64,000 nt of DNA. Origin: Natronolimnobius sp. AArcel1. GTDB lineage: Archaea > Halobacteriota > Halobacteria > Halobacteriales > Natrialbaceae. Position 1 is the stretch's first letter; each line of letters starts with the position of its first letter. The position numbers and the translations under genes are program-made. Below the pieces are notes generated by a model, which saw nothing but the letters and a program-made list of their open reading frames with translations, made no database searches and had not been told where the DNA came from. Below, piece after piece: positions 1 through 64,000 of the stretch. The stretch is taken from NCBI RefSeq assembly GCF_011043775.1, contig NZ_JAAKXY010000002.1, positions 124,001 through 188,000 on the forward strand, written 5' to 3'.

Positions 1-12
1 GAACGCTGCGAT

Positions 13-1893
13 ATGAACGTCGTGCCGGATACGAGCGTGGTCATCGACGGCCGCGTCTCGGCGACGATAGATGATGGGCAGTTCGAGGGAGCGACGATTT
101 CGGTGCCGGAAGCCGTCGTCGCAGAACTCGAGGCGCAGGCCAACGACGGCATCGAGAGCGGCTGGGATGGCCTGGAGGAACTCCAGCGTCTCGCCGACCT
201 CGCTGACGAGGGCACGATTACCCTCGAATACGTTGGTGAGCGGCCGAACGCTATCGAGCGCGGCCACGCCTCCGAAGGCGAAATTGACGCGCTGATCCGT
301 GACCTCGCAGAGGACCTCGAGGCGACATTCCTGACGAGCGATATCGTCCAAGCCGAAGTCGCGCAGGCGAAAGGCCTCGATGTCGAACACATTGCACCGG
401 AGGTCCGAGAGGTCGATGTCGGGACGCTCGCTGTCGAGAACTACTTCGACGACCAGACCATGAGCGTCCACCTCCGCACGGACGCGGTGCCGAAAGCCAA
501 GCGAGGCGAACTCGGCGAGATGCGCTACGAGCCGATTGCCGATGACCCGCTCGAGGAGTCAACCATGGACGAGTACGCCCGCGAGGTCATCGACGCCGCC
601 AAGGAATCGTCCGATGGCTTTCTCGAGTTGTCACAGCCAGGCATGAAGATTGTCCAGTTCCGGGACTACCGGATTGCCGTCGGTCGCCCGCCGTTTTCGG
701 ATGGCATCGAGATCACCGCCGTCCGACCAATCGCGCAAACGGATATCGACGATTACGACAACGCCGAGGAGTTGAAAGACCGACTGCTCGAGCATCAGCG
801 TGGTGTCCTCATCTCGGGTGCGCCGGGGGCCGGGAAGTCGACGTTCGCGCAGGCGGTCGCACGCTACATTTCGAATCACGATTACTCGGTCAAGACGATG
901 GAGAAACCGCGTGACCTGCAGGTCGGTCCCGAAATCACGCAGTACACCGAACTGGGCGGGGAGATGGCAAACACCGCAGACGCTCTCCTCATGGTTCGCC
1001 CGGATTACACCATCTACGACGAGGTCCGCAAAACAGACGACTTCGAGGTCTTTGCGGATATGCGCCTCGCAGGTGTCGGGATGATCGGTGTCGTCCACGC
1101 GACCCGAGCAATCGACGCCCTCCAGCGCCTTGTTGGCCGCGTCGAGCTCGGGATGATTCCCCAGGTTGTCGACACCGTCGTCTACATCGAGGCGGGGGAA
1201 GTCCACACCGTCTACGATGTCCGAACGGAGGTCAAAGTCCCCGCCGGACTCACCGAAGAGGACCTTGCGCGTCCCGTCATCCAGGTGACGAACTTCGAAA
1301 CTGGCGAGCCAGAGTACGAAATCTACACCTTCAACCGACAGGTCGTCACCGTCCCACTCACCGACGACGAGGGCGGCCCCGGCAACGAGTCAGGCGTCGA
1401 CCGCATCGCAAAGCAGGAAATCGAACGCGAAATTCGCTCGATCGCACGCGGCTACGTCGATGTCGAACTCAAAAGCCAGGACAAAGCCGTCGTCTACGTC
1501 GAAGAGAACGACATCTCAAGCGTCATCGGTAAAGGCGGCGGTCGAATCACGGACGTCGAGAACCGTCTCGGAATCAACATCGACGTTCGCACGCACGACG
1601 AGAATCCCAACTACGGGGCCGGCAGCGGAACGGCAAACGCCGGCGCGAGCAGCGATGGTGGCGGCCAGGCCGCCGGACAGATGGTCACCCCCGAGGTCAC
1701 CTCGAGACATATCGTGGTCCCAGTCGATGGCAACCACGGCGAGACTGTCGAGGTCCAGGCCGGTGGCGACTACCTCTTTACCGCGACGGTAAGTCGCGGG
1801 GGCGAAATTCAGGTATCTCGAGGGAGTGCGATTGCCGAGGAGTTAGAGCAGGCAATCGACCGGAAAGAGCCGGTGACGGTCGTGCCATCGTAG
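13..1893 (+). CDS. PIN domain / VirB11-like ATPase / KH domain protein
   Basis: 626 residues. A PIN nuclease-like domain fills about residues 1-130, with acidic residues D6 and D12 at the start. A secretion-type (PilT/VirB11-like) ATPase follows, with Walker A GAPGAGKST near residues 269-277. A KH RNA-binding motif (SVIGKGGGRITD) lies near residue 503, then a Gly/Ala/Ser linker and a small C-terminal beta domain. This domain order is the archaeal COG1855 family, usually thought to act on RNA at or near the ribosome; the biochemical role is not established. The ATG is only 13 bases from the window edge, but the PIN fold begins right after it, so the N-terminus looks complete. The last 29 codons are copied twice more downstream. 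Confidence 0.93.
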   Translation: MNVVPDTSVVIDGRVSATIDDGQFEGATISVPEAVVAELEAQANDGIESGWDGLEELQRLADLADEGTITLEYVGERPNAIERGHASEGEIDALIRDLAEDLEATFLTSDIVQAEVAQAKGLDVEHIAPEVREVDVGTLAVENYFDDQTMSVHLRTDAVPKAKRGELGEMRYEPIADDPLEESTMDEYAREVIDAAKESSDGFLELSQPGMKIVQFRDYRIAVGRPPFSDGIEITAVRPIAQTDIDDYDNAEELKDRLLEHQRGVLISGAPGAGKSTFAQAVARYISNHDYSVKTMEKPRDLQVGPEITQYTELGGEMANTADALLMVRPDYTIYDEVRKTDDFEVFADMRLAGVGMIGVVHATRAIDALQRLVGRVELGMIPQVVDTVVYIEAGEVHTVYDVRTEVKVPAGLTEEDLARPVIQVTNFETGEPEYEIYTFNRQVVTVPLTDDEGGPGNESGVDRIAKQEIEREIRSIARGYVDVELKSQDKAVVYVEENDISSVIGKGGGRITDVENRLGINIDVRTHDENPNYGAGSGTANAGASSDGGGQAAGQMVTPEVTSRHIVVPVDGNHGETVEVQAGGDYLFTATVSRGGEIQVSRGSAIAEELEQAIDRKEPVTVVPS

Positions 1894-2280
1894 CCGTACC
1901 GCGAACAGAGTGAGCGGCCTTTTTTAGCGTAGATTTTTTCGAGAAGCGGTTCGCGAACGAAGTGAGCGAACCCGACGAGAAAAAAGGTACGTGCGCGAGA
2001 TTCAGGTATCTCGAGGGAGTGCGATTGCCGAGGAGTTAGAGCAGGCAATCGACCGGAAAGAGCCGGTGACGGTCGTGCCATCGTAGCCGTAGCGCGAACA
2101 GAGTGAGCGGCTTTTTTAGCGTAGATTTTTTCGAGAAGCGGTTCGCGAACGAAGTGAACGAACCCGACGAGAAAAAAGGTACGTGTGCGAGATTCAGGTA
2201 TCTCGAGAGAGTGCGATTACCGAGGGATTTGAGTAGACGATCGACCAGAAAGAGCCGGTAACAGTCGTTCGCTCGTATGG
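1805..2280. repeat. 192/193-bp tandem repeat duplicating the 3' end of the PIN-ATPase gene
   Basis: The block starting with the last 29 codons of the upstream gene (ATTCAGGTATCTCGAG at 1807) recurs at 2000 and again at 2192, giving periods of 193 and 192 bp. Each of the first two units holds the coding tail, the stop codon, a GCGAACAGAGTGAGCGG hairpin, a T-run and a second hairpin (CGCGAACGAAGTGAGCG). The second copy keeps the reading frame but has no gene body, so it is untranslated debris. The third copy is cut at about 2280 and has drifted (stop codon lost, several substitutions). The hairpin plus T-run may be the transcription terminator of the gene. Confidence 0.88.
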
Positions 2281-2293
2281 AGTCGATTCCTCG

Positions 2294-3547
2294 CTACCAC
2301 GGACGAACTGAGTCGCGGTCGCCCTGTGTCGTTCGGAATCCGTACAGTTCGTCGTCCGCACGGACGATAAGCCGGTCACCGACGAGATACGTCTCGTCTC
2401 CACACTGCAAATCTGTCGGCGGGCGGACATCCCAGCGGGGCTCTCCACTACTCGAGCGGGCGCTGAGACGGCAGCCATCGGTTGTCGTGGGATCACCAGT
2501 CACATCGTAGACGCCGTCGGCGTCCGCGACTGGTGCCTCATGAAATGAGTCGAACGACTCTACCCAGAGACGCTCACCCGCAGCGGTGTCGATCGCCTCG
2601 AGTTGCCCCTGTGTATAGTGATACAGCCGGGTATCGTCGACAACGATTGGGATGCCTGCAACGCTGTTTTCGGAGACGACAGTGGCTCGGCGGCTGCCGT
2701 CGGGATCGAGAAGGCGTACGTCGCCGCCGTCGGACTCGATCCACAGGGCAACACTCGAGTCGACGGCGACGAGCCACGATGGAACGCCGGCAAGTGAGCG
2801 CGTCGCGCGGATTTCGCCGTCGGTCGAAATGCTATACAGCGTCGGGTCGGTGGTACTCGAGGCTGAGTCATCCGACGCGTCACTCGGTTCATCGTCGGGA
2901 ACGGCCACTACCCAAACGGTCTCGTCGGTGATCGCAACCAACTCGAGTCGCTGATCGTCGAACGTGGTCGGCTCGAGGACGAACTGCTCGGTGCCATCGT
3001 CGGCGGCGAGTGCGACGAGGTGGTCACGGGCGGCGACGACCAGCCCGTGACCCGCGACGAGTGTGGGGAACTCATCACTCGAATCAGCATCGCTGTCGGC
3101 ATCGGTGTCAGTGTCGGTGTCGGCAGACTCGAGTGGTGCGCTCCAGCGCGTGTGTGCATCGCTGCCGTACTGAGAGCTGGACGAATCCGAGTCGTCATCA
3201 TGCTCGAGGGCAACGACTTGCTCGTCTTCGACCTGCATGTAGACGCGTCCATTGGCGACCATTGTCTCACCCTCGAGGGTGGCGTCGGGGCTGCCACTCC
3301 AGGCGAGGGAACCGCGTGGCGTGTACGCGCTAACCCAGCCGTTCGAACTGATGCCGTAGAGACGTTCGCCATCGGCGTGCCAGTGGGCGATTGGCGAGCG
3401 ATACAGCCCTGGACGGGTCTGAATGGAGACGCGCCACGCCTGATCGCCGGCGGCCGGCTGGTAGCCACAGCCGGCGACCGATGCACCACCGGCGGTGGCG
3501 ACTGCAGCGAGGAGCCGTCGACGCGAGAGTGCGCGCTTGTCGGTCAT
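2294..3547 (-). CDS. PQQ-binding-like beta-propeller lipoprotein
   Basis: 417 residues. The N-terminus has a triple-Arg motif (residues 9-11), a short hydrophobic stretch and a lipobox ending SVAGC with Cys27, so it is probably a Tat-exported lipoprotein on the outer face of the membrane. The rest is a series of beta-propeller repeats of the PQQ/BamB-like type (for example VANGRVYMQVEDEQVVALEH and VDDTRLYHYTQGQLEAID), with an Asp/Ser-rich insertion around residues 120-150. The start codon overlaps the stop of the upstream M48 protease by 4 bp, so the two are translationally coupled. The ligand is unknown; such propellers usually act as scaffolds. Confidence 0.85.
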   Translation of the reverse strand: MTDKRALSRRRLLAAVATAGGASVAGCGYQPAAGDQAWRVSIQTRPGLYRSPIAHWHADGERLYGISSNGWVSAYTPRGSLAWSGSPDATLEGETMVANGRVYMQVEDEQVVALEHDDDSDSSSSQYGSDAHTRWSAPLESADTDTDTDADSDADSSDEFPTLVAGHGLVVAARDHLVALAADDGTEQFVLEPTTFDDQRLELVAITDETVWVVAVPDDEPSDASDDSASSTTDPTLYSISTDGEIRATRSLAGVPSWLVAVDSSVALWIESDGGDVRLLDPDGSRRATVVSENSVAGIPIVVDDTRLYHYTQGQLEAIDTAAGERLWVESFDSFHEAPVADADGVYDVTGDPTTTDGCRLSARSSSGEPRWDVRPPTDLQCGDETYLVGDRLIVRADDELYGFRTTQGDRDSVRPW

Positions 3548-4608
3548 CGCTGCTCCCCTCGCTGGTCGCGAGCAAGAGCTCGCAGTCGGTCGATCCGCTC
3601 AGCTGTTGGCGGATGCGTCGCCGGAAAAATATCCATGCTGATGAGTGATTGTGTGTCAAACGCCTGTGAGTCGAGCGGGACAAGACACAGGGCCTCCGTG
3701 CCACCGTCGAGTGTCCGGAGATCCGAATCCGGGACCTCGGATATCGTTTCGTCCAGTGACTCGAGGGCACTTGCAAGCGCGGCAGGCGAGCCAGTGATAG
3801 CCGCTGCAGCCTGGTCGGCCACGTACTCACGCTCACGCGAGAGCACGCGATGGAGCAGGACGCTCCCAGCCCAGAATAACACCGAAATCGCAAGCGTCAG
3901 GACCGCACACACCATGGCGACGAGAAAAACCACGGCGAACGAGCGCGTATCGCCGCTGCGGCGAGTCGAAAGCCCGCTCCCCGAGCCAAGGAGTCGGACG
4001 GAGCCGTAGATGACGTAAAATGCGACCACTGCGAGATAGTATGTAATTGTCGGCACGAGCCACGCCACGGTCATCAGACTCGCATCTCGATTCTCGAGAT
4101 GGGCGAGTTCGTGGGCCAACACAGCCTCGAGTTCGTCGTCAGTGAGTGTCTCGAGGAGGCCAGTTGTGACGACGATGGTGCCGCCAGAGTCATCGCGTTG
4201 ACGAATCGAGTTGCCGCCCGCGACGGCGAACGCGTTCGGAGCACCAGTCTCCGTGACAGCAAGCGCTGGTTTTGGTGCATCGGCCTGGGCTGCGACGCGC
4301 GTTAGTGCCGCGTGAGCCGCGGGGTATGCGTCGCTCGAGACTGTCCGTGCGCCGACTGACCGGCAGACAGCCCGTGGGCCAACCCAGTACTGCACCATGA
4401 GCGCGCCGACAACGGCAGTCGTCAGCAAAACGGGGTCAACGTACAACTGTCCGTGATACGGTCGGTCGTGTACCCACTCGAGGAGGGCAAGTCCAACGGT
4501 GTTACCCAGAAAGATCACCGTGTAAACGAGCACAAACGGAAGCGCGATGACGAGACCAAGTGCGACAACTAGCCGAAGTCGGAGAGTGGAGAGAGCAGCG
4601 GGAGACAT
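3544..4608 (-). CDS. M48 family zinc metalloprotease, HtpX-like
   Basis: About 354 residues from the ATG at 4608. Two N-terminal membrane segments are followed by the zinc site HELAH at about residues 166-170 in the context VLAHELAHLENRD. Two more hydrophobic segments and the downstream Glu-containing part (SREREYVADQAAAAITG) follow; this supplies the third zinc ligand in M48 enzymes. The role is presumably membrane protein quality control. An in-frame start 99 bp upstream exists, but TATATG-like sequence at 4641-4648 puts transcription start near 4618, so 4608 is preferred. The gene forms a two-gene operon with the downstream propeller lipoprotein, a possible partner or substrate. Confidence 0.87.
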   Translation of the reverse strand: MSPAALSTLRLRLVVALGLVIALPFVLVYTVIFLGNTVGLALLEWVHDRPYHGQLYVDPVLLTTAVVGALMVQYWVGPRAVCRSVGARTVSSDAYPAAHAALTRVAAQADAPKPALAVTETGAPNAFAVAGGNSIRQRDDSGGTIVVTTGLLETLTDDELEAVLAHELAHLENRDASLMTVAWLVPTITYYLAVVAFYVIYGSVRLLGSGSGLSTRRSGDTRSFAVVFLVAMVCAVLTLAISVLFWAGSVLLHRVLSREREYVADQAAAAITGSPAALASALESLDETISEVPDSDLRTLDGGTEALCLVPLDSQAFDTQSLISMDIFPATHPPTAERIDRLRALARDQRGEQR

Positions 4609-4708
4609 CGCGAGTACTGTCATCGTATCGGCAATACCACCATATAACACTACTCGTTCAGATTCAGAGAGAGAAATTCGACAGTCACTCATAGGCACAC
4701 TCCCCACT

Positions 4709-4785
4709 ACTAGGTGTTTAAGGATTAGATCTATATACCAGACGATTGTCTACGTGTAGTAGAGAACACAAAGTGATCCAATACA
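4709..4785. promoter_or_regulatory. Intergenic promoter region before nadE
   Basis: A plus-strand TATA element (CTATATACC) lies at about 4731-4738, roughly 50 bp before the NAD synthetase start, implying a short leader of about 25 bases. The divergent M48 gene uses its own TATA sequence at 4641-4648. Confidence 0.5.
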
Positions 4786-5700
4786 ATGGGTGCAGAAAGT
4801 AAGACGTTCGTCTATCCAGGATGCGGCGTACAGAACGGCCCGTTCGTTACGGCCGACAGCGACCTCGAGGAGGTTCGTGAACGAATTATCGACGACATTC
4901 GGGCAACTGTCGACGATGCAGGCGCGACCGGTGTCGTCGTCGCAATGAGTGGCGGCATCGATTCGACAGTGACGGCTGCACTGGCCGTCGAGGCACTGGG
5001 CGGCGAGCACGTTCTCGGATTGGGATTACCCTGTCACAAGGCAGATCAGGCACACGTCAGCGACGCACGGACAATTGCGGACGGGCTCGGCATAGAATTT
5101 CAGGAGATCCACCTCCGGCCGCTGCTCGAGGCGTTCAAAACTGCGGTCGACCCAGCGCTCGAGACGGGACGTCAAGCAGACACGACGCGCCCTGTCGAAC
5201 GAAACGATGCGCTCGGAAATGTGACGGCGCGGCTGCGGATGGTCTGTGCGTACTACGCAGCGAACCGACGGTCGCGTCTCGTTCTCGGGACCGCAAATCG
5301 CTCGGAGTTCCTGCTTGGCTACTTCACCAAGTATGGCGACGGAGCCGCCGACACGTACCCAATTGGAGACCTCTACAAAACAGAGGTACGTGCCCTCGCT
5401 GGTCGTATCGGCGTCCCCCGCCGAATTGTTAGCAAGGAACCAACAGCTGGGTTCTGGGCCGACCAGACCGATGCGACCGAACTTGGTGCTTCCTATGACG
5501 CAATTGATCCGTTCTTGCACCAGCTCTTCGAGACGGACACCACCGTTAGCGAGGCAGCAACAAACTGTTCGATCGACCTCGAGACAGCTCGCTCGCTTGC
5601 CTGGAGATCGGCAGAGACGGCGCACAAACGCGCCCAGCCGCCAACGCCCGGTGTCGTCGACCGATCCGACTCGAGCGCTGAGTTCGGATGCGATCAGTGA
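4786..5700 (+). CDS. nadE: NAD+ synthetase
   Basis: 304 residues. It catalyses the last step of NAD synthesis, ATP-dependent amidation of nicotinate adenine dinucleotide. The ATP-pyrophosphatase P-loop SGGIDST is at residues 55-61. Further family motifs are LGTANRSEFLLGYFTKYGDGA and the KEPTAGFWADQTDATELG segment. No glutaminase domain is present, so it probably uses ammonia directly. The protein is somewhat longer than many archaeal NadE proteins, mainly at the N-terminus (about 50 residues before the P-loop) and in an acidic/Ser C-terminal tail. It stands alone; NAD salvage partners are near 55-59 kb. Confidence 0.93.
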   Translation: MGAESKTFVYPGCGVQNGPFVTADSDLEEVRERIIDDIRATVDDAGATGVVVAMSGGIDSTVTAALAVEALGGEHVLGLGLPCHKADQAHVSDARTIADGLGIEFQEIHLRPLLEAFKTAVDPALETGRQADTTRPVERNDALGNVTARLRMVCAYYAANRRSRLVLGTANRSEFLLGYFTKYGDGAADTYPIGDLYKTEVRALAGRIGVPRRIVSKEPTAGFWADQTDATELGASYDAIDPFLHQLFETDTTVSEAATNCSIDLETARSLAWRSAETAHKRAQPPTPGVVDRSDSSAEFGCDQ

Positions 5701-5728
5701 TCCTCGCACCGATCAATTAGTACTGTGA

Positions 5729-6142
5729 TTATGACGTCGCCTCTTCGAAGTACAGATCCGGATTCCGCCACCAGAAGAGTCCCCACGAGAGCATGAAGCC
5801 ACCACCCATGGCGAGGATGTCCTGAATCACGCGTGGAAGGCCAAATCCGATGATGGCCGCAAGCGTCAGTGTCGAGCCGATAAGCGCCCCGAACAGGACG
5901 AACGTAAGGTCGCCAATAATTCGTTCAGTCGGATGGTCCCAGTAGTGCTGGCGATGGTCGTCGTACCAGACGCCGACGTAGATCAACACCGGCGCCATCA
6001 TCGTGATGACGGTGACGATCTGATACGCCTCTTCTAATCCCCGCGGGTCTAAGATAGCCGCATTGATCGCCGTCGAGAGAAACGACATCGCAAGCAACCC
6101 GATCAGCAGCCAGCCCCACCGTGGGAGCCGTTCTTTGTCCAT
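5729..6142 (-). CDS. Small four-helix membrane protein, unknown function
   Basis: 137 residues with four predicted membrane segments (about residues 10-30, 42-60, 80-100 and 105-125) joined by short charged loops, the largest being YDDHRQHYWDHPTERIIG. No catalytic motif is visible. It lies tail to tail with nadE. I do not recognise a characterised family. Confidence 0.75.
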   Translation of the reverse strand: MDKERLPRWGWLLIGLLAMSFLSTAINAAILDPRGLEEAYQIVTVITMMAPVLIYVGVWYDDHRQHYWDHPTERIIGDLTFVLFGALIGSTLTLAAIIGFGLPRVIQDILAMGGGFMLSWGLFWWRNPDLYFEEATS

Positions 6143-6206
6143 ACTGAGGTGACAGTCACCGAGCCAAAATAATCCTGCTGTTCTCAGTTACGGGGCAGAA
6201 CAGACG

Positions 6207-6500
6207 TTACTCCGCACAGCAGGCGTCTTTCTTCGGCGACTCCTCGACACCGTTTCCATCTGCTGCAAGCGGTTCTTCGAGTCGATAGAGGCTCTGGCGA
6301 GCATCAGCAAAGTAAATATCCTCATCGACGATTCCGATTTCCTCGAGTCGCTCGAGTGCATACCGAACCGTCCGGGCCGAAAGCATTGATTCCTCAACAA
6401 TCTGTTTCTGCGTCAGCGGGCCATCATACTCGAGAACCTTGAAAACAAGTTTGGCGCTCGGTGGCAAGTCTTCGATGTCCTCCCCGTCAGTCTCTGCCAT
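6207..6500 (-). CDS. Winged-helix transcriptional regulator (MarR/TrmB-like)
   Basis: 97 residues. A compact winged helix-turn-helix (PPSAKLVFKVLEYDGPLTQ, then the recognition-helix region SARTVRYALERLEEIG, then the wing YFADARQSLYRL) fills residues 10-75. A short tail ends in KKDACCAE, with a vicinal cysteine pair that could sense metal or redox state; that is inference. It is transcribed away from the large surface-protein gene, with a 477-bp gap between them, so it is a candidate regulator of that gene. Confidence 0.82.
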   Translation of the reverse strand: MAETDGEDIEDLPPSAKLVFKVLEYDGPLTQKQIVEESMLSARTVRYALERLEEIGIVDEDIYFADARQSLYRLEEPLAADGNGVEESPKKDACCAE

Positions 6501-6977
6501 ATTACGATTTGAAAACTCCCAGCAGTATAAAAGTTGAGCCTTCTACCCGGGAGTAGGCTGACAGCTTTCGCCATCATATTCGAGTAAAATACTGTCTCAG
6601 AAACGCTCTCCCGAGTGTGATGCAGTTGACCGACTGGTCAGGATTGGTGTCAACGAAGGACAGTGTGTAGTAGACAAATGGTCACTTTCTCGAAGACGAT
6701 AACGCAGTACTGCTCAGCGTAAATGAAGGTTGTGGCAGGTGGGCAGAGCTACAATACTGGGGCGCGCGACTGTCACTGTGTTCGCCCATAATTATTATGA
6801 ACTATTTATATTATAATAACTATATTTGAGTAGATTTTTATGATCGTGCTGTGAATCGCGGAAGTATATCGTGGTCGCGGGCACCAACAGTGTGACCGGT
6901 ACCCACAGGAACTCGAGCAGTCGGGAAGACAGCACACTCGAGAATGGGGTGGAGGGTCAACAACCAGTAGGGATCAT
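6501..6977. promoter_or_regulatory. Long AT-rich control region before the giant pilin-like gene
   Basis: This stretch of 477 bases carries no convincing gene. Around 6788-6842 it is unusually AT-rich for this genome, with several overlapping TATA-like elements (CTATTTATATTATAATAA at about 6801-6818 and ACTATATTTG just after). These lie about 160 bp before the downstream start, which implies either a long 5' leader or an upstream-regulated promoter. The region also contains the promoter of the minus-strand regulator that ends at 6500. Confidence 0.5.
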
Positions 6978-9900
6978 ATGACATCGGGCATCAATCGGGT
7001 AAGACACCGAAGTGGGAGCGACACAGACAGAAGCGTAAATCCAGTTGTTGGCGTTGTGCTGCTCATTGGGATCGTTCTCATCGGGAGCGCGCTGTTGTTT
7101 GTAACGGGGTCCACAGTTCTCGATTCAGTCGAATCGGAAGCTGATCGTGAGCAGGTACAGTTCTGTATCGATGAAACAGATCACCGACTCGGGACTGTTG
7201 CATCGACCGGGCACGGGCAAGCAATGGACTTCGACGAATCCGACTGCCAACCACAGCTAGCCGATAGCGGAACCGTTCTCGTTACCTGGTACGACGACGG
7301 CGAGCAGCCGACATGGGATGCAAGTAGCTCCGACACGGCAGAGACTACCCTCGGTGCACTCGAATTTAACGTCGACGGACAAACAATTGCCCATCAGGGT
7401 GGCGGTGTTTGGGACCTTTCGGACTCGAGCGTTAGCATCGAAAAACCGCCGGCAATCGGATTTGAGACCGATGCTGATGATGGCCAACTCAATTTGGATT
7501 TCATGCAGTTCGAAACCGCAATGGAGAGTGGATCGACTGCAATGGCCGAACGAAACTCGACTACTGCGATGAATCTACACGACGAACTTTCGTACGTGAC
7601 TAAAAATCAAGCAGGAGATAACTTCGCGCTCAGAATGGAAAGTAAGTACGCCGATGGCTGGGAACGTCACTTCAAAGACGAAGCCGAGAACGTCGATAGC
7701 TGGAGCGTTGATATCGACCGTGGCGACGAATACGTCGACGTACTGATTGAGGGGATGGATGCCACGAGCGTCGACGAACACATCGTCATCGAGGAAAACA
7801 ACGGACTGAACGAGCCAAACGGAGACCTCATTGATCAAAACCTGCTCGAGGAAAATCAGAATTTCCACATCAACGCAACGCTCGAAAACGTCGGTAGAGA
7901 GGCGGGCGATGCAGAGACGACAGTCACAATATGGGATGACGATGGAACTGAGATTGTCACGCAGTCACCTACTGCAGAACTTGACGCAGACGAGTCGATA
8001 GCCCTTCACGAGCAAAACGACTGGGAGAACAACAATAACGAGAATCAGTTCAACCCCACGCAGATCGGTCTAAGTCCTGGAACGGCCTACGAATACAATA
8101 TCGAAACGCCGAACGACACGTTGACCGAGAACGAGACGTTCTACTATCTCAGCGACGAGCCGACGTACACCATCGATACCGTCTGGAGTGACTCCTCAGG
8201 TGACGAGACCGAGATTAATGCAGACGTTCGAAACATTGGAACCACAGACGGAAACGAAGAGACGATCGAACTCGAGATTACCCGAGCAGGGGGTAGTGAT
8301 TCTATAACAGTGGATGGAGAGATTGAACTCGGCGCGACTGAAAGCGGGATCGTTACCTGGACGATCGATGAGTCAGACTGGCCGAACGGGACCTACGATG
8401 GGACCGTCACAACGGATGATGACGCAGAGGATGTCACTAAATTGTTCGAAGTCACGGATGGCGGCACGTTTGAAATCGAAGACGATCGTGGTATCCCCGA
8501 TACGCTGCAGGTCAACGGCACTGATGGACAGGTCATCACCGACGAAGATCCGGTCACAATCGGTGCGAACATCACCAACACGTACGACAGTACGCAGACC
8601 CAGAACGTGACGCTTGACGTGTTAGACGGTGACGGAAATACCATCGATGAGGACGAGACGACCCTCGAGCTCGAGGCCAATGAAACTGCGCAGTTCGAAC
8701 TCAATAGCGAGCAGTCGCTTCCGGCTGGAGAGATTTACGAGTACAACGTCTCAACCGAAGACGACCACCTCGACGATCATGGCTCGTTCCTCGTTGCCGA
8801 GGAGCCATCCGAGTTCACCATCGAGAACGTGGAACTGAGCGACGAACCGCTCGTACCGAATGACTCGGTGACTGTCACTGCCGATATCGAAAACCAGGAT
8901 ACGACCGACGAGCAGTTCGTCTGGCTCGAAGGCTTCGATGATTCGATTGTCGCGACCAACGAAACTGAACTCAGCCCCGGCGAACGGACGAACGTCGAAC
9001 TCGAGTGGGGCTCCGTCGACGTTCCGGACACCGGGGACCCGACCATGACGGTCGGAACGGAAACTGACAATGAAACCATCGCCCCTGACGTCGAGCCGCG
9101 TCTCGAAATCGACGACGTGGCCGCTACAGACTCAGTTCATCAGGGAGGAACGGTCGGTATCGACGTCGATCTCGAGACGATCGGTGGAACTCCGGATCAG
9201 GAGGTCGTCCTCGAGGGGTTCGACGGTGAGCAAGTCTCGTCGGCACAATGGAGTGAAGGGCCGGGAACCGCCGAGTTCGAGTATTCCGTACCGCACGATG
9301 CGATAACGGATCGGGTGACGGTCAAAACGGACGACGATGATACGGAGGGTGTCGTCGTCGTCGAACGATGGGGGCCTGACTGCGGTCACGTTTCGCAATC
9401 CGAGCGAGACGATGACGGTTATCTCCTCATCGAGGACGCAGATCAACTCCAGTGTATCGACAATGCTGGGCCACATGACGACCACCACAGTCAGTACGAC
9501 AGCCTCACCGACAACTATCGGCTGGCAAACGATATCGACGCCCATGGAACGGAATACTGGAACGGTGGGGCTGGCTTCGAACCAATTGGCGAACAGGAGA
9601 ATGGTGGTCTCGAGTTTGGGGGTGATTTCGACGGCGACGGACATATCATCGAGGGACTTCACATCGACCGATCAAACGAGGATTTCGTCGGGCTGTTCGC
9701 CGCCAATTCAAACTTCCATAACGCAGGTGAGGTCGGCGAAGGATCGCGGATTCACAACCTGCGACTCGAGGATGTCTCGGTTCACGGCCAGCAGGTTACT
9801 GGTGGGCTAATCGGGGCTGCTGGCGGTGTCATCGAAGACGTCCGCGTCAGTGGGACCGTCGAAGCAGAATATCAGGAAGTCGGTGGGATCGCCGGCTCAG

Positions 9901-11015
9901 CACATAACGCAGATCTGGACAATCGCCTCGTTTCGGAAGCGACTGTTCGTGGCGGCATTCCGGCGGATGCGACGAACGAAGTCGAACATCCGTGGTACGC
10001 GGATAATCTGGGTATTGGCGGGATTATTGGATCGACAGGATACAATACCGAAGTCTCGACTGCGTACTCACAGGCCGATGTCGAAGGCCCATTCGGCGTT
10101 GGCGGGATTGTCGGCTGGACCTCCGATTACGCCAGTACGAACAAGCAGATGTACTGGGCTGAAGGCGATATTACGGTGACCGCTAGCCAAGACGAAATTG
10201 ACGACCATCTCGAGGCAATGAGGCGAAGTTCACACGACGACGATACCGGCGGCGCAATCTTCGGTCGCGGCGACGACAACGGTGATGAGTTTGACGATAG
10301 CGTCTACTACAACGAACAGAACCACAGCCACGCGTTCGGCGAACACGTCATCGGAGACGAGATACACGTAAACGAACGAACCACCGACGAGATGCAGGGA
10401 CTCGATGTGACCGACGCCGGAAACCTCGACCATCTCGATTATGAAGAGGAAGGCGGTCCCTGGGTGGCGCTGCCTGACGACTACCCACGGTTCGCCTGGG
10501 AACTAGCGGCAGAGGGGCAATTCGATGTGGCGATCGACGACGTTGCGGACGTAACTGCTGGCGAGGCCGCCCCAGTAAATGTGACCGTCACAAGCCGGTA
10601 CCAAGAGCGAAGTGACGCAGACTACACTCCAAATGAAACCCAGACGATCAGTCTCACTGATCCCGATGGCCAGACAGTCGACACGCAATCAGTGACACTC
10701 GATAGCACACTTGAGGAAGACGAAACCACGGAAGAGGTACTCGTCTGGCAGACCGACGGCGACGACAACGGCAGTGCCGAGATCACGGTCCGCAGCGAGG
10801 ACGCGACAGAGTCGGCACCGATCGACATCGAACCCGCCGAACACGGCCCCGGCAGTTCAGATGGACCGGGACTCGGTCCAACACCCAGCTTCGGTGACGT
10901 TGGCGACAAAGACGATATTGATCTCGAGCCTGGTGGAGTCGGCGGCTCGAGCGATGGTCCGCCGACTCCGGACACAGATATCGATGTCGAGGTCGATGTC
11001 ATCGATATTGGCTAA
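6978..11015 (+). CDS. Giant type IV pilin-like surface protein with CARDB-like and GLUG repeats
   Basis: 1345 residues, very acidic. After 22 polar residues comes an archaeal type IV pilin H-domain (NPVVGVVLLIGIVLIGSALL, residues about 21-40), preceded by the usual basic/polar leader, so a prepilin peptidase probably handles it. Residues about 270-790 contain repeated CARDB/Ig-like beta domains with recurring AEIENQDTTDEQ-type phrases. Residues about 798-1140 hold GLUG-type repeats (GGDFDGDGHIIEGLHID, then GGLIGAAGGVIEDVRVSGTV, GGIIGSTG and GGIVGWTS). A final beta domain and a Gly/Pro/Asp tail follow. GLUG and CARDB modules are typical of adhesins. It is far longer than ordinary pilins (100-200 residues). 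Likely a cell-surface adhesin anchored by its N-terminal helix. Confidence 0.85.
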   Translation: MTSGINRVRHRSGSDTDRSVNPVVGVVLLIGIVLIGSALLFVTGSTVLDSVESEADREQVQFCIDETDHRLGTVASTGHGQAMDFDESDCQPQLADSGTVLVTWYDDGEQPTWDASSSDTAETTLGALEFNVDGQTIAHQGGGVWDLSDSSVSIEKPPAIGFETDADDGQLNLDFMQFETAMESGSTAMAERNSTTAMNLHDELSYVTKNQAGDNFALRMESKYADGWERHFKDEAENVDSWSVDIDRGDEYVDVLIEGMDATSVDEHIVIEENNGLNEPNGDLIDQNLLEENQNFHINATLENVGREAGDAETTVTIWDDDGTEIVTQSPTAELDADESIALHEQNDWENNNNENQFNPTQIGLSPGTAYEYNIETPNDTLTENETFYYLSDEPTYTIDTVWSDSSGDETEINADVRNIGTTDGNEETIELEITRAGGSDSITVDGEIELGATESGIVTWTIDESDWPNGTYDGTVTTDDDAEDVTKLFEVTDGGTFEIEDDRGIPDTLQVNGTDGQVITDEDPVTIGANITNTYDSTQTQNVTLDVLDGDGNTIDEDETTLELEANETAQFELNSEQSLPAGEIYEYNVSTEDDHLDDHGSFLVAEEPSEFTIENVELSDEPLVPNDSVTVTADIENQDTTDEQFVWLEGFDDSIVATNETELSPGERTNVELEWGSVDVPDTGDPTMTVGTETDNETIAPDVEPRLEIDDVAATDSVHQGGTVGIDVDLETIGGTPDQEVVLEGFDGEQVSSAQWSEGPGTAEFEYSVPHDAITDRVTVKTDDDDTEGVVVVERWGPDCGHVSQSERDDDGYLLIEDADQLQCIDNAGPHDDHHSQYDSLTDNYRLANDIDAHGTEYWNGGAGFEPIGEQENGGLEFGGDFDGDGHIIEGLHIDRSNEDFVGLFAANSNFHNAGEVGEGSRIHNLRLEDVSVHGQQVTGGLIGAAGGVIEDVRVSGTVEAEYQEVGGIAGSAHNADLDNRLVSEATVRGGIPADATNEVEHPWYADNLGIGGIIGSTGYNTEVSTAYSQADVEGPFGVGGIVGWTSDYASTNKQMYWAEGDITVTASQDEIDDHLEAMRRSSHDDDTGGAIFGRGDDNGDEFDDSVYYNEQNHSHAFGEHVIGDEIHVNERTTDEMQGLDVTDAGNLDHLDYEEEGGPWVALPDDYPRFAWELAAEGQFDVAIDDVADVTAGEAAPVNVTVTSRYQERSDADYTPNETQTISLTDPDGQTVDTQSVTLDSTLEEDETTEEVLVWQTDGDDNGSAEITVRSEDATESAPIDIEPAEHGPGSSDGPGLGPTPSFGDVGDKDDIDLEPGGVGGSSDGPPTPDTDIDVEVDVIDIG

Positions 11016-11031
11016 GAACGACACAGGATCG

Positions 11032-11075
11032 GACGGAGACTACAACGGGACCTGACGGAGACTACAACGGGACCT
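11032..11075. repeat. 22-bp direct repeat, two copies
   Basis: GACGGAGACTACAACGGGAC plus CT occurs twice back to back, just after the stop of the giant surface-protein gene, and a third partial unit (GACGGATC) follows. It looks like replication slippage; no function is evident. Confidence 0.7.
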
Positions 11076-11132
11076 GACGGATCAAGAATCGAACCCGAAC
11101 CCCTTTTCACCACCGGCAACAGAAGTCGACAC

Positions 11133-11468
11133 ATGTCGACTGAATCGATTAGTGACCGACGTGAGCATATCCGCTCGATCAGCGTCACCGCGCTGTCGGC
11201 GTTGCTCGGCGTCGCCGCGGCATTCGCCTCAATGGCAATCACAGGCGACGTCAGTTCATTCGAGACGGCAAGCGCCGCCGCGGGTGATACGCGAGCGCTG
11301 TTGCTCGTCGTGGGTGCGATCCTCGCACAGATTATTTTCTATGACGTGACGAGCATCTACGGCGATGACGAGTTCGGTATGAAACACTACCTCTACGTCA
11401 CGTTCATGACGTTTTCGTTCTGGTTCGTGGTGTGGGGAATCATGCTGACGGCGGAGGCCGCAGCCTAA
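11133..11468 (+). CDS. Three-helix membrane protein, possibly EMC6-like
   Basis: 111 residues with three hydrophobic segments: ALSALLGVAAAFASMA, ALLLVVGAILAQIIFYDVTS and FMTFSFWFVVWGIMLTAEA. The small size, three-helix plan and cytosolic N-terminus resemble the archaeal EMC6-like family (relatives of a subunit of the ER membrane insertase), but I cannot confirm this by search. It ends 3 bp before the ABCE1 start, so the two are almost certainly co-transcribed, which points to a translation or membrane-biogenesis role. Confidence 0.75.
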   Translation: MSTESISDRREHIRSISVTALSALLGVAAAFASMAITGDVSSFETASAAAGDTRALLLVVGAILAQIIFYDVTSIYGDDEFGMKHYLYVTFMTFSFWFVVWGIMLTAEAAA

Positions 11469-11471
11469 TTC

Positions 11472-13286
11472 ATGGCAGACGATAGTATTGCCGTCGTCGA
11501 CCTCGATCGCTGTCAGCCCGACCGGTGTGGGTATGAGTGCAAAAACTACTGTCCGCCAAACCGGACTGGCAAAGAGTGCATCACACTTCGCGGCGAGGAA
11601 ACCGACGAAGGACAGCCGGAACAGGTTCGTATCTCCGAAGAGATCTGTCTCGGCGAAACCTGCGGAATCTGCGTCGAGAAGTGTCCCTTCGACGCTATCG
11701 AGATCATCAATCTCCCGAGTGAGTTGCAGGACGATCCAGTCCACCGCTACGGCGAAAACGCGTTCTCGCTGTACGGACTGCCAGCCCCCCAGGAAGGGCA
11801 GGTAACAGGTATTCTCGGCCCAAACGGGATCGGGAAAACGACCGCGGTGCGCATTCTCGCCGGCGAACTCGAGCCGAATCTCGGCCGTCACGACGAGGAC
11901 ATCGACTGGGAGGACGTCCTCGAGGCCTATCGCGGAACCGAACTTCAGGACTACATCGAAGACGTCCGCGACGGCGACGTGACGGTTGCACGCAAACCGC
12001 AGTACGTCGATCAGATTCCGAACAGTTTCGACGGCAACACGCGCCAACTGCTCGAGCAAACTGACGAACGCGGTGCCCTCGATGAGTTAGTCGAACGCCT
12101 CGAAATTGGGCCGGTGATGGAGCAGTCGATTGACGATCTCTCTGGGGGTGAACTCCAGCGTGTCGCCATCGCAGCGACCTTAGCGCGCGATACGGACTTT
12201 TATTTCCTCGACGAAATCACGCCGTATCTCGATATCGGCCAGCGTGTCACTGCAGCACGACTGATTCAGGAACTCGCCGAAGAGGAAGATCGGTCGATGC
12301 TAGTCGTCGAACACGACCTTGCAATTCTCGACTTGCTCGCCGATACGCTCCACGTCGCCTACGGTGAACCCGGCGCGTACGGTGTCATCACCCCGCCGAA
12401 ATCCGTCCGGAACGGGATCAACGAGTACCTCTCGGGCTATCTCGACAACGAAAACATGCGGATCCGGCCGAATCCCATCGAGTTCGAGGAACACGCTCCT
12501 CGAAGCGGTGGCCACGGGGACACGCTCATCGAGTACCCCGGCCTCACCAAGAGCTACGGTGACGGCGAGTTCACGCTCGAGGTCGAATCGGGCGAAATTC
12601 GGGAGAACGAAGTCCTCGGTATCGTCGGCCCGAACGGAATCGGGAAGTCGACGTTCGCGAAACTGTTGACCGGAAATCTCGAGGCCGACGAGGGTGACGC
12701 GGACCTCGATCTGAACATTTCCTACAAGCCACAGTACGTGACCATTGACCAGCACATGCGCGTCGATGCGTTCCTTTCGTCGATTACGGACCAGTTCGGC
12801 TCGTCGTACTGGAACACCGAAATCGCCCAGCCGCTTCAACTCGAGCGGATCATGGAGCAGAACCTGTCGGATCTCTCCGGCGGTGAACGCCAGCGGGTTG
12901 CGATTGCGGCCTGTCTCTCCGATTCGGCTGATCTCTACCTGCTCGACGAACCCTCCGCGCATCTGGACGTCGAACAGCGTGTTCAAGCCACGAGCGCGAT
13001 TCGCCGGTACGCCGAACAACAGGACGCGACCGTCATGGTCATCGACCACGACATCTATATGATGGACCTGCTTGCGGACCGGCTGATGGTTTTCGACGGC
13101 GAACCCGCCGTTCACGGCCACGCCGGCACGCCACAGTCCATGCGTGCTGGCATGAACGACTTCCTCGCGAATCTCGAGGTTACGTTCCGTCGTGACGAGC
13201 GAACCTCGCGCCCGCGGATCAACAAGCCGGACTCGCAGTTGGACAAACAGCAGAAAAGCGACGGCGAGTACTACTACGCGCCGTAA
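11472..13286 (+). CDS. rli: ABCE1/Rli1 ribosome-recycling ATPase
   Basis: 604 residues. The N-terminal iron-sulfur domain has two 4Fe-4S sets (C14, C19, C23, C27 with C36, then C59, C64, C67, C71). Two ABC ATPase domains follow: P-loops GPNGIGKTT and GPNGIGKST, signatures LSGGELQRV and LSGGERQRV, and a hinge between. It splits ribosomes after termination and is essential in archaea and eukaryotes. The length and domain order match the family. It follows a small membrane protein by 3 bp. Confidence 0.97.
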   Translation: MADDSIAVVDLDRCQPDRCGYECKNYCPPNRTGKECITLRGEETDEGQPEQVRISEEICLGETCGICVEKCPFDAIEIINLPSELQDDPVHRYGENAFSLYGLPAPQEGQVTGILGPNGIGKTTAVRILAGELEPNLGRHDEDIDWEDVLEAYRGTELQDYIEDVRDGDVTVARKPQYVDQIPNSFDGNTRQLLEQTDERGALDELVERLEIGPVMEQSIDDLSGGELQRVAIAATLARDTDFYFLDEITPYLDIGQRVTAARLIQELAEEEDRSMLVVEHDLAILDLLADTLHVAYGEPGAYGVITPPKSVRNGINEYLSGYLDNENMRIRPNPIEFEEHAPRSGGHGDTLIEYPGLTKSYGDGEFTLEVESGEIRENEVLGIVGPNGIGKSTFAKLLTGNLEADEGDADLDLNISYKPQYVTIDQHMRVDAFLSSITDQFGSSYWNTEIAQPLQLERIMEQNLSDLSGGERQRVAIAACLSDSADLYLLDEPSAHLDVEQRVQATSAIRRYAEQQDATVMVIDHDIYMMDLLADRLMVFDGEPAVHGHAGTPQSMRAGMNDFLANLEVTFRRDERTSRPRINKPDSQLDKQQKSDGEYYYAP

Positions 13287-13317
13287 CCGTCGCGAGTCTC
13301 GCAGGCCGATTTTGTGT

Positions 13318-14124
13318 TTACTCGTCGATAACGAATCCGCTCACACCGAGGAGCGCGAGCACGAATCCAGCGAGTATCGCGCCAATCACAGGCCCAGAAA
13401 GAACGATCCCACCAGTCAGTGCGTACGCCACGCCGAGCGCGGCGACCAGCGGTGCGAGGACGATCAAAAACGTTGCAAGTCCCAGCGTGTTGTCGAGAAG
13501 TTGGCTCCGCTCGGTGCCTGTCTGGCGTTCCCGTGGATCGACGAGTCGCCACTGGGGTCCAGTGGCGTCGACGGTGAACCAGTCGCCGAGCGACGACTGT
13601 GCAGCAAGCACCGGCTGTGTCCACCAGTCCACTTCGGGGTCGTCCTCGAGATCCGCGCGTGTGACGTACACCGTTTCATCAACGAGATGGCTAATCGAGG
13701 TGGCATCGTAGCCGACATCGTCGACGATGCGAGCCAACAAGAACTCCTCAGACCACGGAATCGGTTTTTCGAGCGTGAACTCGACAATTCCGCCGTGGGG
13801 CAACGCCACCTCGAGTCGAACCGTCGTTTCATCAGGTGAGTCAAAGCCGACGACGTGGCCTTCGACGAATCCGTCGTGGGTCGTCGAGACGTCGACGCGG
13901 CCGAGTTCGTCCTCGAGGCGACGTTCGGGTGACTCGGGAAGGTGTCGACCCGTGTGTGAACGCGAACTGGGACTGTCTGCTGAAAGATCGGTGCTGGTCT
14001 CAGCAGGAGTGTGACCGCCAGAGTCAGTGTCGGCGTCGGAATCGCTCGAGTCGTCACTGGGTGTCGGCCGGTCTCGCTCGATTTCGATCTCGATTTCGTC
14101 GTCTCGGTCGGTGGAGTCGGTCAC
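13318..14124 (-). CDS. Acidic protein with C-terminal membrane hairpin, unknown function
   Basis: 268 residues from a GTG at 14124. The first 80 residues are low-complexity Asp/Ser/Glu/Arg. A beta-rich domain (about 85-200) follows, then two adjacent membrane helices near the C-terminus (LGLATFLIVLAPLVAALGVA and GPVIGAILAGFVLALLGVSG). An in-frame ATG 78 bp upstream would overlap the previous gene. A promoter-like ACTTATCCC at about 14160 predicts transcription starting just before the GTG, so the GTG is preferred. Function unknown; an envelope-associated role is plausible. Confidence 0.78.
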   Translation of the reverse strand: MTDSTDRDDEIEIEIERDRPTPSDDSSDSDADTDSGGHTPAETSTDLSADSPSSRSHTGRHLPESPERRLEDELGRVDVSTTHDGFVEGHVVGFDSPDETTVRLEVALPHGGIVEFTLEKPIPWSEEFLLARIVDDVGYDATSISHLVDETVYVTRADLEDDPEVDWWTQPVLAAQSSLGDWFTVDATGPQWRLVDPRERQTGTERSQLLDNTLGLATFLIVLAPLVAALGVAYALTGGIVLSGPVIGAILAGFVLALLGVSGFVIDE

Positions 14125-14194
14125 GGTCGCTTCGGTACGTCCAAGTAGGGTGTCTCGGGATAAGTGGTTGTTCCCACCGGCCGGTCCGACCGCG

Positions 14195-14854
14195 TTACAC
14201 ACCAGTTGGGTCGGCTCGGATCACTGCGAACAGGCCATCGCCGTGGCCCTCGCGAACGTCTGGTTCAGCGTCGGCGTCAATCTCGGTTGGATCGCCGAAC
14301 ACCGCTTGGAGGCGCTGCTCGACAGTGAATCCTGCCTCTTCGAGTGCGGTACATACCTCGTCGGCCCGTAGGAATTCAGCGTCGGCGTAGAACGGATCCT
14401 CGTCTTTGTGCTCCTGATAGACCTGTCCACCGGGGCTCGCGCGGTCGAGTATGGCGATGACGAGCGTGCCATCGGACGCAAGTACGCGGCGGGCTTCCTG
14501 CAGCGCCGCTTCGAGGTCGTCGACGAACGAAAGGACGGTGACGAACAGGAGGAGATTGAGCGCGTTGTCGGCAACTGGCAGCGACTCGACGACGCCGCGA
14601 GCGGTGGAAACGCCGCGGTCGGTAGCGCGCTCGAGCGGCGACTGGGCTGGATCGATACCCACAGGGATGTCGAGTGGGGCCGCAAATCGGCCAGTTCCGA
14701 CGCCGACCTCGAGGGCCTGCGTGTCGGCATCGACAGCGACGTCCTCGAGTGCGCACTCGAGGGCAGCCAATTCAGTTCGGTACACGCCGTCGTTTGCGTC
14801 GAACCAGTCGTCGTACGCGGCTGTCTGCGTCTCGAAGGGGGAAGGGGTTGGCAT
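14195..14854 (-). CDS. SAM-dependent methyltransferase, class I (UbiE-type)
   Basis: 219 residues. Motif I ALEVGVGTGRFAAPL, then motif II-type GIDPAQSPLERA, motif III-type SLPVADNALNLLLFVTVLSF and ARRVLASDGTLVIAI give a Rossmann-fold methyltransferase. The substrate is not evident. It stands alone between two unrelated genes transcribed in the same direction. Confidence 0.85.
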   Translation of the reverse strand: MPTPSPFETQTAAYDDWFDANDGVYRTELAALECALEDVAVDADTQALEVGVGTGRFAAPLDIPVGIDPAQSPLERATDRGVSTARGVVESLPVADNALNLLLFVTVLSFVDDLEAALQEARRVLASDGTLVIAILDRASPGGQVYQEHKDEDPFYADAEFLRADEVCTALEEAGFTVEQRLQAVFGDPTEIDADAEPDVREGHGDGLFAVIRADPTGV

Positions 14855-14928
14855 GGCGTATCACTCACAGGCCGGAAAGAAATGGGTTGTGTTCGGAGGC
14901 GTTACGGGCGAACGAATCGAGTCTCGGG

Positions 14929-15450
14929 TCAGCTAATCAGGCGCTGACAGCTGCCACAGAGGTTCTCTTCTTTGATATCGACTTCACGGACAGTCGGTGA
15001 GAAGTTCATCACGCAGCGATTATTATCGCAGTGCTCGAGCCCGTAGGTGTGGCCAATTTCGTGGACGATTTCCTTGCGGACGCGGTCCTCGAAGATTTCG
15101 TTGGCGCTTTGATTCGAGAAACCGCCGTCGCTCGAGGTCTGGAGGCGATACGTCGAGACGACGCTACCGCTGCCGTCGAGGTAGGCAAGCCCAAAGACGT
15201 AGTTTCGGCGGCGATAGAACAGGTCGTGTGGCGTGATTGCGATGTTTTTCTCACCGCGGCCGACGCGTTCGGCAAGTTGGATAAACGGCTCGGCGGAGTA
15301 CTGGTTCCGCCCGGAGTCGTAGGCGCCGTTTGGAACCGACTGCGAGTCGTTGATCGTGACCTCGCAGTCGTAGACCGATCGCAACGCACCGGAGGCCGCT
15401 CGTTTGACCTCCGCGGGGACGGTTCCGATCGGCACGATGTCGACGAGCAT
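14929..15450 (-). CDS. amzA: Archaemetzincin metalloprotease
   Basis: 173 residues. The metzincin zinc site HEIGHTYGLEHC is followed by the family's extra Cys set (CVMNFSP, then CGSCQRL at the C-terminus), which binds a second zinc. Archaemetzincins are soluble peptidases with unclear natural substrates. The ATG at 15450 gives the usual family length. A minus-strand TATA (CGTTTATGATGG, about 15474-15485) lies 27-30 bp upstream, which predicts a leaderless message starting there. Confidence 0.93.
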   Translation of the reverse strand: MLVDIVPIGTVPAEVKRAASGALRSVYDCEVTINDSQSVPNGAYDSGRNQYSAEPFIQLAERVGRGEKNIAITPHDLFYRRRNYVFGLAYLDGSGSVVSTYRLQTSSDGGFSNQSANEIFEDRVRKEIVHEIGHTYGLEHCDNNRCVMNFSPTVREVDIKEENLCGSCQRLIS

Positions 15451-15489
15451 GGCAACTCCTATGCGCGCGGCCATCATAAACGTCCCGCC

Positions 15490-15903
15490 GTGTCCCACTC
15501 TCGTCGCGATCCGAAGGCAATAATTGATTACCTTCGTGAGTTCGATCACGTCGTCGAAGTTGCCATTGGTCTCCGACCTGATATCGCGGCGACACTCGCG
15601 AAATCAGGAGTTTCGGTCGTCGCAACCGACGTGTACGCACTCGAGGTTCCCGAGAACGTGCGATTCGTGCAAGACAATATCGTTGACCCCGACATCTCAG
15701 TGTACGCCGGCGCGGACGCCATCTATGCGCAAAACCTGCCGCCCGAACTCCACCGGCCGGCGCTCGAGGTCGCCCGTGAGGTTGATGCTGCGTTCTACTT
15801 CACCACGCTCGGCGGCGATCAGCCCGCGATCCCAGTCGAGCGGAAGACGATTCAGGAAGGGACGCTGTACGTGGCTCGCGACCGCGGTGAACAGAACAAA
15901 TGA
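15490..15903 (+). CDS. UPF0146 family protein
   Basis: 137 residues from a GTG at 15490. The sequence is a minimal Rossmann-like fold (VVEVAIGLRPDIAATLAKSG, VVATDVYAL, DAIYAQNLPPELHRPALEVA) typical of UPF0146, which resembles a stripped-down methyltransferase. The frame stays open for another 460 bp upstream, but that part is antisense to amzA and is not credible protein. It is divergent from amzA with only 39 bp between starts, so promoter elements must overlap the two 5' ends. The role is unknown. Confidence 0.82.
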   Translation: MSHSRRDPKAIIDYLREFDHVVEVAIGLRPDIAATLAKSGVSVVATDVYALEVPENVRFVQDNIVDPDISVYAGADAIYAQNLPPELHRPALEVAREVDAAFYFTTLGGDQPAIPVERKTIQEGTLYVARDRGEQNK

Positions 15904-15945
15904 GTTACCAGTGATGCGAACAGTGTCGACTCCCAAGACCTGATC

Positions 15946-16593
15946 GTGCCCTTCGAGTCACTCCCGCTGTCTCTCGTGATCATCTTCCTCGCAGTTGCGC
16001 TCACGTTCACCGTCATCGGCATCGGAACGATATGCTGGGTCGTCGTTCAACTATTCTCAATTCCCGGCGTCGTCGTCCACGAGTTCGCCCACGAAAGTGC
16101 CTGCCGGCTCGTCGGTGTGCGAGTGCTCGAGGTCGTCTACTTCCAACTTGGTGATCCGGCGGGCTACGTTCGCCACGAACAGCCGGCACGCTATCGCGAA
16201 ACGTTCGTCATCTGCGTTGCACCGTTTCTGGTCAACACCGCCGTTGCGCTCGTCGCGTTCGTCGGCCTCACTCTCGTGGTCGGCACGCTCGAGGAACCGG
16301 CGAGCCTCGAGAGCGTGCTGTCGGCCCCACAACAGACCCTACTCGCCGGATTCGGGCTTGCGTGGCTCGGCCTCTCTGTTGGGATGGCTGCGTTTCCCAG
16401 TACCGGCGATGCGAACCAGCTTTGGACGCGCTCGCGTCTCGAGTGGAAACGCTCCCCGCTCGTCTTGCTCGGGTTGCCAGTCGTCGCCGTGATCTACCTC
16501 GCAAACGTGCTCTCGTGGCTGTGGGCGGACGTACTCTATACACTCGGACTGCTCGTGCTCGCGTTTTCACTCGTCGGGATTTCGCTTGGCTAA
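15946..16593 (+). CDS. Membrane-embedded putative zinc metalloprotease (HEFAH motif)
   Basis: 215 residues from a GTG. Five or so membrane segments. The second is followed by GVVVHEFAHESACRLVGVRV, an HExxH site at the membrane edge, as in M50/DUF3267-type proteases. The fourth helix region contains AAFPSTGDANQLW, which may supply the third ligand Asp. Substrate unknown; site-2-type intramembrane cleavage is an inference. The start follows the UPF0146 stop by 42 bp, so co-transcription is likely. Confidence 0.8.
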   Translation: MPFESLPLSLVIIFLAVALTFTVIGIGTICWVVVQLFSIPGVVVHEFAHESACRLVGVRVLEVVYFQLGDPAGYVRHEQPARYRETFVICVAPFLVNTAVALVAFVGLTLVVGTLEEPASLESVLSAPQQTLLAGFGLAWLGLSVGMAAFPSTGDANQLWTRSRLEWKRSPLVLLGLPVVAVIYLANVLSWLWADVLYTLGLLVLAFSLVGISLG

Positions 16594-16606
16594 CGTCCTC
16601 GAGAAG

Positions 16607-16690
16607 TATAGTAGCCACTGCAATTCAGTGCACATCTGATCGTCAGACGGGTCGGCGATCAGTGTGTAAATAGTTGCAGTTGGTACTATA
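16607..16690. repeat. 84-bp palindromic element, copy 1
   Basis: The left arm TATAGTAGCCACTGCAA and the reverse complement of the right arm (TATAGTACCAACTGCAA) match, and the inner parts (CTGATCG / CGATCAG) also pair, so the whole element folds into one long imperfect hairpin. Three further full copies of exactly this length plan occur near 29-30 kb. No coding capacity. It sits between two convergent genes and could also end transcription. Confidence 0.85.
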
Positions 16691-16699
16691 GCTGATTGA

Positions 16700-16843
16700 T
16701 TACTGTCGCTGTGAGGGCTGCTGGTCATCTGTCGCTGATCGCCCTAACGCGAGCCGCGTTCCAACGTACGAGGCCGCACCAACTGCAACGAGCGCGGTGA
16801 TCACTCCAAGCGTCGTGAGGCTGAACAGCACTTCGAGAGCCAT
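16700..16843 (-). CDS. 47-residue single-span membrane protein
   Basis: ATG at 16843, stop TAA at 16700-16702. The product begins MALEVLFSLTTLGVITALVA, forms one membrane helix (residues about 5-28) ending VGAASYVGTR, and then has a short polar tail rich in Gln. The composition and open frame fit neighbouring small haloarchaeal membrane proteins. No family is recognised. It lies divergently from the HAD phosphatase gene. The stop codon is 10 bp from the palindromic element. Confidence 0.65.
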   Translation of the reverse strand: MALEVLFSLTTLGVITALVAVGAASYVGTRLALGRSATDDQQPSQRQ

Positions 16844-16961
16844 ATTCCACGCACACCCCATCACGTGAAAACTATTTTGGACCGATGACAGAACGACTCG
16901 AGCGTCGAAACCCCACGTCGAAATCGACCGGCTTTATTCCCACCCGCCCGTTCGACCGCGT

Positions 16962-17837
16962 ATGAACGCAGACGCCGTCGTCCTCGACATCGACGGAGTG
17001 CTCGTCGACGTGGCCGACTCCTACCGGCGCGCAATCCTCGAGGCAGTCGACTCCGTGTACGATCGGACGATTCGCAAAGCCGACATCCAACTGTTCAAAG
17101 ACGCAGGCGGGTTCAACAACGACTGGGAACTTACCTATGCGGCCGCGTTGTACGTCCTCGCGACCGAGGAAGGCTACGACGAATCGCTCGAGGCATTCAC
17201 GGACGCCATCGCGGCAAACGGCGGCGGGCTCGAGGCTGCCGAATCCGCAGTTCGAGATCGGATTGGCGCGCAGGCGACCCAGCGCGTTATCGACCGCTGG
17301 GATCGCGAGCAACTACGCGACGTGTTCCAGCAACTGTATCTCGGCGCAGAGCTGTATCGCGGCCTTGAGGGTGGCGAGCCCGACCGCGAGACGCGCGGGT
17401 TCATCCACGACGAACCGATCATCCTCGAGCCCGCGGCTCGCGACCGACTACTCGCCGAGTACGACGTCGGCGTCCTCACTGGTCGTCCCGAAGCCGAAGC
17501 CGAAATCGCGCTCGAGCGTGTCGGTCTCGAGGACGCAATCTCACTCGAGCACCGCTTTACGATGGACGACTGGGACGAAGGCAAACCGCACCCGCGGGCG
17601 CTGACGACGCTTGCCGAGCGCTTCGACGCCGAGCGCGTTGTCTTCGTCGGGGACACCTTAGACGATGTGCGGACGGCAACCAACGCTGTCGATGCGGATC
17701 CGGACCGAGAGTACCACGGCATCGGCGTGCTGACCGGCGGGTTGACTGGCGAGGAAGGGCGACAGAAGTACGAAGCCGAGGACGCCGCCGCCGTGCTCGA
17801 GTCGATCAACGAGTTGCCAGCCCTACTCGAGAGCTAA
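16962..17837 (+). CDS. HAD-superfamily phosphatase (subfamily IA, TIGR01548-like)
   Basis: 291 residues. HAD motif I is DIDGVLVDV (D9, D11), motif II is in [12 protein letters not shown], and motif IV is [11 protein letters not shown] helical cap of about 130 residues lies between motif I and II. Related proteins are annotated TIGR01548 (HAD-SF-IA-hyp1); substrates are unknown, probably a small phosphorylated metabolite. A TATA-like GGCTTTATTCCC about 30 bp upstream gives a leaderless start. Its stop overlaps the convergent response-regulator gene by 4 bp. Confidence 0.88.
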
Positions 17838-18433
17838 TCGCGAGAGTTGGACTTGCTCGCAGACTCGGATTTCGTTCCGGACTCGAGGTAGTCCGACTGT
17901 CTCTCTGTCTCAGATTCCGTGGCGTTGGCAGTCTCCGGGTGCTCAGTGGCCGACAAGCGATGGATGTCCGAACTCGAGACGGTACGCTTTGGGAGTCGGA
18001 CGAACGTCAGCCAGAAGTTCTCGAACGAGTGGACGAGATCGACGAACTCGTCGGGCGAGACGGGTTTCTGGATGTAGGCGTTTGCATGCAGGTCGTACGA
18101 CCGCGCAATATCTTCTTCGGCGTCGGAACTTGTGAGGACGATGACCGGAATCCGGCGCAGCGTTGGCTCGGATTTGATCGCTGAGAGGACATCCTCGCCG
18201 CTCACACCGGGCAGGTGGAAATCGAGCAACACCAGATCCGGGGACGGACTCTTCGTATACTCGTTTCGCTGGTGGATGAAATCGAGTGCGTCCTCGCCCG
18301 TCGAGACAGTGTGTGTATTACAGGCGATAGTGGCATCCGTGAACGATTCAGCGAACAACCTGGCGTCCCCCGGATTCGGTTCGACGAGCAGGATGTCCAG
18401 TGCCTCCTCGAGTGACGATGACGTCCAAGACAT
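17834..18433 (-). CDS. Response regulator, single receiver domain
   Basis: 199 residues from the ATG at 18433; ATG 18445 and GTG 18451 are alternatives. The receiver fold is complete: acidic pair region [12 protein letters not shown], phosphoacceptor Asp in [15 protein letters not shown], Thr in [12 protein letters not shown] and Lys in [11 protein letters not shown] Ser/Glu-rich tail of about 60 residues without DNA-binding domain follows. It is of the haloarchaeal stand-alone receiver type, acting on a partner protein. No kinase gene lies beside it. Confidence 0.88.
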
Positions 18434-18577
18434 AGTGAGAGCCATACGCACTCACCGACTATGAAGCGCGCGGTAATTGCAACCGCTCGAGACCACAGGC
18501 GGTGAGTGCGGCGTTCACAGTGTGCTCGAGGCACCCGTTTTTTGGTACCTGTCGGTGTACTCGTATAAGACTGAGTT

Positions 18578-20158
18578 ATGCCCGACGTTCCCCGCACTAC
18601 CAAACTCCCCGGAAGTCCCACCTCACCCTGGCTTGCGAGCACGCTCGAGGAGCCAGCGCCAGATTCAGGCGATGAGCAACACGCGAGTGAGTCATCGCTC
18701 GAGCAGGAACTCAGCGAGCCCGTCGATGTCGCAGTGATCGGCGCTGGCATCGCTGGCCTTTCAACGGCGTTCGAGCTTCGAGAGCGCGGCCAGTCCGTCC
18801 TCGCCCTCGAGCGCGACCGGGTCGGGACGGGCGTCACCGGCAAATCGACGGCGAAACTGACGAGCCAACACGGGAAGATCTACGATCACCTCACACGGGA
18901 ATTCGGCTCGAGAGAGGCACGCCAGTACGCACAAGCCCAAGAAGAGGCGATCGAGACGGTCGAACAGCGCATCGCGGACCTCGACATCGAGTGTGGGTTC
19001 GAACGGATGCCATCGTATCTCTACAGCGACGACCCCGATGCGATGGAACGGGAGGCCGAGGCCGCACAGGCGGCAGGGCTGGATGCGACGTACGTCACGT
19101 CCGTGCCGCCGTTCGAACGCTCGCAGGCTGGCGTTCGATTCGACGAGCAGGCGTGGTTTCATCCCAGAAAGTACCTGCTCGGGCTTGCCGACGCACTGCG
19201 TGAGGACGACGGCGCGACCCTCGCTGAGCAGACTCGAGTGACGGCGCTCGAGCCAGGGTCTCCCTGCCGGATTCAGGTGGACGGTCGAACGATTCGTGCC
19301 CGGAAGGTCGTCCTCGCAACCGGGTTTCCGATCCTCGATCGGGCGGGCTACTTCGCTCGGATGCACCCAAAGCGCTCGTACGTACTCGGTGTTCGACTCG
19401 ATGGGCGACCACCCGAGGGGATGTACTACCGGCCGGGCGATCCCTACCGCTCGGTCCGGACCCACCGGGATGAAGAAGGAGAGTTGCTACTCGTCGGTGG
19501 CGAGAATCACAAGACAGGCCAGGGCGGGTCGACAATCGACCGCTATCAGCGACTGTTGCGCTGGACGCGCGAGCACTTTCCAGTCCGATCAGTTGAGTAC
19601 CACTGGTCGACCCAGGATTACGTCCCGGCTGATAAGGTGCCACTCGTTGGCCGCGCCGGGCCGCGAACTGAGAACGTCTACGTCGCGACCGGCTTTCGCG
19701 GCTGGGGGATGACGAACGGCGTCGCCGCCGGCCGGTTACTCGCGGAGCTGATCAACGGCGAACAGCCACCGGCCCAGGCGCTGTTTGACCCGCTTCGATT
19801 CACGCCAAAGCCCGCACTCGGAACGACGCTCACCGAAAACGCGGACGCGGTGAGCACGCTTGCAACGGACTGGCTTCAGACCCTGTTTGGCCCCGACCAT
19901 GCCGCCCTCGAGCCTGGCGAGGGGACCGTTATCCGCGAGGGGGGGAAACCCGTCGCCTGCGCTCGCGATGCCGACGGTGAACTGCACACGACCTCGGCCG
20001 TCTGTACGCACCTGTACTGTGTCGTCGAGTGGAACGATGCCGAAGGGAGTTGGGACTGTCCCTGTCATGGTTCCCGATTCGACCTCGACGGCGAGGTACT
20101 CGAGGGGCCGGCAACCGAGCCACTGGCGTCTCGAGATCAGCCAGATCACGAGCACTGA
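18578..20158 (+). CDS. FAD-dependent oxidoreductase with C-terminal Rieske 2Fe-2S domain
   Basis: 526 residues. A DAO-type FAD domain begins with [20 protein letters not shown] (about residues 48-68) and ends with the [20 protein letters not shown] motif. A Rieske domain is fused at the C-terminus: CTHLYC around 476-481 and CPCHGSRF around 494-501, giving the 2-Cys/2-His cluster ligands. This fusion occurs in bacteria and haloarchaea; the electron donor/acceptor and substrate are unknown. A TATA-like CGTATAAGA about 15 bp before the ATG and the single-gene context give no operon clue. Confidence 0.9.
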
Positions 20159-20267
20159 CGCACGGTGCGACTGCGCTGTCCCGGCGTTCACTCACACATA
20201 TTACCTCTGACGACAATCACAGAGGCATTTATTTAAACACAGCGCGAGAAGTCGAAAAAGATCGCTC

Positions 20268-20924
20268 GTGACCAGAACGATTCGGACGCTCCGAACGACC
20301 GCCGGCTCGATGCTCGCCGAGATCGGTGCCGCCGTTGGGACGTTCGTTGCGCTGACCTGGCTCGCTGGCCATCTCGTAACCGCGAGTAGTCACTTCCTCA
20401 CATGGTCGGCAGCCGACACTCGAGTTCCCGATGTCGGGGTTTGGATCGCCGTTCTTACGGCCACTGCTGTGGGAACGATCTGGCTCGAGCACGGCGGCTA
20501 TCGCCGCCTCAGTGCGAAACCCAACGCCGGCCGAGCGTTCGCCTGGCTCGGTGTGTGTTATCTCCCAGTAGTGTTTCTCCCCGCCGGCTACGCGCTCTGG
20601 CTGGCCATCGACGGTCCCGCCGTCGCCGTGAACCTGTATCTCATTGGCTGTGTCGTCTGTGCCAGCTGGCTCGCGTTCTACGGTGGCCTCGAGCGACTCC
20701 AACTCAGGACGGCACAGTTTAGCTGGGCGTTTCTCGTCGTCTTCTGCGGGCTACTCACCGTCGTCGGTCTCGGATCACTCCTGCCGCTTTCGGCCGGCCT
20801 CGAGACGGTGTTTGGGCCGTGGATTCTCGAGTCCACTGCCCTCGGAGTGGGTGCCGTCTGCGTCCAGCTGATCGCACTCCAGGTCGGCTTCGGTGAGACG
20901 GTTGGTCCGTCTGCGACAAACTGA
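20268..20924 (+). CDS. Multi-pass membrane protein, unknown function
   Basis: 218 residues from a GTG start. About six hydrophobic segments with few charged loops; the only prominent polar stretch is LEHGGYRRLSAKPNAGRAF. A TATA element (TTTATTTAA at about 20228-20236) lies 30-35 bp upstream and supports this start. No motif is recognised. Confidence 0.75.
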   Translation: MTRTIRTLRTTAGSMLAEIGAAVGTFVALTWLAGHLVTASSHFLTWSAADTRVPDVGVWIAVLTATAVGTIWLEHGGYRRLSAKPNAGRAFAWLGVCYLPVVFLPAGYALWLAIDGPAVAVNLYLIGCVVCASWLAFYGGLERLQLRTAQFSWAFLVVFCGLLTVVGLGSLLPLSAGLETVFGPWILESTALGVGAVCVQLIALQVGFGETVGPSATN

Positions 20925-20990
20925 AAGAGAACGCGTTTGTACAGATTGTGCGAGTGGGACACCAGGGACTGACGGAGCGAAATCGATCAC

Positions 20991-21836
20991 TCACCGTGTG
21001 TCGTCGCGGTCCCACTCGAGGACGCCCGGATACTCCGCAATGAGCCCATCGACGCCGGCCGCCTCGAGTTGGGCTGCCTGCTGCCAGGTTTCGACAGTCC
21101 AGACGTTGACGGCGCGGCCCGCCTCGTGTGCAGCCTCGAGAATGTCGATGTCAGGTTCACCAGCCGGGAAACCCGCGTAGGCAGTATCTACGAGCGCCGT
21201 CCCAGCAATCACGTTTCTCGGCGGGTGGATCGCCTCACAGTCATAGCGACGGGCAAGTTCCAGGCCAGCCTCGAGGTCGTCCCAGATGAGGACGGCGGCC
21301 CCGTAGCGCGGGGTACACGCACGGGCCGCTGCAAGCGCTCCCTCACAGAACGTCGAAAAGAGCACCTCGCCGTCGAACGCCTCGCAGTCTGCGACGACGC
21401 GCTCGACGAACGGCTGCCAGACCTGCTGGCGATCAGCTCGTGTGTCCGCGTTGAGCGCCTCACCAACTCGGAGTTCAGTCGGGTCACAGCCGGGATTCTT
21501 CAGTTCGATGTTGACGCCAACCGTCTCCGGAAGTGCCTCGAGAAGGCCTTGTAGCGTCGGCACAGTCTCCTTCGTACCTAAAATGTGCGACGCTGTCAGC
21601 GTCTCGAGTGACGTTTCCCAGACGACACCAGTCGCATCGGTCAGTGGCCGGCCATCGCGTCTGCCAGTGAGAGTGGTGTCATGGATGACTACCGGCGTCC
21701 CGCAGGCAGCGGGCTGGACGTCGATTTCGATCATCGTCGTTGCGTCGTGTGACGCCGCGTGGACAGCCCCAGCGACGGAGTTTTCCGGAGCGACACCAGC
21801 GTAGCCGCGGTGTGCAATCCCAGAGGGACGAACCAT
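20991..21836 (-). CDS. Glycerophosphodiester phosphodiesterase
   Basis: 281 residues from the ATG at 21836. Hallmarks are the HRGYAGVAPENSVAG N-terminus, the metal-binding EIDVQ and HDTTLTGRRDG motifs, ELKNPG in the middle, and NVWTVETWQQAAQLEAAGVDGLIAEYPG at the end, a TIM-barrel GDPD. It hydrolyses glycerophosphodiesters to glycerol phosphate and an alcohol. A TATA box (TCTATATAG) at about 21855-21863 puts the RNA start at the chosen ATG; a codon 18 bp upstream is less likely. Confidence 0.92.
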   Translation of the reverse strand: MVRPSGIAHRGYAGVAPENSVAGAVHAASHDATTMIEIDVQPAACGTPVVIHDTTLTGRRDGRPLTDATGVVWETSLETLTASHILGTKETVPTLQGLLEALPETVGVNIELKNPGCDPTELRVGEALNADTRADRQQVWQPFVERVVADCEAFDGEVLFSTFCEGALAAARACTPRYGAAVLIWDDLEAGLELARRYDCEAIHPPRNVIAGTALVDTAYAGFPAGEPDIDILEAAHEAGRAVNVWTVETWQQAAQLEAAGVDGLIAEYPGVLEWDRDDTR

Positions 21837-22070
21837 ACGGTCCGTTCGATACACTCACTATATAGAAACAACAGATACGCCCGTCGGTGAGTACCAATCA
21901 CAATCGTCCGATGATCCGACGAGTTCCGGTCAGTACACACAGAAAGCGATTGGCACCGACAGGAAACGATGTTACACACGAAGTGGGGTTAAATAGCAGC
22001 AGTTGTCTGTCCATCCGAGGTGGCGAGTTCTGGGGAGCCTTTGACAAGGCCGACACCCCAACCAGTATCG

Positions 22071-22328
22071 ATGACTAAGTCACCGCTCGCAGCGATCGAA
22101 CAGCAGTTGGATCGGGCGACCGAACTCGAGGCCGATGCGGCGATGGCTACCCTTCGCGACGCGCAGGATCGGCTCAGGGAGTTGGACGGTGATTCGCGCA
22201 TTGATGACGACAGACGGGCCGAACTCGAGGATCGGGTGAAACAGCGTCTGCGAACTGTGAGCGAGCGCGGTGCGTACAACGGTGGCCTTGGATCGGCGAT
22301 GAATCCGTCTGATGACGACGCACCCTGA
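22071..22328 (+). CDS. Small coiled-coil protein (haloarchaeal, DUF7553-like)
   Basis: 85 residues from the ATG at 22071, nearly all helical and highly charged, with heptad-like spacing through LAAIEQQLDRATELEADAA and DAQDRLRELDGD. An upstream in-frame GTG at 22020 is an alternative, because the TATA-like GGTTAAATAG lies near 21985. Function unknown. Confidence 0.7.
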   Translation: MTKSPLAAIEQQLDRATELEADAAMATLRDAQDRLRELDGDSRIDDDRRAELEDRVKQRLRTVSERGAYNGGLGSAMNPSDDDAP

Positions 22329-22532
22329 GTTGGGCTATCAAGCGCTCGAGTCGGAACTGACGAACGGGACACCATCTGAAAATTCCACCGTGAGTGAGTC
22401 TTGTCTTCGGCAACGGTTGAATGGTGTTTCAGCGTGCAGAACGGTCGAAACATGAGCCTACAGAACGAAACACGCTGTTTCCGTTTGAAACGGTACGCAG
22501 AGTTTTGCGTGATATACCGACACTACAGACGT

Positions 22533-23936
22533 ATGAAGAGACCAACGCGGCGACGGGTGCTTCACGGAGTCTCAACCGGCGCCGTCGTCCTCGGAACAGC
22601 AGCCTGGACGCAGAATCGGCACGGACAGGATAGAGGGACTGTCTCCGGCCACACCGATACCGCCGACGCAACTGCCGACCTCGACCTCGACAGCGACGGC
22701 GAACGCGGCGCACTCGAGGTATCGATCCGTGAGACAAACGCGCCAGTGGGTGCCGGCGAGTATCTCGACGTGACCGCCGAAATCGAAAATACGAGTGGCT
22801 CGAACGTTCGAGCCGACGTTGCCCTGCTCATCGGTGACGATCAGACAGAGAACCAGCGGATAACGACGACGATCGACGCGGGCGAAACCCACACGATGAC
22901 GCTCGGATTCTACACCTATCCAGTTCCGAGTGACGACGAGTTTCCAGTGAGGGTCGCAGTCGACGGCGATAGTGCCGATGAGACGGTCTCCGTTATCGGT
23001 GCATCGTCGCTGTCTGCGGGACGCCCCGACCCGACCGAGACTATGAGCGTCCAACCGGATACGACCGTCATGTTCGAGGCCGTTCCTGACGACCCAGATG
23101 AGTCCCAACAGACGGTCTGGTGGGTCGATGGCGAGCACGTCTCCGCGATGGACGGTCCCTGGGAGTGGGCCTACCTGCAAGAACTCGGCGCACACTTCCG
23201 CCAGGAGACCTTCGAGACGCCCGGCACACACGACGTCGCGGTGGCCGTGCTCCCACACGACCGCGATGAAACATACACGATTCACTGGCACGTCGAGGTG
23301 ACAGAGAGCGGCCACCATGCCCCAACCGTCGAGGCGATCCGACCCGATCTCGGCACCGTTCCAGCCAGTGGTGACGACATCACGTTCGAACTCGAGGCCA
23401 GCGACCCAGCGACCAGCCTCGAGCGCGTCGTCTGGTGGCTCACACAGGCCGACGTGATCGTGGGGACGAGCGACCTTAGCGGCACGAGGGACACGGCACA
23501 GCTCGTCACGGATTCGACCTGTCACACCTGCCACGTCGTCCCGTGGGTGATCTGTTCGGACGGCACCGTCGCCGAACTGGACGGCGACTGGCAACTCGAG
23601 GCGGTCGAGGACGACAACGGCGACGAACAACCCGGCCCAACGCTCGATCTTTCAATCCGCCACGCAGACTCGCCAGTCGACGCAGGTGAGTATCTCGAGG
23701 TGATCATCGATATCGAAAACACCGGCACCGAGACGGGTGAGGACGTCCTCGAGTTGGTAGTCGGCCACGATCCTGAGGTGCTCGACACGCAGGAGATTAT
23801 CGTCGAACCGGGCGAGACCGGCGCGGCGACGCTTGGGTTCGAGACGTACCCGACGCGCCAGGACGAGGAGTTCCCGATTCGAGTCGTGGGGGCCGACGAC
23901 ACTGTCGAGACGACCGTGCAGGTCCACGCACAGTAG
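22533..23936 (+). CDS. Secreted protein with two CARDB-like domains
   Basis: 467 residues. The ATG at 22533 is followed by MKRPTRRRVLHGVSTGAVVL, an export signal with an RRR motif. Two related CARDB-type beta domains sit at the ends (LEVSIRETNAPVGAGEYLDV near residue 50 and LDLSIRHADSPVDAGEYLEV near residue 370). A middle section has two PKD/Ig-like modules containing VWWVDGEHVS and VWWLTQADVIV, and a CHTCHVVPW cysteine pair. It is probably an extracellular binding or structural protein. The frame is open further upstream, but a signal sequence fixes the start. Confidence 0.8.
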   Translation: MKRPTRRRVLHGVSTGAVVLGTAAWTQNRHGQDRGTVSGHTDTADATADLDLDSDGERGALEVSIRETNAPVGAGEYLDVTAEIENTSGSNVRADVALLIGDDQTENQRITTTIDAGETHTMTLGFYTYPVPSDDEFPVRVAVDGDSADETVSVIGASSLSAGRPDPTETMSVQPDTTVMFEAVPDDPDESQQTVWWVDGEHVSAMDGPWEWAYLQELGAHFRQETFETPGTHDVAVAVLPHDRDETYTIHWHVEVTESGHHAPTVEAIRPDLGTVPASGDDITFELEASDPATSLERVVWWLTQADVIVGTSDLSGTRDTAQLVTDSTCHTCHVVPWVICSDGTVAELDGDWQLEAVEDDNGDEQPGPTLDLSIRHADSPVDAGEYLEVIIDIENTGTETGEDVLELVVGHDPEVLDTQEIIVEPGETGAATLGFETYPTRQDEEFPIRVVGADDTVETTVQVHAQ

Positions 23937-23992
23937 CCCGCTCCAGACATCGATCCTGTCCTTTTATCCTGATTTCGCCCAGAGTGACCAGT

Positions 23993-24658
23993 ATGCGACT
24001 TGCACTGCTCGGCGGCACCGGGGACTTTGGGGAAGGGCTGGCGCTTCGGTTCGCTCGCGACACCGATCACGAAATACTCATCGGCTCGCGAGACCCGGAG
24101 CGCGCTCGTGAGGCCGTCTCCGCGTACGAGGAGATCATCGAGGCCCACGGCGCGTCTGGCTCACTCAAGGGATTTACTAACGAAATGGTTGCCGACCGCG
24201 CCGATATCGCCGTTCTCGCGATTCCACCATACTACGTCGGCGACGTTGTCGATTCGATTGCGGACCGCCTCGATGATGACACAATACTCCTATCGCCCGC
24301 CGTTGGCATGAAACGCGACGAAACCGGGATGCACTACAATGCGCCGCCAGCCGGCAGCACGACCGAACTCGTCGCGAACCGCGCCCCCGACGAGGTCCCC
24401 GTCGTTGGCACCTACCACAACCTCCCCGCGAACACGCTTGCCGACCTCGAGACCGACATCAACTTCGACACGCCCGTCGTCGGCGACAAGGATGCCGTCC
24501 AGACGGTAATTTCACTCACCAACGAAGTTGCGGGCCTCCGCGGACTTGCGGCCGGCCCGCTTGCGAACGCTCGAGAAGTCGAGAGCCTCACCCCACTCGT
24601 GATCAACACCACGAAATACAACAGCGAACTGGATGAAGCCGGCGTGAAGTGGGTCTAA
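23993..24658 (+). CDS. npdG: F420H2:NADP+ oxidoreductase
   Basis: 221 residues. It begins MRLALLGGTGDFGEGLALRF, the NADP-binding GxGxxG-type loop, followed by IGSRDPERA, which contacts the NADP phosphate. The remainder (VLAIPPYYVGDVVDSIADRL, LSPAVGMKRDE, GTYHNLPANTLADL) matches archaeal Fno. The enzyme passes hydride between coenzyme F420 and NADP. A TATA-like CTTTTATCC about 30 bp upstream supports the ATG at 23993. Confidence 0.93.
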   Translation: MRLALLGGTGDFGEGLALRFARDTDHEILIGSRDPERAREAVSAYEEIIEAHGASGSLKGFTNEMVADRADIAVLAIPPYYVGDVVDSIADRLDDDTILLSPAVGMKRDETGMHYNAPPAGSTTELVANRAPDEVPVVGTYHNLPANTLADLETDINFDTPVVGDKDAVQTVISLTNEVAGLRGLAAGPLANAREVESLTPLVINTTKYNSELDEAGVKWV

Positions 24659-24743
24659 CGCTGGGACGAGCGCCACTGCTGACAAGTAGTTTCCACTCTC
24701 GGAGTGGGCACAAAAACTGAAGACGGATGGTTGGCAGAAAAAC

Positions 24744-25016
24744 TTACGCGCCAGCCGTCTCGAGGGCGTCTTCGATGTCTTCGCGCTGTGTGACACCGAC
24801 GAAGCGTTCGACGATGCCGTCGTCGTCGTTCTCGATGATCAGCGTTGGGAGCGATCGAACTTGATACTCGTTCGCTAGGTCCTGTTGTTCGTCGACGTTT
24901 ACTTTCTCGACTTCAAAGCGGCCGTCCCAGTCGTCCTCGAGTTCCTCGAGGATGGGGTCCTGCGTCTTACAGGGGCCACACCAGTCCGCGTAGAAATCCT
25001 TAAGCGTGACAGTCAT
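24744..25016 (-). CDS. Thioredoxin
   Basis: 90 residues. The active site is DWCGPCKTQDP (Cys-Gly-Pro-Cys) after the FYA strand, and the cis-Pro motif is SLPTLII. It is shorter than E. coli thioredoxin (109), lacking the first helix, as is common for haloarchaeal members. It is a general disulfide reductant in the cytosol. Confidence 0.93.
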   Translation of the reverse strand: MTVTLKDFYADWCGPCKTQDPILEELEDDWDGRFEVEKVNVDEQQDLANEYQVRSLPTLIIENDDDGIVERFVGVTQREDIEDALETAGA

Positions 25017-25175
25017 GCAGTCATCGCTACATTGCTACCCGCCGCGCATAAGGGTTTCCCAGTCGTGACAGTTTGCCGCGTTTTCGGTGGTGGAGAAGGA
25101 ATTACAAGCCGTTGAGACGGGTCATCTACCCACCACGAGGGTTTATACTAGCCGGGCTGGTTGGCTGTCCCATCT

Positions 25176-26300
25176 ATGGCAATCCAACGGATCGAGACGT
25201 TCACGTCGGACGACGCCTGTGTGGTTCGAGTTGAGACCGACGATGGTGACGTCGGGTTCGGACAGACTGCGACTGGCAGCGAGGAACTCACCGTTCAGGT
25301 GTTTCACAAACTTATTGCCCCCTACGCGCTCGAGACCGATCCAATTGACGTGTCTAGCGTCATCGACAGCGTCCTCGAGAGCGACGGCTGGCCGCGTCCG
25401 TACAAATATCCAGGGACGTTCTTGTTGCGGGCGTTGTGCGGACTCGATACCGCACTCTGGGACCTCGCAGGCAAGCGCGAGGGCAAACCCGTCTGTGAAC
25501 TCCTCGGTGGTGGCCCAACAACACTCCGTGCATACGGGTCGCGCTTGAGCCGAGAAACGACGGTCGACGAAGAGATCGAAATCTGCCAAACAGCGCGCGA
25601 TGAACACGGCCTCGAGGCGTTCAAGCTGAAGATTGGTAAGCGAATGGCGTTTCGAACGGACGAAGATGTGTGGCCAGGTCGAACGGAGGCGGTTGTTTCA
25701 GGCGTACGAGAAGCTCTTGGCGACGATGTTGATCTCCTCGTCGATGCCAACTGCGCGTACTCGGCCGAGCAAGCAATTGCGGTCGGCAAAGAGGTGCTCG
25801 AGCCAAACAACGTCATCCACTTCGAAGAGCCGTGTCCGTACTGGGAGTTCGACTGGCTTGCAGAGGTGCGTGAGACACTCGATATGCCGGTCGCTGGCGG
25901 CGAGCAGAACAACATGACCAAACAACTGGGGAACGACTGGGAACGGATCATCGATCGGCCCGTGCTCGATATCGTCCAACCGGATATTGGATACGTCGGT
26001 GGGATCACCCGTACGAAACACATTGCCGATATGGCTGCCGCGGCAGGCCTCCCGTGTGTCCCCCACGGGCCAAACCATACGCTCCAGAAGGTGTTTACGC
26101 TTCACCTGCTTGCAGCGATTGACAACGCCGGTGCGTATCCCTTCGAGTACAAAATCCCAAATAGGGGCTCGCAGTCGCTGTACACTCGTGAACCAACGCT
26201 CGAAGATGGGCAGATCACCGTCCCAACGGGACCAGGATGGGGCGTCGAGCTAAACCCAGACTGGCTCGCCCGGTCGCAGTACGATGTCTCTGAGGCGTGA
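25176..26300 (+). CDS. Mandelate racemase/muconate lactonizing enzyme family protein
   Basis: 374 residues. Enolase-superfamily barrel: KxK at AFKLKIGK (catalytic-base position), metal ligands in LLVDANCAYS, FEEPCPYWE and the GEQNN strand, and a histidine in PCVPHGPNHT. The capping N-terminal domain is present. Substrate cannot be told from sequence alone; sugar-acid dehydratases and racemases share these residues. A GTTTATACTA box 30-35 bp upstream of 25176 supports this ATG over one 15 bp earlier. Confidence 0.88.
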   Translation: MAIQRIETFTSDDACVVRVETDDGDVGFGQTATGSEELTVQVFHKLIAPYALETDPIDVSSVIDSVLESDGWPRPYKYPGTFLLRALCGLDTALWDLAGKREGKPVCELLGGGPTTLRAYGSRLSRETTVDEEIEICQTARDEHGLEAFKLKIGKRMAFRTDEDVWPGRTEAVVSGVREALGDDVDLLVDANCAYSAEQAIAVGKEVLEPNNVIHFEEPCPYWEFDWLAEVRETLDMPVAGGEQNNMTKQLGNDWERIIDRPVLDIVQPDIGYVGGITRTKHIADMAAAAGLPCVPHGPNHTLQKVFTLHLLAAIDNAGAYPFEYKIPNRGSQSLYTREPTLEDGQITVPTGPGWGVELNPDWLARSQYDVSEA

Positions 26301-26387
26301 CAATCGGTGCAGTTGTACTCTCGAGAGGCCGGTGGATGCCAATCGGAAGGACGAAAGATTTAGTTCCGGGGGCCCATATACACCGGT

Positions 26388-26564
26388 ATGGATAAAGGAC
26401 AGAACACTGGCGGTTTGATGTCCAGTGCCGGACTGGTTCGGTACTTCGATGCGGAAGACTCGAATGCGATTTTGCTCAACCCGAAAACGATTATTGCAAG
26501 CGGCGTTCTGCTGGGCATTCTTGTCCAGTTGCTGACGTGGGTCGCCGTGACTCCAGTCGCGTAA
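26388..26564 (+). CDS. Preprotein translocase subunit Sec61-beta (SecG-like)
   Basis: 58 residues, ATG at 26388, stop TAA at 26562-26564. The N-terminal motif [20 protein letters not shown] followed by a single C-terminal membrane helix ([20 protein letters not shown]) is the archaeal Sec61-beta signature. It is the small accessory subunit of the SecYE translocon. It lies 58 bp before pdxT. Confidence 0.92.
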
Positions 26565-26622
26565 TCGGATTCAACACCGACGGGACGCGACACTTTTCCC
26601 GCCGCTATTCTTATGACAGCGC

Positions 26623-27255
26623 ATGTCACTGACCGCTGGCGTCATCGCCGTCCAGGGTGACGTCTCCGAACACGCCGCCGCCATCGAGCGGGCGGCCCGC
26701 GCACACGGCCACGAGGTCACTGTTCACGAAATCCGTGAGGCCGGCATCGTCCCCGACTGCGACCTGCTGGCGATGCCCGGCGGCGAGTCAACCACAATCT
26801 CGAGACAGATCCACAGCGACGGTATCGCCGCCGAAATCGTCTCCCACGTCGATACCGGAAAACCGCTGCTTGCGACCTGTGCGGGCCTGATCGTCGCCTC
26901 GAGCGATGCAGCCGACGACCGCGTCGAGGAACTCGAGGTACTGGACGTCTCGGTCGAGCGCAACGCCTTTGGCCGCCAGAAGGACAGTTTCGAGGCTCCG
27001 CTGCCGGTCGAGGGTCTCGGCGATGAGCCCTATCCAGCGGTGTTCATCCGCGCACCCGCAATCGATACCGTCGAAGACGGCGACGCCGAGGTCCTCGCGA
27101 CGTGGGACGACCGCCCGGTTGCGGTCAAACAGGGCCCAATCGTCGCTACCGCCTTCCACCCGGAACTGACGCCCGACGACCGGATTCACGAACTGGCCTT
27201 TTTCGCGAACGACGACGCCGTTCTCGAGAGCGCAGATCAATCGGCGAGCACCTGA
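26623..27255 (+). CDS. pdxT: Pyridoxal 5'-phosphate synthase glutaminase subunit
   Basis: 210 residues. A class I glutaminase: PGGESTTI loop, nucleophile Cys in LATCAGLIV, and the His/Glu pair in TAFHPELTPDDRIH. It supplies ammonia to PdxS for vitamin B6 synthesis; pdxS is not in this window. It is slightly longer than bacterial PdxT (about 190-200), with an extended acidic C-terminus. Confidence 0.94.
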   Translation: MSLTAGVIAVQGDVSEHAAAIERAARAHGHEVTVHEIREAGIVPDCDLLAMPGGESTTISRQIHSDGIAAEIVSHVDTGKPLLATCAGLIVASSDAADDRVEELEVLDVSVERNAFGRQKDSFEAPLPVEGLGDEPYPAVFIRAPAIDTVEDGDAEVLATWDDRPVAVKQGPIVATAFHPELTPDDRIHELAFFANDDAVLESADQSAST

Positions 27256-27267
27256 CCGTCTGCAGGC

Positions 27268-27690
27268 TCAGCGATGGCGCTCGAGAAAGTCCTCGAGTTC
27301 GGGTTCGACTTCCTCGAGTGAGTCGTACTCGGTGACCGTCACGGCGTCGTTGCCCCGGATCATCGCAGAGAGGTCGTGCGTCGACTCCGGACGGTACAGA
27401 CAGTGGACGGGTTTTTCCCAGGCGACCGCACGGCCGAGTTCGTAGCCGACGCCGAGACTTGGCGTCGTTACTTCGGCGACGACGACATCGGCCTGCTCGA
27501 GCCAGGCGACGTCCTGCTCGTGAATATCGCCGTCAGTGAGTCCGCCCTCCTGTTCGACCGCTTCGATATCGGTAGTTCCGACGTGTTCGGTGAGAACGGT
27601 ATCGGTGGCCTCGAGGCGGTCGATGAGTGCCGCGTACAGGTCGACGTCGTCGCGACCGCCGCGAATCGAGCCGCTGAAGAAGATATCCAT
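27268..27690 (-). CDS. Nucleotide N-glycosidase / nucleoside 2-deoxyribosyltransferase family (Rcl-like)
   Basis: 140 residues from the ATG at 27690. Family features are the N-terminal MDIFFSGSIRGGRDD loop, DVAWLEQADVVVAEVTTPSLGVGYELGRA (substrate loop with Glu) and the C-terminal helical tail. Members such as DNPH1/Rcl cleave 5'-monophosphate deoxynucleotides at the N-glycosidic bond, so this is probably nucleotide-pool hygiene. The reading frame continues upstream, antisense to the next gene, and that part is ignored. Confidence 0.87.
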   Translation of the reverse strand: MDIFFSGSIRGGRDDVDLYAALIDRLEATDTVLTEHVGTTDIEAVEQEGGLTDGDIHEQDVAWLEQADVVVAEVTTPSLGVGYELGRAVAWEKPVHCLYRPESTHDLSAMIRGNDAVTVTEYDSLEEVEPELEDFLERHR

Positions 27691-27831
27691 ACTCGACTCG
27701 AGCGATGCGACCAGAATATCGGTTGCGATTCCTGGGGCGGTCACGGCTGTGTGGATCAAGGCTGTCAGTCTGGCCGTATGCATGCATTCGCGACCGGACC
27801 TGTTTTCCCACTCGCCCGCAAGGATTGGTGT

Positions 27832-28302
27832 ATGCAGGCATCTATCGACGCGGTTCGCGTCGCGGGGACCCAGCAGGGACCGATCCCGGTCGTCGTCCTC
27901 GCAATCGATGGTGAAGACGATGTCGTCCCCATTTTCATCGGCTTCAGCGAGGCGACGAGCATCGCTCGGGGCCTCGAGGCAGCAGATATCGGCCGACCGA
28001 TGACACACGACCTCCTCTTAGATGTCGTCGAAGAACTCGGCGGGCGAATCGACCGCGTCGTCGTCAGCGAGATCGACGGCGAGGGAGCCGCTGGCGAAGG
28101 CGGCACCTACATCGCAGACCTCCACGTCAAGACGCCGCGTGGTGAGACCGTCATCGACGCCCGGCCGAGCGATTCACTCGCACTTGCCGCGCGGACAAAC
28201 GTCGGAATCGAAGTCACACCGGCGGTCTTCGAGAGCAGCCGAGACGACAGCGCAAAGTTCGAGGAACTCGAAGATATCCGTAACGTTCCCGGTGATCTAT
28301 AG
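27832..28302 (+). CDS. Bifunctional nuclease family protein (DUF151)
   Basis: 156 residues. The sequence QASIDAVRVAGTQQGPIPVV, VVPIFIGFSEATSIARGLE, RPMTHDLLLDVVEELG and DARPSDSLALAART is the conserved DUF151 pattern. Bacterial and plant relatives have been described as nucleases acting on both RNA and DNA. It ends exactly where hisE begins, so the two are co-transcribed. ATG 27832 gives the family length; an in-frame ATG 54 bp upstream is less likely. Confidence 0.87.
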   Translation: MQASIDAVRVAGTQQGPIPVVVLAIDGEDDVVPIFIGFSEATSIARGLEAADIGRPMTHDLLLDVVEELGGRIDRVVVSEIDGEGAAGEGGTYIADLHVKTPRGETVIDARPSDSLALAARTNVGIEVTPAVFESSRDDSAKFEELEDIRNVPGDL

Positions 28303-28587
28303 ATGGATGACACACTTGCCGAACTATTCGACGTGATCGAAGACCGCAAAGAAACGCTGCCCGAAGACTCCTACACCGCCTCGCTGTTTACCCACGAGAA
28401 AGGCGAAAACGCCGTCCTCGAGAAACTCGGCGAGGAGTCAACAGAACTCGTACTCGCCGCGAAAGACGACGATCACGACGAAATCGCCTACGAAGCCGCC
28501 GATATCGTCTATCACCTGCTCGTCTTGCTCTCGATGAAAGAGATGGATCTCGCCGATCTCGAGGCCGAACTCGAGGCGCGCCGATAG
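28303..28587 (+). CDS. hisE: Phosphoribosyl-ATP pyrophosphatase
   Basis: 94 residues. All-alpha MazG-like fold with the metal-binding EKLGEESTELVLAAKDDD and YEAADIVYHLLVLL helices. It performs the second step of histidine synthesis, hydrolysing phosphoribosyl-ATP to phosphoribosyl-AMP. The ATG follows the stop of the DUF151 gene directly. No other his gene is in the window, as is usual for scattered haloarchaeal his genes. Confidence 0.94.
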   Translation: MDDTLAELFDVIEDRKETLPEDSYTASLFTHEKGENAVLEKLGEESTELVLAAKDDDHDEIAYEAADIVYHLLVLLSMKEMDLADLEAELEARR

Positions 28588-28649
28588 ATTGGCACGCTTG
28601 CACTCGCCGCAGGCTGTTTCATTGCCCTCGCCGGTGTCCGTACACTGAA

Positions 28650-28994
28650 ATGGTGAGTACCCGACTCGACCACGCAGACGACCATATGCAGGAATGTATC
28701 GACAACTGCCTCGAGGCCGCACAGGTCTGTGAGTGGTGTGCTGATGCCTGTGCGGGCGAGGGCGAAGAGATGGCTCGCTGTATCCGACTCTGTCGGGACG
28801 TTGCCGACATTGCCTCGCTGCACGCGCGCTGGATGGCGCGTAACTCCGGTTTCCATCAGGAACTGGGCGAACTCTGTGCAGACATCTGTGAGGCGTGTGC
28901 CGATGAATGTAGCCAGCACGATCACGAGCATTGTCAGGCCTGTGCTGACGTCCTGCCCGAGTGCGTCGAAAGCTGTCGCGAGATGGCTACCTGA
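28650..28994 (+). CDS. Cys-rich four-helix bundle protein (DUF326, copper storage-like)
   Basis: 114 residues with 15 cysteines spaced as in a helical bundle (ECIDNC, VCEWCADAC, RCIRLC, LCADICEACADEC, HCQACADVLPEC, ESC), plus a His-rich turn QHDHEHC. The pattern matches DUF326, the family containing the Csp copper-storage proteins, whose bundle core is lined with Cys thiolates that bind many Cu(I) ions. No export signal is seen, so it is cytosolic, like Csp3. Copper storage would fit with the nos (copper-enzyme) genes at the other end of the window, but that link is inference. Confidence 0.87.
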   Translation: MVSTRLDHADDHMQECIDNCLEAAQVCEWCADACAGEGEEMARCIRLCRDVADIASLHARWMARNSGFHQELGELCADICEACADECSQHDHEHCQACADVLPECVESCREMAT

Positions 28995-29092
28995 GCAATG
29001 ACGGATGCACTGCCAGGAACGGCCGAACGCGTTCCCGAACAGACTGCAGCGCACGTCAACAAGTCGCTTCGACGCGAACTCGCCGACAACAG

Positions 29093-29175
29093 TATAGTAG
29101 CCACTGAAAGTCAGTGCACACCCAATCGCATGACGGCTATGCGATTGGTGTGTAAACCGTTTCAGTTGTTACTAT
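29093..29175. repeat. 84-bp palindromic element, copy 2
   Basis: TATAGTAGCCACTGAAAGTC at the left, GTTTCAGTTGTTACTAT at the right. The CAATCGCATG / CTATGCGATTG core pairs as an inner stem. It lies exactly at the break in the DUF2892-like gene, and its right end abuts the terminal sequence GAGCGTGTCATAG of a different element. Confidence 0.85.
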
Positions 29176-29189
29176 GAGCGTGTCATAGA

Positions 29190-29290
29190 ATCCAACTCAT
29201 AGCTTGAATTTCTCACGTCCGGAATTGTCCCCTCGCTCGTAGTTGGTTATTGCAATAACAATTCGGAGGCACAGTACAACAAACCTCGCT
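29190..29290 (-). pseudogene. Decayed transposase C-terminus (first copy)
   Basis: Read on the minus strand the segment gives LCLRIVIAITNYERGDN before a stop. The same ending (LELCLRLVIAITNYERGDNL) is found again near 31.1 kb. The terminal inverted-repeat sequence GAGCGTGTCATAG at 29176 lies just beyond the stop, as expected for the right end of an insertion sequence; the upstream part is cut off by palindrome copy 3. The exact IS family is not certain. Confidence 0.55.
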
Positions 29291-29293
29291 GTC

Positions 29294-29377
29294 TATAGTA
29301 ACAACTGTAACTATTCACACACTGATCGCACATCTGTCGTGTGATCAGGTGTGCATTGACTCGCAGTGGCTACTATA
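29294..29377. repeat. 84-bp palindromic element, copy 3 (inverted relative to copy 2)
   Basis: Starts TATAGTAACAACTGTAACTA and ends GCAGTGGCTACTATA. Its reverse complement aligns with copy 2 over the full length, and the alignment extends outward through GCCGACAAC, the sequence flanking copy 2 in the broken gene. Confidence 0.85.
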
Positions 29378-29472
29378 GTTGTCGGCCTTAGCCGCCCCAG
29401 TCTTTCACCTCTGGTGAGGACTTAACAAGCTCTCATACTATCCGCCCCATAAATCAAATATTAAGTAATTGG

Positions 29473-29730
29473 ATGAGAAGGGTAGAACCGATGATTTATT
29501 TGCAAGCCATGTCATTATCCGCATTATTATTAGTGTTAGCTTTACTACTCGTAGATAAGTACACAAAATTTGATTTTCTACCTCCTGAATGGATAACAAC
29601 ACCCCTATTTGTCGGCGGGATTGCTGGAACAGGAATGTCCTTTTATACTCTAAATATAGAACAATCTATATTCATTGTTTCTTCAATAATATGCTTTTAT
29701 ATAGGAATGTTATGGCCATATGACTGGTAA
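29473..29730 (+). CDS. Small AT-rich membrane protein, unknown function
   Basis: 85 residues with three hydrophobic segments (LSALLLVLALLLVDKY, TTPLFVGGIAGTGMSF and IFIVSSIICFYIGMLW). Codons are rich in A/T, unlike the chromosome around it, which indicates foreign origin. TATA-like CATAAATC about 27 bp upstream of 29473 supports that ATG; an internal ATG at 29491 is possible. It overlaps the start of a transposase remnant by 11 bp. As a neighbour of the secreted-protein locus it could be an immunity-type protein, but nothing in the sequence proves that. Confidence 0.6.
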   Translation: MRRVEPMIYLQAMSLSALLLVLALLLVDKYTKFDFLPPEWITTPLFVGGIAGTGMSFYTLNIEQSIFIVSSIICFYIGMLWPYDW

Positions 29731-30062
29731 ATCAGATGTCAAAGGGGTAGCGGAGGACGTTATCGACCAGCTCCCGCTGCCAAGGATTGAGGGAGCACCC
29801 TTCGATCCAGGCGAGATTTGGACTGTCGTTATCCGTGTAGCCGTCAATCAGACCTCTCTGGGAAACATGCAAGGAGAACGACGACACGCCCTGTGATGAT
29901 ACCGTAATGAACTGGTTACATACGTTCAACCGAAGGTAGCTCGAGTCCGTTGCTAGCCTTCTGCTCAGGCAGTCAGCAATGACGATCTTCAACCCTAATC
30001 GGTTGAAGATTGTCTTCATCGACTTCGGTGCTGTTCTAATCGTTCACCAGAAATCTGCATAA
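29720..30062 (+). pseudogene. Transposase N-terminus, frameshifted and truncated
   Basis: The plus strand reads DVIDQLPLPRIEGAPFDPGE, IWTVVIRVAVNQTSLGN, then a stop at 29894-29896. After a +1 shift it continues DDTVMNWLHTFNRR, another stop, and LESVASLLLRQSAMTIFNPN, RLKIVFIDF before ending. This resembles the start of haloarchaeal IS4/ISH3-type transposases, the final segment leading into the first catalytic Asp. The rest of the gene is missing. The 95-codon frame on the opposite strand is its shadow. Confidence 0.75.
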
Positions 30063-30088
30063 TTCACAGATTTCCTTCAAGAAACACT

Positions 30089-30172
30089 GATAGTAACAAC
30101 TGAAAGTCAGTATGCACCCGATTGCATTACTCCGGTACGATCGGTGTGCAAATAGTTTTAATTGTTACTGTA
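30089..30172. repeat. 84-bp palindromic element, copy 4
   Basis: Begins (G)ATAGTAACAACTGAAAGTC and ends TTTTAATTGTTACTGTA. It is more diverged than copies 1-3 (terminal T to G, inner stem changed), but the same length and arm plan. It directly follows the truncated transposase remnant. Confidence 0.8.
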
Positions 30173-30194
30173 GGCCGTGCTGCTGTATGGTATT

Positions 30195-30725
30195 TTACGG
30201 ACTGCCGATATGGCCAAGTGAATAATCATTAACACTGGTTAAATTATAGAACTGATCCCAATCGTCTGGATTAGCGGTGCTTCCATCACCATACCTATTG
30301 TCTATCGTTCTAAACCCACAACGGCCACTCACACAACCTCTGTCACGATCCATTATACCGTAATAGTATCTTGGACCTGAAAGCCCTACCCAAAGGCCGA
30401 CAATAGCTCCTGCCCCAATTGTGACCGCTGATGAACTAATTCCTGCAAGGACAAGGAGAGCAGAAGTAGCGGACCCGGCTGATACACTGTTTACAACATT
30501 AACATCCCGTGTAAATTCAACGTCAAAGCCCCTCATTTTGTGATTATAATCTTCGTAATCACTATCACCTACATAACTACATTCTGGTCCATCATCCAGC
30601 TCAATAATATTATAATCTTCAACGATGTCGTTATCGACAGAGTGAGTGGTTAATTCATCTCTTTGAGTCTGCTTATCACTTACTGGTTTCATAGAAATTT
30701 TTTCCTGACTCACTAACGTCACCAC
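30195..30725 (-). CDS. Unidentified protein with Gly/Ala-rich hydrophobic segment (possible second half of a secreted precursor)
   Basis: 176 residues if read alone. An acidic N-terminal half leads into SAGSATSALLVLAGISSSAV and TIGAGAIVGLWVGLSGPRYY, a long Gly/Ala-rich hydrophobic stretch, and then a C-terminal Asp/Asn/Tyr-rich tail with two Cys (CVSGRC). The likely native start is not here: the frame overlaps the preceding reading frame (30676-30966) by 50 bp, and a one-base change in an A6 run near 30696 would join the two into a single protein of about 253 residues. No family recognised. Small-peptide toxins (halocins) have similarly hydrophobic Gly-rich segments after an export signal, but no direct halocin match is visible. 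Confidence 0.55.
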   Translation of the reverse strand: MVTLVSQEKISMKPVSDKQTQRDELTTHSVDNDIVEDYNIIELDDGPECSYVGDSDYEDYNHKMRGFDVEFTRDVNVVNSVSAGSATSALLVLAGISSSAVTIGAGAIVGLWVGLSGPRYYYGIMDRDRGCVSGRCGFRTIDNRYGDGSTANPDDWDQFYNLTSVNDYSLGHIGSP

Positions 30726-30966
30726 CAGCAGTATTTTCAGCTTTGACGATAAAAGTCTCTTCGTTATATTCAGCTTTGAAATATGCTTCTGACTGGTTTG
30801 TACCGGTTGTATGCGTCTCTAATTCATTGCTATCCGGTTCAATACGTTCAATCTCTATGGAATCTTCAAGCTCTTGATTAGCACTTGAAGCTCCAGTGAT
30901 CGTTGGAAACATAATACCTGCTGTTCCTGCGGATGCAAGTCCCTTGAGTGCTTTCCTTCTCCTCAT
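30676..30966 (-). CDS. Exported protein N-terminal region (Tat-like signal), possibly the first half of one gene with its neighbour
   Basis: 96 residues. MRRRKALKGLASAGTAGIMF plus PTITGASSA forms an export signal with a basic triple-Arg start and a small-residue cleavage region. The rest is polar and Glu/Thr-rich (EYNEETFIVKAENTAGGDVS) and ends soon after an AAAAAA run, where a shift would lead into the overlapping downstream frame. Base composition is AT-rich like the rest of the island. Confidence 0.55.
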   Translation of the reverse strand: MRRRKALKGLASAGTAGIMFPTITGASSANQELEDSIEIERIEPDSNELETHTTGTNQSEAYFKAEYNEETFIVKAENTAGGDVSESGKNFYETSK

Positions 30967-31058
30967 ATCTATTTAATGTTACTACCTCTTCACTAATGAA
31001 ACTTTTGATTCAAGTATAAATTTAAGTCATCATGGGGCTTCATAGAGTTCTTGTCACA

Positions 31059-31150
31059 CCGTGATGATCGTGCTTCATAGATTGTCTCCTCGTTCGTAGT
31101 TGGTGATAGCGATGACAAGACGAAGGCACAGTTCAAGAAATACCTGCGTT
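31059..31150 (-). pseudogene. Decayed transposase C-terminus (second copy)
   Basis: On the minus strand the segment reads VFLELCLRLVIAITNYERGD, NL, then a TGA stop. It is homologous to the fragment at 29190-29290. It is not preceded by a complete gene, and a partial palindromic element (from 31177) lies just beyond. Confidence 0.55.
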
Positions 31151-31176
31151 CATGCACGGCTGCGGCCTCGGGCGTG

Positions 31177-31200
31177 TATAGTAGTCAGCACAATTCTTGA
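31177..31200. repeat. Partial 84-bp palindromic element
   Basis: Only the left arm is recognisable (TATAGTAGTCAGCACAATTC). The remainder is replaced by AT-rich sequence running into the 276-bp element. Confidence 0.55.
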
Positions 31201-31230
31201 ATAAATTAACGAGGGTATTTTAGTCTATAA

Positions 31231-31506
31231 GAGCGTGTCATAGAAAGATTTGCAGAGAGTTGATTTCACCATTCTTTGCTTGAACCAGCCAGCAAGTATA
31301 CGTGCATACGTACCTTTTTCTCGTCGGGTTCGCTCGCATCGCTCGCTCACCGCTCCTCCAAAAATCTACGCTAAAAAGGCCGCTCGCTCCCTGTGGTCGC
31401 TCGCGGGTGCAGTGATTGGGCCACGACCGCAGCGGTACCTACACCGCCTAAACTGATCATTCGTGACCAAGCTCGGAGGGTACGTGACCTATTATATGAC
31501 ACGCTC
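31231..31506. mobile_element. 276-bp non-autonomous element with terminal inverted repeats
   Basis: Bounded by GAGCGTGTCATAG (31231-31243) and its complement TATGACACGCTC (31495-31506). The same terminal sequence occurs at 29176, next to a transposase C-terminus, so it is probably mobilised by that IS. The interior has no gene. Its part at 31308-31395 is the reverse complement of the hairpin/T-run block repeated after the PIN-ATPase gene at 1.9-2.2 kb. Confidence 0.7.
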
Positions 31507-31807
31507 ACTATAGCTACTACGCCGATCATCCCGACGAAATCGACGACCGACTGGCGAACCTCGAGGACGAGTGGGATATCGAACGGACGCTCGAGGTGAA
31601 CGCCGCCGGGCTAACCCTCGTCTCGCTCGCCCTCGGCGCAACAGTTGATCGTCGGTTTTTCGCAGTGCCAGCCGTGATCGCCGCGTTCCTGCTCCAGCAC
31701 GCCCTGCAGGGCTGGTGTCCGCCACTGCCATTCCTCCGTCGACTCGGCGTCCGAACGCAGCGCGAAATCGACGCCGAACGGCGCGCACTCGAGGCGATTC
31801 GAGACAG

Positions 31808-32218
31808 TCAGTAGCGGTTACGACTCCGCGAATGCGAGGGGTCTGGATTACCGTTGAGCACGCCGCCGACGGCCCCTGCAATCGCGCTCTCGAGTGCCAT
31901 TACGAACGAGACGAGCAAGACAACGGCGAAGATGCCGATCCCGGCAAGTCCCGAAAGAGCGCCACCGATTGGCCCGCCAGCCCAGCCGACGACGCCAACG
32001 ATGAACGCGACCGCGAGTCCGGCGATGATCCCGCCGAGTGCGCCAGCGAGCAGTCCATGCCAGAATCCACGAAGGAGCCCACCGCCAGCGATGTAGCCGG
32101 CGACGAAGCCACCGAACAGTCCGGCCGCAAGCTGTCCGATGCCCGGAACGACGACGCCAAGTACGCCAACGACGGTCGCGACGAGGAAGCCGATAATGAC
32201 GGCACGCCAGTTAGTCAT
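31808..32218 (-). CDS. DUF5518-type membrane protein
   Basis: 136 residues from the ATG at 32218. Gly/Ala-rich with about four membrane segments (AVIIGFLVATVVGVLGVVVP, LFGGFVAGYIAGGGLLRGFW, ALGGIIAGLAVAFIVGVVGW and IFAVVLLVSFVMALESAIAG). This is the haloarchaeal DUF5518 pattern. A TTTATCC box (about 32240) 25-30 bp upstream indicates a leaderless start at 32218. It overlaps the end of the convergent split gene by 7 bp. Confidence 0.83.
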   Translation of the reverse strand: MTNWRAVIIGFLVATVVGVLGVVVPGIGQLAAGLFGGFVAGYIAGGGLLRGFWHGLLAGALGGIIAGLAVAFIVGVVGWAGGPIGGALSGLAGIGIFAVVLLVSFVMALESAIAGAVGGVLNGNPDPSHSRSRNRY

Positions 32219-32455
32219 AGCCGTATAGACGGCAAGCAACCGGATAAACGGCTCGTCGTCTGCGTCCAGGTTGCCGACCAAATCGATTGCAGCCTCGAGT
32301 ACGGTTCGACGAGAGCACCGCTCAGTCGGCGACTCGGGCATCAACCGATCGCTGCCGTGACCCTGATAGAACGGTCTCCAGCGCGGGCCGTGTGAGTCAT
32401 CACCACCGAAACGCGGATCGAACGGCCTTTTATGATTGCGCCCGCTAGACCGAGT

Positions 32456-33448
32456 ATGATTTTCGAAGACCTTCCGACGACGCCCACGTCGGAAGAGCTG
32501 ATCGACAAGTCGTTCTCACGGGCTGCACGGGCAGGCAACGCAAAGCACGGCCTCGAGGCCCAACAGTCGATGCTGCAGACTGCGGCAAACATCATCTCGG
32601 ACAACCTCGAGAACGTAGTCACGGCGTGGCCCGATTTCGAGTACGAAGACGATGTCCATCCGTTCTACTACGAACTGGCCGACGCAATCGTCGACGTTGA
32701 CCGACTCCGACAGAGCCTCTCGGAAGTGATGTGGGCCAGCCGGAAGACACGCGAGATTCACGAAGAGTATCAACCCCGCCTTCGGAAAACAGACACTGAC
32801 ACGGCGCGCAAGCACCGAAAGCAGGCGTTCGCCCGACTCGCGGATATCGTCGAGCAGGTCGACGACGAACTGCTGTATATCAATAAATCGCGCAACGACC
32901 TGCGCGACCTGCCGGAGATCAACCCCGATGAGCCGACTATCGTCGTCGCCGGCTACCCAAACGTCGGCAAGTCCTCGTTCGTCAACGACGTGACGAACGC
33001 CCGCGGTGAGACTGCATCCTACCCGTTCACGACGAAAGGCATCGGACTCGGTCACTTCGAACACGAACGCCTCCGATACCAGATCGTCGATACGCCGGGG
33101 CTGCTCGATCGTCCACCAGCAGAGCGCAACGAGATCGAATCACAGGCCGTCAGCGCCATCGAACACCTCGCCGACTGCATGCTCGTGATGGTCGACCCAA
33201 GCGCCGAGTGTGGCTATCCACTCGCCTCCCAACTCGAGTTGCGCGACTCGATTATCGCCCAGTTTGAGACCGTCCCCGTACTCACAATCGCGAACAAGAC
33301 CGACCGCAGAGAGGTCTGGGCCGACCAACTCGAGGACCTCGAGGCCGACTTCGAGATGAGTATCGAAACCGGCGAGAACGTCGAAACCGTTCTCGAAGCC
33401 GCAGTCGAGGCCGTCGATTACGAGCCGGAACTGCCCTTCGAGAGCTAG
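32456..33448 (+). CDS. NOG1-family GTPase
   Basis: 330 residues. An N-terminal helical domain (1-160) is followed by an OBG/NOG1-type G domain: G1 GYPNVGKSS (166-174), G3 DTPGLLDRP, G4 NKTD and the G2 Thr region TASYPFTTKG. It is shorter than eukaryotic Nog1, and such archaeal proteins are inferred to act in large-ribosomal-subunit assembly. The ATG at 32456 lies about 27 bp after a TTTTAT box; an in-frame ATG 24 bp upstream overlaps the box. Confidence 0.92.
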   Translation: MIFEDLPTTPTSEELIDKSFSRAARAGNAKHGLEAQQSMLQTAANIISDNLENVVTAWPDFEYEDDVHPFYYELADAIVDVDRLRQSLSEVMWASRKTREIHEEYQPRLRKTDTDTARKHRKQAFARLADIVEQVDDELLYINKSRNDLRDLPEINPDEPTIVVAGYPNVGKSSFVNDVTNARGETASYPFTTKGIGLGHFEHERLRYQIVDTPGLLDRPPAERNEIESQAVSAIEHLADCMLVMVDPSAECGYPLASQLELRDSIIAQFETVPVLTIANKTDRREVWADQLEDLEADFEMSIETGENVETVLEAAVEAVDYEPELPFES

Positions 33449-33465
33449 GGGAAGGTGAGACGTCG

Positions 33466-33831
33466 ATGAAGAGCCCAGGAATCCTCTGGATGCTACAGAC
33501 GGCCGCTGGCTTTTCGATGGCCGGCCCGATGTTCGTCGTCGGCCTCGAGTTCGTCCGGACCGGCCGGACCGCAGCCGGCATCGGCTTCTTCGCGATGGGG
33601 GCGTTTGCGCTGTATCTCCCGACGTTTCTGGTCAACCGATTCACCGGCCGTGTCCGTCGAATCGGTGGCCCGCGAACGTGGGTCAAGCGTCGACTCGGGC
33701 GGCGTTCGGCGTCCGACTCCGAGACAGCATCCGGCCCCGAATCCGACTCTGACTCCGATCAGCCAGACGAGTCATCACCCGACGATTCCGAACCGACTCC
33801 GAGCCTGCTCGAGCGAGTTCGCAGGCGGTGA
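33466..33831 (+). CDS. Small membrane protein with acidic tail, unknown function
   Basis: 121 residues. Two membrane helices (LWMLQTAAGFSMAGPMFVVG and AAGIGFFAMGAFALYLPTFL) followed by a basic linker and an Asp/Ser/Glu-rich cytoplasmic tail. It begins 17 bp after the NOG1-like gene, so it is likely in the same operon. No family recognised. Confidence 0.75.
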   Translation: MKSPGILWMLQTAAGFSMAGPMFVVGLEFVRTGRTAAGIGFFAMGAFALYLPTFLVNRFTGRVRRIGGPRTWVKRRLGRRSASDSETASGPESDSDSDQPDESSPDDSEPTPSLLERVRRR

Positions 33832-33876
33832 CAGCGCTCGTTTCCGACGGAATTCACAGAACTTAGCATCCGAATC

Positions 33877-35169
33877 TCAGCGTTCGACTGTCTCGAAGTA
33901 CCGAATCTCGACGGCAACAGTCTCGTCGCTGTGTTCATTGATTTGCTCGTGGATCCGATCCGCAAGTGCCGGCGGTGACTCACCTGCTGGGCCGCCAATG
34001 GTGACGACGACGCGTTCCGGGCCGACGAAGGGATACTCATCGTCCATGACGACCTCGAACTCGAGGAGTTGGTACTGTTCGAACTCGTCTTCAGCGAGGA
34101 TCATTTCGACTTCCTCGCGGGCGTTCTCCTCGAACGTAGCGGCGACAAAGGAGGTGTACGTGATCGCGCCGAGAAAGACGGCGAAGATGAGCACGATTGC
34201 AGCGAGGCCGAGGACGCGACGACGGACGCGCTGTTCGGTCTGCCCGATCGAGAACAGATTTTCAGGGCGATAGCCGGTGTACCAGAGGGTGAGCAAGCCG
34301 GCAAGGTTGACCGAGAGCACGTTCACCAGAACGAGGACGGTCGATCCAATCGCAGCGGATGGTTGTCCCCAGGCGATGGCGATGCCAGCCGCCGCAGCGG
34401 GTGGAATCAATGCCGCAGCGATCATCACGCCGACCAGCGCGACGGACGTGCCCGTTGCGATGCTGATGATCCCTGCGACACCGGCACCGAGGGCAATCGC
34501 GAGCGAGAGGAGGTCCGGCGCGAGGCGCTCAGAAATCTCGTCAACGGCGCCGATCTCGAGGCCGGGTGGAACGACGTTAGTCACGCGGACCAGCAGGGCA
34601 AAGACCGCTGCTGCACCGATCGCAAGGACAATCCCAAGCAACTGGTAGCGAAGGCTTTCGTGAAAGAGGTCCTCGTCATTGATGACCGAACCAACGCTCA
34701 GTCCGAGCGCTGGCCCGATCAGCGGCGCGATCACCATCGAGCCGACGACGACGGCCGGCGAGTCGAGCAACAGCCCTGCGGTCGCGACGACGGCGCTGAT
34801 GATCGTCATGATCGCGTACACGGCAAACGTCGGCGTCAGCGACTGGGCTTCGGCCTGGAGTTCCTGCCGAGAAATACGATCGGAGTTGACATCGCCGTTT
34901 TCGTACTCGTCACGAAGCGCTTCAAAGCGGCGCGAGACGACCGTTTCAGCATCGACAACGACAGTATATGCGTCTTCGTCGATCCCAGCGTCCTGTAGCT
35001 CGTCGAGGACGGGTTCAACGGCGGGAGCAGGGAGTGGAAAGTACACGACGCCCGCGTAGTCGCGATTGCTCTGCTCGTCAGTCAGTACGTAATCGATCTC
35101 TCGATCGTCTAACGTCTCGAGGATCGTCTGTTGTTTACCCGTCGGGACCGTCAGCTGTACGAGCCGCAC
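33877..35169 (-). CDS. DUF389 / TIGR00341 family membrane protein
   Basis: 430 residues from a GTG. A soluble N-terminal domain (1-95) with an ACT-like pattern is followed by six or more membrane segments rich in Gly/Ala ([40 protein letters not shown]) and a C-terminal soluble domain. The conserved APLIGP and LIPPAAA motifs mark DUF389. The transported substrate, if any, is unknown. Confidence 0.88.
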
Positions 35170-35271
35170 GTCTCTGGCTGAGAACCCCTGGGATCATAAC
35201 TTCGGGTCTTTCGAGCGTCATGACTCGAGCGGGCGACTCGAACACACTGCGTATAAACGGCTGACGCACCT

Positions 35272-35279
35272 AGGAGGTG
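35272..35279 (+). promoter_or_regulatory. Strong Shine-Dalgarno site for engB
   Basis: AGGAGGTG ends 2 bases before the engB ATG, with a TATA-like CGTATAAACG at about 35250-35259. Most genes here look leaderless, so a nearly perfect anti-16S match is unusual. The spacing of two bases is short for an efficient SD interaction. Confidence 0.55.
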
Positions 35280-35281
35280 CT

Positions 35282-35899
35282 ATGTTTGAGAACCGCCCCA
35301 ATCGTGAGGCCGAGGTCGCACTCGTCGGCCGCTCGAACGTGGGCAAGTCAACGCTCATGCGCGAGGTGACCGGCCACAGTTTCGACACCGGTGGCAAACC
35401 CGGTGTCACCCGCCAACCGAACCACTACGACTGGAACGCCGAGGACTTCGTCATCACCGACCTGCCCGGCTTCGGCTTCATGAGCGGCGTCGACGAGGAC
35501 TACCGCGAGGAGATCAAGACCAACATCGTCCACTATCTCGAGGAGAACGCCGACAACATCCTCGTCGCGATTTTGGTCGTCGACGGCAAGAGCGTCATCG
35601 ACATTATCGACCGCCACTCGGGGCCGGACGAAATTCCCTACGACGTGGAGATGTTTCACTTCCTGCGAGAGCTGGACATTCCGACCGTCGTCGCCGTCAA
35701 CAAGATGGACAAGGTCGACGATAAAGACGAGCGACTGAACGAACTCTGCGACCGACTCGGTCTCTACCCGCCCTGGAAGCAGTGGCAAGAAGTTATCGCG
35801 CCGATCACCGCGAAACGCGGCCAGATCGACGCGCTCAACGAAGCCGTTCGCGACCAACTCCACGAACAGAATCGGGACGATCTCTACAAGTTCTTCTAA
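35282..35899 (+). CDS. engB: GTP-binding protein EngB (YsxC)
   Basis: 205 residues. G1 GRSNVGKST (16-24), G2/G3 region [15 protein letters not shown] and [10 protein letters not shown], and G4 NKMD identify a TrmE-Era-EngB-type GTPase. Bacterial EngB/YsxC helps assemble the large ribosomal subunit, and archaeal homologues are thought to act likewise. Second ribosome-assembly-type GTPase within 3 kb. Confidence 0.94.
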
Positions 35900-35981
35900 C
35901 ACACGAACGGGCTGTTCGACCCGCCTGACGGACACAGCACCGACCCCACACGCTATTTTCCTCGAGGCCGAAGCATCGATA

Positions 35982-36953
35982 ATGGTCTCAGAGACGGCGG
36001 GGATTCACCACGTGACGGGCATCGTCGGTGACGCCCAGGAGGCGATTGAGTGCTATACCGGCGTGCTCGGACTCCGTCTCGTCACACAGACGGTGAACTT
36101 CGAGGATATCCTCCAGCATCACCTCTACTTCGGCGACGCGACCGGAACACCGGGGACAGTCCTGACCGTCTTCCCCGACCCCTACGGCGACGACGGCCGA
36201 GTTGGGCGACCACAGGTCGAATCAGTCTCGTTTCTGATCTCCGAGGAGAGTCTCGCCTACTGGCAGAATCGACTCGAGGAACATGACATCCCACTCGAGC
36301 GCCACGAACGCTTTGGCGATACCGTCGTGCAGTTTCAGGATCCGGTCGGCACCCACCTCGAGTTGGTCGCCCGGCCGGCCGCAGACATCGAGGCGAGTGC
36401 CGTCGAACCGTGGGAGCACAGCCCAGTCCCCCTCGAGCACGCACTTCGAGGCATCGACGGCGTCACGACGCTTTCGGTCAATCCCTACGCGACGGCGAGC
36501 CTGCTCGAGACGCTCGGCTTCGAGTACGTCGCCGAACAGGGCGAGCGCGTTCGATACGAGATACCGGGGTCGGAAACGCACGCGACAACTGTGGATATCC
36601 TGCTGAAAGACGGCCCCTACGGCCGCGAGGGACAGGGAACACATCACCACGTTGCCGTCCGCGTCGAACATGAAGACGAGTTACACGAGTGGCGCGACCT
36701 GTTCGACGACCGCGGCTACGACGTCTCACGCGTCAAGGATCGCCACTTCTTCCACTCGCTATACGTCCGTGAGCCAGGTGGCGTCCTCGTCGAGTTGGCG
36801 ACCGAAACGGGTGGCCTCGCTGTTGACGACGGCGACCAGGCAGACGAACCCAGCACCGAACTCGTGCTCCCCGACTGGTTCGAACAGGACCGAGACCTGA
36901 TCGAGAGTCAGTTGCCCGAACTGCATCTTCCGAAGACGATAACAGGAAAATGA
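35982..36953 (+). CDS. VOC-family ring-cleaving dioxygenase (MhqO-like)
   Basis: 323 residues made of two vicinal-oxygen-chelate modules: the first with HHVTGIVGDAQEAIECYTGV, LQHHLYFGDATGTPGTVLT and GTHLELVARP; the second with LSVNPYATASLLETLGFEY, HHHVAVRVEHEDE and GGVLVELATE. His and Glu ligands for Fe/Mn are present (His9/10, His in GTHHH, the final Glu). It resembles hydroquinone-type dioxygenases. The last 4 bp overlap the start of the following hydrolase, so the two form a catabolic or quinone-detoxification operon. Confidence 0.88.
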   Translation: MVSETAGIHHVTGIVGDAQEAIECYTGVLGLRLVTQTVNFEDILQHHLYFGDATGTPGTVLTVFPDPYGDDGRVGRPQVESVSFLISEESLAYWQNRLEEHDIPLERHERFGDTVVQFQDPVGTHLELVARPAADIEASAVEPWEHSPVPLEHALRGIDGVTTLSVNPYATASLLETLGFEYVAEQGERVRYEIPGSETHATTVDILLKDGPYGREGQGTHHHVAVRVEHEDELHEWRDLFDDRGYDVSRVKDRHFFHSLYVREPGGVLVELATETGGLAVDDGDQADEPSTELVLPDWFEQDRDLIESQLPELHLPKTITGK

Positions 36954-37624
36954 GCGAGGACCGCCCCCTCGAGTCCGTTGCTGGCCCCCATCACGGCCAG
37001 CCCCTGCTCACCGCTGGCGCACCCGCGCTGGCTTCCGAGGCTGCCATCGTTCTGCTCCACGGCCGCGGCGCGACCGCACAGGGCGTCATCAACCTCTTTT
37101 CGCCCACCGTCCGCCACGGCGTGACCGTGCTCGCGCCAGCAGCCGAGCGCAGTCGCTGGTACCCTCGCCGCGCACCCACAGCGAGAGCCGAGAACGAGCC
37201 CTGGCTCACCTCGAGCGTCGAGTGCGTCGGCGCAGCACTCGAGGCCGCCCAAGAAATCGGCGTGCCCCCGGAACGAACCGTCATCGGCGGCTTCTCGCAA
37301 GGTGCCTGCGTCGCCGCGGAGTTCGTCCGCCGGAATCCACGACGCTACGGCGGCCTGTGCTGTCTCTCGGGGACGCTCCCTGGCTCGAGCGATGACGACT
37401 GGGAGATTCCAGGCGCGCTCGAGAAAACACCAGTACTGCTCGGCTACGGCGAAGACGACCCACACGTCAGTGCCGACCGGGTTTCGAGGACAGTTCGCAC
37501 GTTCGCGGACGCAGATGCCAGCGTCGACGAGCGAGCCTATCCCGGCGTCGGCCACGAAGTCACCGACGACGAGTTCGACGCCGTTGGGTCGATGCTCGAA
37601 ACGCTGCTCGCAGCCGATAGCTGA
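36950..37624 (+). CDS. Alpha/beta hydrolase, carboxylesterase type (MhqD-like)
   Basis: 224 residues. Nucleophile elbow GGFSQGACVAAEFVR, an early oxyanion region VLLHGRGATAQG, Asp in GYGEDDPHVS and His in YPGVGHEVTDDE form the catalytic triad. Homologues accompany MhqO dioxygenases in quinone-resistance operons, and the ATGA overlap with the upstream gene keeps that pairing. Confidence 0.87.
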   Translation: MSEDRPLESVAGPHHGQPLLTAGAPALASEAAIVLLHGRGATAQGVINLFSPTVRHGVTVLAPAAERSRWYPRRAPTARAENEPWLTSSVECVGAALEAAQEIGVPPERTVIGGFSQGACVAAEFVRRNPRRYGGLCCLSGTLPGSSDDDWEIPGALEKTPVLLGYGEDDPHVSADRVSRTVRTFADADASVDERAYPGVGHEVTDDEFDAVGSMLETLLAADS

Positions 37625-37626
37625 GG

Positions 37627-38160
37627 TTACTCGCCGCTCGAGTCTGGTGCAAGTCCCTTCTCACGTAGCTCCTCGAGTGCGTCGTCCGTCTTCTCGAGGT
37701 CTGTGAGGCCCATTCCCTCGAGTACGTGGTCAACTTTCGTAAACTGGATCTCCTCGTAGTCGACAATCTGTACGCGGTTGCCCCACGGGTCGTGAAACTC
37801 GAGACCGGGAGCGTCCAGTTGGTCGATTTCGAGGGCCTCGAGTCGGCGCTCGACGGTAGCTGCGTCGTCGACGACCAACCCGAAATGACGGGCGTCATCG
37901 GTCGTGTCACCGGCGGCCTCGGTTTCGGCGAGTGCGATAAACTGGTCGCCCATGTCGATGAACGCCTTTGTGTCACCGCGTCCGCGCAACTCGAAGGCGA
38001 ACAGGGAGTCATAAAACGCGAGCGCCTCATCGATATCGCCAACCTCGAGGGCGATGTGGTTGGTCCCGACGAGTCGCGCGCGGTCAGGTGCTGTGCTCTC
38101 GAGGTGGTCTGCAGGACCGTCAGAAGACTCGGCGTCAGCATTGGGATCAGCGTCAGTCAC
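37627..38160 (-). CDS. VOC family protein (glyoxalase/bleomycin-resistance fold)
   Basis: 177 residues. A 35-residue acidic extension precedes one VOC module (TNHIALEVGDIDEALAFYDS, FIDMGDQFIALAE, HFGLVVDDAATVERRLEAL, FHDPWGNRVQIVDYE). A further helical C-terminus ends in an acidic tail. The metal ligands appear as His and Glu/Gln, but the reaction is not clear. It is transcribed toward the dioxygenase/hydrolase pair. Confidence 0.82.
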   Translation of the reverse strand: MTDADPNADAESSDGPADHLESTAPDRARLVGTNHIALEVGDIDEALAFYDSLFAFELRGRGDTKAFIDMGDQFIALAETEAAGDTTDDARHFGLVVDDAATVERRLEALEIDQLDAPGLEFHDPWGNRVQIVDYEEIQFTKVDHVLEGMGLTDLEKTDDALEELREKGLAPDSSGE

Positions 38161-38287
38161 GGTTGACTAACCCGACGAGAGCGAATCTAGTAATGGCTGT
38201 GCTGGAGTGTGCACACAGATGTCGCGAAAATCGGGTGAAACAGGATCAGAAAATCGATCCTGCTGTGTTGCGATAGGCTATTGGCTG

Positions 38288-38926
38288 TTACTGCGGGGTG
38301 GCTTCGGCGTCGTCGACTGTCTCGAGTTGCTCGAGCGCCTGAATCACGTCGCGGCGGTAGTTCTCGACGGGTGAGTCGTACCGGTCACGGACCATCTCGG
38401 CGTACTCGTTCGTTGGGGCGGTCGACCCGCTCTCGGGCGCTTCTTGCTCAGCCTCCCACTCCCCGTAGGCTTCGATGCGGTCAAGCGTGCGCTCGGCGGT
38501 CTCGACGACCCAGCGGTCGCGGGTGGCGTCGTCGACTACTGTGATGTTCTCGGGTCGCAGCGAGACGTTGACCGTGCCGTCTTCGGTCTCGTAGGTTCGG
38601 GGCTTCCCGACGACGGAGACGTACGCTGGCGGTTCCGTGTCGCGAAGCGCCGAGGCGGCTTCGGGCTGGTACTGCCCGGCGTAGACGAAGAATGTCCCGG
38701 TCGGATCGACGACTCGGCCACGCCAGTACTCGCTGTCTTCGCCGACGTCCTCGGTCTCCGTGAGGGTGCCGACGACGAACACGCGGTTTGCGCGGTCCCC
38801 CGTTGGCAAGAGCGCGTAGTTTGGCGCGCGTTCGTCGTCGCTTTCTTTGAACGAATACGTCGCGTCGTTGAATTCGGAGGCGAAGACGCGGCGGGCGACT
38901 TCGCGGGTGAGTTCTGCCTGAGACAT
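38288..38926 (-). CDS. rpap3: RPA-associated protein (RpaP3-like)
   Basis: 212 residues. An OB-fold region (VFVVGTLTETEDVGEDSEYW, GTFFVYAGQYQPEAA, VSVVGKPRTYETEDGTVNVS) is followed by a helical C-terminal half. It is the COG3390 family, whose haloarchaeal members are encoded with the RPA large subunit and bind it. Its ATG immediately follows the rpa3 stop, forming an operon, as in Haloferax volcanii. Confidence 0.92.
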   Translation of the reverse strand: MSQAELTREVARRVFASEFNDATYSFKESDDERAPNYALLPTGDRANRVFVVGTLTETEDVGEDSEYWRGRVVDPTGTFFVYAGQYQPEAASALRDTEPPAYVSVVGKPRTYETEDGTVNVSLRPENITVVDDATRDRWVVETAERTLDRIEAYGEWEAEQEAPESGSTAPTNEYAEMVRDRYDSPVENYRRDVIQALEQLETVDDAEATPQ

Positions 38927-39856
38927 TTACATCGACCTCGCTTTGATCAACAGCTGTTCAGCATCCGCTGGCCCCTCGAGTTCCTCAACATCGTCGGCCA
39001 GGACGTACCGGCCGAAGGTTGGCCCCTCGATTCGGTAGTAGGTGCCGACGATGTCGTCTGCGATCTCGTCGGCGACGATGGTCGTGTCTAAGGCGTCCAT
39101 CGCCATGTCCTTGGCCTCCTCGAGAGTGAGCCCCGTCAGATCTTCGGTGGCTTCCTTGTTGAAGATGACCTCGTGGGCGTCGATGCCGTCGTCGACGACG
39201 GCCTTGATGCGGAGGTCGAACTCGCCCTCGACCTCGCCGTGTTCGCTACAGCGGCCGTTCTGGAGGACGCGGGTACAGTCCTCTTTCGGGCAGCGCTTGA
39301 TCAGGCCGCTGCCGCGTTGCATGTCGACGAGGGCGCCTTCGACGATGCTGCTATCGTCGCCGACTTCGATCTCTTCGTCGCGCTCTTCGACGACCGTCGT
39401 CGAATTGAGTTTGACCGAGAACCGGCCCTGGTACTCGTCGGTTACGATGTTGCGAAGCTCGTAGACGCCGCCTTCCTCGAGCGTGGGCAGGTCGGATTTG
39501 GCCCACTTGGTGAACTTGATCGTCCCCGTTGGGTCCCCCAAGAGACCGACCTGTGCGACCGAGTCGCTGCGTGGGTCCCACAGTTCGATCACTTTCGCGG
39601 TGAGGTCGATCCACTCCTCAGGTTCGTCAACGTCCTCGATGTTGACGGCCTCGCTCGAGCCACTCGAGATGTCCTCGCGCTCGAGTCCGGCCTCCTCGAG
39701 GTAGTGGTTGGTGACGCTCCGGCGTGCCTCGTCCATTGGCACTTTGTATTCGTCGACGAGCGTCGTCAGTCGCTCTGTGATGTCGTCGACTGAGACGTCT
39801 ATATGATCCGAAAACTGGTCGTGTATGTCGTCCGCATGCTGTCGTACGTCGCTCAT
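38927..39856 (-). CDS. rpa3: Replication protein A, Rpa3-type single-stranded DNA-binding protein
   Basis: 309 residues from the ATG at 39856. Two OB folds (around 70-165 and 170-260) and a C-terminal zinc finger CPKEDCTRVLQNGRC...H (Cys4/Cys3His type) are present. It protects single-stranded DNA in replication and repair. The H. volcanii Rpa3 protein has the same size and is co-transcribed with RpaP3. An in-frame extension to 39961 contains promoter-like sequence and is not taken. Confidence 0.92.
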   Translation of the reverse strand: MSDVRQHADDIHDQFSDHIDVSVDDITERLTTLVDEYKVPMDEARRSVTNHYLEEAGLEREDISSGSSEAVNIEDVDEPEEWIDLTAKVIELWDPRSDSVAQVGLLGDPTGTIKFTKWAKSDLPTLEEGGVYELRNIVTDEYQGRFSVKLNSTTVVEERDEEIEVGDDSSIVEGALVDMQRGSGLIKRCPKEDCTRVLQNGRCSEHGEVEGEFDLRIKAVVDDGIDAHEVIFNKEATEDLTGLTLEEAKDMAMDALDTTIVADEIADDIVGTYYRIEGPTFGRYVLADDVEELEGPADAEQLLIKARSM

Positions 39857-39997
39857 TGTGTCACGCCTCCTCTTTCGTTTCAGTGGGAGGCATACCACTA
39901 TTCGCGCCCAATAGTATTTAAATTGCCGCAACCGCAGTGAAAGTGAATAGTGGCGGTACAATCGCCAGAAGGCGGGTAGGTGGTACCTGGGTTCGTG

Positions 39998-40591
39998 CTA
40001 TTCGTCGTCGCCGTAGGCCGACAGCGACTGGTCTGTTCGCTCGGTCTGGTGACTGGTGGCGACGCCTGCGAGGTGGGGTGCTTCGGGGACGATCAGTTGC
40101 TCGCAGGCGGTCTGGCAGGCGTTCGTGCTGCCGGGGAGACAGAAGACCGGCGTGTCAACGGCGATGCCAGCCGTCGCGCGCGAGGCCATGGCGCGCGTGC
40201 CGACCTCGTCCCACGACAACGAGCGGAACAACTCGCCGAAGCCTGGCAGTTCGCGCTCGAATAGCGCGGACGTGGCCTCCGGCGACACGTCGTCGGCCGA
40301 GACGCCCGTTCCGCCAGTCGTGATCACGATATCGATGTCCCGGCGCGCGACGAGTCGCCGGACGGCCGTGCGAATCGCCGCGTAGTCGTCTCGCACGAGC
40401 ACGCGCTCGTGTACCTCGTGTCCCTCGGCCTCGAAGCACGCTTCGACGGTGTCGCCGCCCGGATCGTCCGGCGTTTTGTCGTCGGACTGCGCGCGCGAGG
40501 TCGAGACCGTCACGATCCCGACGTAGAGAGGGTCGATGATATCGTGGCCGTGGTGGTCGGTGCCGCGTCGCTCGTCTCGGTCAGTTGGCAT
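39998..40591 (-). CDS. moaB: Molybdenum cofactor biosynthesis protein MoaB
   Basis: 197 residues from the ATG at 40591. The MoaB/Mog fold is clear: YVGIVTVSTSRAQSDDKTPD, RDIDIVITTGGTGVSADDVS and VDTPVFCLPGSTNACQTACE. It binds molybdopterin during adenylylation. The ATG sits about 27 bp below a TATA (CGTTTATGACGG near 40620), which argues against an upstream start at 40678. Molybdoenzymes are compatible with the denitrification (nos) genes here, but this is not specific. Confidence 0.92.
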   Translation of the reverse strand: MPTDRDERRGTDHHGHDIIDPLYVGIVTVSTSRAQSDDKTPDDPGGDTVEACFEAEGHEVHERVLVRDDYAAIRTAVRRLVARRDIDIVITTGGTGVSADDVSPEATSALFERELPGFGELFRSLSWDEVGTRAMASRATAGIAVDTPVFCLPGSTNACQTACEQLIVPEAPHLAGVATSHQTERTDQSLSAYGDDE

Positions 40592-40724
40592 ACGTGTCTG
40601 TTCACAGTGAACCGTCATAAACGGTCGTCGTCCGTGGCTCGTCAGGTGTCGTTTCCAGTTGGACGTAGCTCCCGCCACCGCCGTTCGGAACGTTTTACTG
40701 CCACTCGAGCAACCTGTCTCTCAG

Positions 40725-42191
40725 ATGGTCACTCGAGCCGTGTCCGAGCGGGTCCCTCGGCCCGTAACGTTCGTGCCGATTCTCATCGGAAATCTGGTGC
40801 CGCTGGTCGGCGTGCTCGAGTTCGGCTGGGACCCGGCGACGCTGGTCGTCATTTACGCACTCGAGGTACTCCTCGCGTTTCCACTCGCCGCGGGGAAGGC
40901 GCTGTTTGCGGGCAAGCCGCCTCGAGTCAAGGACCTCGAGACCGAAGATGGCGAGGGAGACTCGAGTGTCATCAGCGTCGGAAACACCGAGCTGGCACGC
41001 AAGCGCGGGCACCTGCGGCTCGTGTCGTGGCTTCCCCCGATCTATCCGCGGAACCTGCCGTTTATCGGTGCGTTGTTGTTTGCGACCGTGTGGTCGACGC
41101 TCTTTCTCGTCGCCTTGCTGGCCGAAGTTGCAGTCGGCGAAGCCCTTGCGCGGCCGGAAGTCTGGTTCTGTGTTGCCGCGCTGGTGAGCGGACAGGTCAT
41201 CGAGACCTGGCGTGACTATTTCCGCGGCGGACGCTACGAGACGACCTCGCCGTACGCAGTCATCGAAACCCCGGCGCGACAGGCCTTCTTCCTCGTATTC
41301 GTCTTGTTCTTCGTCGCGGAAGCGAGCGGTGCCATCGTCCTCGGCGCGTTCGTCGCCGTCAAACTGCTCGTCGACTGGTCGGCGTTTCGCGCGACCAACG
41401 GCGGTAGCGGGCGACTCACTGGCTGGCTCTCCGGTCCGGACGACGAGGGTGAACCCCTCGAGGCACTGGACGTCCCCACAGACGAGCCGGATGCCCGATT
41501 CTCGACACACACGCGGACCGTGGTTCTGACCGGCGTTCTCCGCACACTGATCAAACCAGCCCCGTTCTACATCGGGATCGTCCTTCTCGCGTGGTTCCTC
41601 GCCCTCGCCGTTTTGGGAGGCACCGCCAGCGGCAGGGCCGCGATCGCGCTGACGGTCGGCATCAGTCTCCTCGCGTTCGCGGCGCTCGTCGGCTTTCTGG
41701 CGATTAAAACAGCCGAACATATCCTCGAGTACGCTCCACTCGAGTACCGCCGATACGACGATCATCTCGTCGCGTACGATACGTGGGTCGACGAACCGCA
41801 GTGGGCATTGGCGCTGTATGAAGTCCGTGACGTCAGTCTCATCCACACCCGATTCCCCGACCGAGTGTACGACACCCGCACGCTCGAGGCCCAGATGGGC
41901 TGGGGCGACGACGAGGCGACGCGAGAACTCGGCCCCGTGACAGACGCCCCGGCGTTCGTCGAGACGTTCGAGTTGCCGATCACGGAGGCAGCACTCGAGT
42001 TGGAGCCACTTAACCGGCGAGTTGCGACGGCTGCAGTCGTCCCCCTCGGCGGCGTGCTTGTCGGTGCAATTATCTTCGCGGCTGGGCCGTGGCCGCTAGT
42101 GGGTGCGCTTCCCTACGTTGTCTTTGGACTGCCATTTCTCGCACTCGTCGTGCATGGCCTCTGGCGACAGGCATACCCGGAACCAGCGTAG
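40725..42191 (+). CDS. DUF6498 domain membrane protein
   Basis: 488 residues. Nine or more membrane segments, with two long soluble loops (KPPRVKDLETEDGEGDSS around residues 75-105, and the middle DDEGEPLEALDVPTDEPDAR). The N-terminal part (FVPILIGNLVPLVGVLEFGW, then DPATLVVIYALEVLLAFPLA) resembles the DUF6498 family. A TTTTACT box about 30 bp before 40725 supports this start. Function unknown. Confidence 0.83.
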   Translation: MVTRAVSERVPRPVTFVPILIGNLVPLVGVLEFGWDPATLVVIYALEVLLAFPLAAGKALFAGKPPRVKDLETEDGEGDSSVISVGNTELARKRGHLRLVSWLPPIYPRNLPFIGALLFATVWSTLFLVALLAEVAVGEALARPEVWFCVAALVSGQVIETWRDYFRGGRYETTSPYAVIETPARQAFFLVFVLFFVAEASGAIVLGAFVAVKLLVDWSAFRATNGGSGRLTGWLSGPDDEGEPLEALDVPTDEPDARFSTHTRTVVLTGVLRTLIKPAPFYIGIVLLAWFLALAVLGGTASGRAAIALTVGISLLAFAALVGFLAIKTAEHILEYAPLEYRRYDDHLVAYDTWVDEPQWALALYEVRDVSLIHTRFPDRVYDTRTLEAQMGWGDDEATRELGPVTDAPAFVETFELPITEAALELEPLNRRVATAAVVPLGGVLVGAIIFAAGPWPLVGALPYVVFGLPFLALVVHGLWRQAYPEPA

Positions 42192-42221
42192 CGTGTCGCT
42201 CGCATCAGCGACTCCGTCTGC

Positions 42222-43535
42222 TTAGCGCTCACTCGAGACTACAGCGCTCTCGCCCATTCCAGTCGGCGCACGATTCTCGTAGACGAGCCAGTCGTCGTCC
42301 ATCTCCGCGTCAGTGAGCAGACACTCATCAAGACGCGCCTCGAGCGCCTCGAGATCGATGTTACGCCCGATGAGCGCGAGTCGGGTCTCGCGGTCGCCCC
42401 ATTCGTCGTCCCACGGAAGGTCAGGCTGGCCCTGTCGGTACAGTTCCTGGCGTTCCTCGGAGAAGCTGGCGATCCAGCGGCCCGTGACCTCGAGTGCGGT
42501 CTCGGTGCCGGCGTAGCTCATCGTGATCGCCTGCTTTTCGCGGCCGGCAATCCAGCACAGCCCTTTCGCGCGCACGAGGCCATCGGGGAGGTCCGACAGG
42601 AACGCCTCGAGGCGTTCGGGGTGGAACGGCCGGCGGCGATGGTAGGTGTCGACAGCGATGCCGTAGCGTTCGGGTGGGTGGCGGTGATCGTGGTCGTGAT
42701 CATGATCGTGGCCGCCGTGATCGCCATGCTCGTGGTGGTCACCGTGGTCATGGTGGTCGCTGTGTTCGTGCTCGTGATCACCATCAGCGTCAGTGAGGTC
42801 ATCGTGCTCGTGCTCGCGCTCATCCGCTTCGATCACCTGCTTCCAGCCTGCTGCTTCGGTCGCCGCCTCGAGATCGAATCGCTCGACTCCCAGTAACTGA
42901 TCGGGCTCGAGGTCGCCGTGCTCGCTCGTGATGAGATCAGCGCGGGGCTGGAGCGTCTCGAGCAAGGCAACGACGCGCTCGCGTTCGCCGTCGTCGACGA
43001 GGTCGCACTTGTTGACCACGAGCAGGTCACAGAACTCGACTTGCTCGAGGACCAGATCGGCGAGCGGGCGCGTACCAGTGTCGTCGTCACCCTCGATTTC
43101 GGGTGGGTCGTCGACGGACGAATCGGCGAAGCGGTCATAAAATCGCCGCGCGTCGATCACCGTCACGACGGCCTCGAGATCGTAGGGGCCGCCGGCGGGT
43201 CCGCGGACAAATTGGCGGGCAATCGGCTCGGGTTCGCTGACGCCGGAGGCCTCGACGACGAGATGGTCGAACTCGTGTTCCTTCCAGAGTTGAATTACCG
43301 CCTGCGAGAGTTCATTGCCGAGGCTACAGCAGATACAGCCGTTTTCGAGGGCGACAACTTCCTCGCCAGTCTCGAGGTCGGTGCGCGCTTCCACGAGGTC
43401 GGCGTCGACGTTGACCGCGCCGACATCGTTGACCAACACGGCGATATCGCGCTCAACCGTCTCGAGTAGCCTCGAGAGCAGCGTCGTCTTCCCCGCGCCG
43501 AGTTCGCCGCTAAGGACGGTGACCGGAACAGACAT
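42222..43535 (-). CDS. CobW/ZNG1-type GTPase metallochaperone with His/Asp-rich insertion
   Basis: 437 residues. G3E GTPase: P-loop GELGAGKTT (10-18), metal-binding CICC (Cys67, 69 and 70), and the GTPase motif NKCDLV (with the ADLVLEQVEFCDLLVVNKCD helix). A long His/Asp run of about 50 residues (DHEHEHSDHHDHGDHHEHGD and so on) follows, then the CobW C-terminal domain (RRRPFHPERLEAFLSDLPDG, VRAKGLCWIAGRE). The His stretch is a metal reservoir; zinc, nickel and cobalt are candidates. It is paralogous to the adjacent gene. Confidence 0.92.
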   Translation of the reverse strand: MSVPVTVLSGELGAGKTTLLSRLLETVERDIAVLVNDVGAVNVDADLVEARTDLETGEEVVALENGCICCSLGNELSQAVIQLWKEHEFDHLVVEASGVSEPEPIARQFVRGPAGGPYDLEAVVTVIDARRFYDRFADSSVDDPPEIEGDDDTGTRPLADLVLEQVEFCDLLVVNKCDLVDDGERERVVALLETLQPRADLITSEHGDLEPDQLLGVERFDLEAATEAAGWKQVIEADEREHEHDDLTDADGDHEHEHSDHHDHGDHHEHGDHGGHDHDHDHDHRHPPERYGIAVDTYHRRRPFHPERLEAFLSDLPDGLVRAKGLCWIAGREKQAITMSYAGTETALEVTGRWIASFSEERQELYRQGQPDLPWDDEWGDRETRLALIGRNIDLEALEARLDECLLTDAEMDDDWLVYENRAPTGMGESAVVSSER

Positions 43536-43540
43536 TGTAC

Positions 43541-44749
43541 TTACTGCGAGAGCGCGAGTTCACGTCGGCTTTCCGGTTCAAACGGGTCGAGGTAGGTGGT
43601 CCAGTCCGCACCCATCTCAGCGTCGGTGAGCACACAGTCGTCGAGTCGGTCGATCAGCCCGCTCTCGTCGAACTCGCGCGCGATGAACACCAACCGGGTC
43701 ATTCGGTCGCCGTACTCCTCGTGCCAGTCATCTTTGAGACCGGGGCGAGCGGCGAAGTACTGCTCGCGTTCGGCTTTCGGCAGGTTCGCAAGCCACGTTC
43801 CGGAGGGGCCAGCACGGACGGACGTGCCAGCTTTGTCGACGCCCATCGCAACGTCTTCGCGGCCTGCACTCCAGAAGAAGCCTTTCGCGCGGACAACTTC
43901 GTCCGGCAGGTCCGACAGCAGTGTGGCGATGCGCTCGGGGTGGAACGGCCGGCGGCGCTGGTAGACGAACGAGGTGACGCCGTGTTCCTCCTGAGGGTCG
44001 TGATGATGGTCGTGCTGAAGCTCGTGTTTCCAGCCCGCTGAATTCTGGGCGTGCTGGAAGTCGAACTCGCCGGTGCCGAGAATCTCGTCCGGGTCAATCT
44101 CGCCGAACTCCGTCCGGATGATCTCCGCGCGCGGCTGCAAGCGCTCGAGAACGGCCTCGATCTCTGCAAGGTCCTCGTCGGGGACCAGATCGCACTTGTT
44201 GAGCAGGAGTACGTCACAGAACTCGATCTGATCGAGCAGGACTTCCTCGGGAACGCGGCCCGAATCGCCCTCGAGGTGGCCGTCCTGATCCGTCAGCGCC
44301 GCGCCGGAGTCGAACGACTCGAAGAAGCTGTGGGCGTTGACCACCGTCACCATCGTATCCAGCGCGTAGGTGTCGGTCGGGTCGAACTCGGCGTCCTCGA
44401 ACCCCATCGCGAACGTCTGGGCGACGGGAATCGGCTCGGAGATGCCGGAGGATTCGACCAGCAGGTAGTCGAACTCCCGGCGATCGGCGAGGCGACCAAC
44501 CTCGTCTAACATGTCGCCGCGTAGGCGACAGCAGATACAGCCATTCGACATCTCGATGACCTCTTCCTCGCCACCCAGATCGGACTGCTGGGTGACGTGC
44601 TCGGCGTCGACGTTGACCTCGCCCATGTCGTTGACGACGACGGCGACCTCTAAGCCGTGGTCTGCGGTCAGTACGTGATTGAGGACCGTGGTTTTGCCAG
44701 CGCCAAGACTACCGCTCAGAACTGTCACGGGGATTCGGCTATCGTCCAT
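43541..44749 (-). CDS. CobW/ZNG1-type GTPase metallochaperone (paralogue without long His run)
   Basis: 402 residues. P-loop GSLGAGKTT (13-21), CICC (Cys71, 73 and 74), NKCDLV and the C-terminal CobW domain (RRRPFHPERIATLLSDLPDE, VVRAKGFFWSAGRED) match the neighbour throughout. Only a short His stretch (HDHHHDPQEEH) replaces the long one next door. Five bp separate the genes. Such pairs insert metal into different client proteins, or divide storage and delivery. Confidence 0.92.
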   Translation of the reverse strand: MDDSRIPVTVLSGSLGAGKTTVLNHVLTADHGLEVAVVVNDMGEVNVDAEHVTQQSDLGGEEEVIEMSNGCICCRLRGDMLDEVGRLADRREFDYLLVESSGISEPIPVAQTFAMGFEDAEFDPTDTYALDTMVTVVNAHSFFESFDSGAALTDQDGHLEGDSGRVPEEVLLDQIEFCDVLLLNKCDLVPDEDLAEIEAVLERLQPRAEIIRTEFGEIDPDEILGTGEFDFQHAQNSAGWKHELQHDHHHDPQEEHGVTSFVYQRRRPFHPERIATLLSDLPDEVVRAKGFFWSAGREDVAMGVDKAGTSVRAGPSGTWLANLPKAEREQYFAARPGLKDDWHEEYGDRMTRLVFIAREFDESGLIDRLDDCVLTDAEMGADWTTYLDPFEPESRRELALSQ

Positions 44750-44852
44750 ATCGGTTGTGAATACGAACCCAGGTCTTGTTAATGTTAGTTATTACGTTCG
44801 CAGAGCACAAGACATAACAAATACTATTATCTCGAGGATCTATTTTCATATC
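44750..44852. promoter_or_regulatory. Divergent control region between cobW pair and nikR-like gene
   Basis: 103 bp, AT-rich. It holds two inversely placed TTGTTA/TAACAA hexamers (44776-44781 and 44815-44820), which could be binding half-sites. TATA-like sequences lie on both sides. Because a metal-responsive regulator is divergent from metallochaperones, autoregulation and control of the cobW pair from this one region is the likely arrangement; the operator itself is not proven. Confidence 0.45.
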
Positions 44853-45380
44853 ATGCCCGTCGTCAGCGTCTCGATGCCTGCCGAACTGATCGAGCGACTC
44901 GACGCCGTCGCCGACGATCACGACTACACCGGCCGCAGTGAGGTCGTCCGCAAAAGCGCCCGCGCGTTGCTCTCGGAATTCGACGACGAACGCCTCGAGA
45001 ACCGTCCCCTTGCTGGCACCGTCACCGTCCTCTACGAGTTCGCAAACCAATCAGTCGAACGCCGCGTCACGGACATTCGCCACGACCACGAGACAGCTAT
45101 CGTCACGAACGATCACAGCCACGTCGGCACCGGCGACATCCGAACCGGCAGCACTGACACTGCACCCGCTGACGACGCCGCCGATCCGGTGGCAAAAGCG
45201 ACGATCAACCGCACCCAACCCAGTTACTGCCTCGATCTGTTCGTCCTCGAGAGCGACCTCGAGGAGATTTCGCAGTTCGTCGGCCAACTCCGCGCAGTCG
45301 ACGGTGTTGAGACCGTCGACTACTCGCTGGTGCCGTTGGATTCGGTCGGACAGCTCCCGGAGACACAACAGAACACGTAG
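44853..45380 (+). CDS. nikR: NikR-like ribbon-helix-helix regulator
   Basis: 175 residues. The N-terminus is a ribbon-helix-helix DNA-binding domain (VVSVSMPAELIERLDAVADD, GRSEVVRKSARALLSEF). A C-terminal ACT-like ligand domain has His pairs (IRHDHETA, NDHSHVG) and the conserved SYCLDLFVLESD strand with Cys, matching the metal-site region of NikR. A 25-residue Asp/Thr insertion lies between. It presumably senses nickel or another divalent metal. The start is fixed by a leaderless-type context at 44853. Confidence 0.85.
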   Translation: MPVVSVSMPAELIERLDAVADDHDYTGRSEVVRKSARALLSEFDDERLENRPLAGTVTVLYEFANQSVERRVTDIRHDHETAIVTNDHSHVGTGDIRTGSTDTAPADDAADPVAKATINRTQPSYCLDLFVLESDLEEISQFVGQLRAVDGVETVDYSLVPLDSVGQLPETQQNT

Positions 45381-45595
45381 GTCGTCTGTGAGTCCTCGAG
45401 GAGTACGAGAGACGCACGACTGTTATTCCGCATTTACAAAATTTGGTCTGTTGCAATTCTCAGTAGTTGATAGGAATAGCGTGCTGTATATAGAGGATAG
45501 ATGCAGCACAGCGATATCGTTTGGTTCGCGTCGAAGTCTGCGAACTAGACATTAGCAGACCGCCAACTATATGTAGAATAGTATTCACCATCATC

Positions 45596-45958
45596 ATGAT
45601 GAATATCTTAACAAAACTATCGATCTGGTGTATCGTTGCGACAGCCCTCTTGGCATTCTATGTGCTGTCTGGCCCACTCATAATTATGTTTTACCTCGGA
45701 CTTGGTGTGGTAGCCCTGATAGGTGGTAAAATAGTGTATTCTGTGCCTGCTGACCGTAGGATCAAAGTCGCGACAGTCACTGCGTTATGTGTTCTCTCCG
45801 CAGGAGCGTTTTTCCCACTTGTAGTCCAACATGCTGGAGACTATTGGGAGCTTGGGAGAGAACTAATGATGTCAATTGTTGCTATTGGTATTGTTGTCAT
45901 TCTTGGCATGTCTTTGGAAACTCTTCGTCGTTTACTCCCAGTAAACAGTATCGCTTAA
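45596..45958 (+). CDS. Four-helix membrane protein, unknown function
   Basis: 120 residues from the ATG at 45596 (45599 also possible). Four hydrophobic segments with almost no charged loops; PADRRIKVATVTALC is the longest polar loop. AT-rich codon use differs from the flanking housekeeping genes, suggesting a recent arrival. TATA-like AACTATATG at about 45565-45575 predicts a leaderless start. Not recognised. Confidence 0.65.
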   Translation: MMNILTKLSIWCIVATALLAFYVLSGPLIIMFYLGLGVVALIGGKIVYSVPADRRIKVATVTALCVLSAGAFFPLVVQHAGDYWELGRELMMSIVAIGIVVILGMSLETLRRLLPVNSIA

Positions 45959-46020
45959 CATTATGCAAAAACGCTGAATCCAGGACTTGAACAGACGCGA
46001 GACGGTCCTCCTCATGGTTC

Positions 46021-46291
46021 GAAAGACGTCGAGACGTCTTTCGTCATCAAGCGAAACCGAAGGTTTCGCGGACATCGCGAATTCTGGCGAGGCGCACGTC
46101 TCGCTGACCTCGCGGGAGCTTCGCTCAGTCACGAGAGAGCGGAACTCTCTCGAACGACTTCGTTCGGCCGCTGCGACTCGCGTGTTCGGGTCTGTCTTGT
46201 TCCGCTGTTTTCCTCACCGGATTCGCTCGGAGCTATCGCTCCTCGCAAGTAGTGTTCGGAAAACAGCGCGAACAGAACGCTACACGTTCTG
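46021..46291. repeat. Array of at least eight perfect or near-perfect hairpins next to tRNA-Asn
   Basis: No gene lies in 45959-46324. Instead many tight stem-loops follow one another: GAAAGACGTC/GACGTCTTTC (46021-46042), GCGAAACC/GGTTTCGC (46051-46069), GAGC/GCTC around GAGCTTCGCTC, CGAGAGAG/CTCTCTCG (about 46132-46152), CGAACGA/CGTTCG (46151-46166), GGAGC/GCTCC inside a longer pairing of TGTTCCGCTGTTTTCC with GGAAAACAGCGCGAACA, and CAGAACG/CGTTCTG (46273-46291). It could be a structured RNA, or a hairpin-rich mobile relic; both tRNA flanks in this window look alike. Confidence 0.75.
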
Positions 46292-46324
46292 CTTAGCCCG
46301 AAAATTTCTGCAAAATTTGTCGGA

Positions 46325-46428
46325 CGCCGAAGCCAGGACTCGAACCTGGGACAACCTCGTATCTGCGGCGACCAGGAAACCTGTGTCACCGTAACAGCGA
46401 GGTGCTCTACCATCTGAGCTACTTCGGC
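46325..46428 (-). tRNA. tRNA-Asn (GTT) with a 31-nt intron
   Basis: Acceptor GCCGAAG pairs with CTTCGGC and the discriminator is G. The D arm (GCTC AGATGGTA GAGC) and T arm (CCAGG TTCGAGT CCTGG) are canonical. The anticodon stem CCTCG/CGAGG closes a loop CTGTTA-A with anticodon GTT at 34-36. A 31-nt insertion (46361-46391, starting CGGTGACACAGG) separates positions 37 and 38, the standard archaeal site for splicing by the bulge-helix-bulge endonuclease. The exons sum to 73 nt. CCA is not encoded, which matches the adjacent cca gene being needed. Confidence 0.9.
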
Positions 46429-46539
46429 TCATCTTCTGGTTGGGTGGTGCATTTGATAGGGCTTTCGTTTCCGTTCGGCGAGGGCGTCGCTTCCTGCGGT
46501 TCGATACCCTTTCACCCACGGCTCGAGTAGGCATCTCTC

Positions 46540-47940
46540 ATGAGCGACGAGGAAGCCGACCCGGACGACCACGACGCGGACGAAACAGCCGGCGACCTCG
46601 AGGCCGTCCTCGAGACGGTCCGCGAGCAAGTCGATCCCAGCCCCGACGAACGCGAGCGACTGCGCGCGGTTGCTGACCGACTCGCCGCCCGCGCCGAGGA
46701 CGCCGCGAACGACCTCGAGCCCGGCGCGGATGTCCTGCAAGCAGGTTCGACAGCCAGAGACACCTGGATCAGCGGCGACCGCGATATCGACATCTTCGTT
46801 CGCTTCCCACCGGAACTCGACCGCGCGACGCTCGAGCGCTACGGCCTCGAGGTCGGCCACGCGACGCTGCCGGAGGGCCACGAGGAGTACGCCGAACATC
46901 CCTATGTCAAAGGCGTCGTCGAGGGGTTTGACATCGACGTTGTCCCTTGCTTTCGCCTCGAGTCCGCGACAGACATCCGGTCGGCCGTCGACCGCACCCC
47001 CTTCCACACGCAGTATCTCGAGGCCCGACTGGACGACGACCTCGCGGCTGACGTGCGCCTGACGAAACAGTTCCTGAAAGGCATCGGCGCGTACGGCAGT
47101 GACCTCCGGACGCGCGGGTTCAGCGGCTACCTCACCGAACTGCTCGTCGTCGAATACGGCGGCTTTCGCCCACTGCTCGAGGCGGCGACCGAGTGGCAGC
47201 CACCAGTCGAACTCGACCCCGAAGACCACGGGCAAGCGAGTTTCACTGATCCGCTCGTCGTCATCGACCCGACCGACCCCGAGCGCAACGTCGCCGCAGT
47301 TTGTTCCGCCGCAAACGTCGCGCGCTTCCAGCACTACGCCCGCGCCCTCCTCGAGTCCCCCATGCTCGAGTCCTTCGAGGCTGATGACCCTGATCCACTC
47401 TCTGAATCCGAACTGCGCGCCCACCTCGAGCGCCGCGGGACGATTCCGGTCGCCATCCGCTTCAACGCCCCAAACGTCGTCGACGACCAGCTCTACCCGC
47501 AACTCTACAAGTCGCTCTCAGGGATCACGCAAGGGCTCGACGACCTCGATTTCGACGTGTTCCGCGGGACGACGTTCGCCAACGAAACAGCCGTCATCTT
47601 TGCTGAACTCACCGTCGTCGAACAGCCCGCCGTCGAACGCCACCAGGGGCCACCGGTTCACGTCCCAGGCCACGCCAAAGGGTTCTACAGTGCCTACGCG
47701 GACGACCCAGACACCTACGGCCCGTTCATCGAGGGCGGCCGGTACGTCGCCGAACGCGAACGCGAGTTCACGACCGCCCGTGGATTCCTCGAGAGTGACC
47801 AGCTATTCGATGTCGGCCTCGGTGCACACGTTGAGACTGCCCTCGAGAACGAGTATGACGTGCTCGTCGGCGACGAAATCACGGCGTTACTCGACGAATT
47901 CGGAGCAGAACTCAGACGGTACTTCGAACCGCGACCCTGA
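46540..47940 (+). CDS. cca: CCA-adding enzyme (archaeal class I tRNA nucleotidyltransferase)
   Basis: 466 residues. The class I motif GSTARDTWISGDRDIDIFV is at about residues 69-87 with catalytic Asp82 and Asp84, followed by the central and tail domains (FLKGIGAYGSDLRTRGFSGY, LTELLVVEYGGF). It adds or repairs the 3' CCA of tRNAs. It stands divergently from the intron-containing tRNA-Asn. Confidence 0.94.
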   Translation: MSDEEADPDDHDADETAGDLEAVLETVREQVDPSPDERERLRAVADRLAARAEDAANDLEPGADVLQAGSTARDTWISGDRDIDIFVRFPPELDRATLERYGLEVGHATLPEGHEEYAEHPYVKGVVEGFDIDVVPCFRLESATDIRSAVDRTPFHTQYLEARLDDDLAADVRLTKQFLKGIGAYGSDLRTRGFSGYLTELLVVEYGGFRPLLEAATEWQPPVELDPEDHGQASFTDPLVVIDPTDPERNVAAVCSAANVARFQHYARALLESPMLESFEADDPDPLSESELRAHLERRGTIPVAIRFNAPNVVDDQLYPQLYKSLSGITQGLDDLDFDVFRGTTFANETAVIFAELTVVEQPAVERHQGPPVHVPGHAKGFYSAYADDPDTYGPFIEGGRYVAEREREFTTARGFLESDQLFDVGLGAHVETALENEYDVLVGDEITALLDEFGAELRRYFEPRP

Positions 47941-47969
47941 AACACGCAGACGCGCTGACACGCTGACAC

Positions 47970-48992
47970 TCAAAACTCGAGCGAAAGGTCGTGTGCGTCA
48001 CAAACCGCCTCGAGCACCTCGAGTGCGTCCTCGCTATACCCGTTGTCGGGTTCGATTGGCTCTCGGCCGTCGAACGTCTCGTGGACCATCGCAACACTAT
48101 CTGCGAGCACGTCGAGTCCGTACCCACCCTCAAGAACGAACGCTAGACCGGCGTCACAGTTGTCGGCGACGGTCCGCAAGCGATCAGTGAGTAAGGCATA
48201 CGCTTCCGTCGAGAGGCGAATCCGCGAAATCGGGTCGTGTCGGTGTGCATCGAAGCCCGCACTGACGATCAGCAGGTCGATATCGTACGTCTCGAGTGCA
48301 GTCGCAACTGGACCCTCGGTGGCAGCGAGGTAGGCAGCATCACCAGTACCAGCAGGCATCGGGATGTTCATCGTCCTCCCTTCACCCGCCCCCTCTCCAG
48401 TTTCGTCGATATTGCCCGTTCCCGGGTACAGCCCTTTCTCGTGGATAGAGACGAAGAACACGTCATCACGGTCGTAAAAGATATCCTGTGTGCCGTTACC
48501 GTGATGGACGTCCCAGTCAACAATTGCGACACGCTCGACATCGTATTCGTCGTTATCGAGTGCGTGTTGGGCCGCAATCGCGGCGTTGTTCGCAAAGCAA
48601 AACCCCATCGCGTCGTCGTAGACGGCGTGATGACCCGGCGGTCGGCCGATTGAAAATGGCGTGTCCCGGCCGGATGCCCCCTCGAGTGCAGCGTCAACTG
48701 CCCAGCAGGCGAGTCCGGTGCTGTGACGGATCGCATCCCAGGTTTCTTCGACGGCAGATGTATCGGGATCCCAGTCTCCGCCACCGTCAGCACAGAACTG
48801 CTCGACTGACTCGATATATGCACGGTCGTGGACAGACGCAATCGTATCGATACCGACAGGGTCGGCGTCGACATACTCAACGCCGTGTTTTCGCTTCAAT
48901 CGCTCACGAATCGCACGCAAGCGGTCGGGCGTCTCCGGGTGACGCGACCCAGGATCGTGTTCGAGACAGACCTCGCTGTAACCAAATTGCAT
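47970..48992 (-). CDS. Histone deacetylase family protein
   Basis: 340 residues from the ATG at 48992. Class II-like deacetylase: active-site RPPGHHAVYDDAMGFCFANN, zinc ligands in VDWDVHHGNGTQDIF and SAGFDAHRHDPI, and GGYGLDVLADS near the end. Substrates in archaea are acetyl-lysine proteins or acetylated polyamines. Only 7 bp lie between the histone stop and this start, so the two are in one operon. Confidence 0.93.
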   Translation of the reverse strand: MQFGYSEVCLEHDPGSRHPETPDRLRAIRERLKRKHGVEYVDADPVGIDTIASVHDRAYIESVEQFCADGGGDWDPDTSAVEETWDAIRHSTGLACWAVDAALEGASGRDTPFSIGRPPGHHAVYDDAMGFCFANNAAIAAQHALDNDEYDVERVAIVDWDVHHGNGTQDIFYDRDDVFFVSIHEKGLYPGTGNIDETGEGAGEGRTMNIPMPAGTGDAAYLAATEGPVATALETYDIDLLIVSAGFDAHRHDPISRIRLSTEAYALLTDRLRTVADNCDAGLAFVLEGGYGLDVLADSVAMVHETFDGREPIEPDNGYSEDALEVLEAVCDAHDLSLEF

Positions 48993-48999
48993 GTCACTT

Positions 49000-49431
49000 T
49001 CACTCAAACAGCGAGAAGTACGTCTCGATGTCGTCAGCCGTAATAGTTCGTCGATCCGCGTGGTGAGCGAGGATTGCCGCCGCTCTGGCGACGTTGTCAG
49101 CATAATCCTCGAGAATGTCTGCAAGCGCCACACGGGCGTCCATCGAGACGCGATACCGGTCGTCGATATCGATTCGGGCAATCCGGTCTACTGGTGCAAC
49201 CGGCAACTCGAGATCATCCTTATCAACGACCGTCTCGACGCCGAAATCCTGCGCCATCAGCGTCTTTCGGCCGTCAGCGGTCGCCTCCTCGGCGGCATCG
49301 ACCGCGAGTTCACTACCACGTTCTTGAATCCGTGATGCAAGTGCCTTCGACGCCCCGGCGCTCACCCGAAGGTCGCCCGCGTTCCGCCGGATGATCGTAT
49401 CAACCGGGGCAAACGGGAGTTCGACGTTCAT
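49000..49431 (-). CDS. hstA: Archaeal doublet histone
   Basis: 143 residues forming two fused histone folds (about 1-70: LPFAPVDTIIRRNAGDLRVS..., and 72-143: LPVAPVDRIARIDIDDRYRV...), each with the KTLMAQDF- or RRTITADD-type L2 loop. Haloarchaea encode such end-to-end histone pairs as a pseudodimer. It lies directly upstream of the deacetylase gene and downstream of the RPA gene. The protein is acidic, unlike the basic methanogen histones. Confidence 0.94.
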   Translation of the reverse strand: MNVELPFAPVDTIIRRNAGDLRVSAGASKALASRIQERGSELAVDAAEEATADGRKTLMAQDFGVETVVDKDDLELPVAPVDRIARIDIDDRYRVSMDARVALADILEDYADNVARAAAILAHHADRRTITADDIETYFSLFE

Positions 49432-49495
49432 ATCATGCTAGGCGAAGTAAATGCCCTTAACGCTTTTCCTAGGCGCTCGAGGGTGTTTCGGCCGC

Positions 49496-50947
49496 TCAGA
49501 ACACGTCGTTTGCCTCGAGGCGGCCGTCGCGGACGACCCCACGAGCGGTGACTTCCTCGCCCAGACCAACGTCTGCGTCGGTCGCGACACTCATCGTCGT
49601 CTCGCCGTCGTCGAGAACGACTGGGTCGCCAGCCTGTACGACGACGCCCGTGAACTCGGTTTCCGCGCCGTCGGTAGGGACGCCATCATCACCGGATGCT
49701 GAATCGGTAGCTGCGTCAGAATCGTCAGCCACCGAATCGGTGGCATCATCGCCGGATGCGTCGTCATCGCCGGCGAACGAAGAGAGTCCCGCGTTGTTGC
49801 TGCCCGAACCAGTGTCGTCGCCCCCACTCGAGGCCGCGTCAGCCTCGGACTCGAGAACCGTAATCGTCGACTGCCAGCCCGCAGAGGCCTCGAGGTCGTC
49901 CTGCCAGCCGTCTTGAATCTCGACATCGCCGAGGGCAACCTCGTCGCCGGGGCCGATATCGATATCCGCTTTTTCGCCCCACATTGCGACGCGAATGTCG
50001 CCGGTTGCATCCTGTACGCGAATGTTTCGGACTTGGCCTTCGGAGCCGTCGTCGCGGTCGAAGGTGCGTTTTGGGTCCGCAGAGCGAACAACACCCGCGA
50101 GGTCGACCGTTTGTCCGATCTCGAGGTCTTCGATTGGGGTGCTCTCGGGGACGTACTCGACTTCTTCGTCGACTTCCTCGACTGCGCCGCGGTTGCCCAC
50201 GTGTAACTCGAGGTTGCCGTCACGTTCTTTAACGTAACCGTCGACGACTTCGACGGTTACGCCCGGGCTGAATTCGGTGGCTGTCTCGGCCTGTTCGTCC
50301 CACATCGTCACGCGCACGCGCCCGGTCGAATCGCCGAGGACGAGGTTCGACACCTTCCCCTTGGAGCCGTCGTCGCGGTCGAACGTCCGGACGGTGCCAG
50401 TGTCGAGGACGAGGCCGACCAGATTCACGTTCGAGAGTCCAAGCGAGAGGCTTTCGACGGTGTGAGTGTCCGACAGCTGCACATCAATTTCCGTATCTGG
50501 GTCCGGTTCAACCTGATCAACGCTGATCTCGACGCCGCTGAAGCCCTCTTTGGGTCGGCCCTTGATCCGGAGAACCTGTCCCTCCTCGAGTTCCTCGATG
50601 GCGGCTTCGGCGTGTTCGTCCCAAAAAGCCGCCCGCACGGAGCCGGTTTCGTCTGCGACTTCGACGTTGACGACGCGGCCGTCCTCGTCCTCGCCATCGC
50701 GTTCGAAGGTCCGAACCTCGCCAATCGAGAGGACCTTCGCGACGAACTTCGCTTCCTCCATTCCGGGTTCGATATCAGCGATGCCGCCGACCTCGCTCTC
50801 GCCGACCTCGTGAGCGATGAGCATCGCCGCCGTCTCCTCGTCCGCGAGTCCGCCCATCTGCTCGACTTTCTCCTCGACGGCCTCGCGAAACTCCTCGAGA
50901 GAGACGTCGGCCTCGAGGTCTTCATATACGCCCTCGATGTCGCTCAT
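49496..50947 (-). CDS. rpa2: Replication protein A with multiple OB folds (Rpa2-like)
   Basis: 483 residues from the ATG at 50947. Three clear OB-fold units, each with the phrase RTFDRDDGS or RTFERDGED followed by VRVTMWDEQA-type strand (residues about 70-160, 170-260 and 280-370), then a long Ser/Asp/Gly linker and a last small OB fold (ETEFTGVVVQAGDPVVLDDG). Size and layout match H. volcanii Rpa2, which is essential for replication and repair. TATA-like TTTTATATA at about 51077-51086 suggests a 5' leader of about 100 bases. Confidence 0.93.
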   Translation of the reverse strand: MSDIEGVYEDLEADVSLEEFREAVEEKVEQMGGLADEETAAMLIAHEVGESEVGGIADIEPGMEEAKFVAKVLSIGEVRTFERDGEDEDGRVVNVEVADETGSVRAAFWDEHAEAAIEELEEGQVLRIKGRPKEGFSGVEISVDQVEPDPDTEIDVQLSDTHTVESLSLGLSNVNLVGLVLDTGTVRTFDRDDGSKGKVSNLVLGDSTGRVRVTMWDEQAETATEFSPGVTVEVVDGYVKERDGNLELHVGNRGAVEEVDEEVEYVPESTPIEDLEIGQTVDLAGVVRSADPKRTFDRDDGSEGQVRNIRVQDATGDIRVAMWGEKADIDIGPGDEVALGDVEIQDGWQDDLEASAGWQSTITVLESEADAASSGGDDTGSGSNNAGLSSFAGDDDASGDDATDSVADDSDAATDSASGDDGVPTDGAETEFTGVVVQAGDPVVLDDGETTMSVATDADVGLGEEVTARGVVRDGRLEANDVF

Positions 50948-51236
50948 TCTATGCTCGTGCATGGGTAGCCCGCGCATAAGCATTGCCCATTCGGTGTGAA
51001 CGCACCCTCCTCGAGCGTTGCCGTCGGGCGTCGATTCCCACGTCACTACTCGCGGTCATGCCCCCGTTGGCTGCGTCTTTGTATATAAAACCACGTTCGG
51101 ATCGGGCAGTCAGGGATGCCCCAGTGCACCTGCTCGAGCACCGCCGTGTTCCCGTGGCCCATGGCTGTCGCCCCCATCCCGCAGTGAGCATCCCTTTCGA
51201 AAGTGCTTTAATAGTCCCCCGGCTACGAATAGATGA

Positions 51237-51309
51237 GTCCTGATAGGGTAGTGGACTATCCTCTTGGCTTGCGGAGCCAGGGACCGGAGTTCAAATCTCC
51301 GTCAGGACG
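51237..51309 (+). tRNA. tRNA-Arg (GCG)
   Basis: 73 nt. Acceptor GTCCTGA/TCAGGAC with discriminator G. The anticodon stem TTGGC/GCCAG closes the loop TTGCGGA with anticodon GCG. The T arm is CGGAG TTCAAAT CTCCG. There is no intron and no encoded CCA. TTTAATA near 51207 fits a promoter about 30 bp upstream. The 3' end is copied downstream (see the att-like repeat). Confidence 0.93.
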
Positions 51310-51592
51310 TTTCTCTGTAGCACAATACGACGAACGAAGTGAGGAGTCTGTGCTGCAGGAAACTCCAGCGGGGATTTGAACACGAGAGGCGCAGCCCGCA
51401 CAGCGCCGTAGGCGCGAGCAGGAACGTCTCTCACCTGTTCAAATCTCCGTCAGGACGCTCACTTATCGCGAGTGCTTCACGTTGTTCAGCACTCGCTTTT
51501 GCGTTCGGTCCTGACGTGCCTTACGCTCACCTAGTCACCAGCGGGACCTTCGGTCCCGCCCGGTTCGCGTAAGACTCCGTCAGGACGTTTCT
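51290..51592. repeat. att-like repeats of the tRNA-Arg 3' end, three copies
   Basis: TTCAAATCTCCGTCAGGACG at the end of the tRNA (51290-51309) recurs exactly at 51438-51457, and CTCCGTCAGGACGTTTCT recurs at 51575-51592 (18 nt shared with 51297-51314). Between them lie only short hairpin-rich segments and no integrase. This is the scar pattern of tRNA-targeting integrating elements, whose attL/attR reproduce the tRNA 3' end, after loss of the element body. Confidence 0.8.
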
Positions 51593-51876
51593 GCCGACAC
51601 CAAACCTGAGCAGGCGAGCGACTGGTGTCAGTGAAACCCCGATACGGAGATGTAAGCAGGAAAGTCGCAGCGACCGAACGAAGTGAACCGCGAAGTAGTA
51701 TATAAGTAAATCACTGCCTCGAGCGTGATTGACACAAGTCACCAATACGATTCCTGATCATCCAGAAAAGTTGACTATCATCGCTCGAGAATAGAGTTTA
51801 TAATTATTGTTAGTGTTAGAGGAGGAGGTTTAGGAACGCTTTTATATAAGGATGTTGCCTTTCAGGCAGAAGTCGT
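51310..51876. other. Gene-poor region after tRNA-Arg
   Basis: 567 bases. Apart from the att-like repeats it has a stem GCGAGTGCT/AGCACTCGC (51468-51496), a GGGACC/GGTCCC stem (51543-51557), and AGCGACCGAACGAAGTGAA-type short hairpins that recall the block near 46 kb. An AT-rich promoter with TTTTATATAAGG (about 51839-51850) lies just before the next gene. No gene is supported here. Confidence 0.6.
51468..51500 (+). terminator. Hairpin followed by T-run
   Basis: A 9-bp stem (GCGAGTGCT and AGCACTCGC) with an 11-nt loop is followed by TTTT. It could end transcription of the tRNA-Arg unit, but archaeal termination needs a T-run rather than a hairpin, and the run here is short. Confidence 0.35.
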
Positions 51877-52170
51877 ATGGAATCTGCACTTAATCAGGCT
51901 GGCTCGACGAGCACAACAGGGACACTGGTTCGCTACGATATCGCAGACGATCAATCGGTGACCGAAGCCGTGATCGACGCCGTTGCCACAGCCACCGGGA
52001 TAAGTCCGATTGAACTCCCACCACTGTATGACAGCGTCGACCCAGACGCCCTCAACACGTTATTCGACCGCCAGCGTGAGGGATCTGCCCTCGAGATGGG
52101 CTTCTTCTATTCGGACTACCGCATCGTTGTCGAAGGCGACGGCCGCGTTATTGTTTCTGCGACTGAGTAA
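51877..52170 (+). CDS. HalOD1 domain protein
   Basis: 97 residues. The fold pattern LVRYDIADDQSVTEAVIDAV, PPLYDSVDPDALNTLF and FYSDYRIVVEGDGRVIV is the halobacterial output domain 1, normally found as a stand-alone signalling output partner. TATA TTTTATATAAGG lies 27-38 bp upstream. Its 3' end overlaps the convergent DUF7344-type regulator by 23 bp. Confidence 0.88.
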   Translation: MESALNQAGSTSTTGTLVRYDIADDQSVTEAVIDAVATATGISPIELPPLYDSVDPDALNTLFDRQREGSALEMGFFYSDYRIVVEGDGRVIVSATE

Positions 52171-52507
52171 CGGCCTTCCGCGTTATTGGGGTACTACGAT
52201 CGGTGTAGTCAGTCGTTGTATTCAGAGACGACTCCAGTCCGTCGACCGACTCGAGCGAGACGGGGCCATCGGGACCGTCGTACGCGATGACGTTGTGATC
52301 GGCCAACCGTGGCAGGTGTCGGTGGACCAGAGAGATTTTCGCACGGGAGACAGCGTCGGCTCGGCCGCTATCAGGGGTCTTGGATGGGGCAACTGCGAGT
52401 TCTGTTGCGAGTTCATCAACCGTCGTTGGGCCGCGTTCGGACAGCGTCTCGAGGATGCAGCGTCGATCCGCATTCGAGAGGAGGGCAAAGATATCGTCGG
52501 TAACCAT
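52148..52507 (-). CDS. DUF7344-type winged-helix protein
   Basis: 119 residues. The core DDIFALLSNADRRCILETLS, then TVDELATELAV and VHRHLPRLADHNVIAYDGPD is a winged helix with a two-strand wing, as in the haloarchaeal DUF7344 group. A Ser/Thr-rich tail follows. The pairing with a HalOD1 gene on the other strand is typical of small haloarchaeal signalling loci. A 14-bp palindrome lies just upstream. Confidence 0.87.
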   Translation of the reverse strand: MVTDDIFALLSNADRRCILETLSERGPTTVDELATELAVAPSKTPDSGRADAVSRAKISLVHRHLPRLADHNVIAYDGPDGPVSLESVDGLESSLNTTTDYTDRSTPITRKAVTQSQKQ

Positions 52508-52547
52508 TCGTATTCGAACGTTAGGCTATGGGTGGAAAAGCCTCGTT

Positions 52548-52561
52548 CCAAATATATTTGG
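52548..52561. promoter_or_regulatory. 14-bp palindromic TATA/operator
   Basis: CCAAATATATTTGG is a perfect palindrome centred about 48 bp before the ATG of the winged-helix gene. Its centre can serve as a TATA box, giving an RNA start near 52528. The symmetry suggests that a dimeric regulator, possibly the gene's own product, competes with TBP at this site. Confidence 0.55.
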
Positions 52562-52635
52562 GATGGCTACTGAGTGGGGCTCAAGGCCGTAACAAAACAG
52601 ACAGCAATGTGTCTAGAGAGGACTGTCAGCGCGAA

Positions 52636-53228
52636 AAATGGGTGAGAGGAGTAAGCCCCCTTCTGTTCATCCCGGCATTTGGCTAAGCGTCCACGCCGTC
52701 CGCGGCCCGTGAGGGCCACGAGGTGTTCGGGCTACCACGGCGTGGACTTGCACCGGTGAGGATTCGCCGTTCCATCGATCCTTGGCCGTCCGCGTGTGAT
52801 CAGTCACGCCGACTGTGTTGGACGGCTCGCGCCGACTCACTCCCGCGCTCGTGCGTCAGAGACGCCTCGAGTCGCGCTTGTAGGTCATGACTCGTGGGGT
52901 TGAACCACGGTGTCGATCACACACGCATTGCGGTCCGGTGGACCGCGGCCCTCTGCGGGTTGACTCCCCGTCCTCTCGGTTGGGTTCGCACGCATCATTG
53001 GTCAGGCCAAGACGTGTCGTTTCTGTTCCAGAGCCAGTGGTCTCCCACTCCGGACTTGCGTCCGGTCACCTGCCCGAACAGGTGGGGGGACTTTCCTCGC
53101 GAGCGTGGCGCATCTCGAAGAGATGGGCCACGTTATGAGCGTTGCGCGTCCCGGAGGGACGGGCAACGGTAGTGTACGAACGTGTCGTCGCCCACACGTT
53201 CGCCGCGGCAGCCAGGCTCTCTCTCCCG
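52636..53228 (-). ncRNA. rnpB: RNase P RNA
   Basis: Read on the minus strand it contains the universal CR-I motif GAGGAAAGUCCCCCC (53084-53098) and the 3' terminal ACAGAAGGGGGCUUACUC (about 52649-52666), with about 420 nt of paired core between. Its 3' end CTCTCACCC pairs with GGGAGAGAG at about 53227-53219 (with one A.A mismatch) to form P1. A TATA-like ACTTATTCG at 53252-53260 is 25-30 bp before that point. The part between P1 and CR-I is unusually long and holds three separate hairpins. The total of about 590 nt exceeds the 300-480 nt usual for archaeal RNase P RNAs; the 5' limit is inferred, not measured. Confidence 0.88.
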
Positions 53229-53333
53229 GTAAATATAGTGGTTGAACGCGAATAAGTCCCCCGATTGTGTGGATGGTTTGACTCCCGAAACGAATGGAAG
53301 CGTTTTAGGACCGGCATTCCTATGTACTGTTGT

Positions 53334-53933
53334 ATGTCCCAGCGACAGGGCGTCGACCTCTCCTATGAAGACGGGGCGCGTGCGGTCGAACTCGCGCGTG
53401 AAGCCGTCGAATCTTACGTGGAACACGGGCAACGAGAACAACCAGGAAGCATGCGTGAGGCCTTTTACGAGCGCACGGGCGCGTTCGTTCGACTCGAGTC
53501 AACGCGCGGGCGGGGCAGCCTGCGCGGGTGTGCTGGTGGCTACCGCTCAGGCGACCAACTCGGTCACGTCATCGTCGACGCGGCAATCGAAGCCGCGAGC
53601 GAAGACTCCTGTGGCTCCGAAGTGAGCCCCTCCGAACTGCCAAACCTCACGGTTTCGGTCTGTACCGTCAGAAATGTCCTCCTCACGGACGATCCGTTGG
53701 CCGACCTCGAGGTCGGTACCCACGGCGTCGCCATCGACGGTGGCGAGGGCGGCTGGCTCTACCCGACGGTGCCAGTCGAGAACAACTGGAGCGCACGCGA
53801 GTACCTCGACCGCACCTGCCGGAAGGCAAAACTCGCGCCGGGGGCCTGGCAAGATGACGACGTTGTCGTCACGCTGTTCGAAGGACAGGTCTTCCGCGAG
53901 CGTGCGGCCGACGGCAGTATCGAAGAAGTCTAA
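53334..53933 (+). CDS. AMMECR1 family protein
   Basis: 199 residues from the ATG at 53334. Conserved segments are GAFVRLESTRGRGSLRGCAG and GVAIDGGEGGWLYPTVPVEN, followed by REYLDRTCRKAKL. AMMECR1-type proteins are universal in archaea; in eukaryotes and archaea they are linked to a regulatory or chemical step involving a Cys-bearing site, and the function is not settled. A TTTTAG box at about 53303 supports this leaderless start. Confidence 0.9.
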   Translation: MSQRQGVDLSYEDGARAVELAREAVESYVEHGQREQPGSMREAFYERTGAFVRLESTRGRGSLRGCAGGYRSGDQLGHVIVDAAIEAASEDSCGSEVSPSELPNLTVSVCTVRNVLLTDDPLADLEVGTHGVAIDGGEGGWLYPTVPVENNWSAREYLDRTCRKAKLAPGAWQDDDVVVTLFEGQVFRERAADGSIEEV

Positions 53934-54078
53934 CCAAAGTGGACGGCGGGCTGGGGGAGTCCGACTCAGTACAGGCGATCGATGGGGGCATCGGTCGTCG
54001 AAAGCACATGCGGTAGCGCAAACGGTGTTGGTGACACCGGTGTAGCAACAGGCTCGAGGAGCACCGTGAGAACTCGAG

Positions 54079-54333
54079 TCAGGAGTGTTCAGTGAGTTTC
54101 AATTGGAACAGATCCTCGAGCGCAGCGAAGACGGCGTGGACGACGACCCAAAGGACGAGGCCGTACAGGAGAACTAACAGAAAGAGCCCGAGCAGGCCAA
54201 CTGGACCAACGAGAGCTGAGATGAGTGCAGTGACGAAGATGGCGAAGACGCCGACACCGAACAATTGGAGCGTCAATCGATTCGCGATGTCGGTACGGGA
54301 TGGTCGTGTGTCCGATGGAGGGGCAGAGTCCAT
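54079..54333 (-). CDS. Small two-helix membrane protein
   Basis: 84 residues from the ATG at 54333. A short polar N-terminus is followed by two long hydrophobic helices (LFGVGVFAIFVTALISALVG and LGLFLLVLLYGLVLWVVVHA) and a short amphipathic end. A longer start at 54384 would overlap the upstream pncB gene; 54333 lies 25 bp below its stop, so this gene is probably in the same transcript. No family recognised. Confidence 0.72.
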   Translation of the reverse strand: MDSAPPSDTRPSRTDIANRLTLQLFGVGVFAIFVTALISALVGPVGLLGLFLLVLLYGLVLWVVVHAVFAALEDLFQLKLTEHS

Positions 54334-54358
54334 ATCGGATCGATTGAGTCCAAAGTGT

Positions 54359-55567
54359 TCAATCCGTTGATTCGTCGAATCCAACTACGTCGGCGTCGGC
54401 CAGACACCGCTCGGTCGCCTCTCCAAGGTCGAACTCTCGGACAATCTCTCCATCGCGGATGAGGGGCTCGAGCAACGCATCTCCATCCTCGGGTCCCTCG
54501 CGATCGGCTAACGAAACCTGATGGCCGCCGTCTGGTGTGCGATAGACCTCTTTGACGCCTGAGAGCTTGCCACGTTTGGAGATTGGCTCGCCATCGTCGC
54601 CGGACTGCGTCCGGCTGCTCGAGGGATCTTCCGATCCCTCGTTGATTTCGACAATATCGAGGCTGAAGTCGACCGATGGCGCACCGGTGATGTGACTGCC
54701 GACGCCAAAACCATCCGCAACATCGCGCAGTTCGCGGATCGACTCGGGTGTGAGCCCGCCGCTACAGAAGATATCAACGTCTTCGTGGCCGCGGGCGTCG
54801 AGTTCCCAGCGAACCTCTCGAGCGATGTGTCGGAAGTCGCCGCGCCGGGAACCGGTGGTGTCGATTCGGACGCCGTCTAACTCGTCGCCGAGCGTTTCAG
54901 CGGCCAGCAGGCTCTCGCTTTTCTCGTCCCAGAAGGTGTCGACGAGGGCGACTCGCGGCACGTCCTCGGCGACGGCCTCGTCGAACGCAGTCCACGCCTC
55001 GGCCTGATTCCCCTCTCCAAAACAGAACATGAGCGCGTGGGGCATCGTCCCGCCCGGGTCGCGCTCGAGGACCTCGCCCGCGGCGACGTGCGAAAAGCCA
55101 TCCAGTCCGGCGAGCAAGGCCGCGCGTTCGACCGTCGCGGCGATGGTCGGGTGGACGTGGCGCGCGCCGAACGACAGGACCTGCGAGTCGGGGGCAGCCA
55201 GTCGTGCCTCGAGTGCGGCGGTCGCGAAGCCACTCGGCTGTGAGAGAAAGCCAAGTAGCGAGGTCTCGAGTGCGGCAAAGTCGAGATACGAGCCCTCGAT
55301 GCGCATGACGGGGCCGCCGTCGAACAGTTGCCCGTCCGGCAGGGCGTCGATATCGACGTCGTAGCCCTCGAACAGCGTGGCCACGTCTGTGATACCCGTG
55401 AAAACCTCGAACTCCCCGGTTGGGAACTGATCGGCGGTCACTTCGGCGACTACATGGGGATTCCTCCCGGCGTGCTCGAGCGTTGTCCGGGTGCGCTCGA
55501 AGTAGGCGTCCGTCGCGCGCCCCTCAAGAATTGCCTCGTCAGGGACGGTATCGAACGGTGTTGACAT
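54359..55567 (-). CDS. pncB: Nicotinate phosphoribosyltransferase
   Basis: 402 residues. The PRTase fold with TDAYFERTRTTLEHAGRNP (nicotinate-binding N-terminus), SFGARHVHPTIAATVERAAL, MFCFGEGNQAEAWTAFDEAV, VDTFWDEKSESLLAAETLGD, IDTTGSRRGDF and FCSGGLTPESI identifies the archaeal NAPRTase family. It makes nicotinate mononucleotide for NAD salvage. The last exon-like tail is acidic. It fits with nadE at 4.8 kb and the nicotinamidase-like gene at 59 kb. Confidence 0.92.
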   Translation of the reverse strand: MSTPFDTVPDEAILEGRATDAYFERTRTTLEHAGRNPHVVAEVTADQFPTGEFEVFTGITDVATLFEGYDVDIDALPDGQLFDGGPVMRIEGSYLDFAALETSLLGFLSQPSGFATAALEARLAAPDSQVLSFGARHVHPTIAATVERAALLAGLDGFSHVAAGEVLERDPGGTMPHALMFCFGEGNQAEAWTAFDEAVAEDVPRVALVDTFWDEKSESLLAAETLGDELDGVRIDTTGSRRGDFRHIAREVRWELDARGHEDVDIFCSGGLTPESIRELRDVADGFGVGSHITGAPSVDFSLDIVEINEGSEDPSSSRTQSGDDGEPISKRGKLSGVKEVYRTPDGGHQVSLADREGPEDGDALLEPLIRDGEIVREFDLGEATERCLADADVVGFDESTD

Positions 55568-55597
55568 ACGGGCGACTTTCCGCCTGACGCAAAAAAG

Positions 55598-57127
55598 CTA
55601 CCCGTCTGCCATCGGCGACGCCATCGAGGGTGCAGCCGTCGCCGGGGCAGCCGATGGGGAACTGTGACTGCCAGCGAGCGCGGATGGGGCCGCCGAGTCG
55701 CTGGCGTGAATCCCTTCGAGGTCATCGACGGTCGGTGCGCCGACGATTGTGACGGTGTCGCCGCTGACAGCAAGCCGGTACGCGCCCGCGAAGGCATCGC
55801 CGTCTGCGATTCGATACGTCTCGCCGGTTGCGTCGTCGACCTGCTCGGCGTCGTTGGTCTCGAGCACAGTCCGGTAGGCGTCGGCGAAGTCCTCGGCATC
55901 CGCGGGGCGCTCCCAGGCGAGTTCCCAGACGTGGCCAGTTCGATTCTCGTTGTCGGCGTCGTGATACACCTGGAACGTGTCGCCGGCCCAGCCGTCGGTT
56001 GCTGGAGCCGAATAGTTGTACGGCGACAGCGTCGTTGCACCCGCTGTCAGCGGGCGGTCAATCGCGCCGTTCGTCCAGAGCGCGCCAAAGAGCGTCGCCT
56101 CGCCGACCGTCTCGTTCTCGAGCAGTTCGTCGCCGACCGTCACTGGCTCCCAGTCGTCACTCGAGCGATCCGGAATCGTCACGTCGACTGGCTCATCGTC
56201 GGGGTAGCGGTCGGGATGGATCACCTGCGAGGTGCTCGCTGGTCGGTCGTCGTAGGCACGGTCGACGGCGCTCCAGTCGGAGTCGCGGTCGTGAAGCGCC
56301 TCGACGAACGCCGGCCCCTCGGAGTAGGGCGCGTAGATTGAGAGGAACAATCCGACGTTGAACGGCTGGCCTGAAAGTTCGTCTGCCGTTTCGGCGTCGT
56401 CAGCGTCGGCAGGGTCGTCCACTGTGTCGACTTCTTCGACCTCGTCGTCCGCCTCGAGTTCGGACTCGGCTGGCCCAGCAGGGTCGGGAAGACACTGCCA
56501 GTCGTCGTCACAGCGCTCGGCGTACAGGTACGGGAGATAGTTCGCCTCGCCTTCGATCAGGCTCGTCTCCGCGCGCTGGGCGTCGAGCGTCTCACCGGTG
56601 CGCTCGAGGCCAAAGTGCTGATCCTGCAGTGCGTGGACGAGTTCGTGGACGAGCGTATCGCGGTTGATGCGAATCTCGTCAGTGTCGTCGGTGACGATGA
56701 CGATGCGGTCGCTGGTGTAGTAACCCTGTACCGCGCCGCCATAGAGTGCATCACGTGCCTCATTCACATCTGTCTCGCCGTCAATGATGAACAGCCCCCG
56801 CCAGAGTTCGTTCTCGACTGCCGAGGCCGCTGGGCTCTCGCCGCGCTGGGTACGATACTCGCTTCTGTCGATCACCTCGAGGTCGACGTCGTGATCGAAC
56901 TGCAGGCCACGGATGACTTCGATCCGCGCCATGGCCCGGTACTTGACGGCCTCGAGTTCGGATTCGGTCAGCCCCTCGCTGCCGTCGAACTCGAAGACGT
57001 CATCGTATGCGTAGTGGCCGATCTGGCCCGGTTCGCGGTCGTCGTCGAACTCATCGAGTGCGCCGGGGACCGAACAGCCAGCGAGAACGACGAGCAAGAC
57101 AACGGCAGCGAGTTTGACGCGGGCCAT
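55598..57127 (-). CDS. Hvo_1808 family surface protein (lipoprotein form)
   Basis: 509 residues from the ATG at 57127, where a short signal MARVKLAAVVLLVVLAGCSV has a lipobox Cys18. The body resembles a zinc peptidase: VHELVHALQDQHFGLERT holds an HELVH site, and RAETSLIEGEANYLPYLYAE follows. A long Asp/Glu insertion lies at about 215-255. It is a paralogue of the next gene. Such surface proteins are known only as Hvo_1808 family; protease activity is an inference. Confidence 0.88.
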   Translation of the reverse strand: MARVKLAAVVLLVVLAGCSVPGALDEFDDDREPGQIGHYAYDDVFEFDGSEGLTESELEAVKYRAMARIEVIRGLQFDHDVDLEVIDRSEYRTQRGESPAASAVENELWRGLFIIDGETDVNEARDALYGGAVQGYYTSDRIVIVTDDTDEIRINRDTLVHELVHALQDQHFGLERTGETLDAQRAETSLIEGEANYLPYLYAERCDDDWQCLPDPAGPAESELEADDEVEEVDTVDDPADADDAETADELSGQPFNVGLFLSIYAPYSEGPAFVEALHDRDSDWSAVDRAYDDRPASTSQVIHPDRYPDDEPVDVTIPDRSSDDWEPVTVGDELLENETVGEATLFGALWTNGAIDRPLTAGATTLSPYNYSAPATDGWAGDTFQVYHDADNENRTGHVWELAWERPADAEDFADAYRTVLETNDAEQVDDATGETYRIADGDAFAGAYRLAVSGDTVTIVGAPTVDDLEGIHASDSAAPSALAGSHSSPSAAPATAAPSMASPMADG

Positions 57128-57205
57128 ATCAGACGCATTCGAGGGACGGCGCAAAGGTGCATCGCTCCGACGGCTGGCGAAGACGCATGGTGCGTGTGAA
57201 AAATA

Positions 57206-58831
57206 TTAGCGGCGCTTGTCTGCGGCAAACCGGCCGCTAGCGGCGGCGAGGCCGACGACGGCAGGCGCACTCAGCCCGGCTGTGGCCGTGTCCGCGTCCG
57301 CGTCCTCGGGTGCAGCGCCATCCTCAATCTCCTCGAGTGCATCGACCGACGGCGCGCGGACGATAGTCACCGTTTCGCCGTCACCGTCGTCGCTGTGCTC
57401 GAGGTAGTACGCGCCGGGATAGGCGTCGGTGTCGATTTCGTAGGTGTGTTCGCGATCATCGACGGGTTCTGCGTCGTAGCCCTCGAGCAGTTCGAGGTAG
57501 CCCTCGTGGAACTGTGCGGCGTCCTCACTCGAGGTCCACTGGGTTTCCCAGACGGAACCGGTGTGGGAAACGGCGTCGGCTGGGTCGTCAGCCGCGAGTC
57601 CGTCGTCGCTGACGTAGGTCACGAGCTCGTCGCCGGCCCAGCCATCGGTCACGTCGTGGTCGTACTCGATGCTGGGGTCAGTCCCAATGAGCGACAACTC
57701 ACCGATTACGGTGGGTTCGCCATCCTCGAGTGCGCCAGCACCGAACATCGCGACCATGCCTGCCTCGCCGACGGTTTCGTTCGCCACCGCGCCGTTGACC
57801 TCGAGTTGTTGCCAGTCGTCACTCGAGCGGTCATCAACGGCGATATCGGCTGGCTCGCGCTCGTCGCCGGGGCGGATCACTTCGGAACTGCTCGTAGGCG
57901 GGTCGTCGTAGGCCGCGTCGACGGCATCCCAGTCGTTCTGGTCTAAAAGGTACTCAACGTAGTCTGGGCCGTCCTCGTAGGGCTGGAACACTGCAAGGTA
58001 GACGCCCCAGTTCGGATCGAGCGGCTCCTCAGAGTCGGTGGTTGCCGGAAGACAAGCCCATTCATCCGCACAGCGCTGTTCGTACTCGCGTTCGACCCAG
58101 ACGGCGTCGCCTTCGATGAGCCCATTTTTCGCGTTGTCTTGATCGACCGTCTCCCGGTCAAATGTCGAGAGGTCGAAGTGCTGGTCCTGCAGCGCATGAA
58201 GCAGTTCATGCCCGAGGATTACTTCATCGAGTTCGGGTGTCTCCGGGTTGTCGGAGACGATGACGACCTCGTCGGTTTCGGGGTCGTAGTAGCCCCCGAC
58301 AGTGCCACCGTACATCGCTTCGACAGCGTCGACGGCGTCGTCGTCACGTTCGACCATAAAGAGCGTCTCGTAGTTGGCGTTTTCCTGTATCCGTTCATCG
58401 TCGGTGACGTCGACGAACAGATCGTCATTGTCCTCCTGGAACTCCTCGCGGGAGATCACATCGACCGGAACATCGTCCTCGAACGGCAGGTCACGGATCA
58501 CCTCGACACGAGCCATCGAGCGATAAATCACTGACTCGAGGTCGGCTTCGTCGACGACAGCGTCGTCCTGATCGTCGACGGCGAGGGAATCATCGTACCA
58601 GTAGCCTTCGACGTAGCCAATCGTCTCAGTGGTCGTGGCGTTGTCGGGGCGGTCATCTGGCGGGTGTTCGGAGGCGGAGTCGTCGGACGTCGACTCGGCA
58701 TCGGACTCGCTGTCGGGGGTTGGCCCATCAGATAACAAGCCAGGAACCATGCCGGCTGTGGCCACGACGAGAACGGAGAGCACGATGACGGCAACGAGGA
58801 CGCCGAGAAGACGGGTGCGCGTCTGAGTCAT
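57206..58831 (-). CDS. Hvo_1808 family surface protein (membrane-anchored form)
   Basis: 541 residues from the ATG at 58831. An N-terminal membrane segment (LLGVLVAVIVLSVLVVATAG) is followed by an acidic linker. The body aligns throughout with the neighbouring paralogue: LGHELLHALQDQHFDLSTFD (HELLH), then AKNGLIEGDAVWVEREYEQR. The C-terminus ends in a hydrophobic Ala/Gly helix and a basic tail (ASGRFAADKRR), as in surface proteins processed by sortase-like archaeosortases. Tandem duplication of one ancestral gene is likely. Confidence 0.88.
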   Translation of the reverse strand: MTQTRTRLLGVLVAVIVLSVLVVATAGMVPGLLSDGPTPDSESDAESTSDDSASEHPPDDRPDNATTTETIGYVEGYWYDDSLAVDDQDDAVVDEADLESVIYRSMARVEVIRDLPFEDDVPVDVISREEFQEDNDDLFVDVTDDERIQENANYETLFMVERDDDAVDAVEAMYGGTVGGYYDPETDEVVIVSDNPETPELDEVILGHELLHALQDQHFDLSTFDRETVDQDNAKNGLIEGDAVWVEREYEQRCADEWACLPATTDSEEPLDPNWGVYLAVFQPYEDGPDYVEYLLDQNDWDAVDAAYDDPPTSSSEVIRPGDEREPADIAVDDRSSDDWQQLEVNGAVANETVGEAGMVAMFGAGALEDGEPTVIGELSLIGTDPSIEYDHDVTDGWAGDELVTYVSDDGLAADDPADAVSHTGSVWETQWTSSEDAAQFHEGYLELLEGYDAEPVDDREHTYEIDTDAYPGAYYLEHSDDGDGETVTIVRAPSVDALEEIEDGAAPEDADADTATAGLSAPAVVGLAAASGRFAADKRR

Positions 58832-58968
58832 TCGAACTGAACAGTATCGCGTACGAAAGCGGGCGCAAAAAGACCGCCGGTCGAACGGCAAGCGGCGCAG
58901 TCTGGTAGTGACCGGCGAGCACAGCCGCCGTCGCGAACGTTTTCAGGCCCGCTTTCGTATCCTCGCGT

Positions 58969-59556
58969 ATGGCACTCGAGCTCGAACCGGATCGAACCGC
59001 GGTCGTCGTCGTCGACATGCAAAACGGCTTCTGTCATCCAGACGGGGCGCTGTACGCACCGGGCAGCGAGGACGTCATCGAGCCAATCGGCGAGTTCGTC
59101 GCACAGGCAAGCGAGGCGGGCGCATCCGTCGTCTACACGCGCGACGTCCACCCGCCCGAGCAGTTTGAGGACGCCTACTACTACGACGAGTTCGAACAGT
59201 GGGGCGAACACGTCCTCGAGGGCTCGTGGGAAGCCGAGGTCGTCGAGGAACTGCCAGTCGACGATGCTGATCACGTCGTCGAAAAACACACCTACGACGC
59301 GTTCCAGAAGACCGAACTCGAGGGCTGGTTGCGCGCTCGAGGCATCCGCGATCTCCTGTTCTGTGGCACGCTCGCGAACGTCTGCGTGCTCCACAGCGCG
59401 GGCAGCGCCGGTCTCCGCGATTTCCGCCCGCTGTTGCTCGAGGACTGTATCGGCGCTATCGAGGACGAGCACCACGAGTACGCCCTCGAGCACGCAGACT
59501 GGCTGTTCGGCGAGGTCATCGACAGTAGCGAGGTAGCGTTCGTCGACGGCGAATAG
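58969..59556 (+). CDS. pncA: Isochorismatase-fold cysteine hydrolase, probable nicotinamidase
   Basis: 195 residues. Asp in VVVDMQNGFCHPDGAL, Lys in VVEKHTYDAF and catalytic Cys in GTLANVCVLHSAGSA form the triad. The length and metal ligands (Asp/His in YTRDVHPPE) fit nicotinamidase; isochorismatase or another amide hydrolase cannot be ruled out. It would convert nicotinamide to nicotinate for the nearby pncB product. Confidence 0.82.
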   Translation: MALELEPDRTAVVVVDMQNGFCHPDGALYAPGSEDVIEPIGEFVAQASEAGASVVYTRDVHPPEQFEDAYYYDEFEQWGEHVLEGSWEAEVVEELPVDDADHVVEKHTYDAFQKTELEGWLRARGIRDLLFCGTLANVCVLHSAGSAGLRDFRPLLLEDCIGAIEDEHHEYALEHADWLFGEVIDSSEVAFVDGE

Positions 59557-59792
59557 TCGGACACTTTCGAGGGTCACCCACGCCGAGGTCGGTGGTACAA
59601 AACAACACAAACTGGCAGCGGAGACGAAACAGAGGCCCTGATTGGCTGAGAAAATTGACGCTCTGGGTTGGATATGAATAGTTTGCATCGAAAATCATTA
59701 AGTAATCTATTGTCGTAGATACTGGTGCGCGGTAGCAATAGCCACGCTACTGAGTATGACAACCCGTTCTGCGGGGAGTCGGGGGAGAACCA

Positions 59793-60206
59793 ATGGCGAC
59801 ACAACAGCAACCGTACGACGAGACGGTGACAGACATCGAGGAAACGTTCGGGATCATGCCAGGGTATCTGGACGCGGTCCCGGAGGAGGCCTTACAAAAT
59901 GAGTAGCCGAACCTGAAGCGGTTCCTCTTCGGCGACAGCGCAATCGATCCGAAGACCCGCGAACTGGTTGGGCTTGCAGTGGCCGCAGCAATCGGCTGTG
60001 AGTACTGCAGACACTTCCACAAAGGCGCGGCCCAACTCCACGGCGCAACCGAGGCTGAACTCGCGGAACTCTCGTTCCTCGCGAGTTACACACCACGCTA
60101 CAGCGCCCTCATCCAGGCACAGGACTACGATCTCGAGGTCTTCAAAGACGAAACCGAACAGATCGCGACCCACCTGCAATCGCAGTCGGCCGCAGGCGAC
60201 GACTAA
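59793..60206 (+). pseudogene. Carboxymuconolactone decarboxylase-family gene with in-frame TAG
   Basis: 138 codons from ATG 59793 to TAA 60204-60206, interrupted by TAG at 59904-59906. The flanks read EEALQNE (stop) PNLKRFLFGDS, in a position where relatives carry Trp, so a TGG-to-TAG change is likely. The downstream part is intact and has the CEYCRHFHK redox/active site of the AhpD/CMD family. Translation could restart inside it (for example at 59979), but that would lose the first helices. No other damage is seen, so the change is recent or the stop is readable. Confidence 0.8.
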
Positions 60207-60219
60207 TCACGTGACCACC

Positions 60220-60393
60220 ATGTCGAAGGCACACAAACTCGATTGTGAATCGGTCTCGGACACCTGCCGATTCATTATTCAATCGGAAAACGAAACGGAA
60301 GCGATCGAACTGGCACAGAAACACATGCGAGAGTCCCACGATCAGGACCTCACCGAGGACGAACTCCAACAGGACCATCTCCAGATCGTCTAA
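60220..60393 (+). CDS. DUF1059 family small protein
   Basis: 57 residues. Its sequence (KLDCESVSDTCRFIIQSENE, ELAQKHMRESHDQDLTEDEL) matches the DUF1059 family, small predicted metal-binding proteins with a Cys pair and His. It follows the broken CMD-family gene by 13 bp and is probably co-transcribed with it. Stop at 60391-60393. Confidence 0.85.
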   Translation: MSKAHKLDCESVSDTCRFIIQSENETEAIELAQKHMRESHDQDLTEDELQQDHLQIV

Positions 60394-60560
60394 GGTGGAC
60401 AGACTCGAGGCGGGGCAACTGGAGCCAAAGAGTCACAGGGGCACTCGACCGCTTCACTCGAGTCCGTTCTCGGTTCCGCTCGCGCAGTCACTCACTGGAT
60501 GGATGGGCGAACCGGAAGACGAGGAAGGAGGACTTTTATCGATCCATTCGAAGAGATAGC

Positions 60561-60599
60561 TATGACAGTCCTCGCAGTGGTAGGTGGTGAGCGTCGATG
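60561..60599 (+). CDS. 12-codon leader ORF
   Basis: ATG at 60561 to TGA at 60597-60599, reading MTVLAVVGGERR. A TTTTATC box at about 60535 puts transcription start near this ATG. The stop overlaps the next ATG (ATGA), so translation of the downstream gene is probably coupled to it. It may be a leader peptide or a decayed gene start. Confidence 0.4.
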
Positions 60600-60764
60600 A
60601 ACGAACGCCGCCTGCAGTTGATGTACGTTATCGGTATGATCCTCTCAGGCGCGGCCCTGGTTTCAGCCGCTATGGCCGGCGATACGCTGTTTGCGATCAC
60701 GTTCGGGTTCATTATCGTCTATCTTGTGATCCGCTACTGGATGGTCTCGTCCGGTAAATTCTAG
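60597..60764 (+). CDS. 55-residue membrane protein
   Basis: ATG 60597, TAG 60762-60764. It reads MNERRLQLMYVIGMILSGAA, with two hydrophobic segments (residues about 8-27 and 30-48, IVYLVIRYWMVSSGKF at the end). The ATGA overlap with the leader ORF supports translation. Not recognised. Confidence 0.65.
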   Translation: MNERRLQLMYVIGMILSGAALVSAAMAGDTLFAITFGFIIVYLVIRYWMVSSGKF

Positions 60765-60858
60765 GGGCCTCTTGGACTCTCGACACTGACGCGAGCCTGT
60801 ATATATCGTGAACGAATACAGGGCAAGATGTATAACCCATGTGAACGTTCCACATTGT

Positions 60859-61035
60859 ATGGACCCTGCGTCGGTTCCGCCACTTCCCGACTATATCGAA
60901 CTCGTGATCTATAGCTACTTGCTGGTCGTTGCGGCGATTGGCTGTTTCCTCTATAGTCGACTCTGGCGCAGCGCTCGAGACACGGAGTCGTCGACAACTC
61001 AAGGCGACGGCTCGCAGACGAACTCACAGCTGTAG
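60859..61035 (+). CDS. 58-residue single-span membrane protein
   Basis: ATG 60859, stop 61033-61035. A short N-terminus (MDPASVPPLPDYIELVIYSY) leads into one membrane helix and a Ser/Thr/Gln-rich C-terminal tail. A TGTATAACC box about 25-30 bp upstream supports this leaderless start. Function unknown. Confidence 0.7.
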   Translation: MDPASVPPLPDYIELVIYSYLLVVAAIGCFLYSRLWRSARDTESSTTQGDGSQTNSQL

Positions 61036-61061
61036 GCCCAAGAGCCGCCCGAAAAGATCAC

Positions 61062-61664
61062 TCACGTCGAGGGAGTCAGTTCGTCCCACGACCGAACCTC
61101 GCCACCGTACTCATCGACGAGCGCGGCGGCGTCATCCTCATCGGCAAAGGGGAGCAAATCCTCGCCCATTGCGCCTTCGATGTCGCTGTCAACGACGTAG
61201 GTGAGAGTCGTCGCGTCCGCGAACGCCGCCGCCTCGACGTGACTCGAGACGTACGTCGTCCCCTCGCGCTCGAGGAGGTCGTACTCGACGCTCGAGTAGT
61301 CGGTGACGAACGCGTCCCGAAGCTCCCAGCCGCGCTGGACGCGTTCATCGTGGTAGACGAGCAGTTCAGCGAGGCTGTCGAACCACGCCGGCCCGTCGCG
61401 GTCCTCGGGTTCGCCGTCGGCGTAGAACAGCTGACCGGCAGGGCCGTAGTGCTCTTCAATCACCATGCCGCAGACGTCACAGGACTGACCATCATCCAAC
61501 GAGAGCGGATCGGCAGGATGCTCCTCGGCAGTCTCATCCTCAAGACAGCCCGCGAGCGAGACGGCCGCGACGCCGCCGAGTCCGACCAGTACCCGCCGCC
61601 TCGAGTGCGTGTGACTGCACGGAGCAGCCTTATTGCGCGATCCGCAATCGGTGTGGCGGATCAT
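61062..61664 (-). CDS. nosL: NosL family copper-binding lipoprotein
   Basis: 200 residues. RRR at 22-24 and the lipobox LAGC (Cys40) mark an exported lipoprotein. The NosL signature CDVCGMVI (Cys62, Cys65, Met67) with the later AWFDSLAELLVYHD segment is the Cu(I) site. NosL delivers copper to nitrous oxide reductase NosZ. Its start overlaps the nosY stop (ATGA). Confidence 0.92.
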   Translation of the reverse strand: MIRHTDCGSRNKAAPCSHTHSRRRVLVGLGGVAAVSLAGCLEDETAEEHPADPLSLDDGQSCDVCGMVIEEHYGPAGQLFYADGEPEDRDGPAWFDSLAELLVYHDERVQRGWELRDAFVTDYSSVEYDLLEREGTTYVSSHVEAAAFADATTLTYVVDSDIEGAMGEDLLPFADEDDAAALVDEYGGEVRSWDELTPST

Positions 61665-62611
61665 AGTCGTCGCCTCCGAATCGCGAGCGCGGCGAGGGCG
61701 ATGGGCACGACGATCCAGCCGACGAAGACGGCGATGAGCACCGGCGTCGAGAGGCCGGCATCGGCGAGCACGGAGGCAAAGCCGGCGTCACCAGCCGCGC
61801 CGAGCGTGCCGAGGACCAGCGCCCGAAAGACGCCGGTCGGGTTCGCGAGCAACATCACCGAGACGGCCGCATCCGAGAGCTCGAGGGCGGCGATGACGCC
61901 GAGTGCGAGCAGGTCGTGGACGAGGACGAACCACGCCCACGCGAGCAGTGAGATGCCGAGTGCGTGCGTTTTCTCGCGGGCCAGCGTCGAGACGAGGACG
62001 GCAAGCGCAAGGAACGCGAGCGCGAGTCCGACGGTCGCGAGCAGGAAGGTCACGTAGGCGTCGAACCCCTGCAGGCCGAACTCGAGGAGCAGGAAGCCGC
62101 CGGCGATCCCGAAGCCGATAATCGTCGCGCTCGCGAGGACGATAGCTCGTCCCAGTGACGCGCCGACGACGATCCAGGCGCGATCAACCGGCAGAGAGAA
62201 CAGCGTCTGGAGCCAGCCGCTTTCCTCGCGGCCGACGACGACGTCGTAGCCGAACGCGAGCGCGACCAGCGGCACGAGGTAGACCGCCAGCACAGCGAGA
62301 CTGGCGACGGTCCGCTCGAAGCCGGCCGGGCTCACACTTGCGCCACTGAAGGTCGTCAGCCCGAGTGCAAACGCGGCGAAGATGGCGATCAGTGCGACTG
62401 CCCACCGGCTGCGAACTGCAAGGCGGTACTCCGTCTCGGCGACGACCAGCAACTGGCGGTACCAGACGCCGGACTCGCCCGACTCGCTCGAGTCGACGTC
62501 GGTCGCTTCAATGGCCTCAGTTCCGACTGCGGCGCTGTAGCCGCCGTCCGGTCTCGGTTCAGGCGTGTCTTGGCCGTGTTCGGCGTCAGGCGGAGTCTCA
62601 GGTGTAGTCAT
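61661..62611 (-). CDS. nosY: NosY-type ABC transporter permease
   Basis: 316 residues. After a 70-residue acidic Ser/Glu tail, six membrane segments include the conserved region ALAFGYDVVVGREESGWLQT, LFSLPVDRAWIVVGASLGRA, typical of ABC-2 permeases such as NosY. With NosF and NosD it supports maturation of nitrous oxide reductase. It overlaps nosF by 4 bp. Confidence 0.9.
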   Translation of the reverse strand: MTTPETPPDAEHGQDTPEPRPDGGYSAAVGTEAIEATDVDSSESGESGVWYRQLLVVAETEYRLAVRSRWAVALIAIFAAFALGLTTFSGASVSPAGFERTVASLAVLAVYLVPLVALAFGYDVVVGREESGWLQTLFSLPVDRAWIVVGASLGRAIVLASATIIGFGIAGGFLLLEFGLQGFDAYVTFLLATVGLALAFLALAVLVSTLAREKTHALGISLLAWAWFVLVHDLLALGVIAALELSDAAVSVMLLANPTGVFRALVLGTLGAAGDAGFASVLADAGLSTPVLIAVFVGWIVVPIALAALAIRRRRL

Positions 62612-63585
62612 GGTGCGCTCACCTCCGTGGCCGCGTCGGTGCTGTCGGTCGCTGTCGTTTCGCCCGCCTCAGTTGTTTCGCCCTCGCGAAGCGCCTCGTG
62701 GAACGCCGCCTCGAGACCCGGCTCTGTCACTTCGAAGCGCTCGACGAGGTCGGACTCGATCGCACCACAGAGGGCGAATGCGGCGTCGCGCTCGCAGACG
62801 ACCTCGAGTGACTCGCTCGTCTCCGTTACCGAGTCGTAGCCCTGGACGGCCTCGAGCAGGTCCGCGCGGTCGGCGTCGGCCGCCGGGGACAGCGACACGG
62901 TGACGCGGCCGCCAGCGGTCTCTTCGCGCAGTTCCGACACGGAGCCGACCGCGCGCAGACTGCCGTTCTCGAGGATAGCGACCTCGTCACAGAGGCGTTC
63001 GACCTCGCTCAAGACGTGCGAGGAGAGGACGACGGTCGCATCGGTTTCGCGGCCGATCCGCTCAATCGTCTGGTGGAACGTGGCGACGCCACGCGGGTCG
63101 AGTCCGGCCGTCGGCTCGTCTAAGACGAGCACGGGCGGATCGGGAATGAGCGCCGCTGCGAGACCGAGTCGCCGGCCCATCCCGTTCGAGTAGCCCGAGA
63201 CCGCGCGGTCAGCCGCGTCGGCCAGGCCAACTGTCTCGAGGGCGTCCTCGATCCGTCGGTCGCGGCCCTCGAGCCCCCGGACGCGGGCGTGTACGTCGAG
63301 CACTTCCCGACCGGTCATCGCCGGCGGGAAGCCGGCGTGTTCGGGCAGGAAGGCAACGCGCTCGCGGACGCGATGTCCGGCTTCGGCGACGTCGATACCG
63401 CCGACTTCGATCCGCCCTGCATCGGGGCGGTCGTGACCGACCAGCAACCCGAACAGCGTCGTCTTTCCCGCTCCGTTCGTCCCGAGGACGCCGAACGTCG
63501 ACCCCGAGGGAATCTCGAACGAGGGCCCCTCGAGTGCGACGACGTCGCCGTAGCGCTTGTGAACGTCAGTGATTGTGATCTGCAT
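62608..63585 (-). CDS. nosF: NosF-type ABC transporter ATP-binding protein
   Basis: 325 residues from the ATG at 63585. P-loop GTNGAGKTT (35-43), signature SGYSNGMGRRLGLAAAL, Walker B VLVLDEPTAGLDP and the H-loop SSHVLSEVERL make a complete ABC ATPase. A C-terminal regulatory tail follows. The gene overlaps the 3' end of nosD by 20 bp. Confidence 0.93.
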   Translation of the reverse strand: MQITITDVHKRYGDVVALEGPSFEIPSGSTFGVLGTNGAGKTTLFGLLVGHDRPDAGRIEVGGIDVAEAGHRVRERVAFLPEHAGFPPAMTGREVLDVHARVRGLEGRDRRIEDALETVGLADAADRAVSGYSNGMGRRLGLAAALIPDPPVLVLDEPTAGLDPRGVATFHQTIERIGRETDATVVLSSHVLSEVERLCDEVAILENGSLRAVGSVSELREETAGGRVTVSLSPAADADRADLLEAVQGYDSVTETSESLEVVCERDAAFALCGAIESDLVERFEVTEPGLEAAFHEALREGETTEAGETTATDSTDAATEVSAP

Positions 63586-64000
63586 AGTACTCTCTCCAGT
63601 TGTCGTGTGGTGGTTCGGCGAGCGGTCGGTGGTCGACGACGCCGGGCGACTCGAGGATCGGGAACGAACTCTCGGCCATGCGGACGGCGTCAAAGGCCGG
63701 GCTTTCGGCGAAGACGGCGGCCTGTGGCTGCTCGCGAACGAGTTGCTCGACGGTACCCGCAGGCTGGTGGCGGACCGCACTGGTGCCGTCACCGTCGAGG
63801 TCGCTCGCGCGGGCGTCCGACCAGTAGTTGCCGCCGTCGGTGTCGTTCCAGGCCAGTTGCGAGGTCGTCGAGGCGTAGGCCTGCTCGCCGTTTTCGATGA
63901 CACTGTTGCCGACGACGCGTTCGTTGGAGCTGCCGGCCGTGAAGTGGATCCCGACTGCGTTCTCGAGAACGAGGTTGTCGGCGATCTCGTTCCCGTGGGC
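63566..64000 (-). CDS. nosD: NosD, C-terminal part (gene runs off the window)
   Basis: 144 residues are visible. The repeated beta-helix phrases (ADNLVLENAVGIHFTAGSSN, ERVVGNSVIENGEQAYAS, TSQLAWNDTDGGNYWSDARA) and the tail ending PHDNWREYYADHNH match NosD, the periplasmic copper chaperone-like partner of NosFY. The 5' part lies beyond 64000. Its stop falls inside the first codons of nosF (63566-63585 overlap). Confidence 0.9.
   Translation of the reverse strand, partial: AHGNEIADNLVLENAVGIHFTAGSSNERVVGNSVIENGEQAYASTTSQLAWNDTDGGNYWSDARASDLDGDGTSAVRHQPAGTVEQLVREQPQAAVFAESPAFDAVRMAESSFPILESPGVVDHRPLAEPPHDNWREYYADHNH

Follow-up and report, generated by a model that had tools for sequence, protein, structure and literature searches.

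A candidate zinc-limitation module of a haloarchaeon under a NikR-family regulator

Two adjacent COG0523 GTPase genes (G1 and G2) and a divergently transcribed gene of the NikR family, found in a stretch of 64,000 nucleotides of Natronolimnobius sp. AArcel1 DNA (the window), are read here, with moderate confidence, as a zinc-limitation module of this haloarchaeon under the control of the NikR-family protein. With sufficient zinc, the metal-loaded regulator would occupy an inverted repeat overlapping the two promoters, and would repress its own gene as well as G2-G1, G2 being the first gene at the divergent promoter, ahead of G1. When zinc falls, the promoters would open and the two GTPases would pass the scarce metal to client proteins, with the His/Asp-rich linker of G1 probably collecting or buffering it, and the module may be part of a wider zinc regulon with a common promoter box. 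Zinc is proposed as the effector from the company that the genes keep; the proposals of repression, of direct binding by the regulator and of what each GTPase does likewise rest on sequence. The features of the locus are the following (window coordinates).

39998-40678, minus strand: MoaB gene (PF00994), a neighbour of G1 in many relatives
42222-43535, minus strand: G1, COG0523 GTPase with a His/Asp-rich linker (PF02492, 1.4e-45; CobW_C, 5e-22)
43541-44749, minus strand: G2, ZigA-like COG0523 GTPase with a short conserved His stretch (PF02492, 1.4e-50; CobW_C, 2.7e-21)
44750-44852, no strand: shared divergent control region, 103 bp, from the sequence and its conservation among relatives
44780-44797, minus strand: proximal element resembling the zinc box, directed towards G2 (19.4 bits, the second-highest score of the window)
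44781-44828, no strand: extended imperfect inverted repeat with 14-bp halves (44781-44794 and 44815-44828) and a 20-bp spacer, from the alignment and a symmetry test
44788-44818, no strand: core inverted repeat GTTAT-N21-ATAAC, exact match
44812-44829, plus strand: proximal element resembling the zinc box, directed towards the regulator gene (20.1 bits, the highest score of the window)
44853-45380, plus strand: NikR-family regulator, 175 residues (NikR_C, 1.2e-15; RHH_1)

The GTPase pair and its divergent regulator

Both GTPases are of the CobW type, as stated in the preliminary description, with PF02492 and CobW_C (PF07683) matches in each. The P-loop, CxCC and NKxD motifs are present in all relatives parsed (43/43 for G1 and 48/48 for G2). 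The identity between G1 and G2 is only about 43% (L039 copies compared with the window queries), and the closest paralogue of G2 in its own genome is an unlinked third GTPase (61% over residues 1-303). For both proteins the best NCBIfam match is the ZigA model NF038288 (310.2 bits for G1 and 430.9 bits for G2, both below the curated cut-off of 600 bits), followed by the MRF model (143.3 and 173.3 bits, respectively). Cobalamin-synthesis CobW belongs to the same G3E/COG0523 superfamily and has the same domains, but G1 and G2 score far lower with the CobW model TIGR02475 (107.5 and 139.6 bits, both below its curated cut-off of 332.1) than with that of ZigA. They are probable zinc-delivery GTPases.

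The His/Asp-rich insertion first noticed in one paralogue corresponds to the linker of G1 (roughly residues 240-290, encoded at about 42666-42818), which contains 19 His among the 75 residues parsed in the window copy; in relatives the number of His ranges between 6 and 31 (parsed in 23 of 43). The companion statement, that the second paralogue has nearly none, needs correction, G2 retaining a short stretch with 6 His per 31 residues, the length of which is constant across relatives, with 3-7 His (38 of 48 parsed). The G1 linker, His-rich though variable, would suit zinc collection, and the short, constant motif of G2 a step different from that of G1.

The assignment of the regulator as a NikR-like protein with His and Cys ligands was confirmed. 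The closest structural matches of its AlphaFold model (mean pLDDT 76) are NikR structures (2bj7, E 7.7e-9, and 6mrj), and in the alignment with solved NikR sequences H77, H88, H90 and C126 sit at the ligand columns, all four metal ligands of NikR (three His and one Cys) being kept. Among 41 intact divergent regulators (the G249 copy, with no long frame, was left out), H77 is found in 41, H88 in 40, H90 in 36 (with Cys in 4) and C126 in 39. An insertion of approximately 30 residues (about 92-124), disordered or of low confidence in the model, precedes the Cys ligand. The scores with the NikR equivalog models are all below the curated cut-offs (TIGR02793, 43.9 versus 175.45 bits; NF002815, 53.9 versus 83; NF003381, 58.6 versus 105). 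With the NikR ligands unchanged, zinc and nickel are not told apart by the sequence of the regulator. A single origin of the divergent NikRs was also considered and is unsupported by the tree (5 changes versus 32.5 with shuffled labels), which was built on few columns and in which the bootstrap is not settled.

In a protein search, NikR-family matches were found in 284 of the 293 genomes of the order. The orthologues of G2 were defined as the 48 matches of at least 550 bits in these genomes (next score, 473), and all 48 loci were retrieved. At 42 of them a NikR-family gene diverges from G2, with its start 63-111 bp away, as had been noticed for the control region at 44750-44852 that the GTPase pair shares with the regulator gene in the window genome (G000; 4.56 Mb in 22 contigs). 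Such recurrence indicates that the arrangement is old and more than chance. The divergent gene is absent at six loci (G215, G252, G207, G112, G193 and G117), and G1 was recognised at 43 of the 48. The start codon of the divergent nikR of G249 is seemingly missing (L140, G249:C2:366001-386000, around 10761); this gene is pseudogene-like, and of its operator the left half is retained, the right one having decayed.

MoaB, which stands close to the GTPases at 38 of the 46 cluster loci scanned, is probably a bystander or loosely co-expressed; in the window a DUF6498 gene of opposite orientation (40659-42191) stands between G1 and the MoaB gene. A role of MoaB as a zinc-free paralogue was set aside, the window copy looking like the sole MoaB-type gene (the best other match, L169, reads CinA-like by eye, with 1 of 5 other matches read).

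The inverted repeat and the wider zinc box

Both halves of GTTAT-N20/21-ATAAC are present at 33 of the 42 loci that have the regulator, with a spacing of 21 bp in 25 and of 20 bp in 8; in G023 and G054 the 21-bp form was seen by eye, with weaker left halves. Across the loci of relatives the spacing of the operator is fixed, whereas the distance between the genes varies and the spacer sequence is free. The two-fold symmetry of 30 aligned sites (alignment A2, which omits the 12 of the 42 loci that fit poorly or have the 20-bp form) was reached by only one of 2000 column shuffles. With one mismatch allowed, the left inner element was found at 34 of the 42 loci with the regulator and at one of the six without it (P 0.004, uncorrected for kinship). 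Less can be concluded where the right half is lost, since that half would also serve the promoter of the lost regulator gene itself. Operator conservation and co-loss argue for direct control of G2-G1 by the divergent regulator.

With the operator models R1 (built on the first 15 sites) and R2 (30 sites), no second site besides the regulator's own locus was found in the window genome at E values up to 10. The search of 48 genomes with the 30-site model, under stricter filters, placed the best match upstream of G2 in 42 of them, including the 30 training sites, while five gave no match and that of G112 lies elsewhere. The short motif GTTAT-N21-ATAAC with one mismatch occurs at 27 places in the window genome versus 29 for the reversed control; it is, thus, uninformative alone, and the longer models were used. 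A second exact match to it (C5:443104), before a histidine kinase-like gene, was set aside as likely due to chance. All loci were also scanned with a matrix, which suggested weak secondary sites, a few of them within AT-rich promoters (L104:8039 and L147:8379); as the random control was of uniform composition, these count as a lead at most.

Two weak matches to the operator model start 54 and 58 bp before the third ZigA-like GTPase gene (in G148 and G144). The promoters of this third GTPase in Natrialbaceae-like genomes have in common TTAATAA-N14-GATAATAAC, followed by a TATA-like element; this zinc box, elsewhere written TTAATAA-N14-GATAATAA, precedes both znuA and the third GTPase. A 40-column model (R3) was built on nine third-GTPase promoters only, with znuA promoters outside the training set. 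In the window genome (4.56 Mb) it matched two places, namely the training site and one approximately 26 bp before the start of a znuA-family gene. It found 37 places in 27 of 40 other genomes of the window's family and 13 places in 8 of 40 genomes of other families (32 without a match), the box being largely confined to the former. Among the 45 of 52 places that were examined, 13 lie before the third GTPase and 2 look like degenerate copies of that type. A further 16 immediately precede znuA, and 1 precedes the gene of a His-rich lipoprotein that is itself followed by znuA; 1 stands before a FAD oxidoreductase gene and 1 in G023 within the G2/regulator region. The other 11 have no visible zinc link. 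When the places of the third-GTPase type are set apart, a link to zinc is seen in 19 of 30. A candidate wider regulon sharing the promoter box would include znuA, the third ZigA-like GTPase and at least one His-rich lipoprotein.

Several other genes were observed in the surroundings of the box. His/Asp-rich lipoproteins adjoin znuA genes at L105:4440-5420 and L267, the latter (G023) with a zinc box directly upstream of the lipoprotein gene. At L104 (G000:C3:651000-664000, 1275-8015) three genes for secreted proteins or lipoproteins with repeated H-x-HAC-x-H motifs, with no Pfam match in the two tested, adjoin a znuA-family gene with a zinc-box promoter, and may represent a candidate family of extracellular zinc scavengers. 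A FAD/NAD-binding oxidoreductase accompanies znuBCA or the third zinc GTPase (L094:930-2222, L096:2029-3282, L047, L228, L229, L254, L257 and L265), the G023 copy having its own zinc box.

At the locus itself, the top three matches to the proximal half of the box in the whole window (20.1, 19.4 and 17.0 bits; next, 12.4) all lie within 44780-44832, and the top two face one gene each. Upstream of G2 the proximal box is the best of its locus in 29 of the 48 cases (27/42 with the regulator and 2/6 without it). A 27.9-bit box is kept in G117, which has no divergent regulator, and boxes precede znuA also in genomes whose NikR matches exclude the divergent paralogue, so that the box must be read by one or more further factors. 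Furthermore, with the regulator's operator found only at its own locus, as is the case with R1 and R2, the zinc box seen more widely may be the target of a different factor. It is, therefore, possible, albeit doubtful, that within a zinc module the core NikR of the order or an unrelated protein reads the TTAATAA-N14-GATAATAA box everywhere, and that the divergent NikR tunes its own locus only; the joint retention of operator and regulator, and the decay of the inner element where the regulator is missing, speak against it. The core NikR perhaps reads the wider box, being a candidate by virtue of its spread (284 of 293 genomes, versus 78 of 293 with urease) and of its position beside znuBCA in L053 and L066. 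The picture of its self-control through the box is mixed, with a strong box in some genomes only: it is the best of the locus in 5 of the 21 core nikR promoters tested, and weak (3.4 bits) in the window genome. As a tentative scheme, core NikR may be the haloarchaeal zinc-uptake regulator at the box of znuA and of the third GTPase, and the divergent paralogue the zinc sensor of the GTPase pair, with NikRs replacing Zur.

Zinc as the more likely metal

The preliminary description left the metal open among Ni, Co and Zn; the znuABC linkage, the ZigA models and the shared box now favour zinc, which is most likely the metal rather than nickel. The linkage emerges at 23 more distant loci (L094, L137-L156, L167 and L168), where the usual gene string is FAD oxidoreductase, znuB, znuC, znuA, MoaB, G1, G2, regulator, second NikR and Cbi, and where znuABC adjoins the GTPases in 12 cases. 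A scan of 23 loci of the window type, a set without L046 and the window itself, gave no znuABC next to the GTPases in the retrieved stretches. At L094 the domains ZnuA, ABC-3 and Zip were verified, and the best models of its solute-binding protein, permease and ATPase are those of AdcA, AztB and AztA, all for zinc, with scores below cut-offs. Of the earlier reading, metal handling by the pair under a shared control region is upheld by conservation, operator and znuABC linkage, whereas direct control by the regulator and a division of buffering and delivery between the two paralogues stay proposals.

An ordinary NikR that senses nickel (or cobalt), with GTPases that deliver either metal, is unlikely. 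It would agree with the conservation of all four NikR ligands (H77 in 41/41), with the presence of CbiMQO (CbiM/CbiO) genes and of another NikR (NIK2) nearby at several distant loci, and with urease in the window genome, which implies that nickel is needed too. However, it would leave unaccounted for znuABC at 12 of the 23 distant loci, ZigA as the best GTPase model, the box in common with znuA, and a NikR family that is present in 284 genomes of the order compared with the 78 that have urease.

Proposed repression and relation to known systems

Archaeal BRE and TATA elements are expected roughly 25-40 bp before start codons. The conserved halves of the repeat overlap the positions expected for both promoters, so that occlusion would be the simplest model of repression. 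That the repeat consists of back-to-back promoters only, with no operator, would fit the location of both conserved blocks in that range but is very improbable, considering the fixed spacing despite varying intergenic length and free spacer, the loss of the left inner element at five of the six regulator-less loci, though G2 still needs a promoter there, and the two R3 matches per 4.56 Mb, which show that the box is not a general promoter.

The locus would be a variant of the known COG0523/znu zinc-limitation module. With the bacterial Zur-regulated modules (YciC and ZigA, with znuABC) it shares GTPases of the zinc type, adjoined by znuABC and ZIP genes at some of the distant loci, and an operator common to the GTPases and the regulator gene; it differs in its NikR-family regulator, its archaeal host with no Zur seen, and its two dissimilar GTPases with a third one elsewhere under its own box. 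In passages of Haas et al. the archaeal genomes sequenced by then are described as being without a recognisable Fur or Zur, and a DtxR-type ZntR is predicted in Methanosarcina, covering znuABC and a COG0523 gene (PMC2770081). That regulon is alike as an archaeal candidate zinc regulon with these genes, but ZntR is DtxR/MntR-like and from a methanogen (PMC2770081), whereas a NikR-type regulator and a different box are found here. The passages on H. volcanii znuA1C1B1 name a sRNA, with NikR and CobW unmentioned in them (PMC8155600). Among titles and abstract openings of the open-licence PMC literature no description of a NikR-family zinc regulator in haloarchaea was found. The candidate zinc regulon outlined for Natrialbaceae-like haloarchaea comprises a defined box, target genes and a NikR-family candidate regulator.

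The nickel regulator NikR and the protein under study have in common the ribbon-helix-helix and ACT-like fold, the four ligand positions and an inverted-repeat operator. The differences are the zinc-type GTPase neighbours, znuABC in relatives, the insertion before the Cys ligand, and half-sites (GTTAT/ATAAC) that are 20-21 bp apart, the E. coli NikR operator being GTATGA-N16-TCATAC. The four-ligand NikR site serves as a model of selectivity for nickel; should zinc prove to be the effector, this site would gain a zinc-sensing relative, and the NikR label would mislead annotation across the order, in which the family is nearly universal (284/293 genomes). Clusters of several NikR paralogues, one of which adjoins CbiMQO, were observed at L094:12698-18040, L142 and L151, and would lend themselves to a comparison of specificity for nickel and for zinc.
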